Shown one piece after another: positions 1 through 64,000 of a stretch of DNA of 64,000 bases. Position numbers and translations under genes: made by a program. Below the pieces are notes generated by a model. That model did no database searches and was not told the origin of the DNA. It worked only from the letters and a program-made list of their open reading frames with translations. Each line of letters begins with the position of its first letter. Position 1 is the first letter of the stretch. Origin of the DNA: Blastocystis sp. Blastoise (Eukaryota > Sar > Bigyra > Opalinata > Blastocystidae); contig JBBPEB010000027.1 of NCBI GenBank assembly GCA_039096225.1, positions 621,501-685,500 on the forward strand, in the 5' to 3' direction.

Positions 1-590
1 ATATATATATAAAGAGAGAGAATAGAATTACATACAGCTTCAGTGAAGAAGAAAAGAGTTTGAATATATCCAGACATTTCCGTTTTATATAAATAGAAAT
101 AGACACAATAAATAAAGACATAAAGTCCCGTAGATAAACCCGAGAAATAAGAGGTCCATCTCCAATTATAATTCTCAACATTTAATAATATATAAGTACC
201 AACAATAGATACACAAATGGTAATAATCAATAAAACAACTATATATATATATAGTATAATCATGAAAGATAAATAAATAGTTCGATATATAGTAATAATA
301 ATATAAATATTATGTATAATAATAATAATAATAATAATAATATAAATAATGTGTGAACATATGATAATAATAATAATATATATATCATACGGACCATGAA
401 TAATAAGAATCCATAAACATAATAATATTTATAAGACCATAAAGAGGTGAAGATGAAGAATATTTCAATGAAAATGGCACCAAAAGGTAGTAATCCAGAA
501 ATGAAAGAGATGAATACAGGGGTAGTGTAGAAGGGAGTAGAAGGAATAGGAGAAGGAAGAGAAGACGTACGACATGGATAATTAGGAATA

Positions 591-661
<71 letters not shown>

Positions 662-1216
662 AAATAGTAGAATTGTTAAAATAAAATAGTAATTATATAT
701 AATATATATATACCATTAATATTTCTGCCAATAATAGTACCAATAGTTTGAAGTGGTATCATAATTAGTGCCCAAATAGCTAGTATATAGAGAAATACTT
801 GTACAGGAACAGTAGTAGCATGAAGATAAGTAGACATTAGTATATGAAGGAAGAGATATCCAATAGATACCAATACTATTATATATATATATATAGAGAG
901 AGAGAGAGAATATATATTAATAATAAAATTTCATATTTGAAAAAAGAAGAAAATAATAGTTATAAAATATATAAAAAAATAATATATATAGAATATACAT
1001 TAATAATAAAATTTCATATTTGAAAAAAGAAGAAAATAATAGTTATATATATATATATATACAAGGTAATGCGGATACCGCGAGGATCATAGTGAAAGTC
1101 CATTTGGGTGAAGGATGAGGGAAGAACGCCTTACGGTATATAGATCCAGAGACATAACCATTAACGAGGGTACAGGCACAATAGATAATAATGAAATATG
1201 TAATAATATCATCATC

Positions 1217-1247
<31 letters not shown>

Positions 1248-2279
1248 GATTATACAAAAGATACTAGAAATACAATAATAATAATTATATATATATATAT
1301 ATATATATATACGTTGAACATAATGTCCTCCAAATAAAATTAGCATCAGAGAAATGAGAATAGAAAAACATAATTGTGCACCAGTACCCTATATATATGT
1401 ATATATATTATTAAAAAAACAATATAACAATATAAGTATATATATATACCATAAGAATACTGTACATTTGGATATGTACGGGTGTACGAAACACATCTCC
1501 ATGAATTCGTTTCCATCCGCTATCATCTTTGTTTCTCTCTACGTTATCACTATAATCTTGTTTATAACGGGCATAATCATAGTTTAATGTTCTCATCATA
1601 ATAAGAGCAACTAAACCGGCTAAGAAGATAACTATCATAAAACTATTCAGAATAGAAAACCAATGAATTTGAGACTCAAAGAAATTATATTCTAAATAAC
1701 GATTAAATCGCTGAGAAAATGGAACGTCAGTATATACCCATTTACAAGAATAAGTAAATGTAATAGGACTATATATATATGATTATATTATTATTATTTA
1801 TATATATATTATATATTATATTATTATTATTTATATATATTATATATTATATATTATATATATATATATTATATATATACACAAGAGGTTCGACTTTGGT
1901 AAGAACGGAGGAAGTGAGATTGACTTCAATGATATTATTCTGATTATAAGAGAGAGTGAAGTGACGATGTGTATATATAAATGTCTTATCAGGCAAAACT
2001 TCATGAGTTACCTATATATATAGATATATATATATATATAATTCTAAATAAATAATATATATAAAGAGAAAGTTGTATATAGATAAGAACAGCAAATAAT
2101 ATATAGATTATTTTATAAGATATTTTAACAATATATATATATAATTATATTTAAAGATAGCTTTAATAATAAATATATATATATATATACTCCTTGTTCT
2201 TCTAGTTTATCGACAGCATCCTGACTGAGGTTCAGATCACCGACTTTCGACCAGATGGGCAAGCCATCAATATCCAACT

Positions 2280-2350
<71 letters not shown>

Positions 2351-3039
2351 TATATATATATATATAGTATTTAGTAATAGTAAATAATAATATATATTAT
2401 AATATATACTATAATATATATTATAATATATATATATATATAATCATACTTGATACCAATAATGATTTGAAATAGCATACTGTATACTTTCGGTCTCTAT
2501 TTCATTCAAATTCCTATACATATAACATTAAGTATATATATAATAAATATTATAAATATAATAATAATAAATGTAAATATAAATATAATAAATTTAATAA
2601 ACAAATAACCATAATAAACACAATAAACAAATAAACATAATAAATTTAATAAATAAAATAAATATAATAAACACAATAAACACAATAAACATAATAAATT
2701 TAATAAACAAATAACCATAATAAACACAATATACATTTGACAGAGATCTTCTTTTTCGATATCTTTTTTAAATAATAATTTAATACCAGAGTTTTGAAGG
2801 AGATGTCCCTCAATAACTTCAGAAATACCACCAGTTTTAACTTCTAAGTCTTTAGGTAAATCAGGTTTGCAAAAAGGTAAATCGTAATAATCATAAGTTT
2901 CATGAGGATTATGATATGGTCCAATTCTGTTGATCCAAACATAGATAGGTTCTCCTTCTTCGTAATCATGATCAGAATTAAGTGCTACAGTATTGTAAAT
3001 AAAGATGCATAAAAAGATTGTCAAAATTATGGATTTCAT
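1..3039 (-). CDS. Transmembrane 9 superfamily protein (nonaspanin/EMP70), 3' end off the window
   Basis: TM9SF proteins are Golgi/endosomal nine-span membrane proteins that help sort membrane cargo. Exon 1 (3039-2735) starts with a signal peptide of about 19 residues and the luminal motif GPYHNPHETYDYYDLPFC, a family hallmark. Exon 2 (2513-2450) ends in SNHYWYQ and exon 3 (2277-2191) reads DIDGLPIWSKVGD. Later exons near 2011-1882, 1773-1470, 1390-1313, 1210-1060, 890-710, 590-395 and 260-1 carry IHWFSILNSFMIVIFLAGL, GWKRIHGDVFR and the membrane spans. The last spans and the C-terminal sorting signal lie beyond position 1. Phases agree for the junctions I checked. Introns are GTATAT...ATATAG and hold (TA)n and other tandem repeats. 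The TM9SF3/TM9SF4 type is most similar from memory of the family. Confidence 0.9.
598..658. repeat. (TA)n microsatellite in a TM9SF intron
   Basis: About 60 bases of uninterrupted TA next to the acceptor end of an intron (minus-strand gene). On the sense strand the donor side of the same intron is also TA-rich. Confidence 0.95.
909..1046. repeat. Two-copy tandem repeat, about 80 bp, in a TM9SF intron
   Basis: A block of roughly 57 bases containing TTAATAATAAAATTTCATATTT occurs at about 909-965 and again at about 990-1046 with almost no change. This points to a recent local duplication inside the intron. Confidence 0.85.
2550..2745. repeat. Imperfect tandem repeats of AATAAACA type in the first TM9SF intron
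   Basis: Units built from AATAAATTTAATAAAC and AATAACCATAATAAACACAA recur several times. The segment around 2590-2640 is repeated near 2690-2735, directly next to the donor of the first intron. Confidence 0.75.
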
Positions 3040-3912
3040 CTTCTAAATGCGAATGTAAGATTTAAATGTGTAACACTTCTAAAAACTACACTTTTTATTT
3101 ATTATAAAATGAAAAGTCATCAATTCTGTACACATTCCAAAAAAACAAGTTTTTCTTCTTTATGTCCATTGATTAAACACAATTTTTTTGGATTATATTT
3201 CTGTCGTATGTTTTCATCATATCTGATGATCTATGTATATAATTATATGAATTCTTTTTTTAATATAGAGTACAAGTAGATCACTGATAGTTAAATCACT
3301 ATTCTCTAAAAAATGTAAACATAAATGGGTTCTTCACATCTTGTAATTCAATCTATCTGAATTTATTTTTTATTATTTTTATGCTTCTCATAGTCTGTAC
3401 ATCTTGAATGAATGGTTGTAACTTTTTTTAATAAAACAATTGAATATATGTTAACGTAATATCCTAAATTTTTTTGTGATTTTGTCATTTTATATGCTAA
3501 AAGAAAATCATACATGAACTTCTTATCATTATTTTTCATTATAGATCAAATGTAATCATAGTGAATAGCACTAATTGAATTATTTTAATTATATTTCCCT
3601 TCAGCAATAGTTTCCATAAGTGTTCCATCTATATTTATTTTCCAAACTACACATAAAAGTAGGAAAAAATATTGATTCTTACAATTAAAACTAGATATAT
3701 CACTACCATATCCATATAGATCGGTTTTCTTTCAATATTTTATATTTATTTCATAAATAAGTAAAAACAACAAGAAAAATAGAATAAAAAAATGACTTTC
3801 AAAAAATGAGCTGAAAGAATAGAATATTCGTGAAACAAAGCAAGAACATGACTACATTTTTGGACATTCACTATTTCTTGCTTTTCATTAAGAATACATC
3901 ACCAACTTAAAT
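3040..3912. other. Divergent intergenic region, TM9SF / RAB5IF-like
   Basis: AT-rich sequence between two head-to-head genes. I see no open frame, RNA gene or clear repeat. It must hold both promoters. Confidence 0.6.
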
Positions 3913-4419
3913 ATGTCTGAATCTAAAGGACTTCGTTATCGTAAGATTATCACTGAAGATGGTAAACAAAAGGAAGAATCACTTGTTAGTTTAGCTCTTG
4001 CAAAGAATGCTAAATATAACAAAGTATGTTTATAATAAATAAATTTAATTTAATCTTTAAAACTAAACATTGTTTTTCTAGCTTCGATTTCCTGATTTCT
4101 TAGACATTATTTTCTGGATGAAAGTTATTTTTGCTATGTATATCTCTTCTTTCTATTTTATATGTTGAATCAAAATATTCTCTATATAAATTATAGTGTT
4201 ATTGGTATTACTTGGGGTATTATTCCTCTTTATGGTTTCATTCCTGGCTTAGCTGGTGTTTGTTTCGTAACGATGATGCCTTACTTCTATTCTACTTACT
4301 ATTTAAATGTAGATGAAAATGATTTCGACTTTAATACCATTCTTATGGAAGCTGTCATTCCCTCCAACGCTTTATTTTTCCTCTGTTGGATTGTTACTTT
4401 CACTTGTTTTCATGCATAA
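3913..4419 (+). CDS. RAB5IF-like small membrane protein (EMC6/Rab5-interacting family)
   Basis: Three exons (3913-4023, 4082-4137, 4197-4419) join in frame to a 129-residue protein. The start ATG at 3913 lies in an A-rich context. Residues 37-70 read LRFPDFLDIIFWMKVIF then IVIGITWGIIPLYGF, matching the family pattern of a Trp-Met-Lys helix followed by a conserved GxxWGxxPLxGF turn. NVDENDFDFN follows, then a last hydrophobic helix. Human RAB5IF (also called RCAF1/OPTI) acts in the ER, with multipass membrane-protein insertion, and in respiratory-chain assembly. Which role applies here is inference. Introns of 58 and 59 nt use GTATGT and GTATAT donors. Confidence 0.85.
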
Positions 4420-4651
4420 ATAAATATAAAGTGATGAACTATAATTTTTATTCCGTTTTTATTTTCTCTTCTAATTTCTTTTGTATGGGTTAAAACACTA
4501 GTTAGCTTTTATATATTTAAATTCTATATCTAGTTATATTACAAAATATTTTGTTTTGCTTTTCATTTTAATTATTTAACTTTAAAAAATAGATATATAA
4601 ACAGACAAAAAATTATATATAAATAATTTTCTTTTTAAAAAAGAAAAAGTT

Positions 4652-4723
4652 GGAGAAGAGGGGCATCGATCCCCTTACCTCTCGCATGCTAAGCGAGCGC
4701 TCTACCATCTGAGCTACATCCCC
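4652..4723 (-). tRNA. tRNA-Ala, anticodon AGC
   Basis: The minus strand folds as a 72-nt cloverleaf: acceptor GGGGATG, D arm GCTC...GAGC, anticodon stem CTCGC/GCGAG around TTAGCAT, and T arm AGGGG/CCCCT with loop ATCGATG. The acceptor pairs except for a T-T mismatch at position 6-67 and a G-T wobble. A T-run (Pol III terminator) follows immediately in the 3' flank. No intron is present and CCA is not encoded. Confidence 0.95.
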
Positions 4724-5197
4724 TTATGAAAAACTCTATTTATATCCTTAGTTTTTAATTATTTTTATTTTCAACATATTTTTTAATTTTATTTCTTATG
4801 AACTTTCATTAAATATTTAATATATACATATAAAATGTAGATAAATAAATAAATCATGTATAAAGCTATATAAAAACTATTTTAATTGAATACAAGACCA
4901 ATATAAAAAGTTTTAATTCGATAAAAACATTTGACAATATTTTTATTTTTGATATTTTTTCTTTTTTTAATAAAATTTTTTCATTTTGTTGTTTCATTTT
5001 TATTTTATGATTATCTTCCATGTGATCATGCATACAAACGTATGAACTATAACAAAACTTATAATCAAAAATAATTTTACTTGATGAGGTCACTATTGAT
5101 GAACTAAACAATATATATATATTACTAATGAATTTATTCTATATTCTCAAATACATATAATAAAGAATAAAAGTAGAATTGTTTAAAAGAGTGAGAA
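4724..5197. other. Intergenic, tRNA-Ala to GRX5
   Basis: AT-rich; small frames here are not convincing. The string ATATCCTTA at 4742 looks like a U12 donor but is not in a gene. Confidence 0.55.
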
Positions 5198-5763
5198 TTA
5201 TTCTTTTTTTTCTTGTTCTTTAGATTCGTCTTTGCTTTTTGAAGTTTCTTCATTACTAATACTTCCTGCTTCTTCTAGCATTTTCTTTAATTCTCCAGAT
5301 TCATAAAGTTGCATCATAATATCACAACCTCCTACAAACTCACCTTTGATAAATAACTGTGGATATGTTTGCCAATGCGAAACTTCTTTAAGACCATCTT
5401 TGACAGCTTCACTTGTAAGAATATTAGCACTAGCAAAATCGGAACCTAAAGTTTTCAATATCTGTACTGCTTTATAACTGAAACCACACATAGGATTTGA
5501 CGGTGTTCCTTTCATGAAAAGCATAACTGGATTTTCTGTGACGATCTACAAAATATAGAGATTTACAACTTTAATTAGCTTACTTTGTTTATAAACTCTT
5601 TGACTTCTTTTGGATCATATTGTCTTCTCTCAGCTTTACGTTTTGGTTGAGCAGCAGCAGCTGCAGCTTCTTTTGGAACTGTAGCAAAGAATAATTTGGA
5701 TGATTGAAGTGATGTAGAGAGTAAGGGTTGTGAAAATTTAATGATACGAGGAAGAGAAAACAT
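5198..5763 (-). CDS. GRX5: Mitochondrial monothiol glutaredoxin (GRX5 type)
   Basis: Two exons (5763-5584 and 5545-5198) separated by a 38-nt intron join as EFINK-IVTENPVMLFMKGTP, giving 175 residues. The active-site motif CGFS is at about residues 80-83. The WQTYPQLFI and GGCDI elements that bind glutathione and the Fe-S cluster are present. I chose the ATG at 5763 because MFSLPRIIKFSQPLLSTSLQ is a typical mitochondrial presequence; an upstream in-frame ATG at 5805 would add 14 hydrophobic residues. GRX5 passes newly made [2Fe-2S] clusters to target proteins in mitochondria. The C-terminal tail rich in Lys, Glu and Ser is an extension beyond the usual family end. Confidence 0.93.
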
Positions 5764-6215
5764 ATTATAGTTTTTAATAAGAAAAAGAAAATGAAAAAGA
5801 AACACTTTTTTTCTTTAGGAATATTTTCTTTAGGTCTCTTCTTTTGTGAAACTCACATATATATTTGCAAATAATGAACTATTAAGAATAGAATACAGTA
5901 AATAAGACTAGTATTCTATCTCATTATTGTTACATGAGTAATAATTAATCAGTATTTTCTTTCTTTTCTATGTGATTTCTTTATATCGTTATGATCCTTT
6001 CATAAGAAAAAAGAAAAAAGAATATTATATTGCAAAAAATGAGTCCAATTAATGTGATTAACAAATAAAACTTATTATTGTTACAGATTATTATAGATGA
6101 ACAAACGCAATAGCGAAGGTACAACTGCCGTTGAAAAATGATACCTGAAGCAGCAAGATAAAATAATAAAAATTAAAAAAAGTTAAAAAAAATAGGTTTT
6201 GAATGACAACACTAA
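5764..6215. other. Intergenic, GRX5 to HMG-box gene
   Basis: About 450 bases, AT-rich. I see no gene or strong repeat. Confidence 0.5.
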
Positions 6216-7445
6216 TTATTGAATGTCTTCTTCAATAGGTATCGTTTGACTGTTAGTACTAATAGAGTTTGCGCGGAGTTCTTCCTCTCTAAGAGTAGGA
6301 TCATGATCTGGATTCATATCTACAGTATCTTGAGGAGGAATATAATCCTCTCCTTTTATTTCTTTATATCTATAGAATAACAATTAATAAATAATTTGGT
6401 AAATAGTGTTTTAAAAAAAGAATTTAAAATATTTATCATAAAATAATGAGTATATTAATATAAAATAATAAAAAATGAAATTATTTTAATATTATTATTA
6501 AATTTATATACTTATTCACTTCATTTTGATAACGTTGACGATCATCTTGAGCCATTTTCTCATAGGGCTAAATATATTATAAATATAAACATAAATATAT
6601 ATATAATATAAGCATAAATATATAATATAAACATAAATATATATATAATATAAGCATAAATATATATAGAATATAAACATAAATACAATATAAATATATA
6701 TATATATATATATAAACTAAAACTAACAATACTAAGGATATACTTCTTTTTGTTCTTCAGAGAGAGTGCGCCACGCAGCACCTATTTTTTTACCAACTAA
6801 AAAGAGTATGAAATAATAGTATATATAAAATAATTTAGCATTCTATTCTATCGAATAATAGAATAATAATAATAATAATAATTCTTATTTATATAAATAC
6901 TTTCACCAAAGGATGCTTCGGTATTTTCTTGTTTTATCTTAGGTCTCATAGCTTTAAAAAAGAACATATATGGAGCTGAGGCAGCCTTAGGAGCATTCGG
7001 ATCTCGCTTACGTTTCCTTTTTGTAACTGTCTTTTTGTCAATATCTGTTGTCTAAAGAGAAAATATACAATAAATCATTGTTTAGAGTATAGGCATGAAG
7101 AATTTACATCAAGTAATTTATTTTTTTCTCTTCGAAAAGTGTCTTCATAAGACATTTCTTCGTATTTCTACAAATGAATATAACATATGAAATTATTAAA
7201 TCAAATACACGTTTTTCTTCTGGAAGGAGTTTCTCCCATTCTTCTACAATAGCCTTTCCTAAAGAAACATAGGATGCTGACGCATTCTTTTCCCAGATCT
7301 TCGATCTGTTCTCACCAGCAAATATCATAAAAGCGGTCAGAACAGGTCTTGTCTTTTTGGCATTTTGTTTTGCTATTGATATTGAATCAAAAGTATTTTA
7401 GATGTATACTCTTTGATGTAGTAGTTGCTTTTTGACCTTTAACCA
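6216..7445 (-). CDS. Two-box HMG chromatin protein
   Basis: Seven exons can be spliced in frame from ATG 7445 to TAA 6218-6216. Exons 1-3 give a first HMG-like box: RPVLTAFMIFAGENRSKIW, then SLGKAIVEEWEKLLPEEKR and KYEEMSYEDTF. Exon 4 begins a basic linker KRKRKRDPNAPKAASAPYMF that opens a second box. It continues through SFGE-IGKKIGAAWRTLSEEQKE and PYEKMAQDDRQRYQNEVNK. The tail (KYKEIKGEDYIPPQDT...) is acidic to neutral. HMG-box proteins bind and bend DNA in chromatin or mitochondrial nucleoids. No presequence is obvious, and the linker looks like a nuclear localisation signal. Introns are 33-105 nt apart from one (TA)n-rich intron of about 180 nt. Confidence 0.85.
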
Positions 7446-7822
7446 TTTCAATAAATAATTAAAAAAATGAAGTCAAAAGAATAATAATGTTTGAAAAGCG
7501 GGATTTTTACTAATTTAAAAAATGTTTAAAATAAATACAATTCATAATAAGTCATTGAATAACATTTGATTAGTATATACAGTATACTATGAAGGAGAAT
7601 GTTCAAAAATGAAAATGACAATTGTCTGAAGATAAATAAATGATATGTAAGAACGCACTACATATAGAGAATAGATTTCACCTATTTAATATAGTCTCGC
7701 ATAAGAAAAGACAAAACATATAGAAAAGAAATTGAACAAATAGTAAATGAAAAACAAAAACATCAACAAAAAACATAAATACAAGATAATAATAAAAGAG
7801 AACAAATAAGAGTTGAATAAGT
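7446..7822. other. Intergenic, HMG-box gene to AATF
   Basis: AT-rich; the minus-strand frame at 7678-7902 overlaps the last AATF exon and is a shadow of it. Nothing else seen. Confidence 0.5.
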
Positions 7823-9467
<1,645 letters not shown>

Positions 9468-9649
9468 TGGTATATAGTTGTATAAATGTAGATCAAAAAA
9501 ATGAAGGGATAAAAAAGGACTTTTCTCAAAAGTTATGGGAATTGCTTTAATCTTCAGAGATATTTATTAAATACCCAGTATTCTTTTATTTGTGTAAATT
9601 AAGAAAATTTTTTTTTTTAATATTTTCTGTTTTAGTCTCATTATAAATT

Positions 9650-10320
9650 ATGTTTAGGCAAGCTGCTACAAAATCTGCTAAGCTGAAGGCTAAATTACAT
9701 CCTGAACCTGCTCAAACATGGAAAATTCTTAGAGGAGATCTTGTTGAAGTTATACAAGGAGAGGAACAAGGAAAACAAGGAAAAGTTCTTAAAGTAATTC
9801 GTGCAGATAATCGTGTCATTGTAGAGAGTGTTAATACTGTATGTATATTTAAGAAATATTTCTATTTGACAATTATTCAAACTATATATTTTGAATAGAA
9901 AAAATATTAATTTTATTCAATATAGAGAAATAAAATTATCAAAGATCAACAAACTCAAAAAAGACAATCTATTAAACTTGAATCTCCACTTCCTATATCA
10001 ACAGTATCTCTTCTTGATCCTAAAGATGGAAAGCCAACTAAAGTAGAATATAAGACAATAGATGGTAAGAAAGTACGTGTAGCTACTCGTACAGGAAATA
10101 TTATTCCTAAACCTCCGGAATGTTTGTCACGTACTATACCTCGTAATACTACTATTGGACCAAAAGATACCAATCCAGATGATGTATATTATATATCTAT
10201 TATATATATTATATATATTATATATATTATTATAATAACTAATAATACTTAGTATAATATAAACTATAACTTTTTTGTAATCTTATTCTTTTATTTTTTT
10301 TTTCAATCTCATCTATCAAA

Positions 10321-10393
<73 letters not shown>

Positions 10394-10468
10394 GTATTAG
10401 AAATGACATTTAATCCTGAAATTGAATTAAAGAAGGCATTAAAAGAATTCTATCCTTTCCCTCAGTAA
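9650..10468 (+). CDS. MRPL24: Mitochondrial large-subunit ribosomal protein bL24m
   Basis: Exons 9650-9838, 9926-10183 and 10394-10468 join in frame to 173 residues. Residues 25-63 form a KOW motif: ILRGDLVEVIQGEEQGKQGK, then VLKVIRADNRVIVESVNT. RNKIIKDQQTQ and a family-like central region follow. The N-terminus MFRQAATKSAKLKAK is basic and suits mitochondrial import. bL24 is an early assembly protein of the large subunit. The last intron is almost entirely (TA)n. The gene is head-to-head with AATF, with only 182 bases between the two start codons, so they probably share a promoter region. Confidence 0.92.
10323..10388. repeat. (TA)n tract in a bL24m intron
   Basis: About 66 bases of uninterrupted TA ending in the acceptor TTATAG. 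Confidence 0.95.
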
Positions 10469-11175
10469 GAATAGAAGCAAAATAAATCATCATCATAACA
10501 ATGCTATTCTTTTTTAATATATATATATACTTCGTTTTCTATCTAGTCTATTATTGTTTTTATTACAATTCCTTATAATTTTAATATTTTTATTTCTTAA
10601 AATTATGATTCTTTTCTACTTTATATTATATTCATATTCTATTTTCATATATATTTTCTATTTATTTATTTGGGGATCCTTGCCTTTGTTGTTTCTTAAA
10701 TTCATTATATTTATTTATTATTTTATAAAAGTTCAAAGATTTAAAAGAAATTAAAACAATATATAAACAAAACAACATTATTATTATTATTTTATTAAAC
10801 AAACACAAAGATAAATAAGGAAAGAGAATAAACTGCGCAATAATATAAATAAAAGTAGAAATAAATATCAAAAATATAAGCAAAATAATTAATCAATAAT
10901 ATTAATGTTACAAAATATAATATATTGTCTCTAATTGTTTTCATTCTATAAATAGAAAGATATAAAGAAAGAGATGATCATTTCTTCATATATTATATAT
11001 ATATGTAAATATAGAATATATGAATAGTTAATGTATGAAGAATGAATCTATATGGAAAGGAGAAAAATGAACGAAAATAACAATATTGTTATTTGTATCT
11101 ATCAGAAAAAAAAAATAGTTCTTTGACATGAACATAAATAGTAAAATACTAATTATTATAAAAAATGGCAAAGAA
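10469..11175. other. Convergent intergenic, bL24m / AGC kinase
   Basis: T-rich then A-rich downstream regions of two convergent genes. Short hydrophobic frames at 10554 and 10662 are low-complexity and not supported as genes. Confidence 0.5.
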
Positions 11176-12718
11176 TCAGCCAAGTTCTACTGGATAATGA
11201 TAGGTCATCAGGTTATTGACTTGATAAGCAGTTTCTTCACTGATGGTGGTTAAGAAACCAGGAGAAATATAATCAAAACCATTGAATTCTTCTTCAATTT
11301 CTTTAGGGTAGAAATTTGTATTATGAACAGACATTGTTTTATTTAAATTAGCGTGTTTTGTAGCATCTGTTGTATCATCAACTTCAAACACGGTAATTTC
11401 TCGATTTTTGACTTTTTCTATATCAATTCCATTAAAGAAAGGATGTTTTAAAATATCTTCATAATCTCCTTCTCCTGCTCCTAGACGTGTATGTGATATT
11501 TTAGTTAACATACATTTAATAAGAGAAACAGCTTGTGAAGATAAATAGGAAGGATAAGTAGGTTCTCCTTCTATAATTTGTTTACGACGTGATTCTTTAT
11601 GACCAGAAAAAGCAGGTGTACCTGTTAATAATTCATAAATAACACAACCACATTGCCACCAATCTAAAGCACGTGTATATCCAATAGTACCCGTAAACAT
11701 TTCAGGAGGTCGATATAAATCAGTTCCACAAAAAGAATAAGCACGACCTTTGAATGAACTTATCATTTTCGATAATCCAAAATCAGCTAATTTAATATGA
11801 CCTTGAGTATCAATAAGAATATTTTCTGGTTTGATATCACGATGAAGAACATGCATATGATGTAAATGACCTATAGCAAGAATAAGTTCTGTTGCTATTA
11901 ATTTCACTTTATTCTCGGGTAAACGACCAAATTTTTTTAATTTCGAATAAAGATCACCACCACCACCATATTCTAACACATAAAATAACTTATTTCCACT
12001 TCGAAAACAACATTCCATATGAACAATAAAATCACAATTATTTAAATATTGCATAATTGTTCTTTCATCAATGAATTGATTAAGGAGATCTTTTCCAGTT
12101 CCATTCAATGTAACAGTTTTCACAGCATATAATTGATTATTTGTTTTCAAACGACATAATTGTACTTGACCAAAAGCTCCACTACCTATTTCACGGATAA
12201 CATCGAAGTCATTGACTGAAACAGAGTACTGACAACTCTTTAATAAACCAATCCAAGAATAAAAAAGGTTTTCATCATCAAAAAGTAATATTAAAGGCTT
12301 ATCTTGCTTTGGTACAATATTGATAAGATATTTCTCTTTAGAAATAAAAGAAAATACTTGAGAATCGACGATATTGATCATTCTTTTGACATTCTCAATG
12401 GGTTCATCGTCAGCTACACGCTTTAATTCTTCATAAGTTTCTATAGATTCTAATTCTCTAGATCTTTCTTTTCCGTAACATAACAGATATTTCGATTTTA
12501 ATACAAAAAAACGCTTCGAAGTAAATCCTATGCCGGGATTTCGTTTTTTTCTTGCAAAGCTAAAAAAATCAGAAGGAAGTTTACATAGCAATTGATAAGA
12601 AGGTCTAGAGTTTTGTAAGTTACCTTCTGAACCTTGTCGACCAGGAGGAGGACCTAAGAAAAGTGTTAATACAATGAATAAGAAAAACAATACCAAATAT
12701 ACCAAGAATAGTGTTCAT
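11176..12718 (-). CDS. PH-domain AGC protein kinase (Akt/SGK-like)
   Basis: A 16-nt first exon (12718-12703) spells MNTIL plus one base. It splices over a 49-nt intron (12702-12654, GTATAT...TTCTTAG) to the main exon (12653-11176), giving 497 residues. Residues about 45-160 form a PH domain (KRFFVLKSKYLLCY ... YSWIGLLKS). The kinase domain shows GSGAFGQVQL, AVK, HRDIKPENIL, DFGLSK, T-loop AYSFCGTDLYRPPEM and DWWQCG. The C-terminal tail has FNGFDYIS, a hydrophobic motif with Asp in place of the usual Ser/Thr. Akt-like kinases act downstream of phosphoinositides and PDK1. The unspliced frame starts with a false hydrophobic helix that is really the intron. Confidence 0.92.
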
Positions 12719-13682
12719 CTCATAAATAAGTTAATATACTCTTTTTTCTATTCACAATTCAATCTTTAAAGCTACTATACAGTAACTAAAATCAGAAGTA
12801 TTTCGAGAAAACGAGAAGCCCAACAAAAGAAAAGAATAAATTCTATCTTTTTGTGGAATTCGGGAAAGAGTTCAGCTGATTCTATAAGAAATTCATTTTC
12901 TTCTAGCCAAAAAGTTTTATTCATGAATATTTTATAGAAAATGGATGTATTTTCTAAATATCCGTGATTTACTGAACTGGCTCTGTTGTTACAGTTGTGT
13001 TTTCGAACTTCGATTCGAAAGGGAAAAGAAGCTGATTTCGAGAATTATTGGTAAAGAGAGCAGATATCTAATTCATCTGATTTATAAATAGAAGTATTTC
13101 GAATATCAAAAGGAATATATTTTAAGATTGCATTATTTTTTGTGATCTATTTTCTAATTACTTTTTATATTCAGTTAAAAATTCAGCATATTATCTTCAT
13201 TTATAAAACAATTGTTATATTTATTTATAGATTACGTATTTATATCAATTCATAATACGTATGAAGATTGGTTTAGTTTATATATTTAGTATTTAGAAGA
13301 AATATATTGGAGTGATCCTGATTTCATTGAATGTTAGAAATTTCTTCATAAATAATTAAAACAGAAATAAAGTTGTAAAAGAGTTTTAATAATACTTTAG
13401 AAACATATATAAAAATTATTTTGATGTTCTGTTTTTACTTCACTCTTTTGGATTTTTCGAGAAAGTGTATACAAAAGGTTGATAACACTAATATATATAT
13501 AAATAATATAATATTAATTCAAATATTTATAAATAATAAGAATAAATCTAAAAAGCGTGTGGTAACAAAAGAAATGAAAAATTGCTTATTTATGGTGACA
13601 GAAACATGGTTATATTTAATTTTTGGAGTCATTCATTTTATTATTAGAATATCTGTTAAATACAATATATTTTATTATCGCG
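12719..13682. other. Divergent intergenic, AGC kinase / FAD synthase
   Basis: About 960 bases, less repetitive than most of the window. No convincing gene. The frame at 13421-13714 runs into the FAD synthase start in another frame and looks accidental. Confidence 0.5.
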
Positions 13683-14474
13683 ATGAAGGTTCCTGCACTT
13701 CCCTATATGTTTAAACGGTTGGAACAGTTACAAAGCACAAACCCACCCTTTCATGAGAAAATTGTACACTCTTTGGATATTATAAAGAAAGCTATTCGTA
13801 TATATGGCCCTGAGAAGTTGTCTATAAGTTATAATGGTGGAAAAGAATCGGATGTTATTCTTCATTTATTAAGAATAGCTCTTGTTTCTTATAATCAGCC
13901 TGAAACATTTGATATAGAGAATCTTAAAGATGCAAAGATTAATTCAATGTACTTTGAAAGCGATGATGATTTTGAAGAAATTACTCAACATGTTATTTCT
14001 GTTCAAGAAAAGTATATTGTTATATAATTATATTTTTTAAAGAATTCCAATGTATATAATGATATAAATTGATTTCTAAATATAGTTTACAGATGAATAT
14101 GATCGTAAAGAACACTTCATTTCAAAAAGGAATTCAAGATATATTGGATAATACATCAGTTGAGGCTATTCTACTTGGAAATCGATCAACAGATCCATAT
14201 TCAAGTATTTTAATATTTTTATTGTTGTTTATTTTGTTTTTAATTATTTTTTTATTCTTATTTAAATTTTTTTTATACATTAATATTTCTTTGTGTATTG
14301 TATAATTTATATTTATAATAGAATCTTTGACTTCTTTCTCTCCTAGTTCTCCTGGATGGCCTACATTTATGAGAATATTACCTATATTAGATTGGACTTA
14401 TGGTGAAGTTTGGCTATTTATTGATATATTTAATATTCCTTATTGTCAACTTTATAATCTTGGGTATATATATA

Positions 14475-14564
<90 letters not shown>

Positions 14565-14759
14565 ATTATTATTTAAAATACAATTTCTTTTATTATTCTT
14601 ATCTATATATTTATTTAAAATACAATTTCTTTTTATAGTTATTCTTCTATTGGTAAGAAAGGAAATACTATTCCAAATCCGTTATTACAGACTTCTACAG
14701 GATATGCACATGCGAATACATTAAAAGAATGGGATAACGAACGGTTGTCTAGACAATAA
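13683..14759 (+). CDS. FAD1: FAD synthase (FMN adenylyltransferase, PAPS-reductase-like domain)
   Basis: Four exons (13683-14011, 14086-14204, 14322-14463, 14639-14759) join in frame to 236 residues. The start MKVPALPYMFKRLE was chosen because upstream sequence is low-complexity. The PP-loop-like motif SISYNGGKESDVIL (residues 54-67) binds the nucleotide. Later motifs AILLGNRSTDPYSKSL, SSPGWPTFMRILPILDWTY, IPYCQLYNLGYSSIG and TIPNPLL are those of yeast FAD1 and the human FLAD1 synthase domain. The enzyme makes FAD from FMN and ATP. The third intron contains a pure (TTA)n tract. The protein ends soon after the core domain, so it is a minimal, cytosolic-looking form. Confidence 0.93.
14476..14563. 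repeat. (TTA)n tract in a FAD synthase intron
   Basis: About 87 bases of pure TTA/ATT on the sense strand, just after the GTATAT donor. Confidence 0.95.
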
Positions 14760-15342
14760 TTATAGAAACTTATTCTTTTATTATAGTTTTATTATTTATC
14801 TATATATAAGTTGAAAGGAAATTCAGAAAACACTATAAATTTTCTATTTTTTTCATTTTTCTTTTAAGTTTTCTCTTCTTTTATTTATAGTTCTATTTTG
14901 AATAATTGAAGTTTTAGTTTAGTTTTTCAACTTTTTCTTTATATATGAATCATCTACAATTCTATATATACTTTTGTAACTATTCTAAAAACAATATTCA
15001 ATATACAGTATAATTAACAGAAATTTAACTGTATATAAAGAATTATCTAGATAATAAAAAGATATAGATTTTTACCGTATTAAAAATAAATAAAAGTGGA
15101 ATAATAAATGATACCAAACCATAAAAAATGAATGAAAATGAATGAAAATGATTTAACTAACTAAAAAAAAATAATCATTAAAAAATAGGAATTATAAAAA
15201 GGAAAGGGCAATGACAATCGAAATAAGAGGAAGTAATATACTTGAAATGAAGAATAATATATAGTAAAATTATGATATATATATATTATTTATATATAGA
15301 TAATAAAATAGAGGTATGAAGGATACTGATGAATAGCAATAA

Positions 15343-15408
<66 letters not shown>

Positions 15409-15758
15409 CATTTATATATATTCAATAAATGATAAATACTAAAGATAAAAAAAATAGGTATGATAAAATCTATTAATAAATAAAAGTTATACTTAAGAAT
15501 ATATAATGAAAGAATAAATGATAGATAATTTTAATAAAATAAGACAAAGAAATAAAAAATAAATATCTATAAAATTGATGAAAACAACATAAATAATGTA
15601 TTTCTATAAATATTTCATAGAACTAAAACTAGAATTAGAAAAAGAAGAAGAATAAAATAACAAAAAGAAGCTGATATTCTTTAAACAATAGTTTAGAAGA
15701 AAAAAAGGAAAATACAAAATAAAACAAGAATATCAACTTTTCTGAATCATTAGAATAT
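14760..15758. other. Convergent intergenic, FAD synthase / CKS1
   Basis: About 1 kb, AT-rich, with a (TA)n tract at about 15349-15404. I see no gene. Confidence 0.6.
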
Positions 15759-16171
15759 TCATGCACTAATCTCTAATTCTTTACATATTTTATCATGCAT
15801 CTCTTTTGCTTTAATAGGATTCACATTTCCTGTCAAAGGATCTGTTCCAAGGGGTCTTCGGAATAATAATACATAAGGTTCGGGTCTATTTAATATGTGA
15901 TATTAATATTAATTCTAAAAATAGAGAATGAATCATGAATTACTTATAAAAAGCGTAATGGACCCAACCACGACTCATAGTGATGTTTAATGATCTCCAT
16001 TCGTTCTCAGATAGTAATCTATTATGAGGAATGGTTTTCGCGACACTCTCAGGTAAAATAACATGTCTACAAAACATAATTGATTAGAATTATAAAGTAT
16101 ATATACCTATATTCATATTGAGAATCATAATATCTCTCTGAATATGCTGGTTGAGTAATAGTCTTTTGCAT
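15759..16171 (-). CDS. CKS1: Cyclin-dependent kinase regulatory subunit CKS1
   Basis: Too fragmented to appear as one open frame: exons 16171-16107, 16066-15944 and 15885-15759, with introns of 40 and 58 nt, join in frame to 104 residues ending in TGA. The protein shows the full CKS signature: YSERYYDSQYEYRHVILPE, then LLSENEWRSLNITMSRGWVH, YAFYKPEPYVLLFRRPLG. The anion-binding pocket residues (Arg of YEYRHV, Ser and Trp of MSRGWVHY, Arg of FRRP) are all present, as is the domain-swap hinge HxPEP in the form YKPEP. CKS1 binds CDKs and phosphorylated substrates. It is about the usual length of short CKS proteins, with only a slight C-terminal extension. Confidence 0.95.
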
Positions 16172-17339
16172 AATGAAAGTTATAATTTAAAATTTAAATA
16201 TATAAAAAAATTCAAATTTCTTTTATTGTTCTTTATAGTGAAACCGTTTCCAACAATTCAATTTACCCCCCTTTGAAGAAAACATGTGATTTTTATTCAT
16301 TTTTAGTATTTCTATATAGTTAATCTCACTATCAGGTCATTTTTAATTTTTAAAGCTTTTTGATTGGCTAATTTTCGTTCAAAACTTATTCAGCCAATAA
16401 AATTATAACAAAAAAAAGACTTATGCAAAAAAAACAAAATTTTCATAAAAATTTTAAGTCGACTTTTGATTTAGACACAAAAACCCTATTAAACATATTT
16501 TATTAAAGAATTGACAATATTTTTTATTTACAGAGGATCGCACGATATCCAAACCGTTTTTATTTATTTTAAAGTCGCAATTCTGAAGAAAATGAGGGTC
16601 AATATTTTAAAATATTTTATAGTTGTGTTTAAAGTGAAGACCCTCTCAGAGTCACATATATGATTAAAAATGAATAAAAAGACCTCTATGGTTCGAAACC
16701 AAAATTCAGCCAAAAAGTCAAAAAATTATATTTTTTTTACACTGAAAAATTGAGCCGAGCCTATTTGTTCCATGGGCAGTCAGACCAGAGTTTTGAATTT
16801 TTAAAATATTTACGGGAATATTTTTCTCGTTCAAAACTGAGTCTATTTATATTTTATTGACTATCAGAGGATATAAGTGTTTTAGAAGAGTTTTTTCATT
16901 TGATTTTATTATGACTTAAAGTTCCGCATACAAAGAGTATGCCAAAACTTCTAAAAAAACTACTTTTCCTCAGAATCAAATAAAAGTCTTTTATAAAGTC
17001 ACTTTTAGAGTTAATTATGTAGCATGCAATCGTTTTAAGTCAAAATTAATAGTTTTTAGACGAGTCAGTCAACAGATCAGAGAGTCAACAAAAATGAGTA
17101 ATTTTTTAAAACTTGAAAGTAGTGAGATACAATAGTGTTGTGTCAATAGCTCAGTACATAACGTTTAAAACTTGTAATTTTAGTAGTGAGTCATAAAAAA
17201 TTAAAAAAAAATATAAAAGCTATTTTTACGAAAATTTTTAGTATTTGACTAACAAATTTTATTATATTAGTGAATTCATCTTTATTTTTAAATTATTATA
17301 ACCAAACATATATAGATATTTTTATACTTATTTATGGTG
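16172..17339. other. Intergenic, upstream of CKS1
   Basis: About 1.2 kb of non-repetitive AT-rich DNA with several runs such as AAAATTTTTA. No open frame, RNA gene or terminal repeat is evident. Confidence 0.5.
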
Positions 17340-17800
17340 TTTTTTATACAGGTATGCACTTTATAAGTATTTATTTATTAGATATTTTCTACTTTTTTCA
17401 TAATTCTTTTTAGTTTTCCATTGTGTAAATCCTTTTCCTGACAGATATTCTCCCAGGTCGGTTTCAAAGTGGTTCATCATGTGTACTTGTTGGGTTTTTT
17501 CTTATAAGGTATTTTATTACATTTGTTTATTTTTAATTTTTTTAGGTTGTTTATTAGGTCTTGTCGGTACTTCAAATAATCAATTAACAAAGTCTAGAAG
17601 GTATATAATTATATATATTTTTTTCTTTGCATTTAGATATTTTTCTTTTTTCTCTTTTCCTATGTTACAATATTCTTTTATTCTTTTTTTAATTTACTCT
17701 ATTTTTAGTATATGTTTATTATATATTATATTATATAGGAAGGTGCTTTTTAGTTGCCATTGGTGAATTAGGTTGCTGGTGTGTTCTTTAAAAATTAAAA
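17340..17800 (+). pseudogene. Cluster of short exon-like blocks, unknown, probably relic
   Basis: Blocks of roughly 50-90 bases of less AT-rich sequence alternate with T-rich, intron-like spacers with GTAT...TTTAG ends: about 17412-17508, 17546-17599 and 17739-17790. In one frame they read short Gly-rich pieces such as GSSCVLVG and GCLLGLVGTSNNQLTKSR. Stops interrupt any long reading. A similar cluster lies at 22.3-22.8 kb, with a shared GCTTACTGGTGTGT-like string. I do not recognise the family. Confidence 0.35.
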
Positions 17801-17861
17801 AGACTGATTTTACAAAGGATATTGGTCTCTATATGTCTATTCATGTTAATGATAATTATAC

Positions 17862-17898
<37 letters not shown>

Positions 17899-17899
17899 A

Positions 17900-18574
17900 A
17901 TATCTTTAGAATCACGGGAATAGTGCTTGATTTCTTTGAAGAGAGAGGTATATATAAGAATATATACAGAGTTTATTAAGATGGATATACACAAGCAGAT
18001 ATTTATGGATTAGAAGATATTCAAGTTGATATGTATATATATATATATATATATTATTTGTTATTTATTATTATACATATATTATATATTATATATTATT
18101 ATAGAGTAGAGCCATTTCCTTACCTGGAGCGTCATCTAGATGCGTCACTTGTACTAACCAATACATCTCATGATAAGAATTTACTTATTTATTATCATCA
18201 GGACAAACAGATTTATACCATAATAGATCTTTCTTACTCCCCCATTTCTGATAAATATACATATTCACTACGAAATAGTGATAATAGAGCATTTATTTTT
18301 GATTTATCTCAAGGTTCATATACGATTCTAAAAGAAATTCCAGCACGTGATCGTCTCGTGACTCCCCTCAATCCCCCTCCAACAGACCCCATTCTCAGTA
18401 CGAAACTCAAATCATTTGTCGAGGAATATACAGATAAACGATATTATTGTAAACCCTATAGTTTTTTATATAAAGCTATTGAAACCTCTTTATATGAATA
18501 TATGAATGTATTACAATCATTATGGGCAGATATCGACTTTGGAAAAGATGTATATATATATATATATATATATG

Positions 18575-18609
<35 letters not shown>

Positions 18610-19551
18610 GTTTGAATACTTATTCTCTATGTATAAATTAAGCATATATATTTATATACTTACTTCTCTTCCTTCACTTGTTACTATTTGTAATGAAATG
18701 TATATATATATTTGGGTATATTTATTATATATATATATAGTTTATTAAAATTTTTACCAAGTGATTTTCCCCGCCAAATTGATGTTGATGAATATACAAA
18801 TACACTGAAAATTGCTGAAAAACGAAAAATGTAATTATGATTTATTATATTATTAATATATATATATATATATATAGTTATCAAGAACCTTATGATTATC
18901 AAAAATTATATATTAATATATATATATATATATATTGATGAGATCAAGTATTAAAAATAAAATTGATGTATATAATAATTATATATATATACATATATAG
19001 GGAATAACGAATTTAACTACATTATTTAATGATCTTCAAACGGTAAAGAAATCTGCTATTTATAAATCACTTGTTCAATATATACGAGACAGAGTATATA
19101 TAACTATCTATATATATTACTTATATATATGTTACTTATTATATATAGGATATATTAGATGTGTTATTCCGACAGTGTTTAAATACAGAAACGTTACGAT
19201 TGTCTCTCTCTCTTCTTCAATATATATGCACTGTTATCCCTGTATTTACTTATTATTCTATTCTTATTATTATATATATACATATTCTTATTCTTATATA
19301 TATAGTTAACAAATAAGGATATTGATATATTTTATGAAGCTGTTCATAATAGCAGTATATATGAATACATTCAAGCAACTACCATTATATGTCAACTACT
19401 CCCTTTCTTCCCTAATCAACGTATATATATATATAGTATTATGCTTTTTATTATTATATATTCTTATATATAGAACGTGAATATTTACAAAGTTTATTAT
19501 TAAATACAAGTGTTGATATATGTACAGTACAAGTATATATTTATATATATT

Positions 19552-19582
<31 letters not shown>

Positions 19583-21282
19583 AATTATACATATATATAT
19601 ATACTTATATTCATATTATTTATAGAGTATTAAAGTATTAAGTAAAATTGTTAGTTATATATATAAATGACATCCCTGAATCACAACCTATTCCTGATTC
19701 TATTCGAAATTCTATTAAAACAGTTGGTGAGTATATTTTCCGTTAAGGATGTATTTGTACTCCCGAATCAAATGAAGAAAAGCACGTGATATTCTCATTG
19801 ATTCCACTTTATAAATCGGAGAGCTGTATATATATATATATATATATATATTTTATTATATATATATATTTTATTATTATTATATATTATTATTGTATAT
19901 TATTATAGACTTCTTAACAACATGGTTAAAGAATGCAATATATTTATATAAGTGTTTTAAATTATTCTTCAGTTTATTATGCTTTTAAACCTTCCTTTGA
20001 AATCCATTTCAATTCATATACTGTACTATCTCGTTTCTTACTTATAATATTATATCATATTATTATATATAATACAAAGAAGAGAAACAATATTAGTAAG
20101 TCTATATATATATGAATTGAATTATATTCCTCAAGATATGATATATACCTTATTAACAAGAATAGAAGAAATTATACAAATAGCTCGTTGTCCTTCTTCT
20201 TATATACCTCCTCAGTTACATACATTAAAAAGATTGATATTTATTCTATTTCCTTTTTTATGAGTCATAATAGTTTAAAAGAAGTCTATAGTCCTCCTTT
20301 TCCTCCTCCTCCTACTACTAATTATTTCACAGGTGCATATAAAGATACAGGAAATGATTTGATGATTGATAATGATATGGAAGTACCTGAAGAAGAAGAA
20401 ATAGGATTAATGAATACATATGAAGAGAAAGAAAGAGGAGAAGGAGAAGAAAAACCTAGTGGAGAACTGATTTATGGATTAAGTCATATACTGAATACGG
20501 TTGAAATTGAAGGTGAAGAAGAAACAGGAAAGAAAAAAGAAAAAGAAATGATAGATATGTTTACTTATATAGGAAAAAGAGAAGAAGATAATGATCATTG
20601 TATGTTTTGTATTTATTATGGTTTTATTATAGTTACATTATATTTATTGTATATATTATTGTGTGTATTATTATTATTATTATATTATATAATATATATA
20701 GCTATTGATGTTCAATATGTATATTCTCTTCGTAACCGACTGAAAACCGCGGATAAGAAGATATATATGATATAAATATACTGGATGACTTTGTATATAT
20801 ATATATATATATATATTATTATTGTTATTATTATTATTATTATTATATAGAATATATGTATTCTATGAATGTTTGAATCCCTCTATCAGCTACTTATGTC
20901 ACATGATTTTCTTATTACATATTTTATAGGATATACTTAATTATCCCCGGTTATATACTGTTATCCTGTTATCTCCTACTTCATCTTCCCTACTAAGAGT
21001 AGCGTGTTGTCTTTATGAATTATAATCGTGGGAAATACTTATTCTAGAATTTCTCAAGTATATATATATATATACTTTATTGTTCTCGTGATATTATATA
21101 TTTATATATATACTTTATTATTATATTTTGATATAATATATATATATATATATATAGTTATTACAATTCCATACAAACTACAGAAAAAGGATCATTATCT
21201 ATTTGAAGAATTACCACCATATAAAACATATATATACAACTATATACCTCCTATAATACCCACGTTTTATGTTCCTTATTGA
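17900..21282 (+). CDS. Unrecognised multi-exon gene, limits uncertain
   Basis: Coding-quality blocks separated by (TA)n-rich GTATAT...ATAG introns run through this region. One chain reads ITGIVLDFFEER-DGYTQADIYGLEDIQVDI, then VEPFPYLERHLDASLVLTNT and onward to LQSLWADIDFGKD (about 17910-18549). Further blocks give LLKFLPSDFPRQIDVDEYTN, then ITNLTTLFNDLQTVKKSAIY, DILDVLFRQCLNTETLRLSL and IPPQLHTLKRLIFILFPFL. An acidic Glu-rich stretch (about 20370-20600) follows, and the gene may end LFEELPPYKTYIYNYIPP... at 21282. The middle looks alpha-helical, perhaps ARM/HEAT-like. One joint needs a 21-nt intron (about 19723-19743). Some joints remain unresolved, so a pseudogene cannot be excluded. Start and end are not fixed. 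Confidence 0.5.
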
Positions 21283-22319
21283 TAACCATGATTATCAGAA
21301 ACATGGTTATTATATATCTTGTATATATATATATATATATTATATACTTATTGTTATTACTATTATTATATTATTATTATTATATAAACTTTTGGATGAT
21401 TCCTTTATGTATTAAGATAATGATAACTCTTGTATATATATATATTTATAATACTATATCAATATATATATATATTTAAATTATATATGGTTTTATAATC
21501 ATGTATATATAGAATAGAAAGGAGTTTAATAAATTATTCATATTATATATATTATAATGATATATTACTATATATATACTATATATTATCTTTTTTATCT
21601 ATCTTTTATTTTGTTTTATTTCTTTATATATTACTCTATTTGTTTTGTTGATATTTAGGAATAAAATTATTTATAGAATTCTTTTGGAATAATAGAAAAA
21701 AGAGTAAATATTAATCTACTTTATACTTTAATAAATTACATTCTTTATTATGTCTTAAACAACTCACAAAGCTTTCAAACATTCTCGTTTTATTTATACA
21801 TCTACAATAATCGATAAATTGTTGAAATAAATCATATTAGAAACAAAAGTTTATAAATTTTGAATCATGTCTCTATAAGTGATTATACTAAATATTTCTC
21901 TTGATTATCTAGGACCTTCTTGTTATAAATAAAATACTATTATATAAAAATAGCAGACAAATATATTTAATTGTAATTAAAGATTTTTTAAATAACTATA
22001 TTTTTGTTCTAATAAGTCTTAAACATGTTGTAATTAAATAATTTAGGTTCATAAACACATATTACATTTATAAATCATTTTTATATTCAAATAGACTTTT
22101 TATTAGAGAAAAAGGGAAAATTTAAAAATGTTGTAACCCCTGGAAACCCAGATTTTGTAAAGAATTTTATTATACAAAAAAAAAATTGTAAGGGGGAATT
22201 TCTCTTTGTTTATAAGATTCAACTTTTTCGCATATTTATTTTTATTTTTCTTTAATTTACAACTATATTTTATATATTATTAAATGTATATAATATTTTT
22301 TTTATTTATCTTATTCTAT
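21283..22319. other. Intergenic or 3' region of the unknown gene
   Basis: Rich in TA and TTA tracts up to 21.6 kb, then AT-rich without repeats. A possible further exon near 21515 (NRKEFNKLF) cannot be confirmed. Confidence 0.4.
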
Positions 22320-22800
22320 ATAGGCTTACTGGTGTGTCAAAATAGATTCTAATAGGTCCTGATTCCTCTTCATTTTTACAGTTAGTTTATGAGTTTCCGG
22401 GCCTGAACGTATAGAAATCTGGTTGTATTAAAGGTATATATTTTTTAGCATTCTCTCTGCTATTATTATTTATTATCTTATATAGGTTCAACTATTGTCT
22501 CAGGTCTCCTTGGTCAACAAATCAATGCTTCTGAAGGTATTTAATTATATTTTATTTTTTTGAAATTAACTAATTTAATTTTTTATAGGTTCTAGGTACT
22601 CTCTGGTGTCCCTTTTGGTCTACACTGCTAGGATTTAGAAGGTATATTGTTATAATATATTTATTTTTTTACATTCTATTTTTATAGTTTTGGTTCTTGT
22701 TCAAGAGTTGGTCTAGAAGTGATGTTAGAAGGTATGTATTCTATATTATCTATATTATTATTAGTTCTATCAATTTATATATATAGTCCTCAGATACAGT
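22320..22800 (+). pseudogene. Second cluster of short exon-like blocks, unknown
   Basis: At least four blocks of 44-110 bases with higher GC are separated by T-rich spacers of about 45-50 bases with GTAT...TATAG ends: about 22324-22433, 22485-22535, 22590-22641 and 22688-22731. In one frame they read Gly-rich fragments such as GSTIVSGLLGQQINASEG and GSCSRVGLEVMLEG. No start codon or long open product can be built. The regular exon/intron rhythm suggests decay of a repeat-containing protein gene. Confidence 0.35.
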
Positions 22801-23000
22801 TGCCAATTTATCAAAACAAATCAAAATAATTATTATTTTCTTATCTTTCTTGCTATTTTAATTATTATATATTATTTATTGTCTTTTGTTATATATATAT
22901 ATTGATTATCATTCACACAACGATTAAATTAATAATAAAATGACGTTTCTAAAAGAATTCTGAACGAATGAAAAGAAAGACCATATTCGACAAAAATAAC

Positions 23001-23240
23001 CTAGTTTTTGGCTACTCTTTTCGCCTGACTGAAAATAGTCTTAAAAAGTAATTTAGTCATTTTTTGGCAAAACTCTCCAAAAAGTATCACGGGAATACCT
23101 GATAGTGTCTTTAAGAAAAAAGTAAATATTATATAAACATAATAATATATGTTGCAAATATATATTTTATAAATGAAATAATAAAAATATGAAACAAAAC
23201 AATTAAAATTTAGCAAATAAGCAAAACTACACATTGACAA
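23001..23240 (-). CDS. Possible small hypothetical protein
   Basis: A small minus-strand frame whose last part, SGIPVILFGEFCQKMTKLLF then KTIFSQAKRVAKN, is of normal complexity and basic. The first part is low-complexity and may be an intron (a TTCTTAAAG acceptor precedes the complex part). It could be a short tail-anchored or mitochondrial membrane subunit, or nothing. I do not recognise it. Confidence 0.25.
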   Translation of the reverse strand: MSMCSFAYLLNFNCFVSYFYYFIYKIYICNIYYYVYIIFTFFLKTLSGIPVILFGEFCQKMTKLLFKTIFSQAKRVAKN

Positions 23241-23337
23241 CTATATATAAACATTCATTAATTAAAAAAATAATAATAATTGTTTCTAATAATGAATTAT
23301 TTATATAAAACTTAATGAATTAATTTTATGTTTTTAT

Positions 23338-24985
23338 TTATTGAGTGAATTGTTCAAGAGTATGAATAAGAACCTTATATAAAGGATCAACAGAAGAGAC
23401 TAAAAGTCTTTCATTAGGGCTATGAGGGAAGTTAAGATCAGGACCAATAGAAGTACACTTCATATCAGGATATTTACTTTGGAATAAACCACATTCAAGA
23501 CCAGCATGAATAGCATATACCTTAGGATCAACCTTAGTAACTTCTCTGTAAGAATTAATAAGAGTTTGAGTAAGAACGTTAGATACATCAGGTTCCCAAC
23601 CAGGATAAGCATATATATAATAAATATATATTGTTGAATAATAAATATTGAATAATAATAATAATAATAATAATATAATAAATAATAAATAAAAAATAAA
23701 AACATACGCACCAATTTGTTCAGAAAGAGTAACTCCAGCAAGAGTACAAAGAGAGCCAATCTTCTTATACATATAATCTAATTGAGAAGCAGAAGAAGAA
23801 CGAACAGAAGCAGTAAGAGTCACTTCATCTTCCTTTTCAACTTTAGCAATAGCACAAGTAATAGAAGTTTCAACTAATCCAGCAACATCAAAGTTCATCT
23901 TTTGAGGACCGAAGGGGAAAACATTGAGGAAATCAATAGTCTTTTGAGTAGATTCTAAAGTAAAAGGTTTCTTTTCACAAACACAATCAACAGCTTCAAT
24001 AGCAATATCATTTTCAATACGAGTATATTCGTGTTTAACATGAGCAAATTCACGTTCAAGATCACTAATAATCTTTTCTTCAGCAGCTTTTTCAATAGCA
24101 ATAACAGCATCACATCTACGAGGAATAGCATTATGAACAGAACCACAAGTATAATCAACAAGTCTGAATTTTTCTTGATCACATTTCTTTAAGAGACGAG
24201 CCATAATATGAAGAGGATTAGCTCTACCTAAGTTAATATCACAACCAGAGTGACCACCAACAAAGTTCTTAATAGATATCTTCTTAAGAATAGAGTTTTC
24301 AAGACCTTCATGTTCTACAGGAATACCTAATTTCATAACGAAACCTCCAGCACAACCAACACAAACAGCATTTTGTTCTTCAGAATCGACGTTAATAAGA
24401 TATTTACTCTTAAGAACACCTTCTTCAAGACCAGCAGCACCATATAAACCAGTTTCTTCATCACGAGTAACTAAAACTTCAAGAGGACCATGCTTGAATT
24501 CTTTATTTTCAAGAAGACCAAAACAAACAGCAATACCAGCACCATCATCAGCACCTAAGGAAGTACCAGTAGCCATAATGTATTTATTATCAACAAGACG
24601 AGGAACAAGAGGATCAGTTTCCATATTAATGTCAACATGATCATCCTTTTGACAAACCATATCCATATGGCATTGAAGACAAATAGAAGGTTTATCTTCA
24701 AAACCAGGAGTAGCCTTCATACGAACAATAATGTTATCAGCTTTATCAATATAAACATCATGACCTAATTCTTTAGCACAATTTTCTAAATAAGCAAGAA
24801 TCTTCTTATGTCTGAAGAATTCTTCACCTTGATTAGAACCACGAGGAATTTGAGTTACATTAAATAAATATTTCCAAACATTAATATCACCAGGAAGAGT
24901 TAAAGCTAAAGCTTTATGAGCAGGAGATTTTATTAATAATATATAGATCTATATAAATTACATACGGTACCATAAAATCAACCAT
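23338..24985 (-). CDS. Aminoacyl-histidine dipeptidase (PepD, M20 metallopeptidase)
   Basis: The PepD family is zinc peptidases that split Xaa-His and other dipeptides in the cytosol. The sequence shows the zinc-site motifs CLQCHMDMV, GADDGAG, RDEETGLYGA, INVDSEE and, near the end, HAGLECG. The dimerisation region contains VGGHSGCDINLGRANP. An intron of about 120 nt with an (ATA)n tract (about 23612-23706) separates QIGA from AYPGWEPDVSN. Downstream of the first exon the frame is open from about 24948. The likely start MVDFM lies at 24985 behind a very short or non-standard intron that I could not settle. The family is common in bacteria and found in scattered protists, so transfer is possible but not shown here. 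Confidence 0.92.
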
Positions 24986-26803
24986 TTTTTTACTTTATAA
25001 ATAAAAACAACAAACAAATAATATATGACAAAAATGTGTCTTGATCTTTAAAAGGAGAATTGTGACTAGGAGAACTTTTGTTTCTCTGTCATTGCCTTCG
25101 ACATTTTCTAGAATTTTCGTTTTAGATATTAATTTTTATTGGCTAGTAGTGAAGAATTATCCAATAATTCGTATATGGACGGTTCGATTATCATGTTGAT
25201 ACTGGAAGTCTCTACCATTAAATAATAATATTTTCGAATTGTGTTGTTGTTTCTATCGACAAATCATCCGTCAATACCAAATTATATCTCCTCATTCGAC
25301 TTTGGAATAAGAACTTCTTATTTTTCTTGTTTATTTCACAAATTCTACTTGTAATTATATATGAAATCGTGGGGGAAAAAAAATTGAATACGAAGAAGAC
25401 TATCGATTCCTTTTTTTTAATCGTTTTGGTATTATGTAGTTGTGGAAACAAGCTAAAGAGAATAATATTGAATTCACTTATCATTTTACTTTACTGATCG
25501 ATTCAAGATTCTAACATATTTTTTTAATGTTGATATTTTTCTATTAATCACTAAGCTTCTCACTTTATTAGCTGCTTAAAATATAATATTATAATGTTTA
25601 ATTAAAGTAATAAAGATATACTCTATATATCACTCACTGAATGAATAGTTTTTTTCGTAATTTAAATAATATCGTTGTAGTATATTATTCAAAGTCTCTT
25701 TTGCATAAAGAAAGTACTTATAAATTCAAAATATATTTTTGTAATATTTTGGGAAATGTTTAAGGATTTATATACAAAATGTTATAAAAAAAAAAATTTG
25801 CATCTGAATTTTTGTATAAACAAATGTAAAAGCAAATAACTTGTTAGTGATAAACATTTGAAATCGTATACAGCTATCTAGCAGATATACATCAATAATT
25901 ATTTTTATTTGTATGAATAACAGAGACTTTTTAACAAAGAATGAATTCATAGGTATTTATTTTACTTAAAAAGAACATTAAAAAAATATAACAATCAGTA
26001 TCGTACATTGAACAATATATACATATATAAAGAATTATTAGAAACAAACTTAAAAACTAAATATTTTTTTATAATTTTAATTATTATATATATATTTAAC
26101 TTTTAAATGTCGTTTTGAATTAACAAATATTAATAAATACATATCTTGTCAATAAATGAATAATTAATATCTAGCAAAATGAACACAAAACTTACTGCTC
26201 TATTGAGACAGTCTATACCAAATATATCTCATAAGAATCTGACTCTATATCGAATCTATGATGCATCAAAATAAAAGAAATTGATTAAAGATTCATAAAA
26301 ACATTTCAGTTGATATCAGACTAAGATTGACTCCATCTAAAAAAAGTGGGTATAGTATTTCTCCACCCCAATAAACGGGAAGTTCCCTATGTCCATCCAT
26401 ATTCTTTATTCCAAAGAAGTCTTTGAAATCTTATTCAGAAGGCGTCATCTGCCCTATTGACTTGGGAAACTGACGTTTTTCTTCATTTTTTACAGAGAGA
26501 CCTCAAGCGATTCAATTCTTTTGGGAATTCTGGAATCCTTAAAAAATTGGAGCCAACACTTTATGTACGGTAACAATTGGAGATATAGTCCCTAAATAAT
26601 TTACAATAGTATGCGTCATTAGAGGATATCCAATCGAGTAAACATTCTTATCATTTATTTCATTCATAACCATAGGAAATGAGAAGAGTTGTTTCAATAT
26701 TATGAAAGTATTGATCACTGAACAGTTGAGACCATACAATTTTAATGAAACAAATAAAATCCACACAGTTTACATATTAATATATTTTTTATAAATATAC
26801 GAA
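24986..26803. other. Divergent intergenic, PepD / PEPCK
   Basis: About 1.8 kb, the longest non-coding stretch of this half of the window. Short frames at 25218, 25768 and 26539 (minus) and a 31-codon frame at 26179 (plus) are not convincing genes. Part of it may be a decayed gene (see 26160-26770). Confidence 0.5.
26160..26770 (-). pseudogene. Possible decayed leucine-rich-repeat-like fragment
   Basis: The minus strand carries normal-complexity fragments, for example YSIGYPLMTHTIVNYLG and, in another frame, IPEFPKELNRLRSLC. The latter resembles one leucine-rich repeat. Stops and frame changes prevent an intact product. Weak evidence. Confidence 0.2.
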
Positions 26804-28617
26804 ATGTTTGCTACTCGTCTTGGTAAAGTTGCTACTATTGCTAGGTATGCTTCCTTTATGTTATTTTATTTAATTGAAATCATAGACCTGCCGCTGCTTT
26901 TGTTCGTAATATCGAAACCACTGGTGCCGCTCTTGGTATCAACAAGGCTCTCGGTATGAACTTTGGTAAGGTCCACAGAAATCTTAATTATGGTATGTAT
27001 TTATCAAATAATATGATTTTATTTTTTTTACTATTTTCAAATGATCATCAAAAATTATTGCCAAAACAATGAATGATTTATATTTTTATTTATATAGATG
27101 AAGTTCTTGAACACGAAGTCAAGAACAAGGAAGGTCAAATGACTGCTTTTGGTTGTTACACCGTTGATACTGGTGATTACACTGGTCGTTCTCCTCAAGA
27201 TAAATACTTCGTAAAACAAAAGCCCTCTGAAGATAATCTTTGGTGGAGTAAGATTCCTCCTAATAAGCCCGTTGATCCTAAGATCTTCGATGCTCTTTAT
27301 GAAGATGTCAAGACTTACATGAACGGAAAGGAAGTTTACGTCCTTGATGCTTATTGTGGTGCTTCTAAGACTACCTTCAAGAAGGTTCGTTTCATTACTG
27401 AATGGGCTTGGCAACATCACTTTGTCAAGAACATGTTCATTGTTCCTAAGACTGAAGAAGAAATTAAGAACTTCGTTCCTGATTTCACTGTCATTAACGC
27501 TTCTAAGGGTCTTGTCAACAAGAACTGGAAGGCTCAAGGTCTTAACTCTGAAGCTTTCGTTGGTTTCAATCTTGAACAAAAGGTTGCTATCATCATTGGT
27601 GCTTCCTATGGTGGTGAAATGAAGAAGGGTATCTTCTCTCTTATGAACTACTGGTTACCTCTTGAAGGTATTCTTTCTATGCATTGTTCTGCTAACCGTG
27701 GTCCTAAGGGTGATTCTGCTCTTTTCTTCGGTCTTTCTGGTACTGGTAAGACTACCCTTTCTGCTGATCCTAAGAGATTCTTATTAGGTGATGATGAACA
27801 TGGTTGGGATGATAACGGTATTTTCAATTATGAAGGTGGTTGTTATGCTAAGACCATCAATCTTTCTCAAAAGAACGAACCTGAAATTTATGGTGCTATT
27901 CGTAAGAACGCTCTTCTTGAAAACGTTTGGGTCAACCCTGATGGTACTGTAGATTTCTACAATAAGAGCAAGACTGAAAATGGACGTGTCTCTTATCCTC
28001 TTAATCACATCGCTAACCACGAACCTACTTCTTGTGCTGGTCATCCTAAGAATATCATCTTCTTAACTTGTGATGCTTATGGTGTTCTTCCTCCTGTATC
28101 TAAACTTTCTCCTGGTCAAGCTATGTATCATTATCTTTGTGGTTATACTGCTAAGGTTGCTGGTACTGAACGTGGTATTAAGGAACCTAAGGCTACCTTC
28201 TCTCCTTGTTTCGGTGGTGCTTTCTTACCCTTAAATCCTATTGTCTATGCTAAGCTTCTTGGTGAAAAGATGGAAAAGCACGGATCTCATGCTTTCTTAG
28301 TTAACACTGGTTGGACTGCTGGTGGTTATGGTGTTGGTCACAGAATGGATATTCCTGTTACTCGTAAGTGTATTGATGTTATTCTTGATGGTTCCATTAA
28401 CAACTGCAAATTTGTTCATGATGATTTATTCAACCTTGAAGTTCCTAGTAACATTCCTGGAATTGATTCTAATACTCTTATTCCTAAGAATGCTTGGAGT
28501 GATAAGGCTGCTTATGATGCTGCTGCTAAGGTTCTTGCTACCAAGTTCATTAAGAACTTCGAACAATACAAGGTTCCTAATCTTCCCGATTATTCCGTTT
28601 ATGGACCTAAACTTTAA
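26804..28617 (+). CDS. PCK1: ATP-dependent phosphoenolpyruvate carboxykinase
   Basis: Exons 26804-26844, 26886-26992 and 27098-28617 join in frame to 555 residues. PEPCK interconverts oxaloacetate plus ATP with PEP plus CO2. The ATP type is shown by the substrate motif [12 protein letters not shown], the P-loop [14 protein letters not shown], the metal-binding [13 protein letters not shown] and the C-terminal [12 protein letters not shown]. The first two exons encode about 48 residues rich in Arg and Ala ([20 protein letters not shown]...), resembling a mitochondrial presequence. ATP-PEPCKs are normally cytosolic or glycosomal, so this is notable. Third positions are strongly biased to T and C with AAG for Lys, unlike neighbouring genes, suggesting very high expression. 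Confidence 0.97.
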
Positions 28618-28874
28618 ATTCTTCACATATGTATAAGTACATAATGTATTTTCTTTTCTCTTGTAGTGTTTTTTATTAACAACTTATTTTTTTTGCTTAT
28701 AAACTAAAAATTTGTTTTGTAAATAAAAAATCTTTAATTATTAAAGAAAGAACTAAAACACAACTAAAAAATTTTTTTTTATTTTGATAAATTTTTAATG
28801 TTTAGAAAAAATTAAAAAATATACTGAAAAGACATAAATAAACATTGTTTTTTTATAAATTAAAAAAAAATACT
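28618..28874. promoter_or_regulatory. Short intergenic, PEPCK to CDK9-like
   Basis: About 260 bases of A- and T-runs between two genes in the same direction. It must hold the PEPCK polyadenylation site and the CDK9-like promoter. No specific motif is identified. Confidence 0.4.
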
Positions 28875-29788
28875 ATGTCTTCTCCTACAGTCTCTCCCAA
28901 ACCTCAATTGAAACGTATTTTAGATGAGGATGAATCTTCTAAGAAGAAGAAACAAGAAATAACGAAAAGATATCAAATCATTAAACGATTGTCAGAAGGA
29001 ACTTATGGTATGGTAGCAAAGGCATTAGATACAAATACAAATAACTTTGTAGCTTTAAAACAATTGAAGATGGAAAAAGAATCTCATGGTTTTCCAGTCA
29101 CTGCATTAAGAGAGATTAAAATATTACAAGGTCTTCAACATGAGAATGTAGTTCATCTTCAAGATACATTTAGCACACCCTCTAGTAATGATGATAAAAG
29201 TATACCTGACACTTATATGGTATTTGATTTTATATCTTTATGATTATTATAGTATTTGATTTTATATTTTTATATCTTTATGATTATTATGGTATTTAAT
29301 TTATATATTTTTTATTTTTATGATTATTATGGTATTTGATTTCATATTTCTATATATTTATGATTATTATGATATTTGATTTTATATCTTTATATATTTA
29401 TGATTCTAAATGAATATTCTATTGTTTTATAATATATATATATCAAAAGTATATTCTATATTTCTTTAATTCTTATTTTACGCTGATTACGATTTATTTT
29501 ATTTATTAAATAAAAAAATATCTTTTTCACTTGCTCAAAAGAAATATATATTTTTACAAGTATTAAAAGGCATGGCTTATTTGCATGAACATCATATTTT
29601 ACATAGAGATATTAAAGGTATATATATATTTATTATATTTTTATATTATTATATTTATTATATTTATTATATTATGATATTTATTATGTTTTATATTGTT
29701 ATATTGTTCATCTATATATAGCTAGTAATATATTAATTACGAAATCAGGAGAAATAAAAATAACTGATTTTGGTCTCTCCAGACCATT

Positions 29789-29837
<49 letters not shown>

Positions 29838-30056
29838 ACTTGTATTACTTTATTAATATTTGTTTTATTTTTTATATATTTTATATATATTTTGTATTTA
29901 GATTTATTTGCTATATATATATAATAGTATTCTATATAGTCAAAAACAGGTCCACATCTGTATACCCGTGATGTAATTACACGTAATTACAGGCCACTGG
30001 AATTATTCTTTAAAGAACAAATTTATAGTACTTCCGTCGACATGTGGAGTATGGGG

Positions 30057-30087
<31 letters not shown>

Positions 30088-31009
30088 AATCAATTTAAAT
30101 TCATTATTTAATAATTATATAAATATATAAAAATTATTTTTTGTTATTTATTTATGAAATATTGATATATATATATATATTATCATTTGATTTATTTATA
30201 CTTATTAGATTATTCTTTCTATACATATACATATATATATAATAGATGTTTATTTGGAGAGATTCTGCAGGGATCGGCCATGTTCCTAGGGAAGACAGAT
30301 CAGGAGGTAGTTACTAATATATACCAATTATGTGGCACAGATATCCATTTCTATTATATATATATATACTCTTTATTCTTATTTATATATATTCTCTACT
30401 TTTATATATATTGTACTAGTATTATCTACATACACTGTTTATTATTCATATTATATATACATTGGCTATCATAATTAAATAACTCTATTTTAAATATCTA
30501 TTCATATATATATATATATATTTCCATAATAAAATACTTCCAGAAAGTTCTATATTGAGTCAATTACCAGAGTATCGAATGTTTATTCCCAAAACTACAT
30601 ATATAAGGAAAATCAAAGAGAAATATCAACAGTATATATATATATATCTAAATAATTAAGAATTCTAAAATATATATATATCTAAATAATTAATAATTCT
30701 AATATATATATATATATATATATCTAAATAATTAAGAATTCTAAAATATATATATATTTAAAATTCTTTATGAACACATAGTTATGGATCTAATGCAGCA
30801 GATTTATTAGATAAATTATTAGCTCTTGATCCAAAACTTCGTATCAGTGCAAAAAGTGCTCTTGAACATCCATTCTTCTTCGATTCACCTAAACCAGAAC
30901 CTATCGATGTGTATATTATATTTAAATAACATTTATTTAAAAAAAATTATATTCATATATTCTAATTCTTCTATTCTTTAGAATCACACAGAAACTACCT
31001 GAAAGATAA
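28875..31009 (+). CDS. CDK9/BUR1-like cyclin-dependent kinase with two AT-AC introns
   Basis: The ATG at 28875 opens a basic N-terminus, then GEGTYG-like SEGTYGMVAKA and the cyclin-contact helix PVTALREIKIL (PITALRE in CDK9). Exon 1 ends VFDF at 29231 and exon 2 starts ADYDL at 29482, joined by an AT-AC intron. Further motifs are HRDIKASN, ITDFGLSRPF, VDMWSMGCLFGEIL and QLCGT. A second AT-AC intron (30341-30537) leads to VPESSILSQLPEYRMFIPK and the C-lobe end LLALDPKLRISAKSALEHPF. The stop is at 31007-31009. CDK9-type kinases phosphorylate RNA polymerase II and elongation factors. The APE region reads NYRPLEL instead of WYRPPEL, which is unusual. Closest group by motif is CDK9/BUR1; CDK12 cannot be excluded. 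Confidence 0.88.
29216..29415 (+). repeat. Five tandem copies of a ~40-bp unit spanning a 5' splice site
   Basis: The unit TATGGTATTTGATTTTATAT plus CTTTATGATTAT begins in the exon (the first copy contains the exon-intron border at 29231/29232). It recurs near 29250, 29290, 29330 and 29370 with small changes. Some later copies keep an ATATCTTT-like donor string. Confidence 0.85.
29232..29481 (+). other. Candidate U12-type AT-AC intron 1 of the CDK9-like gene
   Basis: The intron starts ATATCTTTA (U12 AT-AC consensus ATATCCTTT) and ends TTTTAC. A branch-site-like TTCTTTAAT (consensus TTCCTTAAY) lies at 29462-29470, 11 bases before the end. Removal joins VFDF to ADYDL in phase 0, matching CDK9 with no gap. 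No GT-AG pair gives an open frame here, because TAA sits just before the coding block with no AG between. Confidence 0.85.
29790..29834. repeat. (TA)n tract in a CDK9-like intron
   Basis: About 44 bases of TA directly after the exon end ending in RPF. Confidence 0.9.
30341..30537 (+). other. Candidate U12-type AT-AC intron 2 of the CDK9-like gene
   Basis: The intron starts ATATCCATTT and ends AAATAC. A branch-like TTCCATAAT lies at 30522-30530, 7 bases before the end. The exons join as CGT-V-PESS in phase 1, keeping the conserved QLCGT motif. A GT-AG reading with the nearby AG at 30543 gives stops. Confidence 0.8.
30630..30770. repeat. Three copies of a ~45-bp unit in a CDK9-like intron
   Basis: TATATCTAAATAATTAAGAA and its continuation TTCTAAAATATATA recur three times around 30640-30760. 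Confidence 0.8.
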
Positions 31010-31310
31010 AAATAAAATTTGTCAATATTTTGTTAAACATTAACTTTCAGTAATTATTCTAAAATCTAGTATGACATTTGTTCGTGACTTTCACATTCTC
31101 TTTATGAATGTCAATTCATTTTTGTTTTATTTAAAAGAACATCAATATACCTTCATCATTAAATCTTATTTTCATCTCTAAATATTATCGTTGTCAATAT
31201 TATAAAAGAAACAAAGAATTTTGTTGGCTTATTTCAGAAAATTCCAGACGTTTTTGTATTTCTGGTTTATTTTTATGTTCACTATATTTTTGTGAAATTC
31301 TTATTTAACA

Positions 31311-34961
<3,651 letters not shown>

Positions 34962-35458
34962 TTATTCATTAATCTTGTTTTATTTTTTTTTCATGTTCTT
35001 TCTATCATCAATTTATACTTATTTGGTTATCACATGTGATTGTTTTATTTTTGATATTTTCCTATTGTTCTTGTCTTGTTAAATTCTGTTTGTATATATT
35101 TTTTTGTGATTTTTTATGTTTTTGTTTTATTATTAGGATCATTGAATAAATTAGAATTGTTATACGTGATTATAATAATGCATAGAATACACCAAGAGAG
35201 AAAAAAAATGATAATTTATTAAATAATTCTTTTTCTAAATCTATTCTTTCCATTATTTGCTTCAATACTTTCGTAATCACATTCTAATTATGCTATAAAT
35301 TCTTTTTATAATACTAAAAAGCAAGAAAACCATATTCAAATCAAAATCTTAATTCTCACGAATAAATCAAAATTAATTACTAAAAAATCAAATTTTACCA
35401 TCCATTGTTTCCATTTTAAAATATATATTTCTATGATAATTAAGCCTATTAAAGGTAA
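34962..35458. other. Intergenic, MRD1 to GT31
   Basis: About 500 bases of AT-rich DNA. Nothing specific is seen. Confidence 0.5.
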
Positions 35459-37113
35459 ATGCGTAATTCATATGTTATATCATTCGCTGTAACATTATTT
35501 CTGGTTGCAGGATCGTGCTATCTTACATACAATTGTCAAAGTAACCATTTCATTATTCTAGTTTTCTTTTATTTACATATTTTTCGTCTTTAGAATATAG
35601 CAACAAATTCAAATCATCAAACATTATTGTTGACTCTGATATACATACTGTTTCTTCTTTTGGTTTTGGTAGTTTTATCAATGAACTTCAATTAAATATT
35701 CATGAAACGAACTCTTCTATGCATAAAATGAACACTGCAATTAATGAAACTATAACAAGTATTAGCAACACTAATCAAACAAATAATCCCGTTGTTTCTC
35801 TTGCTTCAGACATTATTAAATCTCATAATTCAGAAATAATAATATCAAATAATTCGAATTCTACTATTCTTAACCCTTTAAAACTCGAAGTATTGAATCA
35901 TTCAAATCCAATTGTTTCTGTCCATTCAAATATCAGTGTTATAACTATTAGTAATAGAAATGCTCATCGTAAGGATCACCGTCAATCTGCGTCTCTTTTT
36001 TATTATCGTCATCGTAAGTTACCACAAAGAAACGTTTCAGCCTATAAACCGCCATCAATAGAAACTACATATCCATTATTTTATGGTGCATTATCATATG
36101 GATATTTGAATGGTACAATTCCTCCGTTATATCAGGAAATCGATATTGCTCAACCAGCTGACTTATACAAGGGTTTAGATATAAATTACATTCAATCTTA
36201 TCATTATCAATTGAGTAGTGAAGAGGATCCTTCTGTTCAAACGGATCAACCATATATTCATCGTTATTATGAATTTCCATCAACACGACATTTTTCATTT
36301 TATAGTTTCCCCAAATTTGAGAATCCAAAACATCCATTTGATGGTTATATGATGGTAGGATTTATAAAAACACATTGGAAACGAAATCAGAATCGAAATG
36401 TTATACGATCAACATATTTAGATTTTAATAAAGCTCCTATATTAAAAAATCGATTTAAATTATTTTTTGTAATTGCTTTAAGTTATGATAAGAGTCAAAT
36501 ACCTATATTATTAAAAGAGCAAGAAACATATAATGATTTAATCATATTAAATACAATTGATACTTATAATAATTTAACTCTAAAAACGTTAATGATGGAA
36601 GATTTATTTGTAGCTCTCAATTCAACAACACCTTATTATATGTCTATTGATGACGATGTTTGTGTTGATTTATATGCAATATATCGGTTTTTATCATCTA
36701 GAATACGTCGTAACTTATATATAGGAAGTATATTAAAAGAGATGCCGACAAAAACATTAAATACAAAACATTCAATTCCATTTTGTGTTTTACCAAAAAG
36801 AATTCGTTTTGCTTTTGGTCCTGCCTATATCATGTCACGTGACGTAGTGAATTGTCATGTGCAGTATATTCGAATGGTGAATGGTTTTTATCATGTGGAT
36901 GACGCGTTTGTTGGTTATTTATCGAAATTATGTGGTATTCAAGTACATTCCCTTGGGAATTGGATGGGACAGGGACAGAATATGGTAGGACATTCGAAAG
37001 AATTCGTGTCACGTGGATATTATGTTGCGAATGGGTTAGGAAGAGCCGATCATCTCAATGAAGTGTGTGCTTCTGTTTATACTCGAAAGGCTAGCTTGTC
37101 TTCTATCTCCTAA
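35459..37113 (+). CDS. GT31-family glycosyltransferase (beta-1,3-galactosyltransferase-like), type II membrane
   Basis: Exon 1 (35459-35540) encodes a start and membrane anchor, MRNSYVISFAVTLFLVAG. It splices over a 53-nt intron (35541-35593) in phase 1 to the long exon ending at 37113, giving 533 residues. A stem rich in Asn, Ser and Thr with many N-glycosylation sites covers residues about 30-130. The catalytic domain shows EQETYNDLIILNTIDTYNNL then TLKTLMM, the metal-binding SIDDDVCVDLY, RIRFAFGPAYIMSRDVV and HVDDAFVGYLS, the pattern of Golgi beta-1,3-glycosyltransferases. It most likely adds a hexose to secreted or surface glycans; donor and acceptor cannot be told. Starting at the first ATG of the long exon (35719) would lose the anchor. 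Confidence 0.88.
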
Positions 37114-38209
37114 TTATATCGATTTATTTTCTATATGATTTGTAACAATATATATACTATTATATATACATTATTTTTTCCATTTTTCTTAAATAGCATA
37201 TTCTATAAGTGTGGATATATATATGTATATATTCTATTTTATATCAGAAACATTACTTTCTTTTATTGTTATGCATAATATATATGTTTATTGTACTACA
37301 TTTATCTATATATATACTTTTATAATTATAAATATAATTCTTATTTCTTTCTTAGTCTGTATTAAAATTTATATTATTTATATACTTTAGATTTCTCTCT
37401 TTTTCTATTTAATATATCAGTTTGCTGTTTATATTGTGTATCTATATTATCTTGAGTATATTTTCATATATATATATAGTAAATATATGTGTGCTTTATT
37501 GTATTTATCATGGAAAACAATTGTTTTTTTGTTAATAAATATAATATTTGCTGCATATTACACTTTGGTTTTCATTTTTTTTTGTTTTCTTTATTATATC
37601 TTGTTACAGTTGTTCTATACATTGTTATAGAGACATGTTCAAATGTTTTTCATTCTTTTCTTTGTTTCTTTGTTTTTTATTATAATTCTAGAAATATAAA
37701 CCATTTTAAAGTAATTAAGTAGATATATTTATTTACATTTTTATTTATCTTACTAAATACAGTATAGTTTAAACTATGCTTACTATACTACTTTTTATAT
37801 ATTAATACTAATATATAATTGAATTGATTATAGTGTATTGAACAACATTTTTATAGACCTAGAATTATTTTATCTACTATTTAAACAGTTTTTATATAAA
37901 TATTCTCTTAATCGTTTGTTCTAGTTAATTGAAGATAATTATTAGGTATGTGTTTCAAATTTAATTTTTGTCTGTTTCAATATGTAAGTATCATAATTAT
38001 TTATATTGTTTTTGATTAGACTATTCATTTATATAGAATACTTTTGAAGAATAATCACAGATAATTCTTATGTTCTATTACATATGTTGTTTATTATGCG
38101 AAAATAGAGAACAAAATTCAAATAATAATATGAAAGTTACAAGTGAAGATAATTGAATAATAATAATAATAATCAAGATATATATAATAATAGTATTAAT
38201 ATTTCATGA
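37114..38209. other. Convergent intergenic, GT31 / AlaX
   Basis: About 1.1 kb, T-rich. Hydrophobic frames at 37436 and 37489 are low-complexity artefacts. No gene seen. Confidence 0.55.
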
Positions 38210-39544
38210 TTATATTCCTTCAATAGTATAGGATATATGCGTAACACCCTTCTTTACCTATATAAGAATAAACATTATACATATAATTAATATGATAAAT
38301 GTAATAAATATAATTAATATAATAAATATGATATATAAAATATGATAAATATGATAAATATAATAAATATAAAAATATAATAAATAATAAAAACAAGAAT
38401 ATATATTTACTTTAATTTTCTCGATGATTATGTGACCAATTTCTTTTGTAGTTCGTACATGTGTACCAGCACAAGGATAATCCACGTGACCTCCCACGTG
38501 TACAATTCTAGCTTTTTCACCTATTTAATAATAATTATTATTTTTATATTTGTTATTTAGATAGATAGAAATATAGGTTATAATAATAATAATAATAAAG
38601 AGAATAATATTAATATATATATATACCAGGGAGAAGATAGGATGTATCATGAGGAACATCTTTTGGATCTAAGTATTCAATAACCGTGGGAATGGCTTCT
38701 TCAACTAATTCATCACAAGTGTGCTATATTGAATATATAGAATTATCTGTAATATATATAATACTAATAATAAATATATAATAACACTAAGGATAATAGA
38801 CATAAAATAAACTTAATAATAAGAATATATACTTGTAATTTATGAATCACAGTATTTCTTTCTTCTGTAGGTATAACGCCAAGATATTCCACATAGCATT
38901 GACCTATAGCATGATTTCCCTTGGAAGGGGGAATATGATACCCTAATATATATATATATACATATAAATGACAATAGAAAAAAAATCAAAAAAGAAATCA
39001 TATTCATAATATAATTAATGTATAATAAAATATATATACCAATCTTCATCATTGCCTGATCTAAAAGATGACCGGCACTATGTAAACGTGTGTTTTTTAA
39101 TCGGAAACACTCATCAACTTCCATGTGAATCTTATCATTTACTTGAAACACATTATTCTCAAAAAACCCTTCATGAATAACCATATGCTTATTCTCATGA
39201 TGACTGCACGTATTTGTTACATGAAATATATCACTGCCACATTTCATTATACCTATATCTCCTGATTGACCACCACCCTATTTTAATAATATCTAAATAT
39301 TTAATTTATACAAAACATATACTTTGCAATAGAATAATGTTTCATCAAGAACAACGAAGTATTTTTTGCTTTCGCTTTCATCTTCAGCAGGTATTTTCTC
39401 TACATAAATGACAGTTGCATCTCCATTAAATAAATATTGATCTTCCAAATATATTTTCTTTGTTATTTGTTTGGATATATCAAATGGTTTCATAGTACAT
39501 GATTCATATACTTGATTTGGCTCGTTAATAATTTCTGATGTCAT
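38210..39544 (-). CDS. Stand-alone alanyl-tRNA editing protein (AlaX)
   Basis: AlaX hydrolyses Ser (or Gly) wrongly attached to tRNA-Ala, working in trans to alanyl-tRNA synthetase. The protein begins MTSEIINEPNQVYE. It has the beta-barrel motif DETLFYCK-GGGQSGDIG across the first intron. The zinc and catalytic motif HSAGH is in exon 2, and CAGTH is in the exon near 38455, matching the HxxxH ... CxxxH set. The last exon gives VKKGVTHISYTIEGI and a stop at 38210. Five or so introns are AT-rich with GTATAT or GTAAAT donors. Length (about 275 residues) suits a type-II AlaX with the glycine-rich N-terminal domain. Confidence 0.9.
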
Positions 39545-39745
39545 TTCGTATTGTAGAAAAATGAAATGAAATGAAAATGAAATGTTATAAGAAATGAATC
39601 AGCCAATAGAAAATTTGTGATTCAAAAATGGGTTTTAGGTCAATTTTAATTGATTTAGTAGCATAAACAAAATAAAAAACATATCTAATGATGTAAACAA
39701 ACAATGCATTTAGATAGGACAGATTTTTAATTTCTATATAAAAAT

Positions 39746-42461
<2,716 letters not shown>

Positions 42462-43081
42462 TGTTAACACAGTAAATAAATAAATAACTTCAATAAAGAA
42501 AGAAAGTCTTAAAAATTGCTTTCAAAGAGAAACACAGAGTTGTTAACAGAAAAAGAATACCCAGAAAGGAAATATTTTGATTTCTCTTTAAACTTTTGAA
42601 TAAAGGCATATTAAATAGATAAAATAAAAATAATGAGTCAGTGTGATCAGATCTGTCTTTAATTATTCAATATTAGTCTAATTTGACTAAAGTATTAAAA
42701 AGAAATTTTTAAAAAATACGAAACCTTTTTATTTTAGATAAGAGAATGCCATGAATAGATTTCTATTTACTTGTTAATAATAAAAAGCTATTCTATGAGA
42801 ATAGAACAACATACAAGTTGATGTCCAACTTAGTTTCTTCTTGAAAAGAACTTACAGTTGTACTTCTGTTCACTATGTTACATGATAAAAAGCATCATTA
42901 CTTTAAAAGAATTAATATGAAAAGTTATAAAAACAAATAAAAAACAATACATATATTTTTTGTATAAAAATTGAGAAATAGGGAGAAATGACAAGATAAT
43001 CGCGGGTGTTCGCTTCAAGTTATCATTTACAAAGATATTTGTTTTCAATATTGTTATTGTTAGAAAAGAGAGAAAAGGAAG
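42462..43081. promoter_or_regulatory. Divergent intergenic, cysteine desulfurase / zeta-COP
   Basis: About 620 bases between head-to-head start codons. No distinct motif recognised. Confidence 0.45.
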
Positions 43082-43741
43082 ATGGAAGCTCATGGTATGA
43101 TAACAAACTTTATGGTGACCGATGTACACGGTGTTATTTTATTAGCAAAATATTACGATAATTCTGATGCTAAAAAGAGAGGCTTATGGGAGCATAAGTT
43201 ATTCCATCAAACTAAATGTGAATGGGGTTCAATTCGTCCCAATTACAAAGTTGATGAAGTTGTTGTAGCTACAAAAGGTATTTATACTACCTCTGCAGCT
43301 GGAGATTCTGAGGATGGATTCCATATAGCAATCATTGATGGAACAACTGTTGTCTTTCATAAAGTTAATGATATTGTTTGTTTCGTTTCTGGTAATGGCC
43401 AATTCTGTGAAACTTACTGTATGAATATTTGGATATTTATGTTCGTTTTAATATATTATATATTTTTTGATAATAATAATCATAATATATTATTTTTATA
43501 TATAGTATGTGATGTACTTCGTTTCTTAATAGATGTTATGCAAAGTCAATGTGTTAAGACTATGATTTCTGTTGTTGCCTTTAGAGACGCTGAATCTTTC
43601 GGTAAAATATTAACATGTATTGATGAAGTTATATATAAAGTATATAAATATTTATTATTATTATTTTGAAATATATATTTATTATTATTTTCTTTATTTA
43701 TTTTTAAAATAGTTAAATTATTATTATCTCTACTTCTTTTG

Positions 43742-43786
<45 letters not shown>

Positions 43787-43860
43787 CTCTTTTATAGGGT
43801 ATTATTGAACAATTAGATTTGGAAGTAATATTAAAGAGATTCAAGATGAAGAACTTCTAA
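43082..43860 (+). CDS. Coatomer zeta subunit (small longin-domain coat protein)
   Basis: Three exons (43082-43418, 43506-43639, 43798-43860) join in frame to 177 residues, the usual zeta-COP size. The protein opens with a longin-type DVHGVILLAKYYDN, the family's conserved KYY element. It continues with IDGTTVVFHKVNDIVCFVSG, then ETYLCDVLRFLIDVM, CIDEVIYKGIIEQLD and a basic end LKRFKMKNF. Zeta-COP is part of COPI on Golgi-to-ER vesicles. An insert after DN (KKRGLWEHKLFHQTKCEWGS) is longer than I recall for animals and fungi. A sigma subunit of an AP or TSET complex is the alternative, but DEIxxGG-like IDEVIYKG favours zeta. Confidence 0.78.
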
Positions 43861-44078
43861 ATATCATTTTAATAAAGAATCTATTATAAGCAAATAGATT
43901 ATAAACTGTAATTTGAGTAATAAGTCTTAAACTATCAAATTTAGAATTCATAAAATTATATATATGTATGTAGAATATAAAAATTAAAACAAAAAGATTT
44001 GTAAGTATTAGTATGTATAACATTTTGTTTGTTATCTTCTTTTATTTATATAAAACTACTTCATCATTTAAGTGAATC

Positions 44079-44125
<47 letters not shown>

Positions 44126-44227
44126 TATAATTTTATGTGGATTATGTATAATAAAGAAACAAAAACAATCATAAAAATAATCAACACACATTATAATTCT
44201 TTCTTGATCAATTTATGAAAAAAAAAA
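43861..44227. other. Convergent intergenic, zeta-COP / prefoldin
   Basis: AT-rich, with a (TA)n tract at about 44083-44122. No gene. Confidence 0.55.
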
Positions 44228-44706
44228 TTATTCTTCCAAATAGGTTTTTAATTGTTCTATTGCATTTAATGCTGACAAATAATGTCCTTTAACGGTTTGT
44301 AATTCAATTCTTCTTTTGGAAACAATATCATTCACTTCATCAATTCTTTTTGTGACATATTTAAGTCCTTCTTCTAAAGTAAACTCTACCATAAAGCCTA
44401 ATCCAATTTCAATAAAGATATGTTTTTTATCTTTTGTTTCAGCTTGCACATAACATTCAGAACCAATATTCACTAACGACTTCAATGGTTCATCTTGTGA
44501 ATTAATCATAGATTCAATGTTTTGTTTTAATATTGAGAAGTCTTGTTGTGTTTTTAATATTTCTTCTAAATGGTTATTTGTCTCTTCATATTTTGGCTAT
44601 GTATAAAATTATAAATAAAAAAATAATTTATGAATACTTTCAATTTGTAGTAAATCATATCCTCAAACTCACGGATTTTTGCTTCTGTTATCTTTTGATC
44701 AACCAT
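44228..44706 (-). CDS. UXT: Prefoldin-like protein, UXT type
   Basis: Two exons (44706-44638 and 44596-44228), joined in frame over a 41-nt intron, give 145 residues. A coiled coil (EETNNHLEEILKTQQDFSIL) is followed by the beta-hairpin region VNIGSECYVQAETKDKKHIF then IEIGLGFMVEFTLEEGLKYV and a second coiled coil. The IGLGFMVEFTLEEGLKY stretch matches UXT/ART-27 closely. UXT is the alpha-type subunit of the R2TP-associated prefoldin-like complex. PFDN5 (the canonical alpha subunit) is less similar. Confidence 0.83.
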
Positions 44707-45232
44707 AAAGTATTTTAGAACTAAAAATAAAATAAAATCGGTTGAATAAAATGAAGTTGAAATGGATTTTCTTTTTGAATATAAATTTAATAAAAAGAAA
44801 CTTTGTTAATTTTAAATAAATTATTTAAAAATATGGAATGGTTGACTATATAGTATACGCAATTTTCTAGAGTATTCTATTTGAAATAGTCTTCAATGAC
44901 ACACTGATGATTCATAGTCGAATCGTTTTATTATTATTGTAAATATATAAATGATACAGGGTACATTATAATTTAAGAAAAGAAATAGGTAAATAATGCA
45001 AACAATGTTGTTATACTACTAGTAATCGTATTAGTATTCATATGAAGCAAGATATTAAATGATGGCAGAAGCGTAAGAAGCATAGAAATAAAATATAGAA
45101 AAATGGAAATTGAAAAACGAGAAAAAAGCGTGAATTAAAAAAATGCGTATAGAAAAATGAGAAAAAAGAAGATGAAAAATTAATAAAAGATGAGTATAAA
45201 TCAATCATAGGAAATCATTTACTATATATATT
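44707..45232. other. Intergenic, UXT-like to TRAPPC14-like
   Basis: About 530 bases of A-rich DNA with GAAAAA runs. No gene seen. Confidence 0.5.
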
Positions 45233-46177
45233 TTAAGTGCAATAAAGAGTAGGAAATATTCCTTTATAAGGATAATGATTGTGTTTTTGATCGGTAATAG
45301 AAAAATGGGGAAACTCGTATTTCCCTTTTTGAAGAATACGTAACGTCAGTCGATAGTCAAATGTATGCTATACATATATAAGTAATATATATATATGTTC
45401 TATAATGAATGATATATATATAGAATAGTATTCTATAGTTATAGAAAATATATAGTTATATATATATATATATATATATATATACTGATGGTTCTAATTG
45501 AGATATTTGAAATGATGAAGGTGATAAATGAATAAATTGTATCTATATACTTATAGTGAATGAATGAATAATATATTTATATACATTTTGATTATTATTT
45601 GATAAATCAAATCTATAGTATAATAAAGAATAGTGATGATATAAATATATATATATATATATACAATAAAGGAAGTAATGAATCAGTAGTATTATTTGTG
45701 ATATGAATATAACAATCGACATTCTTTTCCATGGGAATCTCTTCAGGGATATCTATATGTATAGACACCAGAGCAGGTGGAGATATATAATATTGAAGAT
45801 AGAAGGATTGATTAATATTGTTTTGACAGGAGGGCTGTCGTAAGTTGATTACTGTATATATATATAGATAACATCCTGTTTGACGAATCTCTTTGGAAAG
45901 TAAATCAATACTTGAAGAATCAATATAGATCTATAGAATATAAAATCAATATATATATATATATATACCATGTACGACAGTTTTTCTTTAGGTCCTATAG
46001 TCATTTTGGATTTGGGTATAATAGTTCGTATATCTATATAATTGAAATTAGAAGGAACTGTTGTTGGTGGAATCTATATATATTAATATATATATAAAAT
46101 AGCTATGAATAGTAAAATCTATTTATATATATACGTTCTCAATATATTGAATAATATCAGAATCAGGAGCTATAAAT

Positions 46178-46208
<31 letters not shown>

Positions 46209-47309
46209 TAATAATAATAATAATAATAATATACAAGCAATAAGTGGTTTTATGTGAGAGAGAGAACTTGAGAAGGAATCAATGCATATAGACATGTCAG
46301 ATAATACATTCTCTACCTATCCAAATCATATACATATATATTATTATAACAATAACATAATGAATAGTTATAGAATATATAACTATATATATACAGTAAC
46401 AGTAGCACTGAGTCCCCTTCCACTGCACGTGACTTTCAATGGATTGTAAACTACTACATCTTTCTTAATCTCTAAAATACTCTACAATATAATATAGCAT
46501 AGAAATATTCTCTCTCTAAATATATCAATATATATATATATATACTTTAGATATGTTTTCACTAAAGGTGAACATTGACTGAAGGAGACGTTGATGTGGC
46601 GGATTATTGATATTTTCAAGAGGAAACACAGGTTGTAAGTATCGTTCCTTTGTTGATATCTTCTTATCAGAGTATATTATTAAGAGACATTACGAAAATC
46701 ATTGATATGTAGAGAATATATATAATATATATAATATATATAAAAAATATTATACATATATATTAATACTATATATATAATCTATGAAAAGGATATAACA
46801 ATAAGTGAAGAAGGTTTAATGATGGTATTTAAACAAAGAGGTATATTACAACAATATTTTGGAACTGTAATTTTAATTTGTATTTCTATATAACCCACGA
46901 GATTCTCTTGAACATACATATATTGCATCCATTTTGGCTCCTCTAAAGAGACATATATAAATATATATGTTAGTTTATTTATTATATATATAATTATATA
47001 TAATTGAATACTTAGAATAGTTTTATTATTCAAATAACAAATTGGAAAAACAGAATCTTTTTGATATAAAGGTTTAGATTTTAACGCTCTATCTTTTAAA
47101 CAATCAGTTAAATTCAAACACACTTGAGCTTTTGGTAATTCATTTTTATTTTCTTCATTTATTACAGAATCATTTTTGCATTTGATTAAGACATACAATT
47201 TAAGTGATTCACCAGCTAATAAAAAGTGTCTGAATGTTGGTAAAGATTTATATGCGTCATCCATGTCAGGAATCCACACATCAAATAGTAATTGATCAAA
47301 TGTTGACAT
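45233..47309 (-). CDS. TRAPPC14/TRAPPC13-like beta-sandwich trafficking protein (tentative)
   Basis: Start ATG 47309 (MSTFDQLLFDVWIPDMDDAY). Then SLPTFRHFLLAGESLKLYVL with IKCKND, resembling the first Ig-like domain of TRAPPC14 (C7orf43/MAP11), and EPKWMQYMYVQENLVGYIEI. A candidate AT-AC intron (46796-46672) leads to SDKKISTKERYLQPVFPLEN, then KDVVVYNPLKVTCSGRGLSA. Later blocks are TIIPKSKMTIGPKEKLSYMV, ALVSIHIDIPEEIPMEKNVD and a last Ig-like strand set DYRLTLRILQKGKYEFPHFS, ending YCT at 45233. About nine introns, mostly (TA)n-rich. TRAPP accessory subunits act in Rab-GEF membrane traffic. The family call rests on motif memory only; function is inference. Confidence 0.5.
46672..46796 (-). 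other. Candidate U12-type AT-AC intron in the TRAPPC14-like gene
   Basis: On the sense strand the intron begins ATATCCTTTTC, an exact match to the U12 AT-AC donor consensus, and ends AATATAC. Branch-like TCTCTTAAT lies at 46687-46679, 7 bases before the end. Removal joins SLIV to SDKKIS in phase 0. A GT-AG reading one codon away (GTTATA...GATAAG) is also in frame but has a poor donor. Confidence 0.75.
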
Positions 47310-47524
47310 TCTTATCAATAGAGTTAGTAAACAAACAAAAAAACTATTTAATCATGATTTTATGATACATATAAATACAAAAAAATCAGTTCAGAACTGA
47401 ATTATTCTTAATTTTTTCTATCCTATTTTTTGGAAAAGAGAAATTGATTTACAATTATCTGTTTTGTGATTTACAAAGGAGGTATTATTATTTTCTTTGT
47501 ATATATTGAGGATCTACATAAGTA
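47310..47524. promoter_or_regulatory. Short divergent promoter, TRAPPC14-like / bL20m
   Basis: Only 215 bases separate the two start codons, so both promoters must lie here. No specific motif is recognised. Confidence 0.45.
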
Positions 47525-48127
47525 ATGACATTCCGTACACATCAAAGACATGTCAAAATCATAAAGATGGCTAAGGGCTATCGTGGTAGAGCAAAGAATT
47601 GCTATACTATTGCTGTCAGACAAGTTCATCGATCATGGCAGAAAATGTATGTTGGTAGAAAACTTAAACAACGTGATATGCGTTCTCTATGGATTCAAAG
47701 AATTAATGCTGCTTCTAGAATTTTTGGTACTTCATATAACAAATTGATTTCTCAAGAGAAGAAAGCAGGTATCCTATTGAATCGTAAAGTTCTTGCAGAT
47801 ATGGCTGTTACTGTATTTGATTGATTTATTACTTTTAATCTATATATATATATATATTTAACTATTTAAAGAATGTCACACATGTTTATTCTTTTTATTG
47901 ATTATCACTATTATTATCATAAATAGTATTATTGATAATGTTATGAATTCTCTGATATATAGGAACCATGTTCATTTAAAGCTATTGTTGATGCTGTAAC
48001 TTATAGTATTAAATACCCTACTGTTCCAATTCCTAGATATAGAACATCAGAGAATACCAAACATGATCCTGATTATGAAGTTCTTTCAAGGGTAGAAAAA
48101 CAACTTGGGGAAATGAAATTAGAATAA
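47525..48127 (+). CDS. MRPL20: Mitochondrial large-subunit ribosomal protein bL20m
   Basis: Exons 47525-47812 and 47963-48127 join in frame to 150 residues. The bacterial L20 signature is clear: [59 protein letters not shown] and [20 protein letters not shown]. Bacterial-type L20 in a nuclear intron-containing gene is a mitoribosomal protein; it organises 23S-type rRNA during assembly. The tail [20 protein letters not shown] is an extension not found in bacteria. No long presequence is present. Confidence 0.95.
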
Positions 48128-49409
<1,282 letters not shown>

Positions 49410-49588
49410 ACATTCTTTCTTTCTTTTTTAAATTAAAAAATATATATAAAATAAATGAATTACTTGTGTTTTGTTAAATTGTATTCATTTATCTACTTTT
49501 AAAAACATATATATTATTCATAGAAACAAAAACACAAAGATATTATTTTAATATATATATTTAAAGACTATTATTATATAGATGATAT

Positions 49589-50983
49589 TTATTCTTGTGC
49601 TGTACCAAGGACATGACCACCACCCAAGTAATGAACGGAATAATCAGCAGCTGTTTTAGGAGCATTCGTAGGTAATGACAAAGCTTTTCTTCTATAAATA
49701 ATATAATGAGAAAGTATTCATTAATATATATATATATATATACAACCAAAGAGGAGTTGAGAAAAAACGTGTATTTTTTGTTGTTTCAAAAACCTATAAG
49801 AATAATTTATATAAATATATATATATTTATCATAATAAATAGAATAATAAATAGAATAAAAAAAAATATAAAAATTATAAATAGAATAAAAAATATAATA
49901 AATATAAAAAAAGAATAGAATAAAAAAATAATAATAAACATAATAATAAATAAAATAATAATACAATAGAAATGAATCTATATATAGACATACTTGAGTA
50001 AAGAAATAGAATATATGTCCTGTGACAATTCCAAGAATATTAACAAGAATAGAAGATCCCATAAGTAAAGAGACACCCATCATAACATAAGGAATATAAA
50101 ATCCAGTAACAGGTATACCGTAGTATTTAAACGTAGTATCCGAGAACTTCTTACTCCACACATAGACAAGGTAATCAATTAATATATAGGAACAAAAGGG
50201 AAGACCAATACACCAACCGGAAATCTATATATATACATATATATATTATTGACTAGTCGAGAATTATACTACTTATATTGATTATAAATATATATTTCAT
50301 ATAAACATATATATTATTAACTACAATAAATCTATCTTTCATATAAAAAGATATTAATAATCAAAAGTTATATTTCATATAAAACGACATATTAATAATT
50401 AAAACTAATAAATATATATATTAATATATATATATATATATATATATTATAAATAGAATATACTAAAGATAAAACACAACCCCAAAGAAGACAAAAAACA
50501 AAATCAGCTTTATCACCTGCTCCTCCTATATTTATATTATATATTCACACTTTATATATTATAATTATTATAATATACCTTGTGTGCATGATAAGGGAGT
50601 TTGTTCTAAAGCACCCATATATTGAAGACTAAATAAATAGAATCATACATATTCATAATAGAGATAAGTGAAAAAAAAAAATTAAAAACTATTATTTAAA
50701 ACAAGATCTATTCATATTTATCCATTAAGAATATTATAAATATATACATGATCATTAAGGTAATAAAAAAATTAAGAGAGGGTCTTCCAATAAACATAAA
50801 ATTTCCAATTAATCTATTAAATTGAAAATGCTTGATTACTGATTCAAGATCAAAACTTAAATCACCTATAGAATAAATACCCATCGTTGAGGTCAATCCT
50901 AATGTTAAAAGAATAACCAAATAACATCTGGTGATCGTTGGTATATTGAAAAACCAATCTTTTGTACTATTTGAAGCTTGCAT
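49589..50983 (-). CDS. Derlin (ER-associated degradation rhomboid pseudoprotease)
   Basis: Derlins form part of the ER retrotranslocation channel for misfolded proteins. The ATG at 50983 (an upstream TTG is ignored) begins MQASNSTKDWFFNIPTITRC. Then comes FDLESVIKHFQFNRLIGNFM, the conserved derlin region before the second span. Further exons give LQYMGALEQTPL, GGAGDKADFVFCLLWGCVLS, an exon with YVWSKKFSD and FYIPYVMMGVSLLMGSSILV plus NILGIVTGHIFYFF, and a last exon ending YLGGGHVLGTAQE at 49589. Rhomboid catalytic residues are absent, as in all derlins. About five introns. The cytosolic tail is short with no obvious p97-binding SHP box (FxGxG-type), unlike Derlin-1/2. Confidence 0.88.
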
Positions 50984-51289
50984 AATGAACAAACAAATAA
51001 AAAAGAAATTAAAACAATAAACAATAAATAATCTTGATTCTTCTTTTCTTTATCCAGAATTTAACAGAATAATCTCAAACAACGCCAAATAGCGTCCAGT
51101 TTCTTTTTTTCTTCTTTTGTAGCCTGTTTAGTCGGGAATCGTGGGAATTTCTTGAAAACACCTATATTTCTTTGAACAAAAGAATCTGGCAAAAAAATTC
51201 CCTCTCGCGGTTTATCAAACCTCCAAAAAAAAAAGTTTTGTTTTTTTAGGAAATAGAAAAATCATTTTTATCAAATAAATATATTAAGA
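50984..51289. promoter_or_regulatory. Divergent intergenic, derlin / MCM10
   Basis: 306 bases between start codons, with a relatively GC-rich patch near 51070-51220. It must hold both promoters. Confidence 0.45.
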
Positions 51290-51566
51290 ATGAGTACGTC
51301 GATAGTATCAGCTCAAACAAAGAAAGAGTTTGAATCATCAAGGGTATTTTCTATTCGTTTCACTTGTTTGAGTGATCATTATTTAGGATGAGTTTACGCA
51401 ACTTCGTGTTATAAATAGGGTAATGCAGAAAGAATTTGTTTCTTTTCAAATGAAAGGAAGAAAATTCGTTCGATTCTCTGAATTAACAACAGCAAATTCA
51501 AAACGCTTCAATGAAAGTGATGTATATTGTTTATTTTTATTTAATTTGTTTTATCATTATTTAAAG

Positions 51567-51618
<52 letters not shown>

Positions 51619-54107
51619 TCTATTTAATATCTAGGACAATTGGGTAACTTATGGTATTGTTTCAAAAGTTGGAGATATTAAAGATAATAAAATAGGTAAG
51701 AAATATCAGACTTTAACTATTACAGATCTCAGTGAAAATTATATTATGGTATTTCTGAACTCGAAAGCATTAGTCAATCATGAATCTATTAAAAGTGGTG
51801 AAATAGTATATACTATATATTTATATATATATTATTTATTCATTTAAATAATTAGAATCACTAGTATATCAATGATTATAATAACCTTTTCATTGTATAG
51901 TATTTTTTAATTAATCCAGAGATTGTACCTGGTTCAGAACGTTTTAAATCCATTTCGTTATCTATAAATACAAGTGATCAACTTCAAAAATTAGGTGAAT
52001 CGAAAGATTTTGGTTTTTGTAAAGGAAAGACATCTAATGGTAATCGTTGTACGAATGCTATTAATACTTCACTTGGTCAATATTGTATGTACCATGTTAA
52101 TATGAAAATGACAGTTGCTAGAAATAATCGAAGAGAACTAAATAATAGTATATATATATAGAATTATTCATTTCTTAATTATCTACATTTTATTGTTATT
52201 CATCTATTTATCTAAGGATATATATATTCTTTTATTCTTTAATAATTCCTATACTATTTATTATCTATATATATATATTTCTCTTTAGTTCCTATATCAA
52301 TTCATCATGATTCTCAGCCACAACCTGGTATATTTACGTTAAATCGTTCTATTCTTTCTTCTACAACAAAACCATCACCTCAATGTGGTTTACTCCCTCC
52401 AAGAGCATCTCTTAATAGAAATAGCTCTATTCTAAAGAATATGACTCCAAAAATAGAAAATCTTAAGGTTATACCCACGGGAATACAAGGAAAACGATAT
52501 TTAACTGTATTAAATCAAACAAAAGTAAAACCTTTATCTCCTTCTGTTCCTTTGCAACCAAATACATCTCAATCTATATTAGGCACAAAAGAAAATAGAG
52601 AAAGTTTAGGTTCTAATATACGTCTTTCTCTTGATTCTACTATTTCTACTTCTTCTTCTTCTTCTTCTCCTCTTATTGCTAGTCTTCATAATTCTAAAGA
52701 TTCATTAAGTCATACATCTCCACGTAAAATAATCGATTCATCACCAACAAAATTGAAATCCTCAGTATCTATTAAGAATAATAATAATAATTCTAATAAT
52801 AATAATATATCAAATAGTAATAATATATCAAATAATAATAATATATCAAATAATAATAATATAACAACAAATACTACTATAAGTAAATCATCTTTTTTAA
52901 AAGAGTCTCCTTCTCAATCTCATGGTGTGAAACGTCCTATTTGTTATGAACCTACAGATAATACTATTATTTCTCAAATAGGACAGGGTGTCGATTCAAA
53001 TGGATATATTCAATTAGATAGTGAAGATATGTATCAATTACAACGTATTCAAAAGAATCAAATGATTGGAGATCAATTAAGATCTCAACATATTTTACCT
53101 GATGATAAACAACCTTCTCTCTCTGCTTACGAATATTTAGTAAAACATACAAAAAATATATCTGTTTCAACTCCTAAGAAATCAAATAACTCTTATAAAC
53201 CTTCTCCAACAAATGTTACTACATCTCTATATACTGATTCTTCTTCAGTATCTCCTCTTCCTTCTTCTATTGTCTCTAAAATAAATCAAGAAAATCCTTA
53301 TAATAAAATGATTACTACTTCTGTTCCTATCAGTTCTTTTGGAAAGAATCAATATCCTAAGTTTATAAATACAAATACAACCACTATAACTACTTCTTCT
53401 CCTTCAAAAGCTCCTGGATTACCTACTACTTATGATTTAACGAGAAAAGCTACTCCTAAAGAAGAACGATTATATGACAGTATTAATAATAATACTTCTA
53501 AACAACCTTTACCTGAAATATCTATTGAAACATTACAATCCTATCAATCCCCTTATGAACAAAATGCTTTACATGAAGAAATGATTCGCAAAATTGAGTT
53601 ATTAGAAAAACAAGAAAAAATTCAAGATTATCATAATAGTATTATGGAACAAGAAATAACTGTATTTTATTGCCCAATGTGTAAAATATATGTCAATGGT
53701 ACTTCAAAATCTATTTGTGAATCCAAAGGACATTGTGTTGAAATTAAACAAGTAATAAAAACTACGTATAGATGTCAAGAATGTCATAAGAAATATCCTG
53801 TTTTTGATAATCATGAACCCAAAAGACCTTGTGAATGTGGAAGGTATTTATTATTATTTATTCCTTTATTCTTATTTATTTATTTTATATTCTATTGTAT
53901 TATATATATATATATATATATTATAATCATTATATGCTTATTTATTATGTAAATAGAAATTATAATATATATTTCTTTATATATAGTGTTTTATGGAAAC
54001 GTTGTCCTATATTTGGTGACGAAGATCTTCCTAAAAAAGAAAAAGAAGAATCCATTATTATACCTGTCAAATATGCACATAGAAGTGCTTATACTATTCG
54101 AGAATAA
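51290..54107 (+). CDS. MCM10: MCM10 replication initiation factor
   Basis: MCM10 activates the CMG helicase and binds DNA and polymerase alpha. Exon 1 (51290-51343, MSTSIVSAQTKKEFESSR) leads to ...KFVRFSELTTANSKRFNESD-DNWVTYG, the OB-fold (TITDLSENYIMVFLN). Next is the diagnostic zinc finger GFCKGKTSNGNRCTNAIN followed by CxYH (YCMYHVN). A long Ser/Asn/Thr-rich, poorly conserved region with Asn repeats (about 52440-53600) follows. A C-terminal cysteine domain then gives FYCPMCKIYVNGTSKSICES, RCQECHKKYP and CECG-SVLWKRC, ending RSAYTIRE. Five introns. The Asn-rich repeats ISNNNN here are exonic, because the frame stays open on both sides and no splice sites frame them. The low-complexity middle is longer than usual. 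Confidence 0.9.
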
Positions 54108-54525
54108 ATATACATATATATATATTCATTTTATTTATTTATGACTTTTTCTATAAACTCTTTCTTTTTCTACTTTTTATTTTTGTACTATTATTTCTGG
54201 GTTTTTTTTTTCATATATCAAAAGAAGACTTTATTTTCTATTTTCATAATTCTATTTTAATTTTTTTTTTTCAATTTTATTCCTTTTTTTATCTTTTTAC
54301 TTTTTTTAATATTTGGTTGACAAACTTATAATTGTCTGATAACTCATGTTTAATTGTTTTTAATATATTTCAAGATAAAATAATTAAGAATAAAAAACAT
54401 ATAAAACGATAAACAAATAATAAACTATTATTATTATTATTATTACATCCTATATATAGTTTCAAAAGTGAAAAATGAAAAAGAAATTTTAAAAAATAAG
54501 AAAAACAATATATATATGGAATAAA
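54108..54525. other. Convergent intergenic, MCM10 / MATE
   Basis: About 420 bases, T-rich on the left and A-rich on the right, as expected for two 3' ends. No gene. Confidence 0.6.
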
Positions 54526-56298
54526 TTAAGTTAAAGGATTAATGACTTTTTTAAAGAATATTTTAAAGTTATTACTAAATATTGATTTGATTTTAGTGTT
54601 TTCATAGTTTTCTTCTATAGTTTTATATCTAAATAATTGTTGATTTAGTATTTCAATTTCTTCGGAATAATCTAATTCATCTTTTCGTTGTTGTTCCTCA
54701 TAATATTCAATTTGTTGAAGAATTTCCTTTTGTTCTTTCTTATATGTTTGTATATGTAAATATAAATCTAATCTAGAGAATAATTTGATTTTTAAATACT
54801 CTAAATTCGACATATCTTCATCTACTGTCTGATTATTTGTCGATAATAAATCCCAATACATAATTTGTGAAAGAATAGAAATACCTGCTTCACATGCTGG
54901 AGTAGCATAGAATACAACAGAATATTCGGTAAACATAAAGAAGAACGAATAGGGTAATATTATGTAAAAAAGAAAGTATACAATAGTTTGGAATATAAGA
55001 AGTAAATCGATATTATAACTCGAAATGAGCATGGAGACTAATGTTGAAATACAAGGTATAAATGGAAGTGAACAAACATAGAAAGAAGACCCATAGGAAA
55101 TAATAGACATAAATAGAGAGGTTGGTTTCATATCATTAAATAATGTATATGATAAATATAATATAGGAGAGGAGATAGCAAGAGATACAATAGTTGATAT
55201 ATAATATGTATTTTGTATACAGTTAAGATATCTACCATAATAATCAAGTTTATTACTACAAGAGAAAAGGATAGGTATAACCGATTGACATATAGATTTA
55301 GGTATAGTAACAACAATACGATACGTAATAGTAAGTACACCAAATGCACTTATTAATTCTACTTCTGAATCTGTAGTTAGATTTCTATTGACATTCATAA
55401 GTATAGTATAAATCACAAATGAATTTAATACTTGAAATACACTATCTATAAATATAGGTAATGAATACCATAAAATAGACTTTATAATCGACCAAGAAGG
55501 ACGTAATCGAAAGAAATCTAATTTAAATATTTCTTTATGAGTAAGGTAATAAGCACCATAAATAGATATAATTGCATAGGAGATATTTGATGATAATGCA
55601 CAACCAAGAACATTCATATTTAAAAAATAAGCGAATATAAAATTTAAGGCTTGTTTTATACATAATGAAAATAATGTTAGCATACATACAATAAATCCTT
55701 TATTACTATTCATTAAATGAAAGAGGAATAGAAAACACATACCTTGTGTAAATGAACCACATGCAGAAATCTGAATATAATCGGTGGATGAAAATAATGT
55801 ATTACTGGCTATACTTGCACCAAATAATTCTAAGACGTATTTCCCAAATAAATATGTCTCTGCCATATATATACAGAATATACATACAATAATGAAAATC
55901 ACATTAAAAATAATATCTTCTCGCTTTATTGAAGAATAATTCAATAATGTTATAGAGTATGTATAAAATCCAATACAAACACCCCAAAGAAGAGGCCACA
56001 AAAACATATATTCAAAATTACTTGCAACAAATAACGCTGTCATATCACGAAAACGTTCCAAATTTGATAAAGATGTCACCGAAATCACCTGAATATCTGA
56101 TCCATTCATCACTGCCTTATATAAAGAGAGAAATAGGAATGGAATACCAATACGAAGCATCACATTTGATAAAGGTTTTTCATGTAATAACTTGGAACGA
56201 TTCTCCAAGTATTTGTCTGGTATAAATCCTGCATTCTCTGAAGGATCAGGAATATCCTGATCAGGTGAATATTGCAATCCGTAACTACTTTCATCCAT
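54526..56298 (-). CDS. MATE-family multidrug/toxin extrusion transporter
   Basis: MATE proteins export organic cations using H+ or Na+ gradients. This intronless gene encodes 590 residues from ATG 56298 (an upstream TTG is ignored). A cytosolic N-terminus of about 45 residues precedes MLRIGIPFLFLSLYKAVMNG, the first MATE-like span. About 12 hydrophobic segments follow in two halves, the second starting near SILWYSLPIFIDSVFQVLNS, which parallels the first. Residues about 490-570 form a Glu/Gln/Lys-rich coiled coil (YKKEQKEILQQIEYYEEQQR). That is not a normal part of MATE proteins and may mediate anchoring or oligomers. The absence of introns, in a region where nearly every gene has them, is notable. 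The family call is from the two-fold MATE pattern; other MOP-superfamily flippases are possible. Confidence 0.7.
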   Translation of the reverse strand: MDESSYGLQYSPDQDIPDPSENAGFIPDKYLENRSKLLHEKPLSNVMLRIGIPFLFLSLYKAVMNGSDIQVISVTSLSNLERFRDMTALFVASNFEYMFLWPLLWGVCIGFYTYSITLLNYSSIKREDIIFNVIFIIVCIFCIYMAETYLFGKYVLELFGASIASNTLFSSTDYIQISACGSFTQGMCFLFLFHLMNSNKGFIVCMLTLFSLCIKQALNFIFAYFLNMNVLGCALSSNISYAIISIYGAYYLTHKEIFKLDFFRLRPSWSIIKSILWYSLPIFIDSVFQVLNSFVIYTILMNVNRNLTTDSEVELISAFGVLTITYRIVVTIPKSICQSVIPILFSCSNKLDYYGRYLNCIQNTYYISTIVSLAISSPILYLSYTLFNDMKPTSLFMSIISYGSSFYVCSLPFIPCISTLVSMLISSYNIDLLLIFQTIVYFLFYIILPYSFFFMFTEYSVVFYATPACEAGISILSQIMYWDLLSTNNQTVDEDMSNLEYLKIKLFSRLDLYLHIQTYKKEQKEILQQIEYYEEQQRKDELDYSEEIEILNQQLFRYKTIEENYENTKIKSIFSNNFKIFFKKVINPLT

Positions 56299-58044
56299 AC
56301 TGAAGTTCAATTACTTTCAAACCTAGACAACTGATCTAAACTTGTTTCTTTATTATGTGATAATATTATTTATATATACTAGATATTTTTATAAATGAAA
56401 ATTAAGAAGATAAAAGGAATAAAAATTTATTTTTGTCTTTGTTTTTCTTTTAGTGTTCTTTTCATCATATTTAAGAGTATTCAATTATGTCGTCTTTTTT
56501 ACTTTCTTTTTTATCATATATATATATATTGTATATTTATTATAATAGTATTTAAAAACAATTTTCTCAAGATTAATAGGAATCATGAAAAATTTGCATT
56601 TATGTACTATTCTTGTTTTCATTTTCATGGGTTTTTAATTATTTTCTTTTCTTTGTTTCTTCATATTTGTATGTTATCTACAGTGATATAAATGAAATAT
56701 CCATATCCATATAGCTCTAGAATCTTGTGAAACTAATTATTTTTTGATATTATTCTGGTTTATATCACAAGAATCGTCTGAAACTGACAATATTGTGTAT
56801 TATCACATAAATTTACAAACACTAAGTTTCTACATAATAGAATAACTATGATTTTAAAAAATAATGTAGCTGACTGTTAAAATTAATTAACATTCTTTAT
56901 TTATTATATATAGAGTCTTTGTATATTTATTCTTACTATGTATAGAACTTATTGATATTTATTTTTATACAAAAACAAAGCATAGAAATTTTTTATCGTC
57001 TGTTTATTTGTTTGCATCAATTATTTTTCTTTTATTCTTTTTAGGAAAAGTGTTTTTTATATTTTTACAATTAGACTTGTATCTATTTATTGCAAAATAT
57101 AACAGAGTATTTTTTTTGTGAATAATCTCCTTAATTATGAGTTATATATACAGTATAGTTTTTTTTCCTACATATACTTATATCTATATAAAGTGTTTTT
57201 CCAAATAAGTATTATTTTACATTATATATTCGTTGTTTGTTATCCTATTATTTATATTTTCATTAATATGTATTATTCATTATGTATTATTTACTATGTA
57301 TATTTATTACTATATGAATAGATAGTATGATAAATTAAATATAACGGCATAGATAAATCAGCAATTTTCTCTTTCTCTTCTCGTTTATCTATTACTATTC
57401 ATGTTATAATATAGAGATATATCTAGTGCAAATAAAGACTATTACTGATTCTTTGTTTATAACCTATATAAATTCTTAAAAAGTATAGTAAATACATCAA
57501 TAGTAGAGTTATTTATATAAATAATAAGAAATATAAAAATTTGGTAAAATTAATTTCTTCAAAATAGCAACTTTTAAAGAGTATAAATAAATTAGTTAAT
57601 GATTTATATAGAACATGATAAAGATAAGTTTTATCATGAGAACATAAATAAATCATCCTTTATCGTTTTCTAACATGATATTGAATAATTTTTTGTTATG
57701 ATAAAAAATAAATATAAAGAATAGCTTATATTATTATAATTTTCATTTGACTATGCTCCTTGATAATCATGTTAGATCACTGAACATAAGATTACGGAAA
57801 CCAAACAATTAATACGAGTGAATCAGAATTTTTGTTTTGTTTTAGCTTTCATTCTCATTATTCTTATAGTATATTGATGCATCTTATGAAATTGAGACTT
57901 TACACTAGAAATCCCTTCTATTCTAGATCAATAACGAAAGTCTAAAATTTAAAACTGACTTCATATTTTAGAATTCCCAGAAATCTAAGAAGGATTTCTA
58001 TAACAAACAAATTAAACCGTCTTATTCACAATCGATAAAATAAA
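56299..58044. other. Divergent intergenic, MATE / MCTP-like
   Basis: About 1.75 kb, AT-rich with no long microsatellite. Frames at 56395 and 57118 are hydrophobic low-complexity artefacts. No gene or RNA recognised. Confidence 0.5.
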
Positions 58045-63623
<5,579 letters not shown>

Positions 63624-64000
63624 TTCTTTTTTTTTCTACTCTTCTCATTCTTATTTAATAAGAGTTGTGATATATCATTATAGTTATTTATATATATATA
63701 TATATATATTAATCTTTTATATTGTATGTATTAAAATATTGTTTTTTCATCTTTTTGAGTTTCTAAAAGTTGTTTTATTATTTTGATTAATCTTATTAGT
63801 TGTATTTTAAATAAAGAAATCATTCTAGTAATCCTTATAATCAAATTTTGATATTATATACATAAAGCTATTCATTATTTTCATTAATAAATAATAAAAC
63901 ATAGAATAGTATTTATTCTTCTCTGAGATATATACAGAACACTCTAATCTCTTGTTTACCATGTAATAAATAGTTATTAAAAATTTAAAACAAGATTACT
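63624..64000. other. 3' flank of the MCTP-like gene
   Basis: About 380 bases of AT-rich DNA to the window edge. No gene seen. Confidence 0.5.

Follow-up and report, generated by a model that had tools for sequence, protein, structure and literature searches.

The segment at positions 29232-29481 of a 64,000-nucleotide stretch of DNA from Blastocystis sp. Blastoise (referred to here as the window; positions given without a locus or contig are positions within it) is almost certainly a U12-type (minor) AT-AC spliceosomal intron of a CDK9-type kinase gene. The U12-type AT-AC identity had been put forward in the original prediction, and it is upheld by the sequence signals, the continuity of the encoded protein, the junction present in an NCBI protein, and the genes for minor snRNAs. 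From these sequence data, we infer that the segment is spliced and that its removal is carried out by the minor spliceosome.

The kinase gene and its AT-AC intron

The gene belongs to a stramenopile (Opalinata) with an AT-rich genome (33.3 Mb in 34 contigs, 24% G+C). Its layout, with the signals assigned to the intron, is as follows.

28875..29231, plus strand: CDK9-like kinase exon 1; its translation ends in TYMVFDF; Pfam Pkinase, 52 bits
29232..29481, plus strand: predicted U12-type AT-AC intron in phase 0 (250 nt); ranked first among 51 splice choices, junction in WA158_000294
29232..29240, plus strand: predicted 5' splice site, ATATCTTTA
29228-29405, plus strand: tandem repeat, period 40, ~4.4 copies, beginning within the final bases of exon 1
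29272..29280, plus strand: decoy copy of the 5' splice site; the 19-mer from 29272 is identical to the 19-mer at 29232
29462..29470, plus strand: branch-site motif, TTCTTTAAT, with the presumed branch A at 29469
29480..29481, plus strand: predicted 3' splice site, AC
29482..29617, plus strand: exon 2, beginning ADYDLFYLL; Pfam Pkinase, 38.3 bits
29618-29721, plus strand: ordinary GT-AG intron after exon 2
29722..29789, plus strand: exon 3; translation matches WA158_000294
29790-29939, plus strand: GT-AG intron after exon 3
29940..30055, plus strand: exon 4; translation matches WA158_000294
30056-30245, plus strand: GT-AG intron after exon 4

An ATP-type phosphoenolpyruvate carboxykinase gene is located just 5' of the kinase (27073-28617, plus strand; Pfam PEPCK_ATP, E 1.3e-203), and a tRNA gene (4651-4723, minus strand) is the sole Rfam match in the window at gathering thresholds.

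The best solved-structure matches of exon 1 were CDK9 chains (E 1.6e-18). The last letters of this exon are GTATTTGATTTT (in longer form, ATGGTATTTGATTTT), with 29231 as the final base, and exon 2 opens with GCTGATTACGATTTA from 29482. The intervening segment terminates in TTCTTTAATTCTTATTTTAC, its last letters being TTTTAC, and its excision yields TYMVFDF/ADYDLFYLL in phase 0. The coordinates first proposed for the intron proved exact, as did the claim of an in-frame TAA (29467-29469) with no AG between it and 29481. The 5' site ATATCTTTA is close to RTATCCTTT, from which it deviates at two positions, +6 (T for C) and +9, and the motif TTCTTTAAT, near the 3' end, is close to the consensus branch site TTCCTTAAC. 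This motif stops 11 bases before the end of the intron, in line with the distance originally reported, and its presumed branch A lies at a distance of 12 nt from the final intron base. Within the window, ATATC[CT]TT occurs at 22 of the 20,814 AT dinucleotides (both strands) and TT[CT][CT]TT[AG]A[CT] at a suitable distance before 17 of the 4,950 AC dinucleotides, giving a joint chance of ~4e-6 for the two motifs.

Alternative splice choices were compared by listing all GT-AG, GC-AG, AT-AC, and AT-AG combinations in 29150-29600 that introduced no stop and kept the register of exon 2 (n = 51) and scoring them with a CDK9-like profile, for which 60 of 120 listed homologues were used and the kinase's own protein was excluded. 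The AT-AC pair 29232/29481 ranked first at 174.0 bits, followed by the AT-AC pair 29232/29490 at 161.4 bits, a lead of 12.6 bits, which agrees with the earlier statement that an AT-AC cut restores continuity in phase 0. The best GT-AG choice, 29220/29541, scored 127.4 bits, 46.6 bits below the first, with the loss of 24 residues, in keeping with the earlier assertion that GT-AG splicing does not restore the kinase stretch. The unspliced message up to the first stop scored 115.1 bits with the same profile. When the spliced translation was used as a 258-residue query, it matched the NCBI protein WA158_000294 with a reported identity of 100% over 100% of its length; read directly, the two sequences differ solely in the last residue of the query, which is beyond the last sure exon end. 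The depositors' protein therefore already has the VFDF/ADYDL junction.

The 40-bp repeat, on which the original prediction is silent, places further copies of the exon-intron boundary, 5' splice site included, inside the intron, raising the possibility that the decoy at 29272 is also used, such that the array renders a share of transcripts unproductive and acts as a natural brake on the kinase. Located 40 nt downstream, the decoy is identical to the 5' site over 19 nt, and splicing from it would retain 40 nt and reach a TGA at the fourth codon. We nevertheless regard its use as improbable, as the decoy is not preceded by the native exon bases, the three further repeat copies are degenerate, and tandem repeats in an AT-rich genome may be mere slippage. 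With one repeat unit, the intron would measure ~114 nt, inside the 99-148 nt range of the five other AT-AC introns described below, and the array (29228-29405) is better read as a slippage-type expansion than as a demonstrated switch.

Putative AT-AC introns elsewhere in the genome

Besides the kinase intron, two putative AT-AC introns backed by homology and three candidates were identified.

L014 2198-2302, minus strand: putative AT-AC intron in a DHX36-like OB fold; homology, E 5.5e-21, gapless junction
L025 1456-1554: putative AT-AC intron in a TRIP12-like HECT domain; homology, E 2.8e-8, gapless junction
L012 1440-1560: candidate AT-AC intron; strict scan
L013 1412-1559: candidate AT-AC intron; strict scan
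Window 46672-46796, minus strand: candidate AT-AC intron, ATATCCTTTT...TCTCTTAATAATATAC, phase 0; looser scan, open frames on both sides

The strict scan covered 326 kb (the window and the loci; 88 sequences after de-duplication) and combined the 5' motif [AG]TATC[CT]TT with the branch motif TT[CT][CT]TT[AG]A[CT], a branch A 8-14 nt from the final AC or AG, and open coding flanks. With thresholds that were fixed after the outcome of the looser scan had been seen, it returned five matches, the kinase intron included, while 60 controls with permuted 5' motifs returned 0 to 3 (mean 0.48), none of them reaching five. All five matches were AT-AC and phase 0, even though GT, AG, and all phases were permitted. 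The looser motif-plus-coding scan did not separate real sequence (28 matches) from its controls (7, 19, 23, 24, and 25), and a pattern for short AT-AC introns did not outnumber the same pattern reversed (39 versus 98 matches). Another locus from the looser scan (L081) was discarded because its frame is open unspliced.

All six introns are phase 0 with lengths of 99-250 nt, and the 5' sites of the five other than the kinase intron read ATATCCTTT in four cases and ATATCTTTT in one. Because the pattern that retrieved L012, L013, and L025 required a TTCCTTRAY-AC end, their density and branch sites are not independent evidence; their 5' sites differ from the ATATC of that fetching pattern. The pieces containing the introns in L012, L013, and 46672-46796 had no significant Pfam match, and the three remain candidates. 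In the case of 46672-46796, the branch site TCTCTTAAT was chosen by eye, and a protein search for the surrounding gene found nothing among 122 candidates, a result of little weight, since the gene model used as query was incomplete and its pieces had been joined by eye.

Components of the minor spliceosome

The original prediction held that this genome probably keeps a U12 spliceosome and named U11, U12, U4atac, U6atac, and 65K/RNPC3 as the components to look for. Genes for the four snRNAs, that for U4atac being a weak but corroborated assignment, and an RRM of the RBM41/65K type were found, in support of a retained U12 spliceosome. In an Rfam search of the whole genome, U11 (62.9 bits) and U6atac (63.8 bits) were matched over their full length above the gathering score, U12 was matched over its full length below it (46.8 bits, E 6.1e-7; gathering score 53), and U4atac had no match at E 0.001. 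The element CTTCTAATCAARATGT precedes the RNA start by 57-64 nt in U11, U12, and U6atac, and its exact matches genome-wide are these three only. There are four places with one mismatch, two of which lie 59 nt before U2 genes (142.5 bits each) and two of which (L042 and L044) are without an Rfam match. With up to two mismatches, the element occurs at 208 places in the genome versus 68 for the reversed pattern; two-mismatch places were listed in part, with 30 cut as loci and 20 of these 30 given to Rfam. Loci L001, L002, L003, L041, L043, and L098 together hold U11, U12, U6atac, the probable U4atac, whose element has two mismatches, and two U2 genes, whose elements have one each.

This element helped in the discovery of U4atac. 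A relaxed Rfam search gave one place, C8:151033-151167 on the minus strand, with 29.7 bits and E 0.045 (gathering score 53). The relaxed threshold also gave matches in 11 of 14 control genomes, and the Rfam match alone is therefore no proof of U4atac. The same place has a two-mismatch promoter element 60 nt upstream on the same strand, contains UCGUCCUUAUCG, the exact 12-nt complement of stem II of Blastoise U6atac, and contains AUGCUGAC, whose fit to stem I includes one G-U pair. A weak match corroborated by a promoter element at the right spacing and by the 12-nt complement suggests that this place is the U4atac gene, also below its gathering score. Two patterns based on exact pairing were also tried. 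GTCCTTN{20,50}ATGCTAAC gave one match that, judged by eye only, was not snRNA-like, and TCCTTN{33,63}TGCTAAC gave 36 matches, below the 56 obtained with the pattern reversed. Among the 30 of these 36 that were cut as loci, none had the promoter element at fewer than four mismatches, and the 13 given to Rfam produced no snRNA match. Such patterns were unable to detect U4atac because the gene that was found reads TGCTGAC. An Rfam screen at E 0.01, the cut-off in the available text of PMC10639083, would probably miss it as well.

With respect to proteins, three zf-U11-48K fingers are present in the genome, and for two of them the fit to GTSF1 equals or exceeds that to 48K. A degenerate RRM pattern, based on a motif that we take to be characteristic of the 65K/RBM41 family, matched a single genomic place, at one mismatch, and its reversed form matched nowhere.

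G000 C34:243026 (L101): exon encoding an RRM of the RBM41/65K type; pattern match and translation

The 53 residues of this single exon contain GKMKGQAF. Their best solved matches were 2cpx (E 9.4e-13), titled a hypothetical protein there and presumably RBM41, and 9xu3 (RNA-binding protein 41, E 5.1e-12), followed by RBM40/65K (E 2.2e-4). The domain is of the RBM41/65K type, is nearer to RBM41 than to the U11/U12 65K protein (RNPC3, RBM40), and may belong to either paralogue. RBM41 is described as a minor-spliceosome paralogue of 65K (excerpts of PMC11039992).

U6atac, the proposed splicing route, and known minor introns

In the U6atac gene, the box opposite the 5' splice site departs from the Rfam consensus, a change that the original prediction did not note.

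L002 1501-1617 (G000 C21:544821-544937), minus strand: U6atac gene; Rfam RF00619, 63.8 bits

Blastoise U6atac resembles RF00619 in its full-length match, in its retained GAGAGAAGGUUAGCA, and in its complementarity to U4atac, and its promoter element is common to U11, U12, and U2. It is unlike RF00619 in that AGCCGA replaces AAAGGA, part of the AAGGAGAGA box, while the AT-AC introns retain TCYTT, the partner of the consensus box. In all six introns, under what we take to be the usual register of the box on the 5' splice site, AGCCGA forms regular pairs with +4 and +5, a wobble with +8, and mismatches with +6 and with +7; in five of them it also pairs with +9. In this fixed register, the box is a poor partner for the 5' splice site of every one of the six introns. 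The consensus box AAAGGA would pair at six positions in five introns (in one of them with a wobble) and at five positions, one a wobble, in the kinase intron. When U6atac and the 5' sites are folded together as free duplexes, the register shifts, and the Blastoise box equals the consensus box in energy in two of the six introns; the fixed-register count is preferred. The 5' end of U11 keeps AUAAAGG, with which the kinase site pairs best one base out of register.

Rfam finds a single copy of U6atac in the genome, and the core AGAAGGTTAGCA occurs three times, twice without flanks that appear U6atac-like by eye. AGCCGA may possibly be an assembly error, or a second U6atac copy may be unassembled. 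Our tentative proposal, to which we give somewhat less than even weight, is that U6atac of the Blastoise lineage lost a supposedly invariant 5'-site box while its introns kept the pairing sequence. The interaction of the AAGGAGAGA box is described as perfectly conserved (portions of PMC8283771), and the altered box is not mentioned in the available portions of the openly licensed PMC papers on Blastocystis that mention U6atac. If the proposal is true, the 5' site would depend chiefly on U11 and proteins, on a U6atac helix limited to 2-4 pairs, or on a shifted register at the neighbouring AGAGA. Were the change real and the RNA functional, it would call into question how far minor 5' site choice depends on the U6atac helix and would provide a natural test case.

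For the kinase intron, the known pathway would have U11 recognise the 5' splice site and U12 the branch site, after which the 5' site would pass to U4atac/U6atac/U5, with U6atac presumably acting there despite its altered box. Cutting behind the terminal AC, 12 nt beyond the branch A, would join VFDF to ADYDL in phase 0. U2-type AT-AC introns occur in other organisms, and if the major (U2) spliceosome excised 29232-29481 as a rare intron of this kind, the poor U6atac pairing would cease to matter. However, ATATCTTTA and TTCTTTAAT at 12 nt are U12-type signals that co-occur in four other introns, and the minor snRNA genes are present, making the U2 route very unlikely. Less probable still is that the segment is retained or that the kinase gene is a pseudogene, as its unspliced frame, which stops four codons in (ISL and a stop), might suggest, given that the kinase is continuous after removal, the downstream exons are open and conserved, and WA158_000294 contains the junction.

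Read as a U12-type intron, the segment is a new example of an intron type already published for Blastocystis, a precedent that the original prediction did not mention. In the parts available of PMC5608401, 346 U12-type introns in 319 genes are reported for Blastocystis ST1, together with the complete set of four minor snRNAs as well as seven specific proteins, and U12-type introns and components are identifiable in ST7 too. The accessible sections of PMC10639083 give 253 minor introns for ST1, of which 196 are AT-AC and 124 are phase 0, with a median length of 39 bp. For Blastocystis sp. Blastoise, our search of the openly licensed PMC literature found no paper. As far as these excerpts go, Blastoise is like ST1 and ST7 in genus, AT-AC termini, frequent phase 0, and minor snRNAs (PMC5608401, PMC10639083). 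It is unlike them in its 24% G+C genome and in the repeat array of the kinase intron, and its six observed introns of 99-250 nt contrast with the ST1 median (PMC10639083). AT-AC minor introns would thereby be extended to an AT-rich Blastocystis species.
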